This document shows, piece after piece, positions 1 through 60,111 of a stretch of 60,111 nt of DNA. The stretch is from Salinivenus lutea (GTDB lineage Bacteria; Bacteroidota; Rhodothermia; Rhodothermales; Salinibacteraceae). The stretch is from the NCBI GenBank assembly GCA_002894685.1, contig NCRC01000024.1:1-60111 (forward strand), read 5' to 3'. The notes under the pieces are model-generated. The model was not told where the DNA came from. It was given only the letters and a program-made list of their open reading frames with translations, and searched no databases. A program made the translations under genes and the position numbers. Every line of letters begins with the position of its first letter. The stretch's first letter is position 1.

Positions 1-54
1 GCCCCACGGACTCCCCCGCCTCCTGATCCGCTCTTTTCTCCACCTGCCTCCCCC

Positions 55-870
55 ATGCCCTCGTACTCCGACGACCTGGCCCTCGCCCGCTCCCTCGCCC
101 GCACCGCCGAAGCCGAAATCCTGCCCCGCTTCCGCAGCGTCGCCGTGGCCCGCAAGCCCGACGGCACCGAGGTCACGGAGGCCGACCGCGAGGCCGAACG
201 CGTGATGCGCGACCGGCTGGCCGAGGAGCGCCCCGACCACGCCGTGCTCGGCGAGGAGTTCGGCGACACCGGCCCCGACGACGCCCGGTACCGCTGGGTG
301 CTTGACCCGGTGGATGGCACCGCCGGGTTCACCATCGGCGTGCCCCTCTTCGGCACGCTCGTGGCCCTGCTGGACGACGGGCGGCCCGTGGTCGGGGTCA
401 TTCACTTTCCGGCCCTCGACGAAACGGTCTTCGCCGCCGAGGGGGCCGGCTGCTGGTTTCGGACGGACGAGGACGAGCAGCGGGTCCACGTGAATGCCGT
501 CGACGCCCTTTCGGACGCAACCGTCACGACCACGGCCCTCCACAGCTCCGATGTCACGGCCACCGACGACCAGACGCCCTATCGCCTGACCGACCTCGTC
601 CGACAGGCCGGCAAATTCCGGTTCGTTACCGACTGCCTGCAGCACGCCCTCGTGGCCCGGGGCCGCACGCACGCCGCCGTCGACACCCTCATGCACCCGT
701 GGGACGTCGCCGCGCTGGTGCCCTGCGTCCGCGAGGCCGGGGGCGTCGCCGTGCCGCTCGACGCGTCCGCCGAGGACGTGGTGTTCGGCGGCAGCCTTCT
801 CACCGCCAGCACCGAGTCACTGGCCCACGAGGTGCGCCGCCTCCTTCAACCCGACGGGAACCCGAATTAG
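55..870 (+). CDS. Inositol-monophosphatase-family phosphatase (HisN-like)
   Basis: A 271-residue soluble phosphatase of the lithium-sensitive, Mg-dependent inositol monophosphatase superfamily. The signature elements are in order: GEEFG at residues 66-70, DPVDGT at 84-89 (metal-binding aspartates) and the C-terminal WD pair at 216-217 followed by EAGG. Length and the GEEFG/DPVDGT spacing fit the HisN-type histidinol-phosphate phosphatase branch as well as true inositol phosphatases, so the substrate is uncertain. ATG at 55 follows a C/T-rich leader. It is monocistronic; the next gene lies on the other strand beyond a hairpin. Confidence 0.85.
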   Translation: MPSYSDDLALARSLARTAEAEILPRFRSVAVARKPDGTEVTEADREAERVMRDRLAEERPDHAVLGEEFGDTGPDDARYRWVLDPVDGTAGFTIGVPLFGTLVALLDDGRPVVGVIHFPALDETVFAAEGAGCWFRTDEDEQRVHVNAVDALSDATVTTTALHSSDVTATDDQTPYRLTDLVRQAGKFRFVTDCLQHALVARGRTHAAVDTLMHPWDVAALVPCVREAGGVAVPLDASAEDVVFGGSLLTASTESLAHEVRRLLQPDGNPN

Positions 871-916
871 AGTCTCTACCAATGCCAGTACTGTTGGTCT
901 GAAGCACTCTCCCTTC

Positions 917-943
917 GTCGCTCCAGATCAAATCTGGAGCGAC
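917..943. repeat. Perfect 12-bp inverted repeat, possible terminator or dispersed repeat
   Basis: GTCGCTCCAGAT and its exact reverse complement flank a 3-base loop. It lies 47 bases after the phosphatase stop and 28 bases from the convergent stop of the Uma2 gene, which suits a bidirectional terminator, although no T-run follows. The outer sequence CTGGAGCGAC recurs near position 17590, so it may also belong to a dispersed repeat family. Confidence 0.55.
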
Positions 944-970
944 GCTCTGTCACGGTTTTGATAGAAGCTC

Positions 971-1465
971 TTAGTCAACCTGGGTCGGGAACGAGGGCAC
1001 GAGTTCGGAGGTGTCGTGCGGCCCGGAGGCATCGTAGAAGGTCATCGTGCCGTCCGGCGCGCACGTCCACACCTCGTCCGCCCCCTCCGCAAGGTAGAGG
1101 CGACGCTTCTCGGCGATCTCCGCCTCCGTGTTGCCCTCCGACAACACCTCAACCACAATCTCCGGCATCACCGGGCTCGCCTCCGCCTCTTCCGAAATCT
1201 GACGAAATCGTTCGTCGGAGACCCAGACCACATCCGGCACCTTCACCCCCTTCGTCGTAGACACAGCGAACTCCACCGCTCGGACCCCCTGGGGGGCATG
1301 ATCCCGAAGGAGGTCTCCAATGCGCGTCTGCCAAATGCCGTGCTGGGGCTTGTGGGGACTCAAAACGATCTGTCCGTGTTCGTTGGTCTCTACTTTGTAC
1401 GGCAGGTCTCGGAGCTGCGGATCGTTCAGCACGCGGTGCCAGGCCGAGGATGTGTTCGTGCTCAT
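971..1465 (-). CDS. Uma2-family (DUF820) putative endonuclease
   Basis: A 164-residue protein of the Uma2/DUF820 family, which has a restriction-endonuclease-like (PD-(D/E)XK) fold. Visible core: VKVPDVVWVSDERF near residues 74-87, PEIVVEVLSEGNT around 101-113, then EKRRLYLAEGADEVW. The D...EVLS...K order matches the nuclease core. An open frame extends far upstream, but the ATG at 1465 begins the conserved protein and the upstream part is overprinted on the divergent metallo-hydrolase gene. These genes are multicopy in several phyla and their biological role is not settled. Confidence 0.8.
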   Translation of the reverse strand: MSTNTSSAWHRVLNDPQLRDLPYKVETNEHGQIVLSPHKPQHGIWQTRIGDLLRDHAPQGVRAVEFAVSTTKGVKVPDVVWVSDERFRQISEEAEASPVMPEIVVEVLSEGNTEAEIAEKRRLYLAEGADEVWTCAPDGTMTFYDASGPHDTSELVPSFPTQVD

Positions 1466-1570
1466 GGCCCGAAAGGCGCTTGTGGAACGGGGCGGGCGCT
1501 TGCGAATGCCAACGTCGAACGAAGGGCGGCCCCTCGTTGATTCTCTTTCCCCCGCTCTCCCCCCTCTTCC

Positions 1571-2488
1571 ATGATCGACGCCCTCCACACGCTCGACCTC
1601 CACTTTCAGGAGCGCCCCCACACGATCGCGTCGTACCTCCTGCCCCACCGCGACGGGGCGGCGCTGATCGAGACGGGCCCCGGCTCCACCTTTCCGATGC
1701 TCCAGGCCCGGCTGGCCGAGCACGGCCTCACGCCCAACGACGTCACCGAGGTGCTGCTCACCCACATTCATCTCGACCACGCAGGGGCCGCCGGGCGGCT
1801 CGCCACGCACGGCGCAACCATCTACGTGCACCACGTCGGGGCGCCGCACCTGGCACATCCAGAACGGCTGCTGTCGAGTGCCGAGCGCATCTACGGCGAC
1901 GACATGGACCGGCTCTGGGGGGAGATGCGCCCTGTCCCCGAGGAGAAGATTGTGTCGCTGGACGACGGGGACCGGATCGAGCTGGGCGACCGGGCGGCCC
2001 GGGCACTCGACACACCGGGGCACGCGTCGCACCACATGAGCTACGTGATTGGGGACGTGTGCTTCACCGGCGACGTGGGCGGGGTGCGGATGCCGGACGA
2101 GTCGTACGTCGAAGTGCCTCTCGCCCCGCCCGACATCGACCTCGCGGCCTGGCGGCAGAGTCTCGACACGCTCCGCGCGGCCACCGAGCAGCACGGCGTC
2201 ACCCATCTCGCCCCCACGCACTTCGGGCTGTACGACGACGTGACGGCTCACCTCGACCGCCTCGAACGGGTCGTCGACGCCGCGGACGATTGGGCGCGGA
2301 CGACGCTCCCCGACCACGCCGACGACCCGGACGCCCTCCGCGACGCCACGACGGAGTGGATGCGCTCGCTGGCCGCCCAGGAGGGGGTCGACGACGAGAC
2401 GTGGGCCCTGTACGAACTGGCCAATCCGAGCTGGATGGCCGCACTGGGCCTGAAGCGATACTGGGAAAACACCCTCCGCGCGTCCTAG
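1571..2488 (+). CDS. MBL-fold metallo-hydrolase
   Basis: A 305-residue metallo-beta-lactamase-fold hydrolase. The zinc-binding signature THIHLDH is at residues 64-70, followed by the GHASHH histidine element near 154 and the FTGDVGG aspartate near 167. The C-terminal ~90 residues are a helical extension. Related proteins hydrolyse thioesters or phosphodiesters; the substrate cannot be told here. It starts at an ATG after the leader CTCCCCCCTCTTCC and is divergent from the Uma2 gene. Confidence 0.8.
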   Translation: MIDALHTLDLHFQERPHTIASYLLPHRDGAALIETGPGSTFPMLQARLAEHGLTPNDVTEVLLTHIHLDHAGAAGRLATHGATIYVHHVGAPHLAHPERLLSSAERIYGDDMDRLWGEMRPVPEEKIVSLDDGDRIELGDRAARALDTPGHASHHMSYVIGDVCFTGDVGGVRMPDESYVEVPLAPPDIDLAAWRQSLDTLRAATEQHGVTHLAPTHFGLYDDVTAHLDRLERVVDAADDWARTTLPDHADDPDALRDATTEWMRSLAAQEGVDDETWALYELANPSWMAALGLKRYWENTLRAS

Positions 2489-2579
2489 AGCTCGCCCCCG
2501 GAGCCACAGGGCGCGTCGGCCGGTTTCGTATTCCGGCCCGCGGCGAACGAGGCACCCTCGACGCGGGGCGGCTGCCCCC

Positions 2580-2897
2580 TCAGCTCGTTCCTGCCTCCGG
2601 AAGTACAATCTCCGGCTCCTCGGGATGCGGGCGGTAGAGGAGTGCCGTGCCGCCAATCGTGCGCACCACCTGCACGTCGTCGAGGGCCGCGGCCACGGCC
2701 TCCGCAATGTCTCGCACGTCGCGGGGCGCGTTGTCCAGCACACGGATGGTGACGAGTTCCCGCGTGTTGAACGCCTCCGCGACGGACTGCTCCACGGCGT
2801 CGGTCAGCCCCTCCTTGCCAATGTGCACCAGGGGATCCTGGCCGTGGGCGAGAGACCGAAGGTGGGCGCGCTGGCTTGAGGTGAGGCGGTCGGGCAT
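2580..2897 (-). CDS. yhbY: YhbY-family RNA-binding protein (CRM domain)
   Basis: A 105-residue single CRM (CRS1-YhbY) domain protein. The diagnostic pattern is LTSSQRAHLRSLAHGQDPLV at residues 5-24, then HIGKEGLT at 25-32 (the GxxG-like loop), then a beta-alpha-beta body ending TIGGTALLYRP at 80-90. In the family this domain binds rRNA precursors and helps assemble the large ribosomal subunit. The ATG at 2897 gives the standard length; the longer open frame upstream lacks similarity. It is convergent with the metallo-hydrolase. Confidence 0.9.
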   Translation of the reverse strand: MPDRLTSSQRAHLRSLAHGQDPLVHIGKEGLTDAVEQSVAEAFNTRELVTIRVLDNAPRDVRDIAEAVAAALDDVQVVRTIGGTALLYRPHPEEPEIVLPEAGTS

Positions 2898-2974
2898 GGC
2901 GTTGGGGAAAGCGTGAGCAACAATAGAGCAAGGGCCCCAACGAACACGGCCCCCGCAGGTGCCGATCCCCCGCG

Positions 2975-4135
2975 TCAGGCACAGTACCGGTGGGCCGCAC
3001 GGGCCAGAAGCTCGGCCAGCTGGACGACGGAGTCGAGGTCGACCCACTCCTCGGTCGTGTGCAGCCCCTCGCCCCGCGGCCCCAACACCACCGCGTCCGT
3101 CCCGGCCTCCGCGAGGAGGGCCGCGTCGGTCCAGAACGTCTGCCCGGCATCGGGCGGCGCCGCCCCCAGCACCTCCTCTCCCGCCGCCCGCACGGCCGCG
3201 GCCACCGCACCGTCGCGGTCCCCCTCAAACGGCCGGCGCGCAAAGGTAATCTCACACGTCGCCTCGAACGCCGGGTCCTCCGCCGACAAGCGATCCAAAA
3301 GGGCCTGCACCTCCTCCTGCACCTGCGCGACCGTTTCGCCCGGCACCGTACGCCGCTCCACCCGGAGCCGGCACTGGGCCGCGTACACGCTCGACGCCGT
3401 GCCGCCTTCGACCTGGGCCGCGTGCAGGGACGGTGTCCCCACGAGCGCGTGCCCGTCCCGCCGCCGGAGATCGGAGGCCAGCTCGTCGAGGCGGGACAGC
3501 ACACGCCCCATGTGCATGTTCGCGTCGATGCCCTCCGCCGGCCGACTGCCGTGCGCGGCCCGTCCCCGCGTCTCGATGTCGATCCACACGAAGCCCTTGT
3601 GGGCGAGGGCCAGCTCCAGGTCCGTCGGCTCCGTCACGACGGCCCCGTCCGCGTCGTACCGCTCCACCACCGCCGCCGTCCCCTGGCTCGCATGCTCTTC
3701 GTCAATGACGGCGGCTACAATGACGTCGCCCGACAGCCGTACGTCCGCGTCCCGAAGCGCCCGCACGGCGGCCAGCTGGGCGGCCAGGCTCCCCTTCATG
3801 TCCTGCGTCCCCCGCCCGTACATCCGCCCGTCCTCGATTCGGTGCGTGAACGGCGCGTCCATCCCATCCACGCCCACCGTGTCGGTGTGGGCGTTCAACA
3901 TCAGCGACCGCCCGTCGCCCGCCCCCGGCAGGACCCCCACCACGTTTGGCCGCCCCGGCGCGGGCTCCCACACGTCGACGTTCAATCCGAGCTCTCGCAT
4001 CGCCTCCGCAACATACGCAGCGATGTCGGCCTCACCGGGGCCATTCGGCACAAGCTCCGGATTGATAGAATCGATGCGGACGAGGCTCGCCAGTTGCTCA
4101 ACCAGACGGGTGCGATCAATGGAGAACGAAGGCAT
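2975..4135 (-). CDS. M20-family metallopeptidase (ArgE/DapE-like deacylase)
   Basis: A 386-residue di-zinc amidohydrolase of the M20/ArgE-DapE-ACY1 family. Visible ligands: NAHTDTVG (His83), the GRGTQDMKG aspartate (Asp112), the catalytic IDEEHAS glutamates (146-147), and a C-terminal GEGLHTTEEWV histidine. The middle dimerisation lid begins near GRAAHGSRPAEG. Family members remove acyl or peptide groups from amino acids; the exact substrate is unknown and no arginine biosynthesis gene is adjacent, so I give no symbol. Confidence 0.85.
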   Translation of the reverse strand: MPSFSIDRTRLVEQLASLVRIDSINPELVPNGPGEADIAAYVAEAMRELGLNVDVWEPAPGRPNVVGVLPGAGDGRSLMLNAHTDTVGVDGMDAPFTHRIEDGRMYGRGTQDMKGSLAAQLAAVRALRDADVRLSGDVIVAAVIDEEHASQGTAAVVERYDADGAVVTEPTDLELALAHKGFVWIDIETRGRAAHGSRPAEGIDANMHMGRVLSRLDELASDLRRRDGHALVGTPSLHAAQVEGGTASSVYAAQCRLRVERRTVPGETVAQVQEEVQALLDRLSAEDPAFEATCEITFARRPFEGDRDGAVAAAVRAAGEEVLGAAPPDAGQTFWTDAALLAEAGTDAVVLGPRGEGLHTTEEWVDLDSVVQLAELLARAAHRYCA

Positions 4136-4207
4136 AAGATCGGGCGGTGGGTCTACGGGCAGGAATCAAGTCGAGCGGGGGAAGGCCGCTCCCCCGAGCC
4201 GTCCGCG

Positions 4208-5647
4208 TCAGGGGGCCGCCCCTCGCTGATCGTCCGCGAGGGAGTCTGCCAGTCGATCGAGCACCGTCAGGGTCTGGCGCACATCGTCGGCCGACGTGCG
4301 CGGATTGATGGGGCACAACCGAAGGGCGGGGCGCCCCTCCAGCGTCGTTTTCGTAACCATGGCCGTGCCCTCGTCCCGCAGGGCCTTCGGGAGGCGTCGG
4401 GTGAGCGCGTCGGCCTGGTCGGCGGACAGGGCGTCGGGCGCGTAGCGGTACGTAAGGATGCCCATCTGCGACGGCGTGACCACCTCCCACCCGTCCCACG
4501 ATCGGAGCAGCGCCTCGGCCTGGTCGGCCCGGTCGAAGCCGCGCTCCACGGCGGTCGCCACGGCGCGGCGCCCAAACACCTTCAGCGTCATCCAGAGCTT
4601 GAGGGCGCGAAAACTGCGGGTGAGCTGGATGCCGTAGTCGGAGTAGTTTACCTCGTCGAACTCCCCGATCGCGTCCTCCAGGTACTCCGCCTGGATCTGG
4701 AACGCCCGTCGGAGGTGCTGCTGGTCCCGCACGAGCACGCCGCCAATCTCGAAGGGCTGGAAGAGCCACTTGTGCGGGTCGAGCGTGAGGGAGTCGGCGC
4801 GGTCGACCCCCGACAGGCGCTCCTGCCCACGCTCACAGATCACCGCGGCGGCCCCGTAGGCCCCGTCCACGTGCAGCCACAGGTCGTGCTCGTCGGCCAC
4901 GTCGGCGAGGCGGGGCAGCGGGTCCACGGCGCCGGTGTTGGTGGTGCCCGCGTTGGCGATCACGCAGAAGGGGCGGCGGCCCGCGGCGCGGTCCGCCCGC
5001 ACGGCCTCGGCGAGCGCCTCCGGGTCCAGGCGGTAGGCCTCGTCGTGCGGCAGGCGGCGCAGCTGGTCGGGGCCGAAGCCGAGGAGGCGAAGGGCCCGGT
5101 CCACCGACGTGTGGGTTTGGTCGGAGCAGTAGGCCACCGCCCCCTCCACCTCGTCGTCGAGCACCGCGTGACGGGCCGCGGCCAGCCCGGTTACGCTCGC
5201 CATCGACCCCCCGCTCGTGAACAATCCCCCGGCCGTCTCCGGGAGCCCACAGAGCTCGCGCAGCCAGTCCACCACCACGAGTTCGGTCTGCGCCGCCGCG
5301 GCCCCCGAAATCCAGGTGCCCGAGAAGACATTGAAGCCGGCGGCCAGCGTGTCTGCCAGCACGCTCACGAAGTTGTTCGGCCCGGGGACAAACCCAAAGA
5401 AGCGCGGATGGTCCACCCGCATCGTGTTCGGCAGAATGTCCGCCTCCACCTGATCGAGCACCGCCTGCGGGTCCTGCCCCTCCTCCGGCAGCTCCTCCCG
5501 CAGCAGCCCCTCAAGCTCCTCCCGTCCGGGCGAATGGCCAATGGGCGCGTCCTCTTTTTCGGCGAAGTGATCCACCAGGAGGTCCACTACACGATACCCC
5601 AGCGACCGCATCTCTTCGCGCGAGAGCTTCAACTGATCGGGCGACAT
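4208..5647 (-). CDS. PLP-dependent group II amino-acid decarboxylase
   Basis: A 479-residue pyridoxal-phosphate enzyme of the aromatic-L-amino-acid/aspartate/glutamate decarboxylase family. Landmarks: FFGFVPGPNN (83-92), TSGGSMASV (144-152), the PLP aspartate in HVDGAYG (Asp261) and the Schiff-base lysine in LDPHKW (Lys293). The ATG at 5647 starts MSPDQLKLS, the usual family N terminus; the 11 extra upstream residues are hydrophobic and unlikely. Substrate (tyrosine, tryptophan, aspartate or other) cannot be assigned. It is 72 bases upstream of the M20 gene, so the two may be cotranscribed. Confidence 0.88.
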   Translation of the reverse strand: MSPDQLKLSREEMRSLGYRVVDLLVDHFAEKEDAPIGHSPGREELEGLLREELPEEGQDPQAVLDQVEADILPNTMRVDHPRFFGFVPGPNNFVSVLADTLAAGFNVFSGTWISGAAAAQTELVVVDWLRELCGLPETAGGLFTSGGSMASVTGLAAARHAVLDDEVEGAVAYCSDQTHTSVDRALRLLGFGPDQLRRLPHDEAYRLDPEALAEAVRADRAAGRRPFCVIANAGTTNTGAVDPLPRLADVADEHDLWLHVDGAYGAAAVICERGQERLSGVDRADSLTLDPHKWLFQPFEIGGVLVRDQQHLRRAFQIQAEYLEDAIGEFDEVNYSDYGIQLTRSFRALKLWMTLKVFGRRAVATAVERGFDRADQAEALLRSWDGWEVVTPSQMGILTYRYAPDALSADQADALTRRLPKALRDEGTAMVTKTTLEGRPALRLCPINPRTSADDVRQTLTVLDRLADSLADDQRGAAP

Positions 5648-5810
5648 AAGAAAGGGGGAGAAAAGAAAGAAGAGACGCACGCCAAGGATAAGCCTTTCCC
5701 CCGAGCCGCGTCAAGACACCAACCGAACGTTCACGGGGCCTCGCAGAAGGACCTGTCGACTGGCGGCCCCGTTTACGACTGATCCCGTTTTTTCACTCCG
5801 GCCTGCCCCC

Positions 5811-6089
5811 ATGGTTACGCTCTACCGTCGCCCCGACGATCCGCACGCCGACGAACTCCAGTCGGCGCTCGACGACATGGTGATCGCCTACGAGACGGAG
5901 ACGATCCAGGCCGGAGCGTCGCCCCCAAACGATGTCCCGAAGCTGCCGGCCCTCCGCACGGACGGCGACGTGGTCACGGGGGCGGCTGCCCTGCAGGAGA
6001 CGCTCGACGACTTGCGGGCGCTGATGGCAGACTGGGACCGATTCCAGTCCGACGCCTGCTACATTAACGACGACGGCACCGTCTGCTGA
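5811..6089 (+). CDS. Small glutaredoxin-like protein lacking the active cysteines
   Basis: A 92-residue acidic protein. The N terminus (VTLYRRPDDPHADELQSAL, then a second strand VIAYETETI) and LPALRTDG with a following helix resemble the beta-alpha-beta and cis-proline segments of glutaredoxins, but the CxxC position reads RRPDDPH. The only cysteines are in the tail DACYINDDGTVC. The fold assignment is inference. The gene precedes the oxidoreductase by 38 bases and is probably cotranscribed. Confidence 0.6.
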   Translation: MVTLYRRPDDPHADELQSALDDMVIAYETETIQAGASPPNDVPKLPALRTDGDVVTGAAALQETLDDLRALMADWDRFQSDACYINDDGTVC

Positions 6090-6127
6090 CTCGCGTTCTT
6101 CCCCTGTTTTCTCTCCCTTCCTCCGCT

Positions 6128-7147
6128 ATGGCTCTCCCCTCCACAATGACCGCCTGGGTGCTTGACGACTTCGGCGGCCCCGAGGTCTTTGAGCGGCGCG
6201 AACGCCCGGTCCCCGAGCTCAACGACCGAGAGATCCTCGTCGACGTGCGCGCGACGAGCGTGAACCCGGTGGACTACAAGGTGCGGCGCGGCGATGCCCC
6301 GTCTCTCTGCCCACCTCGTCCCGCCACCCTGCACGGCGATGTGGCCGGGCGGGTGGTCGCCGTGGGCGACGCCGTGGACGCGTTCGATACGGGAGATGCC
6401 GTCTACGGCTGCGCCGGCGGCTACCCCAATGCCCCCCACGGCGCCCTGGCCGACTACATGCCGTGCGACGCGCGCCTGATGGCTCCCATGCCCCAGTCCC
6501 TGTCGTTCCGGCAGGCCGCGGCCCTTCCGCTTGTGACGCTGACGGCCTGGGAGGGCCTTCGCGACAAGGGCGACGTGAGCGCGGGCGAGGAGGTCCTGGT
6601 GCACGGAGCCACCGGCGGGGTCGGTCACATCGGCGTTCAACTCGCGGCCGCGCAGGGGTGTACCGTCACCGCGACGGCCTCCTCCCAGAAGAAGCTCGAG
6701 GTGGGGGCCGAGTTGGGGGCCGACCGTGGGGTGAATTATGAGACAGAGGACGTCGCGGACTACGTGGACCGCTGCACCGAGGGACGGGGGTTTGATTTTG
6801 TGTTCGACACCGTGGGCGGCGCCAACCTCGACCGCTCGGTGGCGGCGGCCCGCCTGAACGGGGCCGTCGCCACGGTCAACCCTCAGTCGGGCGTCGACCT
6901 GGGGCCGCTGTACAGCAAGGGGCTGTCCCTCCACCTCGTCTCCATGCTGATTCCCATGCTCCATGACGTGGGACGGGCCCACCACGGCGAGATTCTGCGT
7001 GCCGGGGCCACGCTGGTGGACGAGGGTGCCCTGACGCCGCTGGTGGACGACCGCCGGTTTACGTTCGACGAGATTGGGGACGCCCACGCCTACGCCGAGG
7101 CAAAACAGCAAATCGGCAAGGTCGCCGTCACCCACCCGGACGCCTGA
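6128..7147 (+). CDS. NADPH:quinone reductase-like MDR-family oxidoreductase
   Basis: A 339-residue medium-chain dehydrogenase/reductase. The GroES-like N-terminal half (RATSVNPVDYKVRRG) is followed by the Rossmann motif GATGGVGHIGVQLA near residues 159-172 and a family-typical FDFVFDTVGG segment. It lacks the structural-zinc cysteine cluster, so it belongs to the zinc-independent quinone-oxidoreductase branch. NADPH preference and substrate are inferred from the family only. The ATG at 6128 follows a CTCTCCCTTCCTCCGCT leader. Confidence 0.85.
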   Translation: MALPSTMTAWVLDDFGGPEVFERRERPVPELNDREILVDVRATSVNPVDYKVRRGDAPSLCPPRPATLHGDVAGRVVAVGDAVDAFDTGDAVYGCAGGYPNAPHGALADYMPCDARLMAPMPQSLSFRQAAALPLVTLTAWEGLRDKGDVSAGEEVLVHGATGGVGHIGVQLAAAQGCTVTATASSQKKLEVGAELGADRGVNYETEDVADYVDRCTEGRGFDFVFDTVGGANLDRSVAAARLNGAVATVNPQSGVDLGPLYSKGLSLHLVSMLIPMLHDVGRAHHGEILRAGATLVDEGALTPLVDDRRFTFDEIGDAHAYAEAKQQIGKVAVTHPDA

Positions 7148-7271
7148 GCGCCCGTCCGCGCGCCGTCTGTTGCAGGCTTTTCAGCAATCAGTGACAACAT
7201 CGCGCGCCCACGCAGCATAGGATACGAGTGCGCTGGTGGTTCTTCCCTGACCCAACCTCCTTTCCTACCAC

Positions 7272-10181
<2,910 letters not shown>

Positions 10182-10210
10182 GCGCTCCGCTCGTGCCCCC
10201 TGTGCCGCAG

Positions 10211-10933
10211 CTATTCCCCGAAGACGTACCCGAGGCTTAGCGAGAGCGTACGGCTGTGGATGGAGGCGTCCGGGGCGACCGTCTCGTCCGGGACCACATT
10301 CGTGAGTCCGCAGACGTAGCGGAGGTCGAATAGCAGGGAGCGCCCATCGGACAGGGCGTAGCTGAGCTCCACGCCCGTCACGGCCGCCACTTCCGTCTGG
10401 CGCACGGAGACGTCGCGCGACCGGGCGGTCTTTTCTCCCATCACCGACTGCACCTCCGACACGCTACTGGGCGCCATGCTCCGGCCCACGGACGGCCCCG
10501 CAAACACCGACGGGCGCACCCGTCCCCAACTGGGCCCCCGGAGCTTGGCAAGGAGGGGCACCGTTACGTAGCGGAGCTTGAGGGTCTCGCGGACCTCCTG
10601 CGCCCCGTCGGCCGGCCCCAGCCGCTGGGTCTCCACCACAGCCCCGCGCTCCACCACCGTCAGCTCGGGCTGGAGCATCAGCCAGTCCGTCAGGGCAAAC
10701 TGCGCAAACACCCCGCCCTGCATCGACGAATGGCCCCGATCGATGCGGGCAGGGGCCGAGCCTCTCCACAGGGCCCCCACAAACGGGCTCGCGTCTCCGC
10801 TCAGCGTCGAGAAGGCCCCTCCGGCCCGTATCCCGAGGGTCACATCGGGCACCTGAGCCGACGCCCGCTGCCCTCCGCCGGTCGCGGCCAGCGCGAACAG
10901 GACGACCGCGAGCATGCAAAACAACACACGCAT
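10211..10933 (-). CDS. Outer-membrane beta-barrel protein (PorT-like)
   Basis: A 240-residue secreted protein. From the ATG at 10933 the N terminus MRVLFCMLAVVLFALAATGG is a signal peptide with cleavage near ASAQ. The mature part has alternating strands typical of Bacteroidota outer-membrane barrels (LGIRAGGAFSTLSG, WLMLQPELTVVERG, YVTVPLLAKLRG) and ends with the aromatic strand LSLSLGYVFGE. An alternative ATG at 10951 would add six residues. The cargo or role is unknown. Convergent with gcvP. Confidence 0.75.
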   Translation of the reverse strand: MRVLFCMLAVVLFALAATGGGQRASAQVPDVTLGIRAGGAFSTLSGDASPFVGALWRGSAPARIDRGHSSMQGGVFAQFALTDWLMLQPELTVVERGAVVETQRLGPADGAQEVRETLKLRYVTVPLLAKLRGPSWGRVRPSVFAGPSVGRSMAPSSVSEVQSVMGEKTARSRDVSVRQTEVAAVTGVELSYALSDGRSLLFDLRYVCGLTNVVPDETVAPDASIHSRTLSLSLGYVFGE

Positions 10934-11118
10934 CGGAGCACGAGGAGCCATGGCCGAGCGACGTGCGGTCGGGAGTTGAGAAAACGAGTGGCGTTCTCCA
11001 TTTTTTAAAGAAGAGGGACAGCCCCGTCTCTGTCAAGAATCCGGCGGCAGGCGCCGGTCCCGGTTGATTGTGGCCCGGCCCTTCGTGTGATTGGTCGCTG
11101 TCCGCCCGTTCGTATTTC

Positions 11119-13260
11119 ATGCTCCGCGCCATGCATCGCCTGTCCCTTCTCCTCCTTGCCGCCACGCTCGGCGTCCTGCCCGTTGCCGCCCAGGATGCCT
11201 CCCTTACCGGCTTTGCCCCCGCCTCCGCCGAGGAGCAGCGGGCCTGCGAGGGCCAGCTGGCCGAGGCGCCCACGCCCGAAACGTTCCGCGCCCACCTGCA
11301 GGCACTGACCGACGAGCCGCACCCCGCCGGCACCCCCGCCAACGACCGGGTCCGCGCCTACATCGACTCCGTGATGACGGCCGCGGGCCTGTCGACGACC
11401 GAGTACCCGTACGACCTCTACATGCCGTCGCCCGAATCGGCCCACGACACCGAGGTCGCCCTCGTCACGCCCACCCGCCGGCCCCTCAACCGGCAGGAGA
11501 ACATCCTGGACGAGGACCCCTTCTCCGGCCACCCCGACCTCCGGCCCGCCTGGAACGCCTACTCCGGCTCCGGCGACGTAACGCGCGAAGTGGTCTACGC
11601 CAACTACGGCCGGAAAGAGGACTTCGAGACGCTCGACTCCCTGGGCGTAGAGGTGGACGGCAAAATCGTGGTGGCGCGCTACGGGGGCAATTTCCGCGGC
11701 TTCAAGGCCAAGTACGCCGAGGAGGCCGGCGCCGCCGGGCTGTTGATGTACACCGACCCGGCCGACGGCGGCTACACCGACGGGCTCCCGTACCCCGAGG
11801 GCCGCTACCTCTCCGAAAGCCTGATCCAGCGCGGGTCGGTCCTCACCCCGCTGGGCGGCGATCCGCTGACGCCCGACGGCCCCTCGCTCCCCACCGACGC
11901 GGACGCCGAGGTGGATCGGCTCGACCCGAGCGAGGCCGACCTCCCCGAGCTCCCCGTCGCCCCGCTGCCCTACGAGTCGGCCGAACAGATTTTGCGGCGC
12001 ATGACGGGCGAGGCCGTCCCCTCGGGCTGGCAGGGCGGGCTTCCCTTCGCGTACCGCGTCACCGGCGGCCCCGACCTCACGGTCCGCCTCAAGGTCGACC
12101 AGCCGAAGTCCCTCACCCGCGCCACCAACGTCATCGGCACCCTGGAGGGCACCGAGCATCCCGACGAGTGGATCCTCCTCGGGTCGCATTTCGACGCCTG
12201 GACCTTCGGCGCCACCGATCCGAACAGCGGCACGGCGATGCTCCTCACCCTGGCCGAGGCGCTGGGGACGCTCGCCGAAACCGGCTGCCGCCCGGACCGC
12301 TCCATCAAGATTGCCCACTGGGACGCCGAGGAGTACGGCATCCTCGGCTCGACCGAGTGGGTCGAGCAGCTGGAAGACGAGCTGCGGGGCGGCGCCGTGG
12401 CCTACCTGAACGCCGACGGGGCCGTCTCCGGCGCCCGCTTCGGGGCCGCCGCGGCCCCCTCCCTAAAGGGCCCCCTGCTCGACGCCGCGAAGAGTGTGGC
12501 GTATCCGGGCGCCGAGGCCGACACAACCACCGTCTACGACCACCTGGCCGCCCGCACCGAGGCCGGCGACCGGCTCGGCGACCTGGGCGGCGGCTCCGAC
12601 CACGTCGGCTTCTACACGTACGCCGGCGTCCCCTCGGCCAGCGGCGGCTTCTCGGGCACTACGCCCGTGTACCACTCTGCCTACGACAACTTTGCGTGGT
12701 ACAAGCGCTTTGCCGACACCAGCTTCGTCTACGGCCCCGCCCTGGCGCGGCTCGACGGCACGCTCGCCCTCCGCCTCGCCAACGCCGACGTGCTTCCCTA
12801 CGACGTGCCGCGCTACGCCGAGGACCTGCGCGGCCACGTGGAGACAATTGCGGAACGCGCCGCCGAGACGGGCCGAGAGGCCTCCTTCAACCGCCTGCAG
12901 GCCGCCATCGACACGCTCGCCACGGCCGCCGCGGCCTTTGACTCCGCCCGCACGGCCCGCGTGGCAGACGGCCCGCCGCCCAACGCGGAGGCCCTCAACG
13001 AGACGTTGTTGTCGCTTGAGCAGGCCTTCCAGCACGCCGACGGCATGCCGTTTGGCGATCAGTACCGCTCGCTCTACGCCTCCCCCAACCCGTTCAACGG
13101 CTACGCCTCCTGGATGCTGCCGGGCCTGCGCTACCCCGTCGAGACGGACGCCGATGCCGCCACGCTCGACCGGTGGACGGACATCTACCGGGAGGCCGTC
13201 CTGCGACTGGCCGAGCGCGTCCGATCCGCGACGACGACCGTGGGGGCGCCGGCGGATTGA
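11119..13260 (+). CDS. Exported M28-family metallopeptidase (glutamate carboxypeptidase II-like)
   Basis: A 713-residue exopeptidase. A signal peptide (LSLLLLAATLGVLPVAAQ) precedes a GCPII/transferrin-receptor-like layout: protease domain interrupted by a PA domain (EVVYANYGRKEDFE through KIVVARYGGNFRG), then the zinc core GSHFDAW, DPNSGTAM, DAEEYG, GGGSDHVGF and YHSAYDNF, then a C-terminal helical dimerisation region. GCPII-like enzymes remove C-terminal acidic residues from peptides. The ATG at 11119 was chosen over an upstream TTG, since it places the signal peptide at the N terminus; 11131 is also possible. Confidence 0.88.
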   Translation: MLRAMHRLSLLLLAATLGVLPVAAQDASLTGFAPASAEEQRACEGQLAEAPTPETFRAHLQALTDEPHPAGTPANDRVRAYIDSVMTAAGLSTTEYPYDLYMPSPESAHDTEVALVTPTRRPLNRQENILDEDPFSGHPDLRPAWNAYSGSGDVTREVVYANYGRKEDFETLDSLGVEVDGKIVVARYGGNFRGFKAKYAEEAGAAGLLMYTDPADGGYTDGLPYPEGRYLSESLIQRGSVLTPLGGDPLTPDGPSLPTDADAEVDRLDPSEADLPELPVAPLPYESAEQILRRMTGEAVPSGWQGGLPFAYRVTGGPDLTVRLKVDQPKSLTRATNVIGTLEGTEHPDEWILLGSHFDAWTFGATDPNSGTAMLLTLAEALGTLAETGCRPDRSIKIAHWDAEEYGILGSTEWVEQLEDELRGGAVAYLNADGAVSGARFGAAAAPSLKGPLLDAAKSVAYPGAEADTTTVYDHLAARTEAGDRLGDLGGGSDHVGFYTYAGVPSASGGFSGTTPVYHSAYDNFAWYKRFADTSFVYGPALARLDGTLALRLANADVLPYDVPRYAEDLRGHVETIAERAAETGREASFNRLQAAIDTLATAAAAFDSARTARVADGPPPNAEALNETLLSLEQAFQHADGMPFGDQYRSLYASPNPFNGYASWMLPGLRYPVETDADAATLDRWTDIYREAVLRLAERVRSATTTVGAPAD

Positions 13261-13269
13261 CACGCCCCG

Positions 13270-14904
13270 CTACGAGCTCAGGCGATCCCGGATCTGCTGA
13301 AGCCCGTCCTCGGTGCCCGCAACAATGACCTCGTCGTCGGACTCGATCGGCAGGTCCACGTCGAGGTCCGTCAGAAGGGCTCCGTCGCGACAGACGGCGA
13401 GGACCGTGTAGTTGGTTTGGGCTCCGGGAACGAGGGTCGAGACCGAGTCGCCCGCCAGCGTCCCAATGGGGAGGCGCAGCACACTCACGGTGGGATCGGG
13501 GCTCGCCAGGCCCTCTTCCTCCAGCACCGTAGCGGCCAGCATGCGCCCGCAAACCGTGGGAAGCGCCTGCACATAGTCGGCCCCGGCGCGGTACAGGTTC
13601 TGCACGGCGGCTTCGTCCTGGGCCCGAACCAGAATCTGCAGGTCGGAGGTCAACTCGCGGGCAATAAGGGTCGCAAAGGTCGCCACCGTGTCGTCGTCGA
13701 CCGCAATGACCAGGGCCGAGGCCGTTTCAATGCCGGCTCGTTGAAGCGCCTCCGGGTCCCGAACGTCGCCCACCACATCGACGCCCGCCCCCTCCTCCAC
13801 GTCGAGCACGGTGACGGTGCCGCCCGCCTGTCGGATCGACTCACACACGGCGTGCCCCGAGTCGCCGTAGCCCGCCACCAGGATCGACTGGGCGTGGAAG
13901 GGCCGGATGCCGTGCGGCATCGCCTCGCGCAGGGCCGCCAGCTCATCCGGCGTCCCGGCCCAAAACAGGCGCGTCGACTCGTCCAGCACCTGATCGTCGT
14001 CGAGGGAGGTGTCGAACGTGCCCTCGACCCAGATCCCGACAATTCGTCCGCCGAGGAGGCCCTCGCGGCGCACAGCGCCCAGCGTACGCCCGTGGAGCGG
14101 CGTGCGGGGCGTCACGACAAGCTCGGCAAACTCGAGGTCGTCCGCCGCCCGAACTTCCTCCTCCACGTTCGCCGCGGCCGCGACCGGCACCTTGGCCGCC
14201 AGGCTGCGCCCCAGGAGGCGACGCGGGGACAGGGCCGCGTCCGCCCCCGCCGCCTCGTGGTAGCGGGCCAGGTCGGCCCTTTCGGCAAGCGTGATGATGC
14301 GCAGGTCCGGGGCCAGCTCCCGGGCCGCGAGCGTCACACTGGCGTTCTCGTCGTCGGCGATGTCGGCGACCAGCGCCCGGGCCGTGCCCACGTGGGCCCG
14401 CCGCAGAACCTCCGTTGTCGTCGCATCGCCCTGCAGCACCGGGTGCTCCGCTTCGTACAGCCGAGCCGCACGCTCCGCGTCCAGCTCCACAAACACGTAC
14501 TCTTGCCCCCGCGCCGCCATCTCCGCGACGAAAACCTCCACGCGGGGCGTGTGCCCGCACACGACCACGTGCCCCGATCGCTCGGCGACGGCGGTTGGGG
14601 CCGTGGGCTGAAGGGCCGACCGCAGCCACGGCACGACGAAGACGTCCACGGCGCTCAAGATGAACCCGATGCCCGCCAGCTGCATCACGATCACGAGCAG
14701 GTTCATCTGCGGACTCTGCCACGGGGCGTCTTCTCCGTACCCGGTGGTGGTAAAGGTCTGGATGACGACCTCCAGCGCCCGGTACCAGGCGCGCGGCCGC
14801 CCCTCCCACACGCTCATCCCCAGGGCGTAGGCCGTCGTAAAGAGGGCCGTGGCCACAACCAGCACCAGCAGATAATACAGCGCACGGCGCGAGAGGGTCG
14901 TCAT
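13270..14904 (-). CDS. Two-TM potassium channel with two RCK (TrkA-N/TrkA-C) units
   Basis: A 544-residue membrane protein. TM1 is at about residues 9-29, the pore filter TTTGYGE at 52-58, TM2 at about 67-91. Then come two NAD-binding regulator-of-K-conductance units: the first starts HVVVCGHTPRVEVF near 112, the second ILVAGYGDSGHAV near 332, each followed by a TrkA-C-like tail. Kch-type channels with tandem RCK units resemble eukaryotic BK-type architecture; here both are in one chain. K+ handling fits a salt-in halophile (inference). The ATG at 14904 places TM1 at the N terminus. Confidence 0.88.
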   Translation of the reverse strand: MTTLSRRALYYLLVLVVATALFTTAYALGMSVWEGRPRAWYRALEVVIQTFTTTGYGEDAPWQSPQMNLLVIVMQLAGIGFILSAVDVFVVPWLRSALQPTAPTAVAERSGHVVVCGHTPRVEVFVAEMAARGQEYVFVELDAERAARLYEAEHPVLQGDATTTEVLRRAHVGTARALVADIADDENASVTLAARELAPDLRIITLAERADLARYHEAAGADAALSPRRLLGRSLAAKVPVAAAANVEEEVRAADDLEFAELVVTPRTPLHGRTLGAVRREGLLGGRIVGIWVEGTFDTSLDDDQVLDESTRLFWAGTPDELAALREAMPHGIRPFHAQSILVAGYGDSGHAVCESIRQAGGTVTVLDVEEGAGVDVVGDVRDPEALQRAGIETASALVIAVDDDTVATFATLIARELTSDLQILVRAQDEAAVQNLYRAGADYVQALPTVCGRMLAATVLEEEGLASPDPTVSVLRLPIGTLAGDSVSTLVPGAQTNYTVLAVCRDGALLTDLDVDLPIESDDEVIVAGTEDGLQQIRDRLSS

Positions 14905-15560
14905 GGGATGGGAACGGCTCTGGACGAACACGGGCCTACATGGTCCCGGTCCGCGACCAGCAACGCAACCGGCTCTCGTGAACGGGCCTCTACTCAGCAC
15001 AATGTTGGCGGGACGGGTCGTCAGGCTCACCGGTGGCGGAACGCGTCCAGGTCTCGATCAAGGATGGCCTCTTTCATCTGCGCTTCGAGGGTGCAGATCG
15101 TGTCCTGAATAGCCTTGGCCTCCTGGACCGCAACGGTCGAACCGAATATGAGCAGAACAAGGGCACCGACGACGCTCCGCGTTCACGGAGGGAACGACAC
15201 GACATCGGGGGACACGAGACAATGGGGAATGATGAGCAATCCATTCGAGCTCCCCATCTCCACCCGTTTTCCGAGGTTCGGTGCCCCGGACCGAGCGGTT
15301 CTGTTCGGGATTCATGCGCAATGTCGGGCCGGATGGCTCCGGGCCTGTTCTCCATTGAGCCCCCACCGCCGCCCCCTCCTCGTCTGAAAAATTGTACAGC
15401 CGGTACGCAATCTGATCGATGAGCGCAGCGGGTAGAGCAATCTACCGACCCAGTTCAGCGAGAGCATCGGTAGACACTGTGCTCAACGAGAGGCCGAACA
15501 ATTCGCAAAAACATCGAGTGGGTGAGCGCACGTGATCCCCTCGATACGTATTATCAATGG
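14905..15560. other. 656-bp region without an intact gene
   Basis: Several short open frames overlap here on both strands but none shows domain-like composition or a credible start. The one recognisable piece is a frameshifted remnant at 15027-15205. From about 15400 the GC content falls, running into the low-GC gene that follows. I see no tRNA or strong terminator. Confidence 0.6.
15027..15205 (-). pseudogene. Frameshifted, truncated remnant resembling a secreted SnoaL/DUF4440-like protein
   Basis: On the minus strand the frame ending at 15027 reads a hydrophobic stretch VVGALVLLIFGSTVAVQEA followed by IQDTICTLEAQMKEAILDRD and DLDAFRHR, then a stop. This looks like a signal peptide plus the first helix of a SnoaL/DUF4440-type small protein. 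That frame has no start codon: a stop lies at 15183-15185. A one-base shift near 15180 would join it to the frame starting at the ATG at 15205 (MSCRSLRER), giving a positively charged n-region. The rest of the domain is missing. Confidence 0.45.
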
Positions 15561-15866
15561 CTATCCGCGCACCTGGAGGTTTGAGGCAAAGTACTTCACG
15601 TTCCAGTAACCATAGTACGGAAGCGCCAACCCAAGTGTGAACACGCTTAGTAAGATCAGACCGAGTGAGACGAGAAAATACTCACCGAAGGATCCAGTAA
15701 ACTCTACGGGACGGCTCCCAACCTCTAGTTCTGTAAAAAAGTAGCGCGTTGTCCAGTAAGATAAATAAGGGAGCGCAAGACCAAACGTGACGATGCTAAG
15801 CAAAATGAGCCCAATAGAAACGATAAAAAAGTGCCCAAAGCTTCCCGTGAATCGGATATTTGTCAT
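15561..15866 (-). CDS. Tandemly duplicated small membrane protein (DUF898-like)
   Basis: A 101-residue protein made of two near-identical halves. FTGSFGHFFIVSIGLILLS... (residues 6-47) and FTGSFGEYFLVSLGLILLS... (56-97) each hold a G-rich start, one long hydrophobic helix and an aromatic end (LPYLSYWTTRYF, LPYYGYWNVKYF). The FxGsxxeyF...TLGla.PY..YW...Y pattern matches repeats of DUF898 (YjgN family), normally several per protein. Base composition is clearly lower in GC than the neighbours, suggesting transfer. Function unknown. Confidence 0.7.
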   Translation of the reverse strand: MTNIRFTGSFGHFFIVSIGLILLSIVTFGLALPYLSYWTTRYFFTELEVGSRPVEFTGSFGEYFLVSLGLILLSVFTLGLALPYYGYWNVKYFASNLQVRG

Positions 15867-16075
15867 TACGATGTGCCGTTTTCGGAAGAGTGCAATTCAA
15901 AAAACGCCACCCGAAACAAAAATATCAAATGATATTGAAGGGGCACGGCCCACTCCCTTGCACTAGTTACTTAATACATAATCGCTCTGTGCTCTCGGAC
16001 GCCAGTTTACTTGTTCAACGCGCCACCGTACGTTGTGGACGGTCGCTTGCTCCCCCCCACTGGCTTCTCCGTCCC

Positions 16076-17488
16076 ATGCATCCGCTCCCGCGTGTCGCTG
16101 TATTTTTCGCCGTCCTTCTGCTTCTGGGCGGCTGCGCCACCACCGATCCTGCCGCCGACTCGTCTGCATCCCAGTCTGACTACAGCAACGCCGAGCTGGA
16201 GAATATACGCGAGGGCACCTACAACGACGCCTTCGAGTCGAGCTACGACCCGCCGCCCGCCACGCCGACCCTCATTCGGGACGCCACCATCATGACGGCC
16301 GCCGGCGAAACCATCGAGAACGGCGACCTGCTGATGCGCGACCGCGAGATCGACACGCTGGGCACCGACCTGAGCGCGCCCGAGGGCGTTCAAGTCGTCG
16401 ACGGAAGCGGCATGTACGTGACGCCCGGCCTCATCGACAGCCACTCGCACCTCGGCGTCTCGGCCACGCCGCAGGTGGGCCCGCACTACGACAACAACGA
16501 GGTGGGCATGGCCACCCCCGAGCTGTGGATGGAGCACGGCGTGTGGCCGCAGGGGCCCGGCTTCGCCCGGGCGCTGGCCGGCGGCACCACCACCGCCCTC
16601 CTCCTGCCCGGCAGCGGCGACCTCATCGAGGGCCGCGGCTTTACGGCCAAGCTCCTCCCCGCCCGCACGCCGCAGGACATGAAATTTCCCGACGCGCCCG
16701 GCACCCTCAAGATGGCCTGTGGCGAAAACCCGAAGGGCGGGCCCGGCTTCCCCACCACGCGCATGGGCACCGCCGCGGGCCTCCGCAGCACGTTCCTCGA
16801 CGCGCAGGACTACCACGAGCAGTGGCAGAACTGGCTGAACGACCCGTCCGGCCCGCCGCCCGACCGCGACCTCGGGATGGAGACGCTCGCCCAGATGCTG
16901 CGCGGCGAGATGCTCGTACAGGTGCACTGCTACCGCGCCGACGACATGGCCACCGTCATGGAGATCGCGCAGGAGTTCGACGTCGACATTCGCTCGTTCC
17001 ACCACGCCGTGGAGGCCTATAAAATCCGCGACCTGCTCGCGGAGCGCGACATCTCGGCCTCCATGTGGTCGAACTGGTGGGGCTTCAAGATGGAGGCGTT
17101 CGACGGCATTCCGCAGAATGTGGCCCTGGTGCACGCGGCCGGCGCCCGCGCCATCGTCCACTCCGACGACGACCTCGAAATCCAGCGCCTCCACCACGAG
17201 GCCGCCAAGGCACTGCGGGCCGGGCGCGAGGCGGGGCTCGACATCTCGCGCAACGAGGCCCTTCGCTGGATCACGGCCCACCCCGCCTGGGCCCTCGGCA
17301 TTCAGGACCGCGTGGGCACCCTGGAGCCCGGCAAGAACGCCGACGTGGTGCTCTGGACGGGCGACCCCTTCAGCGTGTATACCAAGGCCCAGCGCGTGTG
17401 GATGGACGGCGCCCTCGTCTACGACCGCACCGACCCCGACCGCCAGCCCCGCTCCGACTTTGAGCTCGGGGGCCCGATTCCAAACTAA
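16076..17488 (+). CDS. Amidohydrolase-family lipoprotein
   Basis: A 470-residue lipoprotein. The signal peptide ends in LLGGC (Cys20), followed by an acidic linker. The body is an imidazolonepropionase/dihydroorotase-like TIM barrel: VTPGLIDSHSHLG carries the HxH-type metal pair, and the C-terminal ALRWITAHPAWALGIQDRVG plus LEPGKNADVVLWTGDPFS is the usual composite beta-domain. Substrate unknown. ATG at 16076 starts the signal peptide; a longer frame upstream uses a TTG and is unlikely. Followed 195 bases on by a second family member, a pairing seen in Bacteroidota. Confidence 0.85.
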   Translation: MHPLPRVAVFFAVLLLLGGCATTDPAADSSASQSDYSNAELENIREGTYNDAFESSYDPPPATPTLIRDATIMTAAGETIENGDLLMRDREIDTLGTDLSAPEGVQVVDGSGMYVTPGLIDSHSHLGVSATPQVGPHYDNNEVGMATPELWMEHGVWPQGPGFARALAGGTTTALLLPGSGDLIEGRGFTAKLLPARTPQDMKFPDAPGTLKMACGENPKGGPGFPTTRMGTAAGLRSTFLDAQDYHEQWQNWLNDPSGPPPDRDLGMETLAQMLRGEMLVQVHCYRADDMATVMEIAQEFDVDIRSFHHAVEAYKIRDLLAERDISASMWSNWWGFKMEAFDGIPQNVALVHAAGARAIVHSDDDLEIQRLHHEAAKALRAGREAGLDISRNEALRWITAHPAWALGIQDRVGTLEPGKNADVVLWTGDPFSVYTKAQRVWMDGALVYDRTDPDRQPRSDFELGGPIPN

Positions 17489-17683
17489 GAGTCTATGCTT
17501 TAAGCCCCACTGCTCCGAACTTGATTCAGAGCCCCTCCGCGGATCAGAGAGGCCTCTTCTGGTGGCTGGATGGGCTCCATCAGGTCTGGAGCGACAAGGA
17601 TGCATGTTTCGGAAGGCAGGTGTTGCCGCCCGACGGTCTCCGCCTTCCCCCGCCGCCGATTCTCTGACCCGATTGTTTCCGCC

Positions 17684-18970
17684 ATGCGCCTCCGCCTCGC
17701 CCTTCTCACCGTCCTCCTGGTTCTGCTTCCGACCCTTCCGGCCGCGGCCCAGCCCACCGCCTTCGTGGGCGGTACCGTGCACCCCGTGAGCGGCCCTGAA
17801 ATTGCGGACGGGGTCGTGCTCCTGCGCGGTGACACCATCGCGGCCGTCGGCCCTCGGGACGAGGTGTCCATCCCGTCGGGCACTCGTCGGATCGACGCTT
17901 CGGGCCAGGTGGTGACGCCCGGCCTGATGGACGCCGCCACCGCCACGGGCCTCGTGGAGGTGAGTGCCGTTGGGAGCACCCGCGACAACGCCCTCGACAC
18001 CGACGACGCCATCCGCGCGGCCTTCCGCGTCACCGACGGCATCAACCCCAACTCCGTCGTGATTCCCGTCACGCGCCTCGGCGGCGTCACGACGGTGGCC
18101 TCGACGCCCTCCGGCGGAGCCGTGGCGGGGCAGGGGGCGGTGATCGACCTGCACGGCGAGACGGTCGACGAGATGCTGGTGCGCGACCGGGCGGCCCTCT
18201 ACGCGGCGTTCACCCCCGGCGCGGCCGACGCCACCGGGGAGGCGCGCGGCGGCCTCGCGATGCGGCTGCGCGAGGCGTTCGAGGACGCCCGCTTCTACGC
18301 TGAGAACAGGGACGACTATCGGCGCGGCGCCACGCGCGACCTCTCCATGTCGCGGCTCGACCTGGAGGCCCTGGCGTCGACGCTCGACGGCGAACGGCCC
18401 CTCGTGGTGCGGGCCGCCCGCGCCAGCGACATCGACGCGGCCCTCCGCATCGCCGAGGAATTTGACCTCGACCTGCGGATCGAGGGCGGCGAGGAGGCCT
18501 GGATGCGGGCCGACCGCCTGGCCGCCGCCGATGTGCCGGTCATCGTGAAGGCCCTCCACAACCTGCCGACCGAGTTCGACCGCCTCGGCTCCCGGTTCGA
18601 CAATGCCGCGCGACTCGACTCGGCGGGCGTGCCGGTTGCCATTTCCACGTTCGACACGCACAACGCCCGCACCCTGCGCCTGGAGGCGGGCAACGCCGTG
18701 CGCTACGGCATGGACCGCGACGCGGCGCTCCGGGCCGTCACGCTCGCCCCGGCGAAGATGCTGGGCGTGGCCGACACGCACGGCTCGCTGGAGGTCGGCA
18801 AGACGGCCAACGTCGTCGTCTGGTCGGGCGACCCGTTCGAGCCCCTCACCCGTGTCGAGCACGTCTTCATTGGCGGCGACGAGATGCCCGACGACTCGCG
18901 CCAGAAGCGCCTCCTGCGCCGCTACGACGATCAGGGCGACTGGCCGCCGGCCTACGACGATGGGTCGTAA
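17684..18970 (+). CDS. Exported amidohydrolase-like protein without the HxH ligands
   Basis: A 428-residue exported protein with signal peptide ALLTVLLVLLPTLPAAAQ. The N-terminal composite domain (GGTVHPVSGPEIADGVVLL) and C-terminal ALRAVTLAPAKMLGVADTHG plus LEVGKTANVVVWSGDPFEP show the amidohydrolase fold, but the segment that should read DxHxH is VTPGLMDAATATGLVE, so the first metal ligands are absent. It may be a degenerate partner of the preceding lipoprotein. Its TAA stop (18968-18970) lies inside the left arm of the palindrome at 18965-19154. Confidence 0.82.
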   Translation: MRLRLALLTVLLVLLPTLPAAAQPTAFVGGTVHPVSGPEIADGVVLLRGDTIAAVGPRDEVSIPSGTRRIDASGQVVTPGLMDAATATGLVEVSAVGSTRDNALDTDDAIRAAFRVTDGINPNSVVIPVTRLGGVTTVASTPSGGAVAGQGAVIDLHGETVDEMLVRDRAALYAAFTPGAADATGEARGGLAMRLREAFEDARFYAENRDDYRRGATRDLSMSRLDLEALASTLDGERPLVVRAARASDIDAALRIAEEFDLDLRIEGGEEAWMRADRLAAADVPVIVKALHNLPTEFDRLGSRFDNAARLDSAGVPVAISTFDTHNARTLRLEAGNAVRYGMDRDAALRAVTLAPAKMLGVADTHGSLEVGKTANVVVWSGDPFEPLTRVEHVFIGGDEMPDDSRQKRLLRRYDDQGDWPPAYDDGS

Positions 18971-19154
18971 CGATCAAGCTAAGCCGAAATGGGCACGAAA
19001 GGGACTAACAGAATCCGCAACGATGAATCGGCCTCGATCCGCGAAGTGTTCATTCGCTGGCGTAACCACTGCCGACCAACGAAGCCGAACCCGCTCAACT
19101 ATCCTCGTCTGAAAACGGCCCACGCCCATTTTCAGCTGTAGCGGCTGGTTATGG
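18965..19154 (-). repeat. Putative integron attC site 2 (after the PIN cassette)
   Basis: A 190-base imperfect palindrome. Left arm 18965-18997 and right arm 19127-19154 pair through the outer TCGTAAC/GTTATGG ends, then an unpaired spacer, then GCTA, AGC and AAATGGGC blocks with one or two bulged bases. Read on the minus strand its first 32 bases match attC site 1 at 23 positions, including CCATAACC and TGGGC. An inner hairpin (CTGAAAA...TTTTCAG, 19109-19135) sits in the loop. It lies directly after the antitoxin gene, where a cassette recombination site belongs. Confidence 0.6.
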
Positions 19155-19166
19155 CGCACACCGGAC

Positions 19167-19394
19167 CTACTGGGCGGCTCGCTCGCGTCCTTCTCGAACG
19201 CAAGCCACGATCTCCTCTGCGCTCACGCCGGTCTTTACCGGTGGCACGTCAAGAGGCGAACCCTCACGCCGGCGCGGCCGAATGACGTACTCACTTCCAT
19301 CGCGCCTGCGAATCCGCACCTCTCCCTCATCTCCGGCTTGGTCCAGCAGATCGGCAAGATTTTGACGGGCCTCCGAATACGTGTATACTCTCAT
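19167..19394 (-). CDS. Phd/YefM-type antitoxin
   Basis: A 75-residue protein opening MRVYTYSEARQNLADLLDQA, the typical prevent-host-death DNA-binding N terminus, followed by the RIRRRDGSEYVIRPRR strand segment. The C terminus should wrap the toxin. It starts two bases after the stop of the PIN toxin gene and is the second gene of the pair, the reverse of the common order. Antitoxins of this type usually autoregulate the operon. Confidence 0.85.
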   Translation of the reverse strand: MRVYTYSEARQNLADLLDQAGDEGEVRIRRRDGSEYVIRPRRREGSPLDVPPVKTGVSAEEIVACVREGRERAAQ

Positions 19395-19396
19395 GT

Positions 19397-19789
19397 CTAC
19401 ACCTCCAAAAGATCAATGTCGGATTCGCGAGCCGCTTCCTTCAGCCCCCCGTCGAGCGTCAGGAGCGGCGCCTGATGGCGCCTCGCCGCCACGAGCATAT
19501 AAGCATCATATGCATAAAGGTCCTGCCGGTCGGAAACACGAATCGCGTCGGCCAACGCCACCTCCACCCACTGGATCGGGATCTCGTCGTATCGCCGGAT
19601 GGCCTCCACGGCCGCGTCTACGCCGAGCCGGTCCCGCTTAAACATCGCCGAGAAGGCATTTCCCACTTCCCAGTGGAGCGTCTCCGGTGCAATCAAATCG
19701 GTCCCCTCAGTCTGCCGGATGATCCGTTCCCGGTGCTCTTCGCCCAAAACAACGGCGATGATGGCAGAGGTATCGACGACAGCTTTCAT
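19397..19789 (-). CDS. PIN-domain ribonuclease toxin (VapC-like)
   Basis: A 130-residue PIN-domain protein with all acidic catalytic positions: Asp6 (VVDTSAI), Glu41 (HWEVGNA), Asp95 (YAYDAYML) and Asp113 (TLDGGL). VapC-type toxins cut tRNA or rRNA and arrest growth when free of antitoxin. It is the first gene of the pair, cotranscribed with the Phd-type antitoxin. AT-rich sequence just upstream (19790-19850), including the inverted repeat TATCATGATA at 19795-19804, is a candidate promoter/operator. Confidence 0.9.
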   Translation of the reverse strand: MKAVVDTSAIIAVVLGEEHRERIIRQTEGTDLIAPETLHWEVGNAFSAMFKRDRLGVDAAVEAIRRYDEIPIQWVEVALADAIRVSDRQDLYAYDAYMLVAARRHQAPLLTLDGGLKEAARESDIDLLEV

Positions 19790-19861
19790 GACCTATCATG
19801 ATAGTTGTACAATTGCACAACCAGTATAGATCCACCGCCCCTAAATATCAATCGTCCCGCG

Positions 19862-19992
19862 CCATAACGGTCGAGTTCACCTGCGGTGGGCACGATTGGC
19901 ACCACTCCTGAAATGGAGCAACACGTTCCGGCAAGTGCACCGCGGCAATCGACGGCGATATGCCCACCGTCAGGTGCAACGACGGGTTATGG
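19862..19992 (-). repeat. Putative integron attC site 1 (after the DUF433-DUF5615 cassette)
   Basis: A 131-base imperfect palindrome. Outer CCATAAC (19862-19868) pairs exactly with GTTATGG (19986-19992). After a 9-base unpaired spacer, CACCTG and CGGTGGGCA pair exactly with the other arm, which carries a single bulged base between them. Outer box, spacer, inner box with one extrahelical base, and a 68-base terminal loop are the attC layout (R, spacer, L, variable loop). It follows the stop of the DUF5615 gene, as a cassette site should. Confidence 0.68.
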
Positions 19993-20016
19993 AGCAGGCA
20001 TGACAGACCATCCCGC

Positions 20017-20346
20017 TCACAGAAACTCGACGTGGCCTCCCATTCCCTCCGGGCCCAGCACCTCCGCAATGAGCGTCAGCCCGCGAACGGTCTCGCCAAG
20101 ACCTCGTCTCTGCGGCATGTATACGACTCCAGCGTGCTCCGACGACTGGGTCGCCAAACGCAGGGAATCATCGTCATGCGTCACAATGACCCGTTTCTCC
20201 TCCTGGGCAAACGCGAAATGGTCCTCGTCGCTCGCCCCAAGCATTCCTGCCGCACTGAGCGTGAGCACATCAACGCCGCGACGACGCAGTCCCTTTGCCA
20301 CCGCCTCCGCGATATGCTCGTCCAGGTAGTAACGAACGTCAGCCAT
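20017..20346 (-). CDS. DUF5615 PIN-like toxin candidate
   Basis: A 109-residue protein of the DUF5615 (Mut7-C/PIN-like) family. Seen: YYLDEHIAEAVAKGLRRRG (Asp9), GASDEDHFAFAQEEKRVIVT (Asp40, Asp42), HDDDSL (58-60): the acidic pattern of the PIN-like nuclease fold. Its ATG directly abuts the stop codon of the DUF433 gene, so translation is probably coupled. DUF433-DUF5615 pairs are predicted toxin-antitoxin modules; nuclease activity is inference. Confidence 0.85.
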   Translation of the reverse strand: MADVRYYLDEHIAEAVAKGLRRRGVDVLTLSAAGMLGASDEDHFAFAQEEKRVIVTHDDDSLRLATQSSEHAGVVYMPQRRGLGETVRGLTLIAEVLGPEGMGGHVEFL

Positions 20347-20655
20347 CTATCTACTGCCTTTCAGCTCCTGCTGAAGCTTCGAGGGCGTTTGACGCCGCAA
20401 CTCCTCGACGAAGGCCTCCCTTTCACGAATCGACTGATCGATTTCTTCGCGGTGGGCGAAGTAGTAGGCCAGAGCTGCGTAGATGTCGGCCAATTCGAGA
20501 TCGTATTCGCTAGCAATCTCGTCGGCGCTCCGTCCCAAGCGGTCATGCCAGATCGCGATGTTCTGCACCGTAATCCGATGACCTGCAATGCGCGGCTTAC
20601 CACCACACACATCGGAGGTCTGGACGATACGCTGATCGAGGGATTTCGTCGCCAT
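20347..20655 (-). CDS. DUF433 antitoxin candidate
   Basis: A 102-residue DUF433 protein. The family signature is clear: SDVCGGKPRIAGHRITVQNI at residues 14-33, then a helical region with the DLELADIYAALAYYFAHREE element at 52-71. The family has a winged-helix-like DNA-binding fold and sits before DUF5615 genes as likely antitoxin. The first gene of its cassette, starting at ATG 20655, about 80 bases inside the putative attI junction. Confidence 0.87.
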   Translation of the reverse strand: MATKSLDQRIVQTSDVCGGKPRIAGHRITVQNIAIWHDRLGRSADEIASEYDLELADIYAALAYYFAHREEIDQSIREREAFVEELRRQTPSKLQQELKGSR

Positions 20656-20731
20656 GGGAGAAGGAGGTCGGCGTATCGAGCAGAACAGTGCCGGATACAA
20701 CTGACCTGAACGTTGGCAGTTGCGCCCCGCG

Positions 20732-20738
20732 ACATAAC
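20732..20738 (-). other. Possible integron attI recombination core
   Basis: On the minus strand this reads GTTATGT, close to the GTTATGG ends of both putative attC sites, and it is followed by CGCGGG as is the next cassette start (GTTATGGCGCGGG at 19868 going left). It lies between the integrase gene and the first cassette gene, where attI is expected. There is no palindrome here, as is normal for attI. Single short motif, so weak evidence. Confidence 0.35.
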
Positions 20739-20935
20739 CTGTAATTACATCAAAGCGTCCAGGATATGCACATCTCACGCTTTGTAACTGCTCATCCTCC
20801 AGGGAGTTGCGCGAGGGTACCTGTGCATATGTCAAACTGAATAGACTCGCGCAGTACGTCAGATCGTTTGACACATCCGATATTGGCAATCTTTTCTTCA
20901 AACCACAGACCCTCTCGGCATTCCACGCTCGTCCC

Positions 20936-21334
20936 ATGTCTGGGTCCAGCGACCAGTCCTCCAAACTCCTCGATCGGGTGCGGCAGACGTGCCGGCGCCG
21001 GCAGTACAGCTACCACACCGAAACGGCATATGTGCGGTGGATCGCCCGCTTCGCCCGTTTCCATGACACCCCCCTCCCCCTCGATGAAGACGACATCCAG
21101 GCCTTCCTGAACCACTTGGTGTCGGACCGCAACGTGGTCGCCTCTCCCCAGAACCAGGCCCGTAACGCCCTGATCTTCCTCTACGAACAGGTGCTGGGCG
21201 AGGACCTGGGCGACATTGGCTCGCTCGACCGCGCCAATCGTCCCAAACGCCTCCCCACGGTGCTCTCTCGCAACGAGGCACGACGGCTCTTTGCGGCCCT
21301 CTTCCCCGGCCCGTCCCCCGCTCACACCATGTAG
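20936..21334 (+). pseudogene. Truncated integron-type tyrosine recombinase (N-terminal part)
   Basis: A 132-residue remnant of an IntI-like integrase (normally about 320). The SAM-like core-binding domain is intact: RRRQYSYHTETAYVRWIARF, then LVSDRNVVASPQNQARNALIFLYEQVL, the phrase characteristic of integron integrases, then LPTVLSRNEARRLFAAL, the start of the catalytic domain. It then ends in an unrelated tail (FPGPSPAHTM). The catalytic R, HxxR and Y residues are all missing, so it cannot recombine DNA. The 3' end overlaps the convergent gene by 13 bases, showing where the gene was cut. It is divergent from the cassette genes. Confidence 0.85.
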
Positions 21335-21822
21335 TCGTCCATGGGCACGTCGAGGAAGTCCATGAGCCAGTCGAGCGCCCAGGTCTGGTTGTCCTCCCCG
21401 CTCCACTCGTAGCCGGCCTGCACCTCGTCGGCCACCTCGGGCCAGTCGACGGTCCAGTCCTTGTAGACGTGAAAGGAGAACTGGCTCACGTCGGTCTCGA
21501 AGTAGACGCACCCCTCGTCGGGGTCGTAGACGGAGGTGGCCGTGTCGTCCTCGCGCGCCCGCTGGGCGGCCCACACCACCAGCGGCACCTTGAAGCGGTA
21601 GTCCATCTCGTGGACGCGCTTGGCCTCGCTGTTCAGGTAGTTGCCCAGGACGACGCTCCCGTCGCCGTGCTCGATGGCCGCCTCCGCCGCGTCGCGGGTG
21701 GAGGGGTCGGCGTCGATCTTGTCGAGGGCCGAGGCGACGAGCGGCCACACCTCGATGCCTTCGGGCTCGTCGGCCGCTTCTTCTTCGCGGGGAATCGTAA
21801 CGGTGATCTCTTCGGGGTCCAC
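21322..21822 (-). CDS. Acidic protein of unknown function
   Basis: A 166-residue protein I do not recognise. The conserved-looking core is alpha/beta with many aromatics: GNYLNSEAKRVHEMDYRFKV, ATSVYDPDEGCVYFETDVSQ, FHVYKDWTVDWPEV, and ends MDFLDVPMDDYMV. It starts at a GTG (21822), since no ATG gives a sensible N terminus. It is upstream of nothing on its strand; proA lies 58 bases behind it, so it could be the last gene of a proB-proA transcript. Its 3' end overlaps the truncated integrase. Confidence 0.65.
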   Translation of the reverse strand: MDPEEITVTIPREEEAADEPEGIEVWPLVASALDKIDADPSTRDAAEAAIEHGDGSVVLGNYLNSEAKRVHEMDYRFKVPLVVWAAQRAREDDTATSVYDPDEGCVYFETDVSQFSFHVYKDWTVDWPEVADEVQAGYEWSGEDNQTWALDWLMDFLDVPMDDYMV

Positions 21823-21880
21823 GGGTAACGTTGGAGTTGATGCGTGAGAACAAAAAAACAGGTAACTGCGGGCCGGGGGC

Positions 21881-23161
21881 TCAGCGGTCGACGGGGTGGC
21901 GCGTCTCGCCCGCCCCGTACACGACGAATTTTTCGGTGGTGAGGGCCTCCAGCCCCATCGGGCCGTAGGCGTGCAGCTTGGTGGTGGAGATGCCGATCTC
22001 GGCGCCCAGGCCCAGCTCGCCCCCGTCCGAGAAGCGGGAGGAGGCATTCACGAGCACCACCGACGCGTCGACCGACCGCACGAAGCGCCGCGCCGTGGGG
22101 AGCCGGTCGCTCACGATGACCTCCGTGTGGTTGGAACCGTACGTGCTGATGTGGTCCATCGCCTCGTCGTCGCTCCCCACCACGCGCACCGCCAGCGTGA
22201 GGTCGAGGTCCTCCGCCGCGTAGTCGTCCTCCGTGGCCTCGCCGACGCCGTTCAGGATCTGGCGCGTCCGGGCGTCGCCGCGCAGCTCCACGCCGGCGTC
22301 GTCCAGCAGCGTCTGGGCGCGGGGCAGAAAGTCCGCGGCCACGTCCTCGTGCACGAGCATCGTCTCCAGCGCGTTGCAGACGCTGGGACGCGAGACCTTG
22401 CCGTCGAGCAGCAGGTCCTCGGCGATTTCGAGATCGGCGGCGCGGTCCACGTAGAGGTGGCAGACGCCCTTGTAGTGCTTGATGACAGGGATCTGGCTCG
22501 TCTCGTCGACGAAGCGGATGAGGCCCTCGCCGCCGCGGGGAATGATGAGGTCGAGGTACTCGTTGAGGGTGAGCATCTCCCGCACCGCCGCGCGATCGGT
22601 GGTGGGGATGAGCGTCACGGCGGCGGGGTTCACGCCCTCGGCCTCCAGGGCGCGGTGCAGGGCCGTGGCGATGGCCTGGTTCGAGTGGAACGCGTTGGAG
22701 CCGCCGCGCAGCAGCACCGCGTTGCCCGCCTTGAAGCAGAGCCCGGCGGCGTCGGCGGTCACGTTGGGCCGCGCCTCGTAGATCATGCCGATGACGCCGA
22801 GCGGGATGCGCATCTTCGCCACCTCGATGCCACTGGGCCGCTTGCGCGTCCCGCTCATCTCGCCCACCGGGTCGGAGAAGGAGGCGACGTCGCGCAGGGC
22901 GTCGGCCATCTTTTCGATCCGCTCCGGGGTCAGGAGCAGGCGGTCGAGGAGCGCGTCGGACAGGCCCTCGTCGCGGCCGGTCTGCATGTCCGTTTCGTTG
23001 GCGGAGAGGATTTCGTCTTCGGCCGCCTCCAGGGCGTCGGCCATGCGGCGCAGGACGCGGTTCTTTGCGTCGGTCGACAGGGTGCTGAGCTCGCGGGCCG
23101 CCGCGGCGCAGTCGGCGGCGAGCGATTCGACGGTCGGCGTTGCGGTGGCAGGTTCAGGCAT
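21881..23161 (-). CDS. proA: Glutamate-5-semialdehyde dehydrogenase (gamma-glutamyl phosphate reductase)
   Basis: A 426-residue enzyme that reduces gamma-glutamyl phosphate to glutamate semialdehyde with NADPH in proline synthesis. Seen: IPLGVIGMIYEARPNVTADAA near 105-125, the GGSNAFHSN nucleotide loop, the catalytic cysteine in SRPSVCNALET, and GLGAEIGISTTKLHAYGPMG at the C terminus. Length matches ProA. ATG 23161 was chosen; the frame remains open upstream but that part runs into the repeat region. Same strand as proB, 211 bases downstream of it. Confidence 0.96.
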   Translation of the reverse strand: MPEPATATPTVESLAADCAAAARELSTLSTDAKNRVLRRMADALEAAEDEILSANETDMQTGRDEGLSDALLDRLLLTPERIEKMADALRDVASFSDPVGEMSGTRKRPSGIEVAKMRIPLGVIGMIYEARPNVTADAAGLCFKAGNAVLLRGGSNAFHSNQAIATALHRALEAEGVNPAAVTLIPTTDRAAVREMLTLNEYLDLIIPRGGEGLIRFVDETSQIPVIKHYKGVCHLYVDRAADLEIAEDLLLDGKVSRPSVCNALETMLVHEDVAADFLPRAQTLLDDAGVELRGDARTRQILNGVGEATEDDYAAEDLDLTLAVRVVGSDDEAMDHISTYGSNHTEVIVSDRLPTARRFVRSVDASVVLVNASSRFSDGGELGLGAEIGISTTKLHAYGPMGLEALTTEKFVVYGAGETRHPVDR

Positions 23162-23300
23162 GGTGACGGCTGAATCTAGGAGATCCCGTGCTGATGAGGA
23201 TGTGCTATACACAAAGCCGAGGACGGTGCTCCCACGAGCATTGCGCGTTTCGGATTGCGTAAAAGGAGCGGGGCAAACGCACGACGCACTCCGACGACGA

Positions 23301-23371
23301 AATACGCACCACGCAATACGCACCACGCAATACGCACTACGTACCACGCACTACGCACCACGGCACTACGC
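23301..23371. repeat. Five-copy tandem repeat of a 14-bp unit between proB and proA
   Basis: Five consecutive copies of AATACGCACCACGC and close variants, the first two identical, the last with one inserted base. They end one base before the proB stop codon. There are no spacers of unique sequence, so it is not a CRISPR. On the proBA transcript it would be G/T-rich (GCGTGGTGCGTATT). Similar TGATGCGTG words occur near 21840, 56461 and 57016. Confidence 0.85.
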
Positions 23372-23372
23372 A

Positions 23373-24506
23373 TCAGCCCGTCACCACCAGATCGTCGCGG
23401 TGGATGACGTGGTCGCTGGGCACATCGTCGAGCACCTCCGAAAGGGTGTGGCTTTGGCGTCCCTGAATGCGGGCGAGGTCGTCGGCCCCGTACTGGGTGA
23501 TGCCTTTTGCGACCTGCCGCTCGGTGCCCCCCTCGGAGACGACCACCGTCACGGCATCGCCCCGGGCAAAGGTTCCTTCGCTCGCCACAATGCCGGCGGG
23601 GAGGAGCGAGGCGCCCTGGTGGCGCAGGGCCTCGGCCGCCCCCGCGTCGACCACGAGCCGGCCGGCCGTGGGGAGGGCGTGCAGCATCCAGTGCCGGCGG
23701 GCGGAGAGGGGCGCCTCGGCCCGGCGGAAGAGCGTCCCCGGCATCTCGCCCCGGCCCAGCGCGTCGAGATGGGCGCCCGTCGTGCCATTCACGATCACGG
23801 TGTCGATGCCGCGATCCGTGGCCTTCTCCGCCGCCTCCACCTTCGTCCGCATGCCGCCGGTGGCGGTGGCCCGATGGGCGCCGCCCACCCAGTCGTACAC
23901 CTCCTCGGTCACCGTGTCCACCACGGACCGGTGCGTCGCGTCGGGGTTCTCGTGCGGGTCGGCGTCGTAGAGGCCGTCCACGTCGGAACAGATAACGAGC
24001 AAATCGGCCTCGGCCAGGACGGCGACGAAGGCCGCGAGGTTGTCGTTGTCGCCCACCTGGAGCTCCTCGGTCGCCACCGTGTCGTTCTCGTTGACGATGG
24101 GCAACGTGCCCCGGTCCAGCAGCTCGTTGATCGTGTTCTGCGCGTTCACGAAGCGGGCGCGCCGCCGCAGATCGTCGTAGGTGAGCAGCACCTGGGCGCA
24201 GGGCACATCGAACAGGCGGCGCCAGTGCGCCATCAGAAGCGGCTGGCCGATGGCCGCGAGGGCCTGCTTCTCCGGAATCGACAGCCCGGCCCCGGGATTC
24301 TCGACCTCCTGCGCCGCGAGCCCCGCCGCCACGGCCCCCGACGACACCAGGATGACCTCTTTCCCCCGCCGTCGGCTCTCCGTGATGAAGCGGGCGATGG
24401 GCAGCAGGTGGGTCGTGCTGCAGCCCCGCTCGTCGGGCGCCACGAGGGCGCTCCCCACCTTGAGGACAAGGCGGTTCCAGTCGGGAAGCGAAACGGCGTC
24501 CGCCAT
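23373..24506 (-). CDS. proB: Glutamate 5-kinase
   Basis: A 377-residue kinase phosphorylating glutamate, the first and feedback-controlled step of proline synthesis. Seen: LVLKVGSALVAPDERG near the N terminus, LVSSGAVAAGLA, NENDTVATEELQVGDNDNLAA, GGMRTKVEAA, and a C-terminal PUA domain from GRLVVDAGAAEALRHQGASL. ATG 24506 was chosen over 24545. It is the upstream gene of proBA, with tandem repeats between them. Confidence 0.96.
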   Translation of the reverse strand: MADAVSLPDWNRLVLKVGSALVAPDERGCSTTHLLPIARFITESRRRGKEVILVSSGAVAAGLAAQEVENPGAGLSIPEKQALAAIGQPLLMAHWRRLFDVPCAQVLLTYDDLRRRARFVNAQNTINELLDRGTLPIVNENDTVATEELQVGDNDNLAAFVAVLAEADLLVICSDVDGLYDADPHENPDATHRSVVDTVTEEVYDWVGGAHRATATGGMRTKVEAAEKATDRGIDTVIVNGTTGAHLDALGRGEMPGTLFRRAEAPLSARRHWMLHALPTAGRLVVDAGAAEALRHQGASLLPAGIVASEGTFARGDAVTVVVSEGGTERQVAKGITQYGADDLARIQGRQSHTLSEVLDDVPSDHVIHRDDLVVTG

Positions 24507-24608
24507 AGAGACGAGCGTGAAGAGGCGCGAGGGCACGGGCCCCAAACGTACGACCCGCGCGACAAAAAGGGAACCGGTTCGTGACCCGCCGAGTGTCGCG
24601 GGCCGGGC

Positions 24609-25529
24609 TCAGAGGGTGGGCGTGGTGGTGCCCTCGCGGGCGAGCAGGCGGTGCATCTTGCCCGGAAACTCCTTGCCGAGCAGCGCCTCGAGGGCCCGGG
24701 AGGCCTCGGCCACCGCCGCTACGTCAATGCCCGTCTCCACGCCCAGTCCATCCAGGAGGTAGACCGTGTCCTCGGTGGCAATGTTGCCGGTGGCCCCCTC
24801 GATGAACGGGCAGCCGCCCATCCCGGCCAGCGACGTGTCGAACCGCGTCACGCCGCATTCCAGGGCCGCGTACACGTTGGCGAGGCCGAGGCCGCGCGTG
24901 TCGTGCAGGTGCAGCACCAAGGGCGTGTCGCCAATGGCCTCCTGCACCGCCGTCACCCAGTCGGTGATCATGCGCGGATTCGCCATGCCGGTAGAGTCGG
25001 CCAGCGAGATCGACTCGACGCCCTGCTCCGCAAAGTGTTCGCTCATCTCCACGACCTGATCGAGCGGCGTATCACCCGGTTCCTGATACCCAAACACCGT
25101 CTGGAGGCCCATCTGCGGGGCCAGGTCGTGCGCATGGGCAAAGCGGACCATGTCTTCGGCCTGCGCCACGGCCTCGTCCACCGTCATGTTGGCGTTGTCC
25201 TGGCTGTGCGCGTCGTGGGTTGCGATGGAGAGGTCGACGTGCGACAGGTCCGCTGCGTGCGCTCGCTCCAGCCCCTTCTGGTTGAGGGCAAGCCCCGCGT
25301 ACGTCACGTCGTCGCGCTCGGGCAGCTGCGCGCACACGTCCTCCGCGTCCCGCATCTGCGGCACCCACTTCGGATGCACGAACGACGCCACCTGGATGCG
25401 CGGCACCCCGGCGTCGGCCAGGGCCGTGATCGCGGACACCTTCCGCTCGGTGGGAATGAACTGCTCCTCGAACTGAAAGCCGTCGCGCGGGCCGACGTCG
25501 CACAGCGAAACCTGATCCGGAAGGGACAT
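24609..25529 (-). CDS. Hydroxymethylglutaryl-CoA lyase
   Basis: A 306-residue class I DRE-TIM aldolase-like lyase that splits HMG-CoA into acetyl-CoA and acetoacetate, the last step of leucine breakdown. Seen: DVGPRDGFQFEEQFIPTERK (DxGxRDG at residues 11-17), IQVASFVHPKWVPQMRD, SLADSTGMANP, HLHDTRGLGLANVYAAL, and the HMG-CoA lyase signature GGCPFIEGATGNIATED. The related LeuA/citramalate enzymes lack this last cysteine motif. Confidence 0.93.
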   Translation of the reverse strand: MSLPDQVSLCDVGPRDGFQFEEQFIPTERKVSAITALADAGVPRIQVASFVHPKWVPQMRDAEDVCAQLPERDDVTYAGLALNQKGLERAHAADLSHVDLSIATHDAHSQDNANMTVDEAVAQAEDMVRFAHAHDLAPQMGLQTVFGYQEPGDTPLDQVVEMSEHFAEQGVESISLADSTGMANPRMITDWVTAVQEAIGDTPLVLHLHDTRGLGLANVYAALECGVTRFDTSLAGMGGCPFIEGATGNIATEDTVYLLDGLGVETGIDVAAVAEASRALEALLGKEFPGKMHRLLAREGTTTPTL

Positions 25530-25619
25530 GGGACAATCAGAGACGTATTCGCGTCGTGGGTCTCCCCTGAACGGCGGACGACCGCGGCACGTTCTCCGCC
25601 CGACCGGGAAGGGGGCCGC

Positions 25620-27815
25620 CTACGACCCCTCGCCCGATGACGCCTCCAGCGTAAAGAGCCCGTCCTCCAGCTCGGCGTTGATGTCGATGCGCTCGATGGT
25701 GGCCGTGACTTCCTGCTCGCCCTGCCCGGTCGACCGCACGGTGTGGGTCGTGTAGGGCAGCCGGACACCACTCACCTCGCGGAAGTCCCGGAAGGTCTGC
25801 TCCACACTCACCGTGGCCCCGCTCCGCGGATTTGTGGTCTCCAGCGAGAGGCGCTCCGGCCGCATCGTCTCGGCGTTGAGGTGGAGCGTGTACGCCGTGC
25901 CGGCGGGCGGCTGCACCTGCACGGCCCGGTACGTGGTATCGGCGATCGTGGTGTCGCCCTGCGCCCGGAACGAGAGATTCTCGTCGTCGAGGTGGGCCAT
26001 CAGGTAGGGCAGGCTGCGCCAGAGCTGGCCCTTCACCTGGCGGCGGGCCGAGGGGGGCGCCGTGCGCGTGCCCTGCGGCGTCTGCATCCGCATCGTCTCC
26101 CCGTCGTCCACCACCGTGATGCTCCCCATCGGCGTCGTCAGCTCGGTGCGGATCTGATCGGGCAGCTGCACCACGAGGGTGCTCTCGTTGCCCTCCTGGT
26201 TCGTCACGACGCGCATGTTCTCAATCTGGTCGAAGGCCGAGCCGCCGAGCGCTTCTTTCGCACTCGCCATCAGCTTCTGCCCGGCCACCATCGCCTCCTT
26301 GTCGGCGCCGGTCGGCTCGGACTCGCTCTCGGGCGGGGTTTGGGGAATGGAGATGTCGATCTCGTTGACGGTCCCGTCCCGGGTGAGCGTCGCCAGCGAG
26401 TCGCTGAACGCCTCGCGGTTGCCCACCACCAGAATGTGCGACTCGTCGGGGTGCAGGTACTGCTGCGCCACCGAAAGCACGTCGTCCGCCGTCGTCTGCT
26501 CGATCTCATTCCGCGTCTGCCGCAAGAAGTCGGCGGGGTAGTCGTGGTACTCGTAGGTCATGCGCCGACTCAGGATTTCGCGCTCCGAGTCGAAGTTGAA
26601 CACGAAGGAGTTCAGGTAGCTGTCCTTGGCCAGGCTCAGCTCCTCCTCCGTGGGCGCCTCCTGACGCATCCGCTCGACCTCGCTCATGACCGCATTGGTT
26701 GCCTCCACCGTGGTGGGGCTTTTGGAGAAAACCCCCGCGAAGAAGCGCCCCGGCTGCTGATAGCCCGCCGAGTAGTTGCCAAAGACAGCGTACGCGAGGC
26801 CTTTCTCTTTGCGTACCTGCTGAAAGAGCCGCCCGGAGAAGCCGCCACTCAGCACCTCATTCATGAGGGTCACCGAGGCGTAGTCGTCGCTGCGGCGCGT
26901 AATCTCGCCCGGGTGTCCCATGTAGATGGTGCTCTGGTTGACGTCGCTCTTCTGGACGACGTTGACCGAGTAGTCGCGGTTGGCCTCGGGGGCCGGCGGG
27001 GTCGGCGGCTCAAACCCGTCGTCCGCCGTCCAGTCGCCAAACTGCTCCCGAATTTTTTCTTCCATCGCGTCCGCCTCGAAGTCGCCCCACACGCTCAGAA
27101 TGAGGTTGTTGGGCTGGACGTACTGCTCGTGGAAGTCGACCAGGTCCTGGCGCGTGATGCGATCGATGGTGTAGTACTCGGTCGTTCGGGCGTAGGGGCT
27201 GTCCTCGCCGTAGAGGATCTTGTCGAACTCGCGCGAGGCAATCTGACGGGCGTTGTCGTTGCGGCGCGAGATGATCGATTTCTGCTGGCTCTTGGCCTGC
27301 TGGAGCTTGGCTTTGTCGAACGCAGGGTTCTGAAGCACCTCGGCGAACACCGGAAGCACCGCATCCACGTTGTCGGAGAGCGTGGACATGAAGGCGGAGC
27401 CCGACGTCTCTCCAAAGCTGGTCTCCACGGTGGCGCCCCGGTTCTCGAGCACCACGTTGACGCTGTCGGGCGACATCGACGCCGTGCCGCCGGTGCGCAT
27501 CACGGTGCCGGTGACGGAGGCGAGGCCGCGCTTCTCCGCGGGTTCGTACACGGAGCCCACCCCAATGCGGGCCGCCGCGTTCACCTGCGGCAGCTCATTG
27601 TCCTCGAGCAGAAAGACCGTGAGGCCGTTGTCGAGCTCGATGCGTTCGGGCTCGGGCACCTCAAAGTCCCGGAGGTCCGGGTACGTCAGCTCGGAGACGT
27701 CATAGTCGGCCGTGCGAATGTCGTCGGTCTGCTGGGCCGCGGCCGGGCCGACCGCCCCGACGGCGAGCAATACGGCAAGGGAAACGGAGAGGAAGGAATA
27801 GAGACGGGTCATCAC
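25620..27815 (-). CDS. M16-family peptidase-like protein without the HxxEH site, with a C-terminal extension
   Basis: A 731-residue exported protein (signal peptide ending GPAAAQQ). Residues about 50-480 are two M16 (insulinase/MPP-like) halves: IELDNGLTVFLLEDNELPQV, ALR-type core, RKEKGLAYAVFGNYSAG. The position of the catalytic HxxEH reads GLASVTGTVMRTGGT, so it should be inactive. The last ~220 residues form an extra beta-rich region resembling an outer-membrane lipoprotein carrier fold (inference). It is the second gene after an M16 protein that keeps HMFEH, so the two probably form an active/inactive heterodimer as in mitochondrial processing peptidase. Confidence 0.85.
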   Translation of the reverse strand: MMTRLYSFLSVSLAVLLAVGAVGPAAAQQTDDIRTADYDVSELTYPDLRDFEVPEPERIELDNGLTVFLLEDNELPQVNAAARIGVGSVYEPAEKRGLASVTGTVMRTGGTASMSPDSVNVVLENRGATVETSFGETSGSAFMSTLSDNVDAVLPVFAEVLQNPAFDKAKLQQAKSQQKSIISRRNDNARQIASREFDKILYGEDSPYARTTEYYTIDRITRQDLVDFHEQYVQPNNLILSVWGDFEADAMEEKIREQFGDWTADDGFEPPTPPAPEANRDYSVNVVQKSDVNQSTIYMGHPGEITRRSDDYASVTLMNEVLSGGFSGRLFQQVRKEKGLAYAVFGNYSAGYQQPGRFFAGVFSKSPTTVEATNAVMSEVERMRQEAPTEEELSLAKDSYLNSFVFNFDSEREILSRRMTYEYHDYPADFLRQTRNEIEQTTADDVLSVAQQYLHPDESHILVVGNREAFSDSLATLTRDGTVNEIDISIPQTPPESESEPTGADKEAMVAGQKLMASAKEALGGSAFDQIENMRVVTNQEGNESTLVVQLPDQIRTELTTPMGSITVVDDGETMRMQTPQGTRTAPPSARRQVKGQLWRSLPYLMAHLDDENLSFRAQGDTTIADTTYRAVQVQPPAGTAYTLHLNAETMRPERLSLETTNPRSGATVSVEQTFRDFREVSGVRLPYTTHTVRSTGQGEQEVTATIERIDINAELEDGLFTLEASSGEGS

Positions 27816-27872
27816 GGATAGAGTGGATCTGAAGGCGAGAGGCGCGGAGGGGAGGAGGAGCGTGGCCGGCTG

Positions 27873-29420
27873 TCAGTTGCCGTCCCCGGACTCCTCATCG
27901 CTCGTTTTAATCATGGCCACGGTGCGGTTGCTGCGCGTGAGCACGTCCTGGGCCACGCGCTGTACGTCCTCGACCGTTACGGCCTGGATGTCCTCAAGCC
28001 GACGGAAGACCGTCCGCCAGTCGCCCGTGAGGGTTTCGGTTTCCGCAAACTGAATGGCCAGGCCCATGTTGGAGTCGAGTTGCCCGATGAGCTGGCTGCG
28101 GGAGCGCGTCTTGGCCCGTTCCAGCTCAGCCTGCGTGATGCCGTTCGTCTTGATGCTGTCGAGTTCAGCGTAGATGTCCTGCTCCACGCTGTCGGGCGAG
28201 ACGCCGCGACTCGGCACGCCAATAATGCCGAACAGCGTCGGGTACTTGCTTCCGGGGAAGGCGGGAATGGCCTGGACCTGCAGGGCCTTCTCCTGCTCGA
28301 CCAGGCGCTGGTACAGCCGACTCGTGCGCCCCCCGGTGAGCACGTCGGCAAGCACGTCGTACACGGGGGCGTTCGCACTCTGCATGCTTCCGCGGTGGTA
28401 GCCCATCACCACAAACGGCTGGGTCTGCTCCCGAATGACCACGCGACGCTCCCCCAGCTGCTCCGGTTCGTCGGACCGCACAGGCAGCGGCTCCTCCCCG
28501 GCTTCCAGGCGGCCGAAGTACTCCTCCGCCAGCGCCCGCATCCGCTCCGGGTCCACGTCGCCCGAGATGCCGACCGTCAGGTTCTCGGTCCCGTAGTGCG
28601 CCTCAAAGAACTCCCGGGCGTCGGTCCGCGAGAGGCGCTGGAGATCCGACATGTGTCCGATCGTGGGGTTGCCGTAGGGGTGCGCCTTGAACGCCGTCGT
28701 CAAGAACTCCTCAAAGAGACGCCCCGTCGGACTCGACTCCGTCCGCTGCCGGCGCTCTTCCATCACCACGTCGCGCTCGGTGTAGAACTCCCGCAGCACC
28801 GGATTCGCAAAGCGATCCGACTCCAGGGCAAAGAAGAGCTCGGCCTTGTTCGCCGGCAGGCTGTACCGGTAGATCGTCGCGTCGGGCGAGGTGGTGGCGT
28901 TGATATTCGTCGCCCCTTCCCGTTCAAGGAGGTTCTCGAACGCGCCGTCCTCGATGTAGGACTGGGCCTCCTCCTGCGCATCCTGAAACTGCTGCTCCAA
29001 GTCCGCAATGCGGGCGGAGTCGGCCTGTGGGCCTTTCATGCGTTCCCGGCGGAGCGCGAGATACACCTCTTCCTGCTGCTGCAGGGCCGCCCGTTCCTTC
29101 TGGATGTCCTGGGTGCCGATCGTGGTCGTGCCCTTAAAGGCCATGTGCTCGAACATGTGGGCCACCCCCGTTTTGCCCTCCGGCTCATCCACCGAGCCGA
29201 CGTCGGCGTACGTGGCAAAGGAGGCGACGGGCGCATCGGGGCGCTCCACCACCACAACGTCGAGCCCGTTGTCGAGCGTAAAGGTGGTCACCTTCTCCTC
29301 GAACTGTCCGAGCAGGTCCTGCCCCTCCGCAGCGGGGACGACACAGGCAAGAAGCAGGAGCGCGGTGCAGAGGGGACGGCGCACCGCTCCCCAGAGTGAA
29401 CCAGACGAGGCGAACGGCAT
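27873..29420 (-). CDS. M16-family zinc peptidase, catalytic subunit
   Basis: A 515-residue exported peptidase. Signal peptide LCTALLLLACVVPAAEG, then LDNGLDVVVVERPDAPVAS, the zinc/catalytic motif HMFEHMAFKG near residue 91 (HxxEH), a helical insert rich in charged residues around 120-165, and the second-half Y-containing ERRVVIREQTQPFVVMGYHRG. The ATG at 29420 gives the signal peptide directly. It is 57 bases upstream of the inactive partner. Confidence 0.9.
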   Translation of the reverse strand: MPFASSGSLWGAVRRPLCTALLLLACVVPAAEGQDLLGQFEEKVTTFTLDNGLDVVVVERPDAPVASFATYADVGSVDEPEGKTGVAHMFEHMAFKGTTTIGTQDIQKERAALQQQEEVYLALRRERMKGPQADSARIADLEQQFQDAQEEAQSYIEDGAFENLLEREGATNINATTSPDATIYRYSLPANKAELFFALESDRFANPVLREFYTERDVVMEERRQRTESSPTGRLFEEFLTTAFKAHPYGNPTIGHMSDLQRLSRTDAREFFEAHYGTENLTVGISGDVDPERMRALAEEYFGRLEAGEEPLPVRSDEPEQLGERRVVIREQTQPFVVMGYHRGSMQSANAPVYDVLADVLTGGRTSRLYQRLVEQEKALQVQAIPAFPGSKYPTLFGIIGVPSRGVSPDSVEQDIYAELDSIKTNGITQAELERAKTRSRSQLIGQLDSNMGLAIQFAETETLTGDWRTVFRRLEDIQAVTVEDVQRVAQDVLTRSNRTVAMIKTSDEESGDGN

Positions 29421-29625
29421 GGGACACAAAGAATTTGGAACAAGACGCGCGAGCGACAAGAGGGGATCAAATTCTCTACGGAACGGACCGCAGCTTGGAT
29501 CCCGCCCCGCAAAACGGACACACTTACGAAACTGTTACGGGTCGCGCTTCTGCCGGTCGCCCGAACGAATCTCGCGTTCCCTGCGTTGTACGAATTCCGC
29601 TTGTTGTAGCAGCTTTCCCCAGCTT

Positions 29626-29919
29626 ATGCAGTTCATTAATCAACCCGAGGCCGCGGACGATGAGGAATGGTGGGACCGGTTCAAGGAGCTTCTCGACGAC
29701 CAGAACGACTGGCCCACCCGCTACACGTTTAAGTTTATCGCCCCCGCCGGTCGGCTCGACGACTTAAAATCCGTCTTTGGCGACCATACGGTCCGCGTTC
29801 GGGAGTCGAGCAAGGGAAACTACAAAAGCGTGACGGCTCACCTGCGCATGTCATCGAGCGAAGAGGTGGTGGCCATCTACGAGGAAGCGTCGAGCATCGA
29901 CGGGGTGATCTCCCTGTAG
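29626..29919 (+). CDS. DUF493 (YbeD-like) family protein
   Basis: A 97-residue ferredoxin-like-fold protein of the DUF493/YbeD family. Seen: YTFKFIAPAGRLDDLKSVFG near residues 33-52, VRVRESSKGNYKSVTAHLRM at 56-75, and EEVVAIYEEASSIDGVISL at the end. YbeD of Escherichia coli is implicated in control of lipoate metabolism, but the function of this branch is not known. Divergent from the M16 pair. Confidence 0.8.
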   Translation: MQFINQPEAADDEEWWDRFKELLDDQNDWPTRYTFKFIAPAGRLDDLKSVFGDHTVRVRESSKGNYKSVTAHLRMSSSEEVVAIYEEASSIDGVISL

Positions 29920-29984
29920 CGCCCCCTGCGGGTGCCCGTTCCGGACGGACCCGCCCCCCACCGGGGGACCGGGAACTTTCCGTC

Positions 29985-29997
29985 TGTGTTTACCTGT
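29985..29997. promoter_or_regulatory. TGTRTTTAC-type motif upstream of the GntR gene
   Basis: TGTGTTTACCTGT, 56 bases before the GntR start. It shares TGTRTTTAC with three further sites upstream of the cbb3, DUF2892 and dps units. The GTGTTTAC core is one base away from the HutC-type GntR consensus GTNTANAC, so autoregulation is plausible. Confidence 0.45.
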
Positions 29998-30052
29998 CAT
30001 AATGTGTTCGCGTTCTCGGAGGCCTCCCCCCATTCCCCCGCCGCCCCCTGCC

Positions 30053-30853
30053 ATGGACCTCGAATCGGGCCGTCCCCGTCACGAGCAAATTAGCGACTAC
30101 CTCCGAGAGCAGATCGAGAGTGACGCGTACGCGGCCGACGAAAAGTTGCCATCCGAAAAAGAGCTCGGCGACCTGTTCGATGTCAGCCGGGTGACCGTGC
30201 GGCGGGCGCTTCAGACCCTGGAGCACGAGGGCTACATTTACCGCCGGCAGGGCCTCGGCTCATTCGTCCAGGACCGTCAGGCCGCGCAGGGGCTCGTTCG
30301 CCTCACGGACTTTGCCCAGGACATGGCCCAGGCCGGCCTGGAGGCGTCGTCGGAGGTGCTCCACCACGCCCCCGAGTCGCCGCCCCCCGCGGTGGCGACC
30401 CAGCTGGGCCTCGACGACGAAACGACGGTGATGCGGCTCGACCGGCTCCGCCTGGGCGACGGCCGCCCCGTCGCGTTCGACCGCACGTGGCTCCCGATGT
30501 TTTACGCCCAGCTCCTGGAGGACCACGACCTGTCCCAGGAAACCATCTACGGCATTTTGGAGCAGGACTACGACATACCTGTGCTCCGCGGCCACTACCG
30601 GCTGACGGCCGCCAACGCGCCCCCCGACATGGCGGAGGCCCTGAAGATCGAGCCCGGGGAGGCGCTCCTTCTTATCGAACGGCTCTCCCTCACGCAAGGG
30701 GACAAACCGATCTACTTCCAGCGCCGCTACTACCGGAGCGACCGGGTGGCCTACGAGCTGGAGCTGGCCCGTGATACCAATGCCCATCCCCCCAAGCAGG
30801 GCATGCCCCTCCGCGACTTCGAACCGGTTTTTGATTCGTCCCCGGACTCCTAA
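30053..30853 (+). CDS. GntR-family transcriptional regulator (HutC/UTRA type)
   Basis: A 266-residue regulator. The winged helix-turn-helix is at about residues 8-72 (LPSEKELGDLFDVSRVTVRR, then LEHEGYIYRRQGLGSFV). The C-terminal effector domain, about 85-255, is UTRA (HutC family): LDRLRLGDGRPVAFDRTWLP, IYGILEQDYDIPV, LLLIERLSLTQGDKPIYFQR. Ligand unknown. The ATG at 30053 was chosen; an earlier ATG at 30002 adds a poly-proline stretch. The rhodanese lipoprotein starts 6 bases after the stop, so the two form an operon. Confidence 0.9.
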   Translation: MDLESGRPRHEQISDYLREQIESDAYAADEKLPSEKELGDLFDVSRVTVRRALQTLEHEGYIYRRQGLGSFVQDRQAAQGLVRLTDFAQDMAQAGLEASSEVLHHAPESPPPAVATQLGLDDETTVMRLDRLRLGDGRPVAFDRTWLPMFYAQLLEDHDLSQETIYGILEQDYDIPVLRGHYRLTAANAPPDMAEALKIEPGEALLLIERLSLTQGDKPIYFQRRYYRSDRVAYELELARDTNAHPPKQGMPLRDFEPVFDSSPDS

Positions 30854-30859
30854 CGCCGC

Positions 30860-31387
30860 ATGCGTACCCTCCTCACCTCGGCCCTGTGCCTGCTCGTCCT
30901 GCAGACCGGCTGCTCGCAGGACCTGAAGTGGTCGGCCGTAAACCGCATGATCGCGGCCGACTTCCCCGACGTGCCCACCCTCACGACGGACTCGCTCGCC
31001 GCCCGCCTCGCCGACTCAACGGCCCCGCGCCCTCTTCTTCTCGACGCCCGATCGGCGGAGGAGTACGCCGTCAGTCACCTCCCCGGCGCCCGCCGCGTGT
31101 CCCCGACGCCCGATTCGATTGCGGGGCTCGATACGTTGTCTCGCGATCGCCCCATCGTCGTGTACTGCAGCGTGGGCTACCGCTCGGCCCGCGTCACCAC
31201 TCATCTGCGCAGCCAGGGATTCTCCAACGTCCGGAACCTCGAAGGCTCTCTCTTCCGCTGGGCGAACGAGGGACGCCCGGTGGTGCGCAACGGCACCCCT
31301 GTGCAGGCCGTGCACCCGTACGACGCCACCTGGGGCACGCTGCTGAACGACCCGCTGCACTGCAGGTCCCCCGGCAGCTGTTCCTGA
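30860..31387 (+). CDS. Rhodanese-domain lipoprotein
   Basis: A 175-residue lipoprotein with lipobox LQTGC (Cys18). One rhodanese domain follows: PLLLDARSAEEYAVSHLPGA, then the active loop VVYCSVGYRSA with Cys103, then GFSNVRNLEGSLFRWANEG. The catalytic cysteine is present, so sulfur transfer from a donor such as thiosulfate or persulfide in the periplasm is possible. It shares an operon with the GntR regulator and precedes the cbb3 oxidase genes. Confidence 0.88.
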   Translation: MRTLLTSALCLLVLQTGCSQDLKWSAVNRMIAADFPDVPTLTTDSLAARLADSTAPRPLLLDARSAEEYAVSHLPGARRVSPTPDSIAGLDTLSRDRPIVVYCSVGYRSARVTTHLRSQGFSNVRNLEGSLFRWANEGRPVVRNGTPVQAVHPYDATWGTLLNDPLHCRSPGSCS

Positions 31388-31527
31388 TCCGTCGCACCGG
31401 CGGCGGGGCCGCGGTCCCAAAGCAACGATTCCGGGCCTCCCCCGTTTGATCACCGTGTAAAGACGATCGCCCACGCCCCTCTTCGCAGGATCCTTCGGTG
31501 ATCTAAAGATTACATTTCTCACCGGCA

Positions 31528-31543
31528 ACCTGTAAATACAGGT
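31528..31543. promoter_or_regulatory. Palindrome ACCTGT-AAAT-ACAGGT before the cbb3 operon
   Basis: Perfect 6-bp inverted repeat with a 4-base centre. On the minus strand it contains TGTATTTAC, the motif shared with three other sites nearby. It lies 22 bases before the first start codon of the cbb3 gene set, where a bound repressor would block transcription or early elongation. Confidence 0.6.
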
Positions 31544-31565
31544 AACAATAAAACGACGCCGTTTT

Positions 31566-31778
31566 ATGTCTGAGGCTCAATTCGATGTCGAGCGCGCCAC
31601 GGGGGGACTCGTGATGGCGCTTTTCGTCGCCTCCGCCCTGCTGCTGGCCGCTCTGCTGTACTTCGTCCTTCAAGATATGGACCGCCGCACCGAGGCGGCC
31701 GCCGACTCCACGTCGCAGGCCATCCACGCCGCACCGTCCGCCCCGTCCGCCGGTCCGCTTCCCCCTACACACTCATGA
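31566..31778 (+). CDS. Small single-TM protein at the head of the cbb3 operon
   Basis: A 70-residue protein with one transmembrane helix (GLVMALFVASALLLAALLYFVL, about residues 13-34) and a Pro/Ala/Ser-rich tail. I do not recognise a family. Size and position resemble small oxidase-associated proteins such as CcoQ, but there is no sequence support. Its TGA stop overlaps the next start by 4 bases (ATGA), indicating translational coupling. Confidence 0.7.
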   Translation: MSEAQFDVERATGGLVMALFVASALLLAALLYFVLQDMDRRTEAAADSTSQAIHAAPSAPSAGPLPPTHS

Positions 31779-32005
31779 GCTACACTCCCCTCGCCGCCAT
31801 TCTGCTGGTCCTGGTGCTTGGGGCCGGGGCCACGCTCACCATTCTCTTTTACGCGAACCAGAAGGGGCACTTTCGGAATCTCAAGGCCGGGGCCTACCTC
31901 ATCTTCGACGACGATGAGCCGGTCGGGACCCCACAGGACCAGATCTTTTACCCGGACGACGGGCCCGCCCCCGACGACAACGAACCGCGCACGCCCTCAG
32001 CGTAG
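31775..32005 (+). CDS. ccoS: CcoS-like cbb3 oxidase assembly protein
   Basis: A 76-residue protein with one N-terminal TM helix (AAILLVLVLGAGATLTILFYA) followed by GHFRNLKAGAYLIFDDDEPV, which matches the CcoS pattern of aromatic/Asp motif after the helix. CcoS is needed for cofactor loading of cbb3 oxidase subunit I in other bacteria. Coupled to the preceding small protein and 53 bases ahead of ccoN. Confidence 0.75.
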   Translation: MSYTPLAAILLVLVLGAGATLTILFYANQKGHFRNLKAGAYLIFDDDEPVGTPQDQIFYPDDGPAPDDNEPRTPSA

Positions 32006-32058
32006 CGGCCAGGGGCTTGTCTTCTCTGCTTTGCTTCTCTCCGCTCCCCGAGGCTCTC

Positions 32059-33582
32059 ATGTCCGACGCGTCTTCCGAGTCCGCTCCCCAATCGTCGCCG
32101 CCGGCCGGGTCCTCGCTCCCCGCCAACTGGCGTCGCGTCGTCGACGAATCGACCCGCGGCCCCGTCGTTGCCTTCATCGCGAGCGCCACGGCCTGGCTCC
32201 TCATCGGCTCTCTGCTGGCGCTCATCGCGAGCTTCAAGTTTCAGTTTCCGGACTGGTGGGTCCAGCAGTCCTGGCTCACCTTTGGGCGTGTGCGCCCGGC
32301 CCACCTGAACACCGTCATCTACGGCTGGATTTCGATGGCCGGAGTGGGCATCAGCATCTGGCTCTGGGCCCGTCTCCTGAAGACGAGGCTCCGGGGACAG
32401 TGGCTTCTCCTTCTCAGCGTCGGGCTCTGGAACGTCGGCATGGTCGTGGGCACGATTGGAATCCTTGCCGGCTACTCGCGCGCCATTGAGTGGGTGGAGA
32501 TGCCGCTCGCCGCCTTTGCCTTGATCGTCCCGGCCCTGCTGCTGGCGGTGGTCGCCTTTATCCGCACCCTGTGGCAACGCCACGTGCAACACCTGTACAT
32601 CTCGGTGTGGTACATCGGCGCCTCGCTGCTGTGGGGTCCGTTTCTGGTGATTGCAATCTTACTGCCCATTTACAGTGGGATACCGGAGGCCACCGCCAAC
32701 TGGTGGTACGCGCACAACATCCTGGGCCTCTGGATTACGCCGCCCGCCCTGGCCGCGGCCTACTACTTTATTCCGAAGGTGATTGGCCGGCCCGTGCATA
32801 GCTACCACCTGTCGTACCTCGGCTTCTGGACACTGGCCCTCTTCTACAACTGGGCCGGCGTGCACCACCTGGTGGGCGGGCCCGCCCCGCAGTGGGTGGT
32901 CACGGTCTCCATCGCTTTTAGCGCCATGATGATCGTCCCGGTCATCGTCGTCGCCGTCAACCACCACCTCACCGTCGTCGGGCACTTCAAAAAACTGCTC
33001 TACAGCCCCACGCTCCGCTTCGTGGTGTTCGGCGCCATGAGCTACACGGTCGTCAGCCTGCAGGGGTCGCTGCAGTCGTTTCGGTACTGGCAGGAGGTCA
33101 CCCACTTTACGCACTACACCATCGCCCACTCGCACCTGGGCGTCTACGCCTTCGCCACGATGATTGCCTTCGGGTCCATCTACTACATCATGCCTCGCGT
33201 GGTGGACTGGGAGTGGAGCAGCCCCCGCCTCATCAGCCTCCACTTCTGGAGCACGGGCCTCGGCGTGGGCGCCTACGTGACGGCCCTCACGATTGGCGGG
33301 GTGATCCAGGGCCTGCAGTTGCTGGACCCCGATGTGAGCTTCCTCACCATTGTCGAGGACACGAAGCCGTGGCTCGTCGTGCGCTCGGTCTCCGGGACGC
33401 TCATGACGATCGGTCACTTCGTGTTTGCCTACCTGCTCGCCCGCATCCTCCTGCAGAGCGGGGCGCGCCCGGACGGCCCCGCCTACTTCCACCCCGTCCC
33501 CGAAGGCACCTTCGACACCACGGGCGGCGACGGCAGGGGCTCTGCCCCCACCCCCGCCCTCGACCCGGAGTCGACGTCCTGA
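32059..33582 (+). CDS. ccoN: cbb3-type cytochrome c oxidase subunit I
   Basis: A 507-residue haem-copper oxidase catalytic subunit with about 12 TM helices. Haem and CuB ligand histidines appear in PAHLNTVIYGW (low-spin haem), WYAHNILGLWITPP, NWAGVHHLVGG and TIAHSHLGVYAF. It lacks the glutamate of A-type oxidases in the helix VI position, as in C-type enzymes. The ATG at 32059 begins an acidic N-terminal tail (SDASSESAPQSSPP). It reduces oxygen to water with electrons from CcoO/CcoP and has high oxygen affinity in the family. Confidence 0.95.
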   Translation: MSDASSESAPQSSPPAGSSLPANWRRVVDESTRGPVVAFIASATAWLLIGSLLALIASFKFQFPDWWVQQSWLTFGRVRPAHLNTVIYGWISMAGVGISIWLWARLLKTRLRGQWLLLLSVGLWNVGMVVGTIGILAGYSRAIEWVEMPLAAFALIVPALLLAVVAFIRTLWQRHVQHLYISVWYIGASLLWGPFLVIAILLPIYSGIPEATANWWYAHNILGLWITPPALAAAYYFIPKVIGRPVHSYHLSYLGFWTLALFYNWAGVHHLVGGPAPQWVVTVSIAFSAMMIVPVIVVAVNHHLTVVGHFKKLLYSPTLRFVVFGAMSYTVVSLQGSLQSFRYWQEVTHFTHYTIAHSHLGVYAFATMIAFGSIYYIMPRVVDWEWSSPRLISLHFWSTGLGVGAYVTALTIGGVIQGLQLLDPDVSFLTIVEDTKPWLVVRSVSGTLMTIGHFVFAYLLARILLQSGARPDGPAYFHPVPEGTFDTTGGDGRGSAPTPALDPESTS

Positions 33583-33629
33583 CCCGGACGTGCCTCCCCT
33601 CCATGCTCTGACTGTTTCCCGCTTCTCCC

Positions 33630-34226
33630 ATGACGCGCGCTGCCCTCATTTTTCTCGGGGCGTTTGCGGCGGTGGCCATGAGCTTTACGGCCCTCGCCCT
33701 CCTCCCCAGCCTCCAGCTCTCCACCATCGAGCCCACCCCCGGCACGAGCGACTACACCTACAGCGAGCAGCTGGGGCGCGAGGTGTACATCCGGGAGGGC
33801 TGCATGTACTGCCACAGCCAGCAGGTGCGCCCCGAGGGCTTCGGGGCCGACCAGGCGCGCGGGTGGGGGCCGCGAGGGTCCCGGCCCGGCGACTACGTGT
33901 ACGACGAGACGCACCAGCTGGGCACCATGCGCACCGGACCCGACCTCCACGACATCGGCAGCCGGCAGCCGAGCCGCGACTGGCAGCTGGCCCACCTCTA
34001 CCAGCCCCGCTCCGTAAGCCCCGGCTCCGTGATGCCCGCCTACCCGTATCTGTTCGAGGTCAAACGGGAATCCAACGTGCGCCCCTCGGAGGTCACCGTG
34101 CCGCTGAGCAGCGAGTACGCGCCCCCGGGCGACAGCGTCGTGGTGGCCACTCAGGAGGCCCTGGCCCTCTACGACTACCTCATGACCCTTACGCTGGACC
34201 CGATCGATCAAAACAGCGACGGCTGA
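33630..34226 (+). CDS. ccoO: cbb3-type oxidase subunit II, mono-haem cytochrome c
   Basis: A 198-residue membrane-anchored cytochrome. N-terminal TM helix (ALIFLGAFAAVAMSFTALALL), then GREVYIREGCMYCHSQQVRP with the haem c motif CMYCH (Cys58, Cys61, His62), and GSVMPAYPYLFE, whose methionine can be the sixth ligand. Typical for CcoO. Transcribed with ccoN (47-base gap). Confidence 0.94.
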   Translation: MTRAALIFLGAFAAVAMSFTALALLPSLQLSTIEPTPGTSDYTYSEQLGREVYIREGCMYCHSQQVRPEGFGADQARGWGPRGSRPGDYVYDETHQLGTMRTGPDLHDIGSRQPSRDWQLAHLYQPRSVSPGSVMPAYPYLFEVKRESNVRPSEVTVPLSSEYAPPGDSVVVATQEALALYDYLMTLTLDPIDQNSDG

Positions 34227-34266
34227 GCCCGTCCCGCCGTCCTCTCCTCTAACTTCGCTCCCCCTC

Positions 34267-35016
34267 ATGGCCGACGACGATCGCCCCTCCGCCGCGCCCG
34301 ACCCGCCGTCCGGCTCCTCCGACTCCTCGCCGGAGCCGATTGACATGCTGCGGCCCCTCTTCCGCGAGGAGCCCCTGCCGCCCGAGGGCGGCGAGCCGCC
34401 GCAGCTCTGGCTGTGGATGCTCATCTTCGGCGTCCTGCTCTTCTGCGTGCTCTACCTCGGACTGTACGCGGGCGACTTTGGGCCGGACCCCTGGCTGCAA
34501 TCGCCCGAGCCCGTCGCGCAGTCCGGGGGGCCGCCCGAGGCGGAGGCCGTCAGCGGGTCGCAGGTCTACAGCGCCCGCTGCGCCAGCTGCCACCAGACCA
34601 ACGGCCAGGGCGTCTCCGGCGCCTTTCCGCCCCTCATTGGCACGAGCTGGGTGGAGAACAGAGGCCAAATCATCCGCATCCTGCTGCACGGCATGCAGGG
34701 GGAGGTGACGGTGCAGGGCGACACCTACAACGGTAACATGCCGGCCTGGGGCGAGGTCCTGAACGATGAGGAAATCGCCGCGGTCATCACGCACGTGCGG
34801 CAGTCGTGGGAGAACGACTACGACGAGGTGACGGCGGAGGAAGTGGCCGCCGTCCGCTCCGCGACGGAGGGGCGCAGCGCTCCCTGGGAGGCCGAGGAGC
34901 TCCAGCAGGACGCCAATCAGACCGTCCCGGCCGGCGACGACGCCACGGCAAACGAACGCACGACCGGGCAGCGGCTCTACGACCAGATTGTGGCCGCTCG
35001 CTCTGCCACGCCGTAG
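34267..35016 (+). CDS. CcoP-like membrane cytochrome c with a single haem
   Basis: A 249-residue protein. Acidic N-terminal tail, one TM helix (LWLWMLIFGVLLFCVLYLGL, about 47-66), then one cytochrome c domain with CASCH (Cys105-His109) and the methionine-containing loop NGNMPAWGEVLNDEEIAAV. Canonical CcoP carries two haem c groups, so this version has only one. The remaining ~60 residues are acidic and without a motif. Position after ccoO supports its role as the third oxidase subunit. Confidence 0.85.
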   Translation: MADDDRPSAAPDPPSGSSDSSPEPIDMLRPLFREEPLPPEGGEPPQLWLWMLIFGVLLFCVLYLGLYAGDFGPDPWLQSPEPVAQSGGPPEAEAVSGSQVYSARCASCHQTNGQGVSGAFPPLIGTSWVENRGQIIRILLHGMQGEVTVQGDTYNGNMPAWGEVLNDEEIAAVITHVRQSWENDYDEVTAEEVAAVRSATEGRSAPWEAEELQQDANQTVPAGDDATANERTTGQRLYDQIVAARSATP

Positions 35017-35052
35017 GACGGCGTCCCTTTTTCGGACCGGCTCTCCTCGTTC

Positions 35053-37200
35053 ATGGACCACTGCGACCACTGCGGGCTCCCGCTGTCCGGCGCCGACATC
35101 ACCGGCGAGGACGGCACCGCGCACTACTGCTGCCACGGCTGCCGCATGGTGGCCGACACCCTGGACACCCCCGAGGACGACTCTCTGGGGGGCGAGCACC
35201 AGATGCTTCTCTTCCGCCTCTTCGGCGGGGTGCTCATGGCCGGGTTCGTGATGGCGTTCAGCCTGGCCATTAGCTCCGGGTACGGATTTGAGGCCCTGCG
35301 GCGGCTGGAGCACGACGTGAGCACGGCCCACTGGGTGCTCCTCCTCCCGGCCGTGCCCGCCCTGCTGCTTCTCGGCCTCCCCCTCCTCCGCTCGGCCTGG
35401 GCCGACCTCCGCGAGCGCCGCCTGACGCTCAACGTGCTGTTTACCCTGGGCACGACCAGCGCCGTCGCGGTGAGTGCGCTCAGCTACGTGCGGGGCACCG
35501 GTCCCATCTACCTGGAAACGGCCGTCATGCTGCTCGCGCTGTATACGCTGGGCCGCTACCTAACCGCCCGCGCCAAGGGCACCACCGCCCGGGTGCTCCA
35601 CCACCTCATGGACGTGCCCGATGCGATCTACACCCGACTGCACCCCGACCCCGGCGAGGTGGCGCCCGAGGCGCTCCGCGAGGGCGACCGGATCCGCGTG
35701 CGGGCCGGCGACGTGATACCGGCGGACGGGACCGTGACCGAGGGCCGCAGCTACGTCGACGAGAGCAGCCTGACGGGCGAGGCCCAACCGGTCGTGAAGG
35801 AACCGGGGGCTTCCGTGTACGCCGGAACCTCGGCCCTGGACGGGGCCCTCACGATCAACGTTACGGCCGTGGCCGAGGAGCGTCGCCTCGCCCGGGTGGC
35901 CGCCATGATGCGCCGCGCCCTGGAGCGCCCGCCCCGCATCGCCCGGCGCATCGACCGCATCCTGCGATGGCTCATCCCCGGCGTCGTCGTGCTCGCCCTT
36001 GTCACGTTCGGGGCGTGGTGGTGGGTCGCCGGCTTTGCGAAAGCACTCTACGTTGCGCTCAGCGTCGTCCTCATCACCTGCCCCTGTGCGCTCGGCGTGG
36101 CGATTCCCCTCTCCCTCGTCGTGGCCCTCAAGCAGGCGGCGCGCGAGGGCATCCTGCTGCGGTCGGGGCGGTCCCTGATCGCCCTGGCCCGGGCCGAATC
36201 GGTGGTGTTCGACAAGACCGGCACCCTCACCACGATGCAGGGGCCCCGGATCGACGTGCGGGTGCCCGAGACGGTCCGCGCCGGCGACCGCTCGTCCGAG
36301 GGCTCCGCCCCCGCCTCCCTGCTCCGGCGCGCCGCCGCGGTCGAGCAGGGCACCCGGCACGCGCTGGGCCGCGCCATCGTCGACGCGGCCTCGGCGGAGG
36401 ACGAGCCGCTCCCGTCCGCGTCGGACGTCGTCACGCACCCCGGCGCCGGCGTCCACGGAACGGTGCACACGCCCGACGGCCCCCGCCGCGTCGGGGTGGG
36501 CAACGAGCGGCTGCTGGACACGCTGGGGGCGTCTGCTCCCTCGCCCCTCGCCGAGGCACGTGCCCGCGAGCAGGCCGAGGGGCGCAGCGGGCTCTACGTG
36601 GTCGAGGAGGGGCGAGCGGTCGGCCTGCTTGTGCTCGACGAGCAACTCGCGCCCCACGCGCCGGAGGCCGTCGCGGCCCTGCAGGAGCAGGTGGGCTCCG
36701 TCACGGTGCTCACGGGCGACCACCCGGCGTCGGCCCGCCGCCTGGCCGATGCGCTCGGGGTCTCCGTCGTCCCGGAGGTCACGCCCGCCGACAAGGCGGA
36801 TCGGCTCACCGCCCGCCACGCCGAGCGCGGCCCTGTGGTCATGGTGGGGGACGGCATCAACGACGCCGCGGCGATTGCCGAAGCCGACGTGGGCGTCGCC
36901 CTCTCCACCGGGGCCTCCGTCTCCATGGAGGCCGCCGACGTGACCCTCTACCATCCGGACCTCCGACTGCTCCCCTGGCTCCACCGCCTCGCCTCCCGCA
37001 CCGATCGGGTGATTCGACAGAATTTGTGGTGGACGTTCGGCTACAACGCCATCGGGCTCGGCCTCGCCGTGGCGGGGATCCTCCACCCCCTGGCCGCCGT
37101 CGCCATCATGACTGTTAGCAGCCTGCTGGTCACGGGCAACGCCTACCGGCTCCAACGCACGGCCCCGCCCGACGGATCGCCGAGCGCCGCGGCCGCCTAG
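35053..37200 (+). CDS. ccoI: CcoI-type copper-transporting P1B ATPase
   Basis: A 715-residue P-type ATPase. The N terminus is a cysteine-rich metal-binding domain (CDHCGLPLSG, then YCCHGCRMV) typical of ATPases in cbb3 gene sets, instead of a plain HMA domain. The ion-channel motif is CPC (343-345), the phosphorylation site DKTGTLT begins at Asp387, and GDGINDAAAIAEADVGVAL lies near 600. In the family it moves copper needed for the CuB centre of CcoN. Last gene of the oxidase operon. Confidence 0.93.
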   Translation: MDHCDHCGLPLSGADITGEDGTAHYCCHGCRMVADTLDTPEDDSLGGEHQMLLFRLFGGVLMAGFVMAFSLAISSGYGFEALRRLEHDVSTAHWVLLLPAVPALLLLGLPLLRSAWADLRERRLTLNVLFTLGTTSAVAVSALSYVRGTGPIYLETAVMLLALYTLGRYLTARAKGTTARVLHHLMDVPDAIYTRLHPDPGEVAPEALREGDRIRVRAGDVIPADGTVTEGRSYVDESSLTGEAQPVVKEPGASVYAGTSALDGALTINVTAVAEERRLARVAAMMRRALERPPRIARRIDRILRWLIPGVVVLALVTFGAWWWVAGFAKALYVALSVVLITCPCALGVAIPLSLVVALKQAAREGILLRSGRSLIALARAESVVFDKTGTLTTMQGPRIDVRVPETVRAGDRSSEGSAPASLLRRAAAVEQGTRHALGRAIVDAASAEDEPLPSASDVVTHPGAGVHGTVHTPDGPRRVGVGNERLLDTLGASAPSPLAEARAREQAEGRSGLYVVEEGRAVGLLVLDEQLAPHAPEAVAALQEQVGSVTVLTGDHPASARRLADALGVSVVPEVTPADKADRLTARHAERGPVVMVGDGINDAAAIAEADVGVALSTGASVSMEAADVTLYHPDLRLLPWLHRLASRTDRVIRQNLWWTFGYNAIGLGLAVAGILHPLAAVAIMTVSSLLVTGNAYRLQRTAPPDGSPSAAAA

Positions 37201-37608
37201 CCCGGATGCCGCGGCGCTACATTCGCCCCTTCCGCCTCCCGCCCTGGGACCTGCAGGGAAAAGATGTAGTTGCGGCCCTCCTCCTCACCGGCCCCGCGTT
37301 GAGCCGATCCAGACGACGCGGCCGTACACGTCGGACGTCGGGCTCCTGCACGTGCTTGTCGGGGGCGTCGGCCCGGTTGGGCGGGGTCCGTTTCAGGGGC
37401 ATTTTGGGCGTTTGTCGACAAACATCCCGGAAAGGTCTCCCGTTACGACTTTCTGTGTTTACGTGCCTTTACAAGTAAGGATCAAAACAGGAGGCACGAA
37501 GTTGTTTTGGGGAGAGCCGGGGCTCATCGACGGTCCCTTTTCCCCTGCTCCCTTCCTCTAGGGATCGCCGCGTACGCACTGTTCTCGATCCACATTCCTC
37601 GCCCGACC
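37201..37608. other. 408-bp intergenic region with one shared regulatory motif
   Basis: No convincing gene. The first ~200 bases are GC-rich; from about 37440 the composition turns AT-rich, as in a promoter. A TGTGTTTAC motif lies at 37454-37462 and the segment 37446-37495 (TTACAAGTAAGG, TCAAAACAGG) may hold the promoter of the DUF2892 gene. Confidence 0.6.
37454..37466. promoter_or_regulatory. TGTRTTTAC-type motif upstream of the DUF2892 gene
   Basis: TGTGTTTACGTGC, nearly identical over 16 bases to the site before the GntR gene (both start TCTGTGTTTAC). It lies about 150 bases before the DUF2892 start, so it would act on a promoter in this AT-rich stretch. Confidence 0.4.
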
Positions 37609-37815
37609 ATGACCAAAAACATGGGGTCTCTCGACCGCACCCTTCGCACCCTTGCCGCATTGGTGGTGGGAATTCTCTACCTGACCGGCACTCTTGGCGG
37701 CACCACAGCGATCCTTCTGGGCGTGGTTGCCCTGGCATTTGTGCTCACCAGCTTCGTGGGCACGTGTCCGCTGTACACTCCGTTCGGCCTTTCCACCCGT
37801 AGACCGACGGACTGA
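37609..37815 (+). CDS. DUF2892 membrane protein (YgaP TM-domain-like)
   Basis: A 68-residue protein with the DUF2892 pattern: MGSLDRTLRTLAALVVGILY, a second helix GTTAILLGVVALAFVLTSFV, and the C-terminal CPLYTPFGLST. In YgaP this two-helix unit follows a rhodanese domain; here it stands alone. The ATG at 37609 was chosen for the correct family start. A related gene lies at 46499-46750. Confidence 0.85.
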   Translation: MTKNMGSLDRTLRTLAALVVGILYLTGTLGGTTAILLGVVALAFVLTSFVGTCPLYTPFGLSTRRPTD

Positions 37816-38126
37816 CCCGCCTCCGTTCGCACGTTCTCCCTGCCCATCAGGGGTCGGGGGACGGAGCCGCCCCGCCGAAGGGGCTCCGCGCCACACGGTT
37901 CATCTGGGGTCGGCCCTGCCCCATGCGGTGCGAACCCCTTTGGTGGGGTCCTGTCTGCTCGGTGTCGTGCGCCCGGCGTGTCCACGGCCTCGCCGGGATC
38001 GCATGCCCCCGAGCAGAAACACGTGTAAATACATGTTAGTATATTTAATCCCTGCTACGGAGCCGGGCCCGGGAGAGGGGCTCGCTCCCTTGCATTTCCT
38101 CTCCACAAACAACGGCTACTCGATTG
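37816..38126. other. 311-bp intergenic region with the dps promoter
   Basis: The first ~190 bases are GC-rich with several local inverted repeats (GGGGCTCCG region) and no gene. The last 110 bases are AT-rich: the palindrome at 38021-38036 is followed by GTTAGTATATTTAATCCC, a likely promoter of dps. Confidence 0.6.
38021..38036. promoter_or_regulatory. Palindromic TGTAAATACA operator candidate upstream of dps
   Basis: ACGTGT-AAAT-ACATGT with outer AACA/TGTT flanks that extend the dyad. It matches the palindrome before the cbb3 operon in its centre (TGTAAATACA). It lies 91 bases before the dps start and directly before an AT-rich promoter-like stretch. Confidence 0.6.
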
Positions 38127-38636
38127 ATGTCTGATTCTCCCTCCCGCGCAGTGGCTGCTTCTGATCCCGACCCGGCCCCGGCCCCCGGGACGGTGGACAC
38201 CGAGGTGACCCTGGGCCTGAATGCCCTCCTGGCCAACGCGACGGTGTTCTACCAGAAGGTGCGCCACTACCACTGGAATGTGACGGGTCCCCATTTCTTC
38301 ACGCTCCACGACAAGTTCGAAGAGCTGTACGGCGTCTGGAACGACGCCACCGACGCGATCGCCGAGCAGGTGCGCAGCCGGGGCGACCGGCCCGTACACA
38401 CCCTCGCTGACATCTTGGACCTTGCCTCCCTGGAGGAGGACCCGAGCACCCCGGCGGCCGACGAGATGGTCGAGGTCGTAATCGCGGACCTCGCGGCCCT
38501 CGACGCGCAGGTTCAGAATCTCGCCGAGCGAGCCGAGCGCGCAGAGGACGCCGATGCGGTCCCCATGCTCGAGGACCTCAGTGAGCAGATCCGAGAGGAC
38601 CGCTGGATGCTGCGGGCCTGGCTCAACGACCTGTAG
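38127..38636 (+). CDS. dps: Dps-family DNA-binding ferritin-like protein
   Basis: A 169-residue Dps. Ferroxidase-site motifs are in order: YQKVRHYHWNVTGPHFFTLHDKFEELYG (residues 42-69) with the conserved His, His, Asp and Glu, then RGDRPVHTLADILDLASLEED. An acidic 25-residue N-terminal extension replaces the lysine-rich tail of E. coli Dps, fitting a halophilic cytoplasm. Dps oxidises iron with peroxide and protects DNA. The ATG at 38127 was chosen over a TTG at 38124. A terminator follows. Confidence 0.92.
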   Translation: MSDSPSRAVAASDPDPAPAPGTVDTEVTLGLNALLANATVFYQKVRHYHWNVTGPHFFTLHDKFEELYGVWNDATDAIAEQVRSRGDRPVHTLADILDLASLEEDPSTPAADEMVEVVIADLAALDAQVQNLAERAERAEDADAVPMLEDLSEQIREDRWMLRAWLNDL

Positions 38637-38659
38637 TTCCGCCGGGACGTGCAGACTTG

Positions 38660-38693
38660 GCCCCCGTTTCCGGGCTGGGAGCGGGGGCTTTTT
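38660..38693 (+). terminator. Rho-independent terminator after dps
   Basis: GCCCCCG and CGGGGGC pair around a 15-base loop and are followed by five T residues, 24 bases after the dps stop. Confidence 0.8.
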
Positions 38694-38800
38694 CTGTGTG
38701 CAGCTTCTGTGTGTCGCCGCTTCTCGTCGCAGCGCCTCTCCTCACGTCGATGAATCGCCGGGAGGGCATTGCCCCGCTCCGCTTTCCCCTCTAGTGCCCC

Positions 38801-41800
38801 ATGAACCGCGCCATTGCCTGGTTTGCGCGCCACGGCGTTGCGGCCAACCTGCTGATGATGCTCCTCCTGGTCGGCGGGGGCGTGGCCGGGGGCCTCGTGG
38901 TGCAGGAGAACTTTCCGGAGTTCAGCCTCGACGCCGTGGAGGTGCGGGTGCGCTATCCCGGCGCCTCGCCCGAGGACGTGGAGGACGACATCATTCGGCG
39001 CGTGGAGGACCGCATCGAAGGCGTCGAGGGCATCGACCGGCTGCTGGGCACCGCGGCGGACAACATTGGGGTGGTGACCGCGGAGCTGAAGCGCGGCACC
39101 AACCTGGACCGCGCCCGCACCGACATCAAGTCGGAGGTCGACCGCGTCACGTCGTTTCCCGAAACCGCGGAGGAGCCGGTCGTGACGGAGGTGACCAACC
39201 GGGAGCAGGTGCTCCAGGTGGCCCTCCACGGAGAAGCGTCCCTGCGCGCGCTCAAAAACGCCGCCCAACGCGCCGAGGGTGACCTCACGCGCACCCCGCA
39301 GGTCTCGTACACGGACGTCAGTGGCGTGCCCGACGAGGAGATTTCCATCGAAGTGTCCCGCGATGCCCTGCGGGCGCACGGCCTCACGCTGGGACAGGTG
39401 TCGCGGATCGTGCGCGAGGGGAGCCTCGACCTCCCCGGCGGCAGCATCGAGACAGAGGACTCGGACATCACCATTCGGACCGAGGGACAGAACTACACGA
39501 AGTCGGGCTTCGAAGACATCGTCCTGCTGAGCCGGAGTGACGGCACCAACGTGCTCCTCGGGGACGTGGCGACCGTCGTGGACGGGTTCGAGCAGAATTC
39601 GGACCTCCGCACGCGATTTGACGGCGATCCGGCCGTCCTGCTCAACGTCTTCCGGACGGGCGACGAGCAGGCGCTGAGCGTGGAGGAGGCGGTCAAGACC
39701 TACCTCCACGAGACGCTTCGTCCGTCCCTGCCGCGGGGCATCGAGGCCACCGTCTGGCGAAACAGCGCCGAGGGCCTGCGGACGCGCCTCAACATCATGG
39801 TCGAGAACGGGATCCTGGGGCTGGTTCTCGTCCTGGTGGTGCTCACGCTCTTTCTTGCCCCGCGGAAGGCGTTCTGGACCGCCTCGGGCATCCTGCTCTC
39901 GTTCGTCGGCGCACTGATCTTGATGCAGCAGCTGGGCGTGTCGATCAACATGCTGTCGGTGTTCGGCTTCATCATCGCGATGGGCATCGCGGTGGACGAC
40001 GCCATCGTGGTGGTGGAGAACGTCTACACCGAACAGGAGCGCACGGGCGACCCGCTGACGGCGGCCGTCGAGGGCACCTGGCGCGTGGCGACGCCCGTGG
40101 TGTTTGCCGTGCTCACCACCATCGCCGCGTTCTCGCCGCTTCTCTTCGTGGGCGGCACGATCGGGAAGTTTCTCGGCGACATCCCCACGGTCGTCATCTT
40201 CGTGCTGATCGTGTCGGTGGTGGAGGTGCTCTTCGTGCTGCCGTCCCACCTGTCCCACGGCACGGACGAGGACGGCCCGTCTACCGCCGTGGGCCGATGG
40301 CTCGACGCGGTTCGCGCCGGGGTCCACGATCGCCTCGTGGCGTTCGTCCACGGGCCCCTGACGCGTCTCCTTCAGTTTGCCACGCGCCGCTACGGGGTGA
40401 CGCTGGTCGGCGGCCTCTCGCTCCTCGTCGTCACGTTCAGTCTCGTGGCGAACGGGTACGTCAAGAACGAATTCTTCCCCAGCATCCCCGGCAACGTGGT
40501 AACGGCCCAGCTGGAGATGCCGCCGGGCACCAGTGCCGACGAGACCGCCCGCCGGGCCGAGCGGCTCCGGGCGCAGGGCCTGGGGGTCCTCCGCGATCTA
40601 GAAAAGGAGGCGGACGAGCGGCTGCTGGAGACCACCTACACGACGGTGAGCCGCCAGCCGGTGGCCTCGGGTGGGCGCACGCAGGCCGGCTTCACGGCCC
40701 CGCGCCCCAATGTGGCGGAGGTGAGCATCGAGATGGTGGACGCAGAGGCGCGCAGCGTCCCCTCCCCGGTTCTCGAAGAGCAGTGGCGCGACACGGTGGC
40801 CCCCCCCGCCGGGGGGCAGTCCCTCGCGTTTACCAGCACCGCGGGCGGTCCGGGCGGCAACCCGGTCTCCGTGCAGCTGTTCGCCCCGACAACCGACGCC
40901 ATGACGCGTGCCGCGGACGTCGTGCAGGACACGCTCCAGCGGTACGCCGGCGTCCAGGACGTAACCATTGACTGGGAAGAAAAGCGCGAGCTGTCTCTCC
41001 GCATGAAGCCGGCGGCCCGCTCCCTCGGGCTCACCCTGAGCGACGTCGCCCAGCAGGTGCGGGCGGCCTTCTTCGGCACGGAATCGTTCCGCCTGCAGCG
41101 GGGCCAGGACGAGGTACGGGTCTACGCCCGCCTGCCCGCCGACGAACGGAACGCGGTCGAGGACCTGTCCGACTACCGCATCCGCACGTCCGGCGGCGCC
41201 GAGGTCCCCCTGGAGGAGGTGGCGACGGTCTCGCTCGGCACCAGCCCCACCCAGATCGACCGGCAGGACGGGCGCCGCGTCGTCACGGTAAGCGCCGACG
41301 TCAACCCCGCCGTCACGACGGGCGGGGCGGCCACGGCCCGCCTCGAACAGGCGACGCTCCCGGCCCTTCAGGCGCAGGTTCCGACCCTGTCCTACCAGTT
41401 CGGCGGTCAGCAGCGTGAGCAGCGGAAGGCACAGGGCTCGCTCCAGATTGGCTTTTTGCTGGCCCTGTTCGCCATCTACGGCCTCCTGGCCATTCCCTTC
41501 CGATCCTACGTGCAGCCGCTCATCATCATGAGCACGATCCCCTTCGCCTGGATCGGCGCCCTGCTCGGCCATTTTCTGCTCGGCTACAACCTGATCCTGC
41601 CCAGCATCTTCGGCATCATCGGACTCAGTGGCGTCATCGTGAACGACGCGCTCGTGATGATCGACTTTGCGAACGAGGAGCGGGACGAAGGGGCCTCGTG
41701 GCGCGCGGCCCTCGTCCGCGCCGGGCAGGTGCGCTTCCGCCCCATTCTGCTGACCTCGCTCACCACCTTTTTTGGCCTCGCGCCCTTCATCCTGGAACGG

Positions 41801-41995
41801 AGCGTGGAGGCGCAGTTTCTGGTGCCTATGGCCATCAGCCTGGGCGGGGGCATCCTGGTGGGCACGGCCGTGCTCATGCTGATCGTGCCGGCCCTGGCCC
41901 TGCTACAGCGCGACGCTACTGCCTGGCTCCAACGCACCTTCGCCGGCTCCTCCGGCGCTCCCACTGGTTCCTCTCCCGCCCCGCCCGCCTCATGA
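38801..41995 (+). CDS. RND-family efflux permease (no adjacent adaptor)
   Basis: A 1064-residue inner-membrane transporter of the AcrB/HAE1-like RND family with 12 TM helices in two repeats. Seen: AANLLMMLLLVGGGVAGGLV (TM1), EVRVRYPGASPEDVEDDIIR, the proton-relay aspartates in GIAVDDAIVVVENVY near residue 398, and VNDALVMIDFANEERDEGAS in the second half. Unlike the pump at 47146-50385, no adaptor or TolC gene lies beside it, so it must borrow partners or act alone. Substrate unknown. Confidence 0.9.
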   Translation: MNRAIAWFARHGVAANLLMMLLLVGGGVAGGLVVQENFPEFSLDAVEVRVRYPGASPEDVEDDIIRRVEDRIEGVEGIDRLLGTAADNIGVVTAELKRGTNLDRARTDIKSEVDRVTSFPETAEEPVVTEVTNREQVLQVALHGEASLRALKNAAQRAEGDLTRTPQVSYTDVSGVPDEEISIEVSRDALRAHGLTLGQVSRIVREGSLDLPGGSIETEDSDITIRTEGQNYTKSGFEDIVLLSRSDGTNVLLGDVATVVDGFEQNSDLRTRFDGDPAVLLNVFRTGDEQALSVEEAVKTYLHETLRPSLPRGIEATVWRNSAEGLRTRLNIMVENGILGLVLVLVVLTLFLAPRKAFWTASGILLSFVGALILMQQLGVSINMLSVFGFIIAMGIAVDDAIVVVENVYTEQERTGDPLTAAVEGTWRVATPVVFAVLTTIAAFSPLLFVGGTIGKFLGDIPTVVIFVLIVSVVEVLFVLPSHLSHGTDEDGPSTAVGRWLDAVRAGVHDRLVAFVHGPLTRLLQFATRRYGVTLVGGLSLLVVTFSLVANGYVKNEFFPSIPGNVVTAQLEMPPGTSADETARRAERLRAQGLGVLRDLEKEADERLLETTYTTVSRQPVASGGRTQAGFTAPRPNVAEVSIEMVDAEARSVPSPVLEEQWRDTVAPPAGGQSLAFTSTAGGPGGNPVSVQLFAPTTDAMTRAADVVQDTLQRYAGVQDVTIDWEEKRELSLRMKPAARSLGLTLSDVAQQVRAAFFGTESFRLQRGQDEVRVYARLPADERNAVEDLSDYRIRTSGGAEVPLEEVATVSLGTSPTQIDRQDGRRVVTVSADVNPAVTTGGAATARLEQATLPALQAQVPTLSYQFGGQQREQRKAQGSLQIGFLLALFAIYGLLAIPFRSYVQPLIIMSTIPFAWIGALLGHFLLGYNLILPSIFGIIGLSGVIVNDALVMIDFANEERDEGASWRAALVRAGQVRFRPILLTSLTTFFGLAPFILERSVEAQFLVPMAISLGGGILVGTAVLMLIVPALALLQRDATAWLQRTFAGSSGAPTGSSPAPPAS

Positions 41996-42125
41996 TCCGC
42001 ATTCGCTTTCGCCTTGACTCCCCTGCTCGCAGGACCGCGCAGCAGGACAAATGACCGGGCCGGGCCCCTTCCGGCCCCTGAAGACGACGAATCGCATTGT
42101 ACTTTGAACACAGATTTTTGCTCTC

Positions 42126-42611
42126 ATGATTTCGACCGTTCCTCCCGCCCTCCAACGACTGCCCTCCGGCCTTGGGATGGGGGCTTTCCTCCTACTCGCG
42201 ACCGCCCTCCTGGCCCTGCCCCCGACGGGGCACGCCCAACCCACCACCTCCGCGGATTCTGATGCCCCCGAAACGGCCTATCTCGTGCGCAGTGCCGAGG
42301 CCCTTCCGGTAGCCCTTATGAGCGCCCGCACCTCCCTCACCCGCCCCGCGGCAAGCGACAGCTTCACCGCGGCGGCCGCGGATGTCGTGGTCGTGGGCCC
42401 GGCCGTGGAGGCCCTCGCCACCGGTAGCGAGCACGCCGACGCCCTCCGCCAGAGCCTGGACGCGGGCGTACGGGTCGTGGCCTGCGAACTCGCCATGGAG
42501 AAGGTCGGGGTGGCTACGGACGACCTGCTCGATGGCGTCGACACGGCCCCGAACGGATTTCACGAGCTGTTTCGCCTCCAGGAGAACGGCTACGTCACCC
42601 TGCAGCTGTAG
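42126..42611 (+). CDS. Exported DsrE-like protein
   Basis: A 161-residue protein with signal peptide GAFLLLATALLALPPTGHAQ. The rest resembles a DsrE/DsrF-like fold: DVVVVGPAVEALATGSEHAD, then the conserved cysteine strand VRVVACELAMEKVGVATDDL, ending NGFHELFRLQENGYVTLQL. DsrE-like proteins carry or bind sulfur through this cysteine; the periplasmic location is unusual relative to cytoplasmic DsrE. Convergent with the haem lipoprotein. Confidence 0.75.
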   Translation: MISTVPPALQRLPSGLGMGAFLLLATALLALPPTGHAQPTTSADSDAPETAYLVRSAEALPVALMSARTSLTRPAASDSFTAAAADVVVVGPAVEALATGSEHADALRQSLDAGVRVVACELAMEKVGVATDDLLDGVDTAPNGFHELFRLQENGYVTLQL

Positions 42612-42627
42612 GCTGGGGCCGGCCCGG

Positions 42628-43239
42628 CTACGATTCCGGTTCCGAAGGATCGGGCACAAAGACCGCGTAGATCCCCCGCAGGTCGCCCGGCTCAAAGCCG
42701 TAGGCCCGGTCGTCCGGGTAGCGCTCCTTCACAAAGTCGGGGCGCTCCTCCTTCGCACCGTGGCAGGCCGTACAGGACGGCTGAACGGGAATCCGGCGGG
42801 CGTAGCGCCAGCCTTCGGTGTTCTCCCGAACCGTGCGGATCCACACCTCCGTCTGCTCGGGATCTTCAGCCAATTGGTCATGGAGCCGTTGCGCCTCAGC
42901 GTCAGGCTCGTGCGCCGGGTTGCGATACTTTTCGGCGAGTTGCTGCACGGTCCATCCGTTTGCCGCCCCGATTTCCTGGGCGCGCATGCCGACCGGCGCA
43001 CACACTCGCTGAAACGTGGACGTGTCAACCGGCGTCTCAATGGTCTTGGCGAGCGACTCCCGCATGTCATTCAGCGCAGCAATCTCACGCTCGACCCGCT
43101 GTCGAATTGAATCGGGAGGGACCTGGGACGCAGACGCCGTCGCCTCTCCCCCCTCCGCACCACCGGAGTCCGGGCTCTCGCATCCGACGAGGAGCAGCCC
43201 TCCGCTAAGAAGAAGACCCATACACACTGATCGAATCAT
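42628..43239 (-). CDS. Mono-haem c lipoprotein of the DUF3365 family
   Basis: A 203-residue lipoprotein (lipobox LLVGC). The haem c motif CTACHG lies near residue 157 within VQPSCTACHGAKEERPDFV, followed by YPDDRAYGFEPGDLRGIYAV, the typical DUF3365 (Tll0287-like) ending. These domains act as redox or gas-sensing cytochromes; electron partner unknown. ATG 43239 was chosen over a GTG three codons upstream. Divergent from the exported protein at 43264 with only 24 bases between starts. Confidence 0.8.
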   Translation of the reverse strand: MIRSVCMGLLLSGGLLLVGCESPDSGGAEGGEATASASQVPPDSIRQRVEREIAALNDMRESLAKTIETPVDTSTFQRVCAPVGMRAQEIGAANGWTVQQLAEKYRNPAHEPDAEAQRLHDQLAEDPEQTEVWIRTVRENTEGWRYARRIPVQPSCTACHGAKEERPDFVKERYPDDRAYGFEPGDLRGIYAVFVPDPSEPES

Positions 43240-43263
43240 CTTGTACACCTCACATTGCAGACT

Positions 43264-44070
43264 ATGAACAATTTTGCCCAGAGCAATCGCCTTTCTCTTC
43301 CTGTCTTCAGTCTATGGATTGCAGGACTTCTTTTCTTGTCCGCCGTCCCCCTGCAGCCCGTCGCGGCCCAGGAGGCGGTGCCCACGCAGGTGACCGTGCG
43401 CGCCATCTCCAACGACGCGAAGCTGATCCAGGACCCGGTGGGCGGGGCCCGCATTACGATTGAGGACGCTGACACCGGTGCGGTCCTGGCCGAGGGGCAA
43501 CAGACCGGAGATTCTGGCAGCACCGAGAAAATCATGCGCCAGGCCCATGAGCGCGGCGCCACGATCTACGAGGCGCCCGGCGCCGCCAAGTACGACACGA
43601 CGCTCGCCCTGACCGAGCCGACCCGCGTGCGCATCACGGCCGAGGGGCCGCTCGATTACCCACAGGCGATGCAGACCGCCTCGAAGACGACGGTGTTGAT
43701 GCCGGGGGAGGACGTGACGGGCGACGGCATCACGCTTACCCTGCACGGCTTCATCGTAGAGGTTCTGTCCCCCACGAACACCGACGCGGCGCCGGGCGAG
43801 GCCCTGCCCGTGCGGGCCCGCGTCCGCATGATGTGCGGCTGTCCCACCGAGCCGGGCGGCCTTTGGGACTCGGATCGCTACACCATCCAGGCCCAGCTGC
43901 TCCGAAACGGTACCGTCGTCGCCGAAGCCCCGCTCTCGTTTGCGGGCACGACCAACGAATACGACGGCACCCTGACCGTGCCCGAGGGCGGCGCCACCGA
44001 CGTTCGCGTCACGGCCGCCGACGCCGACCGGGTGAACTTCGGCGCTGAGACGGTCTCCCTGGGCCAGTAG
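43264..44070 (+). CDS. Exported beta-rich protein of unknown function
   Basis: A 268-residue protein with signal peptide FSLWIAGLLFLSAVPLQPVAAQ. Two carboxypeptidase-regulatory-like or Ig-like regions are suggested by QVTVRAISNDAKLI...GARITIEDADTGAVL and RIRAEGP-type strands. A notable element is VRARVRMMCGCPTEPGGLWD (CxC plus following Pro), which could bind metal or a prosthetic group. I do not recognise a family. It shares a short divergent promoter region with the haem lipoprotein, which suggests a common function. Confidence 0.65.
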   Translation: MNNFAQSNRLSLPVFSLWIAGLLFLSAVPLQPVAAQEAVPTQVTVRAISNDAKLIQDPVGGARITIEDADTGAVLAEGQQTGDSGSTEKIMRQAHERGATIYEAPGAAKYDTTLALTEPTRVRITAEGPLDYPQAMQTASKTTVLMPGEDVTGDGITLTLHGFIVEVLSPTNTDAAPGEALPVRARVRMMCGCPTEPGGLWDSDRYTIQAQLLRNGTVVAEAPLSFAGTTNEYDGTLTVPEGGATDVRVTAADADRVNFGAETVSLGQ

Positions 44071-44115
44071 CCTCTTTCCGTCCGCGCGTTCTCTTCTCTC
44101 TTTCCGTTCTCTGCT

Positions 44116-44730
44116 ATGCCTAAGCCCGCTGACTTCTGGAACGACCGCTTCGCCGCAGAAGAGTACATCTACGGGGAAACCCCGAACGCCTTCGTCCGCG
44201 CCGCCGCCGACACCTGGTGCCCCGGCGAACAGGACATCCTCGTCCTGGGCGCGGGCGAGGGCCGCAATGCCGTCTTCCTGGCGCAACAGGGCCACGCCGT
44301 AACCGCCGTCGACTACTCGGCCGAGGGGCTCCGCAAAACGATGCGCCTGGCAGGCGCGGCGGACGTCGACGTGACGACGCTCGAGGCCGACGTGCGCGAG
44401 TGGACGCCGGACCGCACCTGGGACGCCGTCGTGACGACGTTCCTGCATCTTCCCCCCGCCGACCGGCCCGGGCTGTACGCCCTCATTCGCCGGTGCCTGC
44501 GCCCCGGCGGGCACCTCGTGGCGGAATGGTTTCGGCCCGAACAGCGGACCGAGGGATACACGAGCGGCGGCCCGCCCGATGCCGACATGATGGTGACGCC
44601 CGCCGAACTCCGGGAGCACTTTTCCGGCGAGGGCATCGAGCAGCTGGATGTCGCCGAACCCACGCTGAACGAGGGCATGCACCAGGGCCCCGGCGCCACC
44701 GTCCAGTTCGTCTGGCGCCGGCCGGAGTAG
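44116..44730 (+). CDS. Class I SAM-dependent methyltransferase
   Basis: A 204-residue methyltransferase. Opening FWNDRFAAEEYIYGETPNAF is the pattern of the TehB/thiopurine-methyltransferase-like group; motif I is LVLGAGEGRNAVFLA (residues 43-57), followed by VTAVDYSAEGL. The C-terminal beta-hairpin is present. Possible small-molecule or chalcogen methylation is inference. 45 bases after the exported protein, same strand. Confidence 0.83.
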   Translation: MPKPADFWNDRFAAEEYIYGETPNAFVRAAADTWCPGEQDILVLGAGEGRNAVFLAQQGHAVTAVDYSAEGLRKTMRLAGAADVDVTTLEADVREWTPDRTWDAVVTTFLHLPPADRPGLYALIRRCLRPGGHLVAEWFRPEQRTEGYTSGGPPDADMMVTPAELREHFSGEGIEQLDVAEPTLNEGMHQGPGATVQFVWRRPE

Positions 44731-44737
44731 CTCGGCC

Positions 44738-46459
44738 TCAGGAGGCGTCGTCGGGTCGGGATGCCGGCGCCTCTGCGGCGTCCGCGCCGTGCGCCTCGGC
44801 CCGTTCCACGGCGGTGTGCACCTCATGGACGAACCGGTCCTGCCCCACCTCGTCCGTCACCCCGGCGGCCTCCAGGACGTCCTTCACCGGCCCCTTCACA
44901 CCGGCAAAGTACAGGGCAATCCCCTGGCGGCGGCACGACGCAATGACCTCCTCCAGGGCGTCGACGCCCGTCGAGTCGATCTGGTTGACCGGGTACATGT
45001 CCACCACGATGGCCCGGAGCGCGTCCCCCTGCGTGTCCACCGTCGTCAGCAGGTCGCGGAAGGGCGAGACGGTGGCAAAGTACAGGTTCGCGTCCATCCG
45101 CACCACCACCGTTTCGCTTCGGGTGAGGGCCTCCGGGTTGCGCTTCAGATTTCGGTACGTCTGGGTGCCCGGCAGTCGGCCCATGATGGCCGTGTGGGGC
45201 GTTGAGCTCTGGTAGATGACGACGATGAGCGAGACGACGACGCCGATCAGGATGCCCTGCTCGATGCCGAGGCCGAGCGTGGCGACGAACGTGAGCGCCA
45301 TCAGCCCGAAGTCGCGCCGGTCCACCCGCCAGAGGCGCACGGCCTCCTCCCACTCCACCAGCCCCGTCACCGCCACCATGATGATGGCCGCCAGCACCGC
45401 GTTCGGCAGGTAGTAGAACAGGGGCGTCAGCACGAGCAGCGTAAGCGCAATGACGCCGGCACTCACGAGCCCGGCAAGGTTGGTTTGCGCCCCCGCCTCG
45501 TCGTTGACCGCCGTCCGCGAAAGGCCCCCGGTGGTGGGATAGGCACTAAAAAACGCCCCGGCAAGGTTGGCGAGGCCGAGCCCCACGAGCTCCTGATTGG
45601 CATCCACCTCGTACCGGTGCCGGCGGGCGTAGGCCTGGGCCACGGCAATCGACTCCATGAAGCCGACGAGGCCAATGGCGAGGGCACTCGGCGCGAGCCG
45701 CTGAACGAGGCCCCAGTCCATCGGCGGGACGGTGGGCGGGGGCAGGCCGCCCGGCACGCTCCCCACGATGGCGACGCCGTGTTCGTGCAACCCGAACGCC
45801 CACACGAGCCCGGTCGCCGCCCCGACGGCCACCAGCGCCCCCGGAATGGACCGATTCAGGCGCCGGAGCCCCACCAGCAGGAGAATGCTCCCCACGCCCA
45901 GCCCCACCGTCAGCGGATCCGCCGCCCCGAGCCGTCCGGCCGCCGCCCACAGGATTTCGTGCACGTAGTTTGAGCGCGGCAGGTCGATGCCCAGGAGGTG
46001 TTTGAGCTGGCTGAACCCAATGATGAAGGCCGCGGCGGACGTGAAGCCGCTCAGAACCGGGTGCGAGAGGAAGTTGACCAGGAACCCGAACCGGGCAATC
46101 CCCAGCCCAAACTGAAGGGCCCCCACCATCAGGGACAGCAGCACGGCCACCCCCACATACAGCTCCGGCTGCCCCTGCGCGATCGGCCCCACGGCCGCGG
46201 CCACCAGGAGCGACACCATGGCCACCGGCCCCACGGCCAGCTGGCGCAAGCTCCCGAAGACAGCGTAGACGACCAGGGGGGCGAGCGACGCGTACAGCCC
46301 ATAGATGGGCGGCAGGCCGGCGATGAGGGCGTACGCCATCCCCTGGGGGATGAGCATGACCCCCACCGTGAGGCCGGCGGACAGGTCGCCGCGCAGCTGC
46401 GTGCGGTCGTACGCGGCCAGCTGCCGAACGAGCGGAAGGAACCGACGGAGAAACGCCAT
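44738..46459 (-). CDS. SulP-family anion transporter with STAS domain
   Basis: A 573-residue transporter (SLC26/SulP). Seen: LSAGLTVGVMLIPQGMAYAL in TM1, PPIYGLYASLAPLVVYAVFG, the signature region LSGFTSAAAFIIGFSQLKHLLG, GLANLAGAFFSAYPTTGGLSRTAVN, and a C-terminal STAS domain (VRMDANLYFATVSPFRD, IDSTGVDALEEVIASC). Family members carry sulfate, bicarbonate or other anions; substrate unknown here. Next gene on its strand upstream is a DUF2892 protein 39 bases away. Confidence 0.9.
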   Translation of the reverse strand: MAFLRRFLPLVRQLAAYDRTQLRGDLSAGLTVGVMLIPQGMAYALIAGLPPIYGLYASLAPLVVYAVFGSLRQLAVGPVAMVSLLVAAAVGPIAQGQPELYVGVAVLLSLMVGALQFGLGIARFGFLVNFLSHPVLSGFTSAAAFIIGFSQLKHLLGIDLPRSNYVHEILWAAAGRLGAADPLTVGLGVGSILLLVGLRRLNRSIPGALVAVGAATGLVWAFGLHEHGVAIVGSVPGGLPPPTVPPMDWGLVQRLAPSALAIGLVGFMESIAVAQAYARRHRYEVDANQELVGLGLANLAGAFFSAYPTTGGLSRTAVNDEAGAQTNLAGLVSAGVIALTLLVLTPLFYYLPNAVLAAIIMVAVTGLVEWEEAVRLWRVDRRDFGLMALTFVATLGLGIEQGILIGVVVSLIVVIYQSSTPHTAIMGRLPGTQTYRNLKRNPEALTRSETVVVRMDANLYFATVSPFRDLLTTVDTQGDALRAIVVDMYPVNQIDSTGVDALEEVIASCRRQGIALYFAGVKGPVKDVLEAAGVTDEVGQDRFVHEVHTAVERAEAHGADAAEAPASRPDDAS

Positions 46460-46498
46460 GAGTCTGGGGAGAGTGGTGGGGTCCGGCCCATCGGCCCG

Positions 46499-46750
46499 CT
46501 ATTTCTTCAGCCACCGGTAGATGATCTCGGGCGGACAGAACCCGGTGAAGGCGCTCTGGATGACGTTGAGGCCCGCAAACACCGTGAGCAAGTATCCCCA
46601 CGGACTCACGAAGAAGCCGATCCCCAGGCCGGCGAGCGACACTGTCCCCGCCAGCACGCGGACGAGTTTTTCCTGTGGGGACGGCACCCGGCATACGCCG
46701 GTGGCGGAAGAATCGGGGGCATCGGCGGAGGAAGAGGCAGTTGTCGGCAT
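46499..46750 (-). CDS. DUF2892 membrane protein
   Basis: An 83-residue protein with a Ser/Ala-rich N terminus, then the DUF2892 unit: PQEKLVRVLAGTVSLAGLGI, PWGYLLTVFAGLNVIQSAFTG and the terminal FCPPEIIYRWLKK. The FCP cysteine matches the conserved CP of the family. Role unknown; it lies between the SulP transporter and the PII-like gene, all on one strand. Confidence 0.85.
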   Translation of the reverse strand: MPTTASSSADAPDSSATGVCRVPSPQEKLVRVLAGTVSLAGLGIGFFVSPWGYLLTVFAGLNVIQSAFTGFCPPEIIYRWLKK

Positions 46751-46797
46751 GTCGGTTGGAGGGGATTGGAGTGAGAATCGAGAAGGCACGTGGACCG

Positions 46798-47103
46798 TCA
46801 CACCGCCCGCTCCACGTTCATTTCGAACGCGCGCACCGGCCGGTCGAGGCTGCGGCGCTCGTTGAAGGCGGCCACGGCGTCCAGAAGCGCACTCGCCTGT
46901 GCGTCTTCGAGAAAGGCCCACGTGAGGGTGGAGTCGGTAGGCGGCGTGCCGCGCCCAAACCACGCAGGGGCCGCCCCCGCCTCCGACGACTGATGATAGC
47001 CCTCGATGTCGAGCTCGCTGAACACCTCAATCTCTCGGTCCCGGAGCAGGCCGTGCACATCGTCCCGATAGGCATCGAGGCTCATGATGGCGATGAGTTT
47101 CAT
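46798..47103 (-). CDS. PII/CutA-like small protein associated with the RND pump
   Basis: A 101-residue protein with the ferredoxin-like pattern of PII-like proteins: MKLIAIMSLDAYRDDVHGLL, EVFSELDIEGYHQ, STLTWAFLEDAQASALLDAV, RPVRAFEMNVERAV. Similar small proteins occur beside RND metal or drug pumps. It follows the RND permease (42 bases) and could sense load or bind metal. Family membership is moderately sure, function is inference. Confidence 0.7.
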   Translation of the reverse strand: MKLIAIMSLDAYRDDVHGLLRDREIEVFSELDIEGYHQSSEAGAAPAWFGRGTPPTDSTLTWAFLEDAQASALLDAVAAFNERRSLDRPVRAFEMNVERAV

Positions 47104-47145
47104 GGGGAGAGGGAATCGGTTCAAAGAACGGAGGGAGGCCCGGGC

Positions 47146-50100
47146 CTACGCGGCGTCGCCCTGCGCCTGCTCCTCATCGACCAGGCGGCGCTCGATCATG
47201 TAGTAGACGAGCGGGACGATCAGGAGCGTGAGCGCCGTGGAGGCGATGGCGCCCCCGATGAGCGAGATGGCCAGGCCCTGAAAGATCGGATCAAACAAGA
47301 TCACCGTCGCCCCGATGACGACCGTGCCGGCCGTCAGCAGAATGGGACGCGTCCGCACGGCCCCGGCCTCGATCACGGCCTGCCGAAGCGAGGCGCCTTG
47401 ATCGAGGCTGATGTTCACGAAGTCAATCAGTAAGACCCCGTTGCGCACCATGATGCCGGCCAGGGCAATGAAGCCGATCATGGAGGTGGCCGTGAAGAAC
47501 GCCCCCAGCAGCCAGTGCCCCAGCACAATGCCGATGAGGGACAGCGGAATGGCGATCATCATGACCAGCGGCACCGTCAGGTCCTGAAACCACCCCACGA
47601 TGAGGATATAGATCAGCAGCAGCACGATGGCGAAGGCAATGCCGAGATCCCGGAACACCTTGTAGGTAATGCGCCACTCCCCGTCCCACTTCAGCGCGTA
47701 GTTGCTGCGGGCCTCGGGCTGGTCGGTATACAGCTGGTTGAAGGAGTAGCCCGGCGGCGCGTCGATCGCGTCCAGCCGCTCCTGCATGTCGAGCATGGCG
47801 TAGACCGGGCTCTCGATCGCCCCCGCCACGTCGGCCGTCACATAGATGACGCGCTGCTGATTTTTGCGATCGATGTGTTTGTCGCGAATCGTTTCCTCGA
47901 CGGTCACGAGGGGCCCCACCGGAACCGTCGCCCCGGACGGCGACTGCACCGGCACGTTTTTCAGGTCCGCCAGGCTGGTCCGGCGCTCCTCGCCGAGGCG
48001 CAGCTGCACCCCCACCGGATCGCGCTCGTCGGGGTCGTGGAGCGTGGTCACGTTCTGGCCGTTGAGGGCCATCTGCATGGTCTGGGTGACGCGGGCGGTC
48101 GGCACGCCGGCCCGCATGGCCTTTTCCTTGTCGACCGTGAAGGTGTACTTCGTCTGGTCGGCCTCCACGCGCCAGTCCACGTCCACCACGCCCTCGGTGG
48201 CCTCGAAGGCCTGCTTCACACTGTCGGCCAGGGCGCGCTGCGTCTCCACGTCGGGGCCGTAGATCTCGGCCACCAGCGTGGCGCGCACGGGCGGGCCGGG
48301 CGGCACCTCGGCGATCTTGACGGCGGCATTGTGTTTTTCCCCGATCGCCTGGAGCGGGCCGCGCAGGTCCTTCGCAATGGCGTGGCTCTGGCGGTCGCGG
48401 TGATGGGCCGCGCGCAGGTTCACCTGCAGGTCGCCCTGGTGGGGTGCCGAGCGCAAATCGTAGTGACGCACGAGCCCGTTCAGGTTGACCGGGGCGGCGT
48501 CGCCGGCGTACGTCTGCACGTCGGTCACCACGGGACGGTCGGTGAGGTCGGCGGCCATCTCGCGCAGCACCGCGTTCGTGCGCTCCAGGGGCGTGCCCTC
48601 CGGCATATCCACCACGACCTGAAACTCATCCTTGTCGTCGAAGGGCAGCATCTTTACCGTCACGGCCCGGAAGTAGAAGAGCGACACCGACCCGAGGAGC
48701 AGCAGGGTCGTCCCCCCGATGAAGGCCCAGCGCTTCCAGGCGCTGTCGAGGAGGGGCTCGATGGTGGCGGCGTACATGCGGTACACCGTTGTGTCCTCCA
48801 GCTTGTACTCGCCCCCCTCCTCGTCTCCCCCCTCCCGATCCTCGTGCGACGGGATCAGCCGATAGGCCAGGTACGGCGCAATCACGAGGGCCACGACGAG
48901 GGAGAACGTCATGGCCACCGAGGCGCCAATCGGCATCGGGCTCATGTACGGCCCCATGAGGCCGGACACGAATGCCATCGGCAGGACGGCCGCGATCACA
49001 GTGAGCGTGGCTAGGATGGTGGGGTTGCCCACCTCGTCGACCGCGGCGAGGGCCGACTGTAGCTTCGGCAGGCGCCCCATCTTAAAGTGGCGCTCGATGT
49101 TTTCGGCCACGATAATCGAGTCGTCGACCACAATCCCCGTCACAAAGATGAGGGCGAAGAGGGTGATGCGGTTCAGGGTGTAGCCGAAGAAGTAGTAGAC
49201 GAAGAGGGTGAGTGCAAAACTGATGGGCACGGACAGAAAGACCACGAGGCCGCCGCGCCAGCCCATGGCCAGACTCACCACGAAGGTCACGGCGATGATG
49301 GCCGCGAGCAGGTGCAGCATGAGTTCGTTGGTCTTCTCGGAGGCGGTCTCCCCGTAGTTGCGCGTCGTGCTCACGGTCACGCCGTCCGGCACCAGCGTCT
49401 TCTCCAGCGTCTCCAGCTTGTCAAGCGAGCGCTCGGCGATGGTCATGGCGTCGCGGCCGCTGCGCTTGGCGACGGCCACCGTCACGGCCGATCGCGTTCC
49501 GCCGGTCGTGAGGCTGTCGGGCTGTGCGCTTCCGGCCCCGTAGGCAAACGACACGTACTGTTCGGGCTCGGCGGGGCCGTCCGTAACCGTGGCCACTTGC
49601 CGCAGGTATACCGGGCGGCCCTGGTGCATGCCCACCACGAGGGAGCGCACCGCTTCTACAGAGGTCAGAAAGCCGCCGGTCTCTACCAGGAACGATTCGT
49701 CGTTCCGGTTGAAGGCGCCGGCGTCGGCCTGCTGGTTGGCGGCCCGGAGCTGTTCGGCAATCGCGGGCAGATCCAGCCCGTGCGCGGCCACCTGGGTCGG
49801 GTTCAGCGCCACCCGCACCTGCCGCGGCCGTCCCCCGTGCACGCTCACCTCGGCCACCCCGTCGGTCGTCTTCAGGTCGGCGGCCATCTCCTCCCCCACG
49901 CGGCGCAACTCATAGTCGCTCGCCTGCTCGCTGTGAAGCGTAAGGCTGAGGATGGGCACGTCGTCCACCGCCCGGCTCTGAATAAGGGGCTGGCTCGCCT
50001 CCGGCGGCATCTGGTCCATGTTCTTCAGGAGCTCCTCGTACAGCTTGACGGTGCTGGACTCCGGGTTCTCCCCCACGTAATACCGCACCGACACCAGGGC

Positions 50101-50385
50101 CCGGCCGGGCATGGCCGTGGAGTAGACGTACTCGACCCCTTCGATATTGGACGCCAGCCGCTCAATCGGTTCGGCGACGCGGCTCTTTACCTCGTCCGGG
50201 GTGGCGCCCGGGTACCGGACGGAAATGTCCACCATGGGAACGTCGATCTGAGGGTCCTCCTCCTTCGGCGTCACCCAGGCACTGTAGAGCCCGATGCCGA
50301 GGAAGGCCGCCATCAGAAGCGGGGTGAGCTTGCTATTGATGAACCCGCGGGCAATGCGGCCCGCGATGCCGGATGTGGTCGCCAT
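47146..50385 (-). CDS. RND-family efflux permease
   Basis: A 1079-residue inner-membrane transporter. Seen: KLTPLLMAAFLGIGLYSAWV (TM1), DISVRYPGATPDEVKSRVAE, the proton-relay aspartates in GIVVDDSIIVAENIERH near residue 421, and IMVRNGVLLIDFVNISLDQG in the second half. ATG 50385 was chosen. It is third in the tetR-small protein-tolC-adaptor-permease series, forming a complete tripartite pump. The TPKEEDPQIDVPMV opening is typical of a multidrug-type branch. Substrate unknown. Confidence 0.92.
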   Translation of the reverse strand: MATTSGIAGRIARGFINSKLTPLLMAAFLGIGLYSAWVTPKEEDPQIDVPMVDISVRYPGATPDEVKSRVAEPIERLASNIEGVEYVYSTAMPGRALVSVRYYVGENPESSTVKLYEELLKNMDQMPPEASQPLIQSRAVDDVPILSLTLHSEQASDYELRRVGEEMAADLKTTDGVAEVSVHGGRPRQVRVALNPTQVAAHGLDLPAIAEQLRAANQQADAGAFNRNDESFLVETGGFLTSVEAVRSLVVGMHQGRPVYLRQVATVTDGPAEPEQYVSFAYGAGSAQPDSLTTGGTRSAVTVAVAKRSGRDAMTIAERSLDKLETLEKTLVPDGVTVSTTRNYGETASEKTNELMLHLLAAIIAVTFVVSLAMGWRGGLVVFLSVPISFALTLFVYYFFGYTLNRITLFALIFVTGIVVDDSIIVAENIERHFKMGRLPKLQSALAAVDEVGNPTILATLTVIAAVLPMAFVSGLMGPYMSPMPIGASVAMTFSLVVALVIAPYLAYRLIPSHEDREGGDEEGGEYKLEDTTVYRMYAATIEPLLDSAWKRWAFIGGTTLLLLGSVSLFYFRAVTVKMLPFDDKDEFQVVVDMPEGTPLERTNAVLREMAADLTDRPVVTDVQTYAGDAAPVNLNGLVRHYDLRSAPHQGDLQVNLRAAHHRDRQSHAIAKDLRGPLQAIGEKHNAAVKIAEVPPGPPVRATLVAEIYGPDVETQRALADSVKQAFEATEGVVDVDWRVEADQTKYTFTVDKEKAMRAGVPTARVTQTMQMALNGQNVTTLHDPDERDPVGVQLRLGEERRTSLADLKNVPVQSPSGATVPVGPLVTVEETIRDKHIDRKNQQRVIYVTADVAGAIESPVYAMLDMQERLDAIDAPPGYSFNQLYTDQPEARSNYALKWDGEWRITYKVFRDLGIAFAIVLLLIYILIVGWFQDLTVPLVMMIAIPLSLIGIVLGHWLLGAFFTATSMIGFIALAGIMVRNGVLLIDFVNISLDQGASLRQAVIEAGAVRTRPILLTAGTVVIGATVILFDPIFQGLAISLIGGAIASTALTLLIVPLVYYMIERRLVDEEQAQGDAA

Positions 50386-50431
50386 GGGACGAGTAAAGCC
50401 TGTGCGTGGAATGGCGGAGAACAAGGGGGTG

Positions 50432-51508
50432 CTACTCGGTGCGGATGGGCTGCCCGTCCGCAATGCGGGGCGTGGCGTCGGTCACGTAGGCCTCTCCCGG
50501 GCGCAGGCCCGAGAGCACCTCGACGCGCTCCCCCTCGCGGGTCCCGGTGCGGACCCAGCGCAGGAGGGCCCGCCCGTCGCTGACGGCGTACAGCCCGGTG
50601 AGCTGGCCGCGCTCCACGAGGGCCTGGGCCGGCACAGTGAGCGTGGACGCTGTGCCGGTGCGGTGCTCGACCTCGGCGTACATGCCAGACTTGAGGGCGC
50701 CCCCGTCGGCCGGCGGATCCGGCAGGCGCACCTGCACCTCGAACTGGCGGCTGGCGTAGTGGCCCGACGGGTTCACCTGCGTCACAACGCCCGTCTGCAC
50801 CCGGTTGCCGGCCGCGCCAATGCGCACCGTCACGCTGTCGCCGGTCGCAAAGCGGTTGATCTCCTGAGCCGGGACCTGCACCACCGCCTTCAGGGCGTCG
50901 GTCGTCTCGACGACGAGGAGGGGCTGGCCGGGGGCGGCGAGGCCGCCCGCCTCGGCCCGCTTCTCGACCACGGAGCCGTCCATCGGCGCCTCAATGGTGG
51001 CGTAGCTGAGCATGTCGTCCGTCTCTTCCAGTTTTCCTTCGAGGGCCTCCACCTGGGCCTGCGCCCGCTCGTAGGCCGTCTGTGCGTTGTCGTACTCCTG
51101 CTCGGTGGCGCTGTCCTTTTCGCGGAGCGACTGGATGCGCTCAAACTGCCGCCGGGCGTTGTCGCGGGCGGCACGGGCCTCGCGGAGGCGGGCGCGCACC
51201 TGCTCGCGCTGGGCCTCTACGTTCTGGCTTTGGATGCGGGCGAGCGTCTGGCCCTCCCGCACACGGTCGCCCTCCTCCACCGTCAGCGTGGTAATGGTGC
51301 CCATCATTTTGGTGGAGAGCGGCACGCGACGCTGGCCCTGGAGCGTGCCCCGGTAGCGCCCCACCTCGGCGCTGGTCGCGAGGGCCGCCGTGGCCGTATC
51401 CACCGTCACGGGCGCCAGGGCGCTCGCCTCCGGCGACGGGTCGTCGCCACAGCCGGCGAGTGTTAGGGACATCACGACAAGAGGGACGAAAAGAAGGCGC
51501 AGGGTCAT
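50432..51508 (-). CDS. RND efflux periplasmic adaptor lipoprotein
   Basis: A 358-residue membrane-fusion protein. Lipobox LTLAGC anchors it in the inner membrane. Barrel-sandwich halves are VGRYRGTLQGQRRVPLSTKM... and YATIEAPMDGSVVEKRAEAG (lipoyl-like), separated by a coiled-coil hairpin (about 85-155, EAQREQVRARLREARAARDN onward). A beta-barrel and membrane-proximal domain follow. It links the permease and TolC-like channel. Confidence 0.93.
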   Translation of the reverse strand: MTLRLLFVPLVVMSLTLAGCGDDPSPEASALAPVTVDTATAALATSAEVGRYRGTLQGQRRVPLSTKMMGTITTLTVEEGDRVREGQTLARIQSQNVEAQREQVRARLREARAARDNARRQFERIQSLREKDSATEQEYDNAQTAYERAQAQVEALEGKLEETDDMLSYATIEAPMDGSVVEKRAEAGGLAAPGQPLLVVETTDALKAVVQVPAQEINRFATGDSVTVRIGAAGNRVQTGVVTQVNPSGHYASRQFEVQVRLPDPPADGGALKSGMYAEVEHRTGTASTLTVPAQALVERGQLTGLYAVSDGRALLRWVRTGTREGERVEVLSGLRPGEAYVTDATPRIADGQPIRTE

Positions 51509-51556
51509 GGCAATCAGGGATCGTGAGAAAGCAGGGAGAAGAGGCGAGGGGCGCGG

Positions 51557-52978
51557 CTACTCGGTCAGGGTGCGCTCCGTAAGCAGTTCGAGGCGGTACA
51601 GGGCAAGGTTGTGCTGGTAGAGGGCCCGCAGGTGTGCCAGGCGTCGCTCGGCGAGCGTGGTTTCGGCCTGCAGAAGGTCGGTCGTGCGGGCGAGGCCTGC
51701 CTCGTGGCGGTCCGATCGGATGCGCAGGCTCTCTTCCGCCTGCTCGACGGCCTGGCGGGCCTGCTCGATGCGCTCGCGGGCCGACGCCAGGGTGCGGCGC
51801 GCGGCGGCAATCTCGACCTCGTTTTCGAGGGCCTGTTGCTCCAGCGCAATCTCGGCCTGCTGGAGAGACGCCGCCGCCTCCTGCGCCGCCCCAATTTGCT
51901 GGTACCCGTCGAACAGGCTCCACGTGAGGGACGCCCCCACCGTCCAGCTCTGCCCGGCGGTGCCGAAGGGGGTGTCGTCGTACCAGCCCGTGGTGCCGCG
52001 GGCGTTGAGGGTCGGGATGAAGGCGAGCCAGCGCGATCGCTTTTTCTCACGGGCGGCGTCGGCCCGGGCCCGGAGCGCCTGCATGTCGGAGCGGTTCCGG
52101 TTGACCGACGGCAGGGCGATGTCCCCCAGGGCGGCCGGTTCCCGGCGAAGCGAATCGGTCGGCTGAATCTTCACCGGCCGATCGATGCCCAGGAGCATCC
52201 GGAGCCGGTCCGCCGCATTGTCGCGCTCCGCCCGCACCTCGGTACGCTGGCTCTCCAGTTCCGAGACCCGCACCTCCGCGGCGAGCCGATCGGCCTGGTC
52301 CACAATGCCCTCCTCGTACAGGGCCTGCGTCTGGGCCCGAGTGGCGCGGGCCGTGGCGAGGGCCGAGTCGATCACCGCCACCCGCCGCTCGGCGAGCAGC
52401 AGGCCGTAGTAGCCCTTTTTGACCCGGAACGTGACGACGGCCTCGGCGCGCTCGGCGCGCTGCTCCGCGGCCCGCGCGGCGTCACTCGCGGCGCGGCGCT
52501 CGAACAGGCCGTCGAGGTTCAGGAGGGGCTGCTCCACCTCAATCTGGGTGGCAAAGTGATCGACCCGGTCCGGGGTGTTGAGGGCGCCCAACTGAAGATC
52601 CTGCTGCGTGAAGCGCTCCTGCCGCAGCTTCGACCCGAAGGCGTTGACGGGATCGGTCGTGGCGAGGCCCTGCTCGGACGCCGTGATGCGGGGCAGGAAA
52701 ACGCCCAGGGATTGCCGCTTGCGGGCGGTGGCCGCCCGCTGCTCGGCGTCGGCCCGCCGCGTGGGAAAGCTGTGGGCCCGGGCCTCCTCTACGGCCTCTT
52801 CCACCGACAGCGCCCGGACGGTTGCGGAGTCCGAACGCACGGACTGGGCCCTGCCCGACGTGGCGGCGCCCCAGACCCCAACCAGCAGAACCAGCCCCAC
52901 GACCAGCCGGCCGACGGAGCGACACGGCTCGGACGGGAGGGCAGACGACGAAACGGACACAATCGATGAACACAGCAT
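51557..52978 (-). CDS. TolC-like outer-membrane efflux channel
   Basis: A 473-residue outer-membrane factor with signal peptide VVGLVLLVGVWGAATSGRAQ. Two repeats of long alpha-helical coiled-coil (AEQRAATARKRQS onward, ALQEQ-rich regions near 150-250 and 360-450) and barrel strands such as QIEVEQPLLNLDG and VGASLTWSLFDGY are the OEP pattern. ATG 52978 was chosen over a TTG two codons upstream. Upstream of the adaptor by 48 bases. Confidence 0.9.
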   Translation of the reverse strand: MLCSSIVSVSSSALPSEPCRSVGRLVVGLVLLVGVWGAATSGRAQSVRSDSATVRALSVEEAVEEARAHSFPTRRADAEQRAATARKRQSLGVFLPRITASEQGLATTDPVNAFGSKLRQERFTQQDLQLGALNTPDRVDHFATQIEVEQPLLNLDGLFERRAASDAARAAEQRAERAEAVVTFRVKKGYYGLLLAERRVAVIDSALATARATRAQTQALYEEGIVDQADRLAAEVRVSELESQRTEVRAERDNAADRLRMLLGIDRPVKIQPTDSLRREPAALGDIALPSVNRNRSDMQALRARADAAREKKRSRWLAFIPTLNARGTTGWYDDTPFGTAGQSWTVGASLTWSLFDGYQQIGAAQEAAASLQQAEIALEQQALENEVEIAAARRTLASARERIEQARQAVEQAEESLRIRSDRHEAGLARTTDLLQAETTLAERRLAHLRALYQHNLALYRLELLTERTLTE

Positions 52979-53021
52979 GGGCAAACAGCAAAATCAGATC
53001 GAGGAGACGGCGGAAACGGGG

Positions 53022-53282
53022 CTACCCATGGGCGCGCAGCTCGGTGAGGGCAGCCACCCGGAGGAACGCTTTCCAGTCGTCCGCGGACGGTGGCGTGCCC
53101 CTCGGCCCCGACTCTACGGAGCGAAGCGCGGCGCGGCCCAGCGCCTGTTCGCTCAGGTGACGAATGACCTGGGCGCGTCCGCGCGAAATCGACGGGGGCG
53201 TGGGCTCCGCCCGCAGGCGCCGGGCAAAGAACCGGCGCAGGACACGGACCGAGCCGGAAAAGGGAGAAGCCGAATCAGGCAT
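53022..53282 (-). CDS. Short protein of unknown function in the efflux operon
   Basis: An 86-residue basic protein with no motif I recognise; it ends FLRVAALTELRAHG. It sits between tetR and the TolC gene on the same strand with short gaps. ATG 53282 was chosen because a pyrimidine-rich leader precedes it; ATG 53306 would add eight residues. It could be a non-conserved open frame. Confidence 0.4.
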   Translation of the reverse strand: MPDSASPFSGSVRVLRRFFARRLRAEPTPPSISRGRAQVIRHLSEQALGRAALRSVESGPRGTPPSADDWKAFLRVAALTELRAHG

Positions 53283-53338
53283 GAGGATACAGGAGGTTGG
53301 GTGCATGAGGGCGCCGTGCGGGGCGCATCACAGCCGCG

Positions 53339-53902
53339 TCAGGGCGTGACGCTCGTCGTCCCCTCCAGGCCGGCAAGGCGCAGGGCCGCCGCCACCGTCT
53401 GGTCGATGGCCGTCCGGTCCACCACGTCCAGCGTGCCGGCCTTCAGGAAGCGGACCGTGCGCTGCACCATGGCCAGAATCCACCCGGCCCGGAGCGTCGC
53501 GGAGGGCCCGCCGTCCCCGCTCGGGGCCGCCCGCAGGGCCTCCGCAAAGTACTGGACCGGAGCGGACGGGGCGGCGGCGTCCCCACCTTCGTTTGCCGAC
53601 AGCAGGTACGTGCACGACGCGGGGCGCGAGGCATAGAAGGCAAACAGCCCCCGCACCAGCGCCTCCAGGTGCGCCGCCGGCGAGGTGGCATCCTCGGTGG
53701 CCGTCGCCAGCCGCTCCCGCAGCTCGGTCGCACACCGATCGTGGAGCCAGGACGCCAGGTCGGCCTTGCCGTCAAAATGCCGGTAGAGCGCCCCTTCAGA
53801 CGCGTCGGCCCGCGCCGCGATTTCGCGAATGGTTGTATTTTCGATGCCTTGCTCGGCAAACAGATCGAGCGCGGCGTCGCAGATGGCGTCTCGCTTGGTC
53901 AT
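53339..53902 (-). CDS. TetR-family transcriptional regulator of the efflux operon
   Basis: A 187-residue repressor. The N-terminal HTH is classic: ICDAALDLFAEQGIENTTIR, EIAARADASEGALYRHFDGK (residues 7-46). The C-terminal domain binds an unknown ligand. It is the first gene of the efflux series and a 26-bp palindrome lies 66 bases upstream of its start, so it probably represses itself and the pump. Confidence 0.9.
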   Translation of the reverse strand: MTKRDAICDAALDLFAEQGIENTTIREIAARADASEGALYRHFDGKADLASWLHDRCATELRERLATATEDATSPAAHLEALVRGLFAFYASRPASCTYLLSANEGGDAAAPSAPVQYFAEALRAAPSGDGGPSATLRAGWILAMVQRTVRFLKAGTLDVVDRTAIDQTVAAALRLAGLEGTTSVTP

Positions 53903-53967
53903 CCGTCGGGGATCTGAGGAAGGAAACGTCGCAGAGGCATTTGAAGGCAAAAGTGGGCGGCCATCCC

Positions 53968-53993
53968 ATTGTGAGTGAACGCTCACTCACAAT
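53968..53993. promoter_or_regulatory. TetR-type operator
   Basis: ATTGTGAGTGA and TCACTCACAAT are perfect 11-bp inverted arms around ACGC. Position and symmetry fit an autoregulatory TetR operator over the promoter of the leftward efflux operon. Confidence 0.85.
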
Positions 53994-54084
53994 ATTTGAC
54001 CACCGGCGGGCCGTGGGGTTTCTCCTTCATGCATGCTTTACAGAGACGCCTGAATCCGGACCTGCTCCCCGGTCCTCGGCGCTG

Positions 54085-54849
54085 CTATCCCACGATCTCG
54101 ACGACGTTTTGTACGAGAATGACAATCCCCATCAGCACCAGGAAGACGGCGAAGCCGCGCTTCAGACGTGCCTGCGGGACGTAGGCTCCCACCCGCCCCC
54201 CAATCACGCTCCCGACAATGCCGATGGCGGAGAAAATCAGGACCAGGTCCCAGTGAATTGAGAGGCCTGCGGCCTCCATCACGTCAATGTACTTCACGAA
54301 GCCGGCGATGCTCTTCACGGCAATGATCAGGAGGCTCGTCCCGATGGCCAGGTGCATCGACAGGCCGCAAAGCAACACGAGCGCGGGGACAATCAGAAAG
54401 CCCCCGCCGACCCCCACGATGCCGGTCAGCACCCCTACGCCAAACCCATCCATCATCACTTTCCAGAAGACGCGGTCGGGGCCGCCGGTCGCCGTCGGGG
54501 AGCTGCGGCGAAACATCATGACGGCCGCCAGCAGCATCACGCCTGCAAAGATGGTGAGCTGGAGCGCCCCCGGCATGAACTGCGACAGATAGGCCCCCAG
54601 GTACGCCCCCACAATCCCCGGCCCGCCAAACCAGCCCACGCTCCGCCAGCTCACCTGTCCCTGCACCGCAAACGGCACGGCCCCCACCAGACTGATGAGG
54701 GCCACGATGCCGAGCGACTCGGCGATGGCGAGCTTGCTGGGCTCTCCCACCAGGTACACCAGCACCGGCACCGTCAGGATGGAGCCGCCGGACCCGAGAA
54801 GGCCGAGGACGAGCCCGACGAGCAGGGCACCAAGCCAGGCAGCGTACAT
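54085..54849 (-). CDS. TauE/SafE-family sulfite/anion exporter
   Basis: A 254-residue membrane protein with two four-helix repeats: [20 protein letters not shown] at the N terminus and [20 protein letters not shown] mid-chain carry the GxGGG signature of the TSUP family. Members export sulfite, sulfoacetate or related sulfur anions. It lies 64 bases downstream of the persulfide dioxygenase-rhodanese gene, so export of the sulfite that enzyme makes is a sensible role (inference). ATG 54849 starts the first helix. Confidence 0.9.
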
Positions 54850-54913
54850 GGAGCGGGGGCGTTGGACGAGCGGGGAGCGGAGGCTGGGGCGCGGAGAGAC
54901 GCAATTGCACCGG

Positions 54914-56371
54914 CTACGCCGCGACGGCTTCGTCCGTCGGCACGTCGTAGTTCGCAAAGGCGTCGTTCACGTACTTGACCGTACGACCGGTGCGGGCCAG
55001 AAACGCCGAGGCCGCCGCCGCCCGCGCCCCACTCGCGCAGTGCACCACCAGGGTCTGATCTTTCGGAAGGTCGGCCTCGTACTCCGGAAGCCGCGTGTAG
55101 GACGCATTCAGCGCCCCCTCCACGTGTCCGTCCTCCTCGTACTCCGACCGGTAGCGCACGTCGACGACCGTCGTGTTCGGCTCCTGCCGCAGGGCCTCCA
55201 CCTCATCGAACGCAATCTCGTCGATCGACGCGCTCGGCCCGTCATTCTGAAAGTAGCGCTGCAGCGTGTCGGAGGTCGCAATGCCGACCACGTGGTCGTA
55301 TCCGATGCGCACGAGGTCGCGAACAGCCGTCTCCACGTCCGCCTCGTCGACCAGCAGCACGATCGGCGTCGTCTCCTCCTCGACGAGGGAGCCCACCACC
55401 GTGTTGAAGGTCTTGTTCATCGGCGCGTAGAGGCTGCCCGGAATGTGGTGCGCCATGAAGGCCGAGCGGTCCAGGCGCGTGTCGATCAGGAGCGTCTCCT
55501 CATCCGCGGCGACCTCCCGGAGCTCGTGGGTCGTAAGCTCCCGCGGCGATGGCAGATCGCCCAGCACCGGCGGCCCGCCCTTATTGTCTCGCTTCATGCG
55601 GGCAAAGTACATCTGCGGCTCCGGCTGCCCGGCCACGATGGCGTCGACGAACGCGTCCTCGCCCTCGCGCGCCGCCTGAATCATCGGGTTGAACTGCTTC
55701 TCGTAGCCGACCGTCGTCTGCGGCACCGCCCCGAGGGCTTTGCCGCACGATGAGCCGGCCCCGTGCCCCGGCCACACCTGCAGGTGGTCCGGCATCTCCA
55801 GGAAGCGCTGGACGGACTGGTAGAGCGCACGGGCCGAGGGCTCCATCGCCCCCTCCACCTGGGCGGCGGACTCCAGGAGGTCGGGCCGGCCGAGGTCGCC
55901 CACGAACACGAAGTCGCCCGTGAGGAGGCCCATCGGCTCGTTGGCCCCGCCGCCCATATCCGTCACGAGAAAGGACAGGTGCTCCGGCGTGTGGCCGGGC
56001 GTGTGGAGCGCCGTGATCTTGATGTTGCCAATCGCAAACGTGTCGCCGTCCCGGAGCCAGGTCACGTCGTAGTCGCCCCCGCTTTGTTTCGGTTCGCGGG
56101 CCCATTCGTACTTCCAGTTCTCGTCCCCCTCGTCCGAGAGGTACAGCGACGTGTCGAGGCGCTCGGCAAACTCGCGGGCGCCGGACAAGAAATCGGCGTG
56201 GATGTGGGTTTCGGCGACCGCCGTAATCTCCACTCCTTCGTCTTCGGCAAACTCGAGGTACCGGTCGATGTCACGTTCGGGGTCGACGAGCAGGGCCTCG
56301 CCCGTCTGTTGACAGCCTACGAGGTAGGCGTACTGGGCAAGCTTCTCGTCGAAGATCTGTCGGAAGAGCAT
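54914..56371 (-). CDS. Persulfide dioxygenase-like MBL protein fused to two rhodanese domains
   Basis: A 485-residue fusion. Residues 1-250 are an ETHE1/persulfide-dioxygenase-like metallo-beta-lactamase fold: ETHIHADFLSGAREFAE, HTPGHTPEHLSFLV and TGDFVFVGDLGRPDLLE. The usual second HxxxDH-type His reads Phe (HADF). Two rhodanese domains follow: the first (about 285-375, LLIDTRLDRSAFMAHHIPGS) lacks a catalytic cysteine, the second (about 385-485) has HCASGARAA with the active Cys. It should oxidise glutathione- or low-molecular-weight persulfides to sulfite. Between TauE and the YeeE pair. Confidence 0.88.
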   Translation of the reverse strand: MLFRQIFDEKLAQYAYLVGCQQTGEALLVDPERDIDRYLEFAEDEGVEITAVAETHIHADFLSGAREFAERLDTSLYLSDEGDENWKYEWAREPKQSGGDYDVTWLRDGDTFAIGNIKITALHTPGHTPEHLSFLVTDMGGGANEPMGLLTGDFVFVGDLGRPDLLESAAQVEGAMEPSARALYQSVQRFLEMPDHLQVWPGHGAGSSCGKALGAVPQTTVGYEKQFNPMIQAAREGEDAFVDAIVAGQPEPQMYFARMKRDNKGGPPVLGDLPSPRELTTHELREVAADEETLLIDTRLDRSAFMAHHIPGSLYAPMNKTFNTVVGSLVEEETTPIVLLVDEADVETAVRDLVRIGYDHVVGIATSDTLQRYFQNDGPSASIDEIAFDEVEALRQEPNTTVVDVRYRSEYEEDGHVEGALNASYTRLPEYEADLPKDQTLVVHCASGARAAAASAFLARTGRTVKYVNDAFANYDVPTDEAVAA

Positions 56372-56448
56372 AGGGGGAAAGAGGGTTTTGGTAAGAGGCC
56401 AGGGAACGAGGGGAGAAAACAGCGTGCGGTGCGCGGGAGCAAATTTCA

Positions 56449-56512
56449 ATCCGTGAGGAGTGATGCGTGAGCTTCTGATTGGACGCCCCCGCACGGATCA
56501 CTTCTCACGGAT
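56449..56512. repeat. Imperfect 21-bp inverted repeat in the sulfur gene cluster
   Basis: ATCCGTGAGGAGTGATGCGTG (56449-56469) pairs with 56492-56512 with two mismatches and a 22-base loop. It lies just after the YeeE-like stop, on the path to the persulfide dioxygenase gene, so it can form a transcript hairpin. No T-run follows. A similar right-arm word (ACGGATCTTCTCACGGAT) recurs at 59384-59401. Confidence 0.75.
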
Positions 56513-56515
56513 CAG

Positions 56516-56989
56516 TCAGTGTGGCAAATGCGGCTTGAGGTGTCCGTACGTCCAGGCCCCCAGCATGGCACTGAGGAGCGCGACCGCCACCGGCGTCACG
56601 CCCGCGCCGATGAGGGCGTAGATGGGCCCCGGGCACGCCCCGAGCAGGCCCCAGCCCAGACCGAAGGCAATGCCCCCGGCGATCTGGTTGACGCCGCGCT
56701 CGAAGGGCTTATCCGAGATCGAGATCGGCTCGCCCCGAATCGTGGTGGCCTGTATGCGCCGCAGGAGCGCAATGGAGGCCCCCGCCACCACCACGGCGCT
56801 GCCGATGATGCCGTACATGTGAAACGCCTGAAACCGAAACATCTCCTGAATCCGAAACCACGACACCACCTCGCTCTTGACGAGGAGGATGCCGAAGATC
56901 GTCCCCATGCCCAGATAGATCAGGGCATCGGCCAGGCGGAGGCCCGGGCGCGTGTCGGAGGAATGGGTGGACGTACGGGGAGAAGCCAT
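56516..56989 (-). CDS. YeeE/YedE-family half-transporter (DUF6691-like)
   Basis: A 157-residue membrane protein with about four TM helices. The key element is GLGWGLLGACPGPIYALIGA, with a conserved cysteine as in TsuA-type thiosulfate transporters, where the cysteine passes sulfur compounds across the membrane. It pairs with the next gene, which carries the other cysteine motif, so the two together equal one full-length YeeE/TsuA. ATG 56989 was chosen over a TTG upstream. Confidence 0.85.
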   Translation of the reverse strand: MASPRTSTHSSDTRPGLRLADALIYLGMGTIFGILLVKSEVVSWFRIQEMFRFQAFHMYGIIGSAVVVAGASIALLRRIQATTIRGEPISISDKPFERGVNQIAGGIAFGLGWGLLGACPGPIYALIGAGVTPVAVALLSAMLGAWTYGHLKPHLPH

Positions 56990-57043
56990 GGGACTCAAGA
57001 CGGAGGTTCGATTCGTGATGCGTGGGCGGCACGGGGAAGACGA

Positions 57044-57604
57044 CTACAGCAGCAGCGGAAGCAGCCCGTAGGTCGTGAGCAGTCCGCCGATGAAGAAGCC
57101 GACGACCGCCAGCAGGGACGGCCACTGGAGCGTTGCGAGGCCCGTAATGGCGTGCCCCGAGGTACAGCCCCCTGCGTAGCGCGCCCCAAACCCAACCAGA
57201 AAGCCCCCGAGCACGATCGCCACAAAGCCGGGCCCCGTCGTGAGGCTCGACCAGCTAAACAGCTCCGGAGGCACCAGCCCCGAAAACTCCGTCAGGCCCA
57301 GTGCCTGCAGGTCGGCCTTCGTGGCGGAGGAGATGCCCGTGGGCCCGCCCCCGCCCAACAGCTGCACCGCCACCACGCCGCCGAGGAGGATGCCGACGAC
57401 AAACAACAGGTTCCACAACCCGGACGCTTTCCAGTCGTACCGAAAGTACTCGGCCCGTCCCGGCACCGTGGCCGCACAGGCATGCTTCAGGCTCGACGAC
57501 ACCCCGAAGGCCTTGCCGGTCAGCAGCAAAAGCAGGGGCACGAAGAGTCCAATGAGAGGACCGGCAATGTACCACGGCCAGGACGAGAGCAGAAGATCAC
57601 CCAT
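57044..57604 (-). CDS. YeeE/YedE-family half-transporter
   Basis: A 186-residue membrane protein with five or so TM helices. The motif [20 protein letters not shown] holds the conserved cysteine of YeeE/TsuA proteins, which take up thiosulfate in E. coli. Transcribed with the DUF6691-like half (54-base gap). Sulfur anion uptake for the persulfide dioxygenase pathway is likely; direction and substrate are inference. Confidence 0.87.
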
Positions 57605-57748
57605 TCGAACACTTGATGTTTCATGTTATAACAAGCGTGGAGCCACCCCAGGATATTCCCCTTTTGACGGAAGGTTCCCGGGCGTGCTCGTCCGGGCTGC
57701 AGTACCCGTCCGTATTTTCGGGATTCGTTTCTTGCCCTGCCCTCTCTT

Positions 57749-58969
57749 ATGGATCGTTCTCTTCGTCTCGTCTTGCTCGGTGGCGGACACGCCATGCTTC
57801 CCAGCCTCGTCCACGCCGACACGTGGACGCAAAGGGGCATCGACGTGACCCTGGTCGACCCTCAGCGCCACCTCTACTACTCCGGCATGGTCCCCGAGTA
57901 CCTGGGCGGTGTGTACGACGAAGCAGACGTGCGGATTGATCTGGCGGCCCAGGCCCGCGCGAACGGGGCATCGTTCGTGCAAGAGGCCGCCGCGGCGATC
58001 GATCCGGACGCCCGCGTGGTCGAGACGCGAGCCGGGGACGCCCTTCCGTTCGACGTGCTGGCAATCAACGTGGGGAGTGCCAACCCGGCGGTGCCCGCGG
58101 GCGCCATCCCCACCAAGCCCATTGCCCACATTCGCCCCCTGGCCTCGCGCATTGAACAGACGCTCGCCGAGGCGACCGCCCGGCTCCGCCTCGTCGTGGT
58201 GGGGGGCGGCGCCGCCGGCACCGAGGTGGCGCTGAACGTGACGGGACGCTTTGCCGGGGCCGACCGGCTCGGGGACCTGGAGCTGACGATCGTCGAACAG
58301 GCCGATCGGCTCCTGCCCGGCTTTCCCGCCGGCCTGCGCACCGATGCGACCAACCGGCTCCGCCGGCGCGGCGCCACCGTCTCTACCGGCACCACCGTCA
58401 CCAACGTCGAGGGCACGGGCGACGCCCCCGCCGCCGTCCACACCGACACCGCCTCTCCCCTTGCGGCGGATGCTGTGCTCTGGGCCACCGGCACAGTCGG
58501 CCCGCCCCTCCTGCACGACAGTCCCCTCCCAACCAACGATCGCGGATTCGTCCGCACGACCCGCTCGCTGCAGGTCCGCACACATCCCCGCCTCTTCGCC
58601 GCGGGCGACTGCGCCTCGATTGAGGACCTCGACCTCGCCCGGGTGGGCGTACACGCCGTGAAGCAGGGCCCCACCCTCCGCGCCAACCTCCATCACACGC
58701 TCCAGGCCCTCGGCGCGGGGGCCGGTGTGCCGTCTCCTACCGAGCTGCAGACGTTTCGGCCGTACCCCCTCACGCCCCTCATCCTGTCGACCGGCACAGC
58801 GGACGGGCTCTGGACGGCCGGATCGATGTGGGCCGCCCATCCATGGCTCCTTCGGCTGAAGCACGGGGTCGACCGCCGCTGGATGCGGCCGTATGCCCCG
58901 GACCGGTGGGGCACGACGTCCTGGCGCGAGCAGTTTGGCGCGGAAGCTGCGATCGGAACCGGGGCCTGA
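57749..58969 (+). CDS. FAD/NAD(P)-dependent oxidoreductase (NDH-2/SQR-like; N-terminal-to-SelD type)
   Basis: A 406-residue flavoprotein. The FAD motif is LVLLGGGHAMLPSL near the N terminus, HLYYSGMVPEYLGGVYDEAD at 43-62 matches the oxidoreductases found fused to SelD in some bacteria, and a second dinucleotide motif RLVVVGGGAAGTEVALN lies at about 148-164; LFAAGDCASI near 280 is the C-terminal FAD site. NDH-2 and sulfide:quinone reductase are relatives. Given the sulfur neighbours, sulfide or persulfide oxidation is a reasonable guess. Divergent from the YeeE pair. Confidence 0.82.
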   Translation: MDRSLRLVLLGGGHAMLPSLVHADTWTQRGIDVTLVDPQRHLYYSGMVPEYLGGVYDEADVRIDLAAQARANGASFVQEAAAAIDPDARVVETRAGDALPFDVLAINVGSANPAVPAGAIPTKPIAHIRPLASRIEQTLAEATARLRLVVVGGGAAGTEVALNVTGRFAGADRLGDLELTIVEQADRLLPGFPAGLRTDATNRLRRRGATVSTGTTVTNVEGTGDAPAAVHTDTASPLAADAVLWATGTVGPPLLHDSPLPTNDRGFVRTTRSLQVRTHPRLFAAGDCASIEDLDLARVGVHAVKQGPTLRANLHHTLQALGAGAGVPSPTELQTFRPYPLTPLILSTGTADGLWTAGSMWAAHPWLLRLKHGVDRRWMRPYAPDRWGTTSWREQFGAEAAIGTGA

Positions 58970-58979
58970 TGGCTCCCGC

Positions 58980-59261
58980 CTACGCCGCAATTCCGTCTGC
59001 GTCTACCGGGGTCCACCACCCCTCCGCCACAAGACGCGCCACCTCCCGCTTCGCCCACGCCTTGTACCGGAGCTCCGGCCGGTACTCCACCGCGCGACCG
59101 TTCTCCGTAAGCCACTCGAAGCACACGCGGGTCGACGTTTCAAACAGCACCCCCAGCGTGCACCCCTTGCCACAGAGACAGTACTTGTAGTCGTGCTGCC
59201 CCGGACGCTCCCGCACTTCAAAGTCGACGGGCGCCTCTTTCTTGAATTCGGCCAGACACAT
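58980..59261 (-). CDS. Cysteine-rich small protein of unknown function
   Basis: A 93-residue soluble protein with five cysteines, including CLCGKGC near residue 28. Downstream, STRVCFEWLTENGRAVEYRP and KAWAKREVARLVAEGWWTPV form an alpha/beta body. I do not recognise a family. The cluster could hold zinc or an iron-sulfur centre. Its promoter region contains two TTTAGA-N5-TCTAAA palindromes and it is divergent from another cysteine protein, near an Rrf2 regulator. Confidence 0.65.
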   Translation of the reverse strand: MCLAEFKKEAPVDFEVRERPGQHDYKYCLCGKGCTLGVLFETSTRVCFEWLTENGRAVEYRPELRYKAWAKREVARLVAEGWWTPVDADGIAA

Positions 59262-59290
59262 AGACGGCGAGGGAAGACTTGGAATCGGGA

Positions 59291-59309
59291 GTTTAGATAG
59301 AGTCTAAAT
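59291..59309. promoter_or_regulatory. TTTAGA-N5-TCTAAA palindrome, site A
   Basis: TTTAGA (59292-59297) and TCTAAA (59303-59308) around TAGAG, 30 bases upstream of the leftward cysteine-protein gene. A second copy lies at 59401-59418. Candidate operator of the Rrf2 regulator next door. Confidence 0.65.
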
Positions 59310-59400
59310 AAACCAAGTCAGTGGATTCGCGCAACTCTCTCCCCCGAAGTCCCGGCCGATCTCCCCGAAAATCGGGGCACAGGACGGATCTTCTCACGGA

Positions 59401-59418
59401 TTTAGACTGCCTCTAAAT
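59401..59418. promoter_or_regulatory. TTTAGA-N5-TCTAAA palindrome, site B
   Basis: Exact copy of the arms of site A with a different centre (CTGCC), 88 bases before the rightward 59506 gene. Two matching palindromes in one divergent promoter region argue for a real operator. Confidence 0.65.
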
Positions 59419-59505
59419 GTTGGCCGCGGCGGATCTCCGGCCTGCCCGCTCTGTTCGGATCTTTCCTCTGACTCCTCTCCCCGTACACAACCCAGCCTCC
59501 ACACC

Positions 59506-59715
59506 ATGGCCCACGACATCGAACCGATGTGCAAGTCGTGTCAGCATCTGAACCGGGACCGAGACGACGAGGCGGTCTGTGACGCCTTCCCCGAAGGCAT
59601 TCCGGAGGAGATCTGGCGCAATCAACACGACCACCACGAGCCGTATCCGGGCGACCAGGGCGTGCGCTTCGAAGCCATGCCGGTGCCCGAGGAGCAGGCC
59701 AAAATGGCAGCCTAA
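59506..59715 (+). CDS. Small zinc-ribbon-like protein
   Basis: A 69-residue protein. CKSCQHL (residues 9-15) and a later cysteine in [14 protein letters not shown], with HDHHEP following, give a small metal-binding pattern, a compact protein seen in many bacteria without a known role. ATG 59506 follows the divergent palindromes, so it probably belongs to the same regulon as the cysteine protein to the left. Confidence 0.75.
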
Positions 59716-59740
59716 TCCGTTCCTCTATTCTCGCACCAAC

Positions 59741-59770
59741 GGGCCGATCCGTCTCTCCTCGGGTCGGCCC
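59741..59770. terminator. Bidirectional hairpin between convergent genes
   Basis: GGGCCGA and TCGGCCC pair around a 16-base loop, between the stop codons of the 59506 gene and the Rrf2 gene. No clear T-run, so termination is inferred from position. Confidence 0.5.
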
Positions 59771-59809
59771 ATCGGCATGTGGGCCCATGGTCCCACGCTC
59801 AATTCTTCC

Positions 59810-60061
59810 CTATGTCTCCAGGTCAGACCGCGAATCACCGGCGCCCTCAATAAGCGGGGCGAGACGCACGTCTGGGACCTCCGCCAGCGTCGTATCCCGA
59901 AACATCTCTTCGATGCGCCCCCGCTCGTCCGTCCAGTGCTCGTGCAGCGGACACGGTTCGGCCTCCCCACAGCCCGGCAGGCCCAGCACACACTCCTCGA
60001 AGAGATCGTCTCCGTCGATGGCCACGACAATCTCGTGGAGCCGGATGGCATCCGGCTCCAC
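59810..60061 (-). CDS. Rrf2-family regulator, C-terminal part (partial)
   Basis: The visible C-terminal 83 residues match an Rrf2/IscR/NsrR-type regulator: IRLHEIVVAIDG (end of the wing and dimer helix), then the cluster CVLGLPGCGEAEPCPLHEHW with three cysteines (CX6CX5C) that can hold an iron-sulfur cluster, then FRDTTLAEVPDV. The N-terminal HTH lies upstream, where the sequence turns into a perfect palindrome and the window ends. The start given is the GTG of the open frame and is not the true start; the frame stays open to the window edge. Confidence 0.75.
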   Translation of the reverse strand: MEPDAIRLHEIVVAIDGDDLFEECVLGLPGCGEAEPCPLHEHWTDERGRIEEMFRDTTLAEVPDVRLAPLIEGAGDSRSDLET

Positions 60062-60111
60062 GAGATTGTCGTGGCCATCGACGGAGACGATCTCTTCGAG
60101 GAGTGTGTGCT
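59985..60111. repeat. Perfect 62-bp-arm inverted repeat reaching the window end
   Basis: Bases 59985-60046 are exactly repeated in inverse orientation as 60050-60111, with a 3-base centre (GGC). It lies inside the coding sequence of the Rrf2 gene and continues to the last base. A perfect coding palindrome of this size at an end suggests a chimeric end or a hairpin artefact of assembly; a real inversion duplication is less likely. Confidence 0.9.

Follow-up and report, generated by a model that had tools for sequence, protein, structure and literature searches.

Twin palindromes between two divergent Salinivenus lutea genes are probably Fur boxes controlling two uncharacterized small proteins

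Fur boxes are among the closest known counterparts of the operators considered here. In Riemerella anatipestifer, as the accessible part of the source reports (PMC5609570), the Fur box is predicted as ATTTAGAATTATTCTAAAT and four promoters were shifted by purified Fur. The consensus has both arms exact, but none of the 11 boxes tabled there does, the four bound promoters included, and the closest of these four bound boxes are one base off the consensus. A further Riemerella box, that of rhuB (ATTTAGAATTATCCTAAAT), was bound by Fur in a gel shift for which the accessible text states Fe2+ to be necessary (PMC10986502). The classical Fur box is given as GATAATGATAATCATTATC in the available portion of a review (PMC11353095). 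Among the matches listed in a search of the literature naming Salinibacter or Rhodothermota, nothing concerned an iron regulon.

We analyzed a window of 60,111 bp, by which we mean the whole stretch of Salinivenus lutea DNA under study. Near its end, an earlier note made from the raw letters had singled out two palindromes of the form TTTAGA-N5-TCTAAA in a 244-bp divergent region, and both proved to have exact arms and spacing within an intergenic region of precisely that length (59262-59505). The features of the locus are as follows:

58980-59261, minus strand: left gene, encoding the 93-aa protein P0001 with one invariant Cys in a GKGC motif; no family match above the curated cut-off
59292-59308, no strand assigned: operator 1, a palindrome resembling a Fur box (TTTAGATAGAGTCTAAA), 30 bp before the left-gene ATG
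59401-59417, no strand assigned: operator 2, a palindrome resembling a Fur box (TTTAGACTGCCTCTAAA), 88 bp before the right-gene ATG
59506-59715, plus strand: right gene, encoding the 69-aa protein P0002 with an invariant CxxCxH...C...DHH...PYPGD set; matches phrog_33375
59810-60061, minus strand: Rrf2-family regulator, C-terminal part only, truncated at the contig end; in our judgment not what regulates the palindromes
59985-60111, no strand assigned: perfect 63+1+63-nt hairpin (63-nt arms, 1-nt loop) in the last 127 nt, at the contig end

Insofar as the accessible part of the Riemerella source gives it, the consensus there and the window sites have in common all 12 arm bases (TTTAGA/TCTAAA) and the five-base spacing, with identity at 14/19 positions for operator 1 and 15/19 for operator 2; the inner bases differ, being TAGAG and CTGCC in the window versus ATTAT in the consensus. 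The individual boxes tabled in that part of the source are less perfect than the consensus. Both systems have boxes close to start codons and TonB-receptor genes among the targets, again going by what the source makes accessible, but the targets in the window, unlike those in Riemerella, are two uncharacterized small proteins, the two divergent promoters each having a box of their own. Read as a Bacteroidota-type box (ATTTAGA-N5-TCTAAAT, which can be framed as 7-1-7), the core is exact at both sites and the outer A/T is found at three of the four flanks, site 1 having a G on the left. A window site can also be read in the 7-1-7 inverted-repeat frame of the classical box (TTAGATA-G-AGTCTAA), but the window sites have TTAGA in place of TGATA. 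We consider it quite likely, judging from the sequence, that the twin palindromes are Bacteroidota-type Fur boxes, and iron control by Fur is our best reading of the locus.

Exact sites of this kind are more numerous than expected. A first-order Markov model of the window gave an expectation of 3e-5 exact palindromes per window and 0.002 per 3.55 Mb, against four seen in the S. lutea genome by the scan for the 17-bp pattern that the earlier note had proposed as a check. Shuffled versions of the window had a mean of 0.09 matches with up to two mismatches, and one of 100 shuffles reached two. Besides the twin palindromes, no further match with up to two mismatches was found in the window, and therefore none lies near its sulfur genes. 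In the whole genome, matches at this tolerance were found in 21 places versus 23 for the reversed pattern, which served as the independent control for motif counts. Given the lack of excess over this control, only exact and conserved sites carry weight.

Outside the gene pair, the genome has just two exact sites. One is centered 38 bp before the gene for an ABC-transporter solute-binding protein (SBP_bac), with a permease-like gene behind it; Pfam gives SBP_bac only, and by eye the sequence is probably that of an iron(III)-type binding protein. The other is centered 20 bp before the gene for a POR-family 2-oxoacid:ferredoxin oxidoreductase. Three additional sites have one mismatch and precede, respectively, a short lipoprotein-like frame followed by a TonB-dependent receptor, the gene for a 124-aa protein beside lgt, and a MerR-type regulator gene. 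By eye, look-alikes of the first two of these targets lie under exact sites in relatives.

We scanned 41 genomes, comprising that of S. lutea and 40 relatives of its genus, family, and order. Exact sites were present in 35 of them, with hand sums of 91 sites versus six for the reversed control, whose matches fell in five genomes (G027, G030, G032, G037, and G038; one or two each). Classing by target covered the 63 exact sites in fetched loci, out of the 91 by hand sum; the 28 left out were all 17 sites of G004, G005, G015, G024, G027, G028, G037, and G040, together with some of those in G002 (five of six), G003 (two of four), G007 (one of two), G021 (two of three), and G022 (one of two). A recurrent target gene starts within 450 bp of 59 of the 63 classed sites, the other four being without any. 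The classes were each gene of the pair (21 sites for each gene, most of them shared), binding protein (16), TonB receptor (nine; the class TBDT2 largely repeats TBDT1 matches and was not counted separately), oxidoreductase (six), and overlapping classes of small proteins of 108-135 aa (three to four sites each); because the reference proteins were drawn from the same sites, these classes are a description and not an independent test. The motif recurs before iron-acquisition genes both in S. lutea and in its relatives, and several of the recurrent targets are iron-type genes. The small proteins of about 108-135 aa lie under the same box in the order (L141, L154, L160, L136, and L020), and similar-looking ones, by eye, lie under it elsewhere in the phylum (L295, L296, and L298). 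No Pfam match was found for four small proteins (107-135 aa) under this kind of box.

The box has been kept together with the gene pair. All 21 loci found for the right-hand gene retain at least one site with up to two mismatches within 400 bp upstream; 19 have two sites, and 18 have an exact one. Across 14 intergenic regions, 21-54 bp separate the left gene from the start of the left site and 86-108 bp the right gene from the end of the right site, whereas the start-to-start spacing between the two sites varies from 109 to 188 bp. With this layout, the two look like separate operators, each serving one promoter. The proposal of the earlier note that the palindromes are operators therefore holds up, with one per divergent gene. 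The variable spacing in these 14 regions led us to drop the idea of a pair of sites that loop at a fixed helical phase. Of the 25 genomes of the family, 18 have both genes, as do two of the 16 genomes from other families of the order; no match to either was found in the same-genus genomes G004 and G005 (93%-94% complete). In Longimonas halophila, the gene beside the left gene (L249:7987-9387) is an NRAMP-type metal transporter look-alike, as read by eye from the start of its sequence.

Both genes had been described as encoding cysteine proteins. The description suits the right protein, in which C9, C12, C25, H14, D42, H43, and H44 are invariant in 17 sequences, but it fits the left protein poorly, C34 being its only invariant Cys in 15 sequences. 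No Pfam or NCBIfam model matched either protein above cut-off. The predicted fold of the left protein is beta-rich, with five strands and a mean pLDDT of 92. Its best solved matches are weak (Foldseek E at least 0.083), and a comparison with residues 3-63 of TnsB gave a VIA Z of 5.8 (61 aligned, rmsd 2.7); with structural matches this weak, the fold gives no pointer to function. The model of the right protein has a mean pLDDT of 70.5, and among the only four chains compared with it, none gave a structural match with a Z of 2 or more. The family of the right protein matches phrog_33375, a phage family without assigned function, and two of the 17 members of its alignment, the right protein not among them, weakly match DUF6207 (best E 0.0016). 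A Bipolaricaulota contig has a relative of the right protein amid structural genes of phage-like appearance (L255:9986-10180). At a guess, this Cys/His-rich protein might bind or handle iron or another metal.

At the level of the phylum, a 19-bp form of the box was found in 73 of 198 genomes (at least 95% complete), with 102 sites versus 16 for the control (hand sums). We read the neighbors by eye at 30 loci, one site each. Those recognized include hemA in eight cases; haem-oxygenase-like genes, TonB receptors, and NuoB in two each; and SufB, SufS, a SufA-like gene, NqrA, an SdhC-like gene, and Rrf2 once each. Many neighbors at these 30 loci are, by eye, not iron genes, being unrelated or unknown, or have no gene start near. 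In seven other Bacteroidota loci (L280, L282, and L285-L289), hemA flanks the box on one side and a divergent look-alike, by eye, of an AraC-type regulator on the other.

A Fur protein is encoded in the S. lutea genome by a single gene matching PF01475 (1.6e-30; contig C23), and the top solved relatives of this protein are ferric uptake regulators. The Fur family (PF01475) was found in 37 of the 41 genomes and in all 27 that are at least 90% complete and at most 5% contaminated. Five of the 37 have Fur and lack an exact site (G020, G025, G033, G034, and G036), and three genomes have exact sites and no detected Fur (G019, G023, and G024; 62%-85% complete). As to Fur autoregulation, none of the 30 Fur loci scanned has an exact box, and one, in G015, has a box with two mismatches.

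The Fur helix reads SRATVYN or close to it, versus ATVYR in the top-scoring solved Fur chains. The helix residue N was found in 30 of 30 order-level Fur loci and in 17 of the 18 best Fur matches of other phylum genomes (S in the remaining one), a count that leaves out eight weak second matches. Parsing recovered the helix pattern in 45 of 58 loci; five of the other 13 were read, four of these being best matches with N and one a second paralogue with R. From these sequences we infer that residue N may be linked to the TTAGA-type box. The classical-type 15-mer TGATAATNATTATCA occurs in one place in the S. lutea genome with up to two mismatches. Across the 41 genomes, no exact copy was among the matches listed, and copies with up to two mismatches numbered 117 versus 31 for the control (hand sums), an excess that suggests Fur might use the classical type too.

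Several other readings of the palindromes were weighed. That they arose by chance and have no function would agree with the lack of excess in the S. lutea genome at up to two mismatches, but the excess of exact sites over expectation and the retention of a site at every homologous locus leave this reading with next to no probability. The earlier note had favored the neighboring Rrf2 protein, which would bind the palindromes and sense redox or sulfur state through a cysteine-ligated cluster. Control of iron genes is indeed a function of Rrf2 regulators of the IscR/RirA kind, and in some systems the operators of the family (IscR, NsrR, RirA) serve iron-sulfur or redox genes. About 95 bp separate the right gene from the Rrf2 gene fragment, and in one phylum genome (L297), the motif is found 43 bp before an Rrf2 gene. 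The regulator gene that the note placed beside the palindromes is real, but only a C-terminal piece is there, which covers positions 68-129 of PF02082 and scores 28.9 bits, marginally short of the cut-off (30). Unlike the operators of this family, moreover, the palindrome motif does not follow detected Rrf2 genes: PF02082 has no match in 12 of the 41 genomes, and 10 of these 12 have exact sites, among them G032, G037, and G038, which are 97%-99% complete with control counts of one each (the other seven are 62%-86% complete). In G032 and G038, the sites include ones before TonB-receptor and binding-protein genes. An exact site was found at one of 30 Rrf2 loci, and the weak PF02082 match there is the same frame as a DtxR gene. 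The Rrf2 gene of S. iranica stands about 6.8 kb from the pair, behind TonB-receptor-like and other genes, and where the two share a contig in the genus, as in six further genomes, the distance is about 5 to 17 kb, so that close adjacency is seen only in S. lutea. Rrf2 was dropped as the regulator in view of the sites in Rrf2-less genomes and its distance from the pair in S. iranica, and we now regard it as a most improbable binder of the palindromes. The redox or sulfur signal fares no better, since the motif recurs before iron-type genes and its arms are those of the published Fur-box consensus. Sulfur genes do lie beside the pair in the window and in S. iranica, as had been noted for the former, but none was recognized by eye, from sequence starts, in the loci of S. 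altiplanensis, Longimonas, and Roseithermus; one point for sulfur is that the exact site at the oxidoreductase gene lies just behind a PAPS-reductase-like gene (by eye). The sulfur cluster of the window (54085-58969) comprises a TauE-like exporter, a metallo-beta-lactamase/rhodanese fusion, two YeeE/YedE-like transporters of half size, and an FAD oxidoreductase whose resemblance to TIGR03169 falls below the cut-off of that model.

A metal regulator of the DtxR family (IdeR/MntR-like) was the initial candidate because of two genomes: G019, in which about 440 bp separate dtxR from an exact site, and G018, with dtxR on the same contig as one. The twin palindromes also begin with TTTAG and end with CTAAA, as does a different palindrome, TTTAGSCNNGSCTAAA. 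Yet exact sites occur in six of the seven genomes without a usable match to a 12-protein DtxR alignment (G015, 98% complete in three contigs; G004, 94%; the other four, 62%-83%), and the exact motif was found at only one of 30 DtxR loci. It is TTTAGSCNNGSCTAAA that lies near dtxR, being present within one mismatch at six of the 30 DtxR loci and at none of 60 Rrf2 and Fur loci; it occurs once in each of 10 of the 41 genomes, versus two for the control. Neighbors were taken from nine of its loci (L261 left out): four have dtxR, three an ArsP_2-like gene, and three a TroA-like gene, six of the nine having at least one of these (by eye). ArsP_2 near TTTAGSCNNGSCTAAA in the S. lutea genome was confirmed by Pfam. 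Compared with the twin boxes, TTTAGSCNNGSCTAAA has a spacing one base shorter, GC-rich inner bases, and a location near dtxR and Mn-type transport genes, and it is probably the MntR/DtxR operator of the group. Examples of TTTAGSCNNGSCTAAA near dtxR or before TroA-like or ArsP_2-like genes are at L185:4695-4710, L264, L262, L260, L258, and L259. DtxR was dropped on account of the sites in DtxR-less genomes and of this different palindrome, and the chance that it binds the twin boxes seems slim. In the arguments from absence, the strong cases are G032, G037, and G038 for Rrf2 and G015 and G004 for DtxR, most other genomes in both being incomplete. The regulator families searched were Rrf2, DtxR, and Fur, which leaves room for a further regulator, for example, of the CRP/FNR or MarR type; we hold this to be very unlikely, given arms that equal the Fur-box consensus in the accessible part of the published account and several recurrent targets of iron type.

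The hairpin at the contig end is probably an assembly artifact; assemblers commonly use k-mers of its length, 127 nt. Another contig of the same genome has an N-terminal Rrf2 piece at its start (C39:31-222). In S. iranica, the segment between the right gene and Rrf2 (L238 10210-17023) holds TonB-receptor-like, amidohydrolase-like, and response-regulator-like genes, and in S. altiplanensis (L241), a receptor-like gene likewise comes next after the right gene. The corresponding interval of the window (59715-59810) is without this segment of about 6.8 kb, through either a deletion or an assembly effect.

If the palindromes are docking sites for Fur, both genes are likely switched on when iron is scarce. 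For S. lutea, we infer binding and repression by Fur along the following lines. With iron plentiful, Fe2+-loaded Fur would bind each 7-1-7 box and block both divergent promoters; with iron scarce, Fur would be released from the boxes and both small proteins would be made. Co-induced elsewhere in the genome would be iron uptake (the ABC-type binding protein and the TonB-dependent receptor) and the ferredoxin-linked 2-oxoacid oxidoreductase. It is conceivable, although we put it forward tentatively and would not yet lean toward it, that the two proteins form an unrecognized, iron-starvation-induced module of the Rhodothermota, a conserved Fur target that perhaps binds or reallocates iron through the CxxCxH...C...DHH set of the right protein, and that the recognition helix of the Bacteroidota Fur (SRATVYN) has changed to match the TTAGA-type box.

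The palindromes themselves are very probably of a known kind, and the new part would be the two uncharacterized targets, kept under the same control in relatives. A regulator and a signal are now offered for a palindrome that the raw sequence had suggested was sulfur-linked. The results also outline, by computation, the iron regulon shared by Salinibacter, Salinivenus, and their relatives, and the two small protein families, which keep a box at every one of the 21 loci found, are candidates that can be tested as new iron-homeostasis factors.
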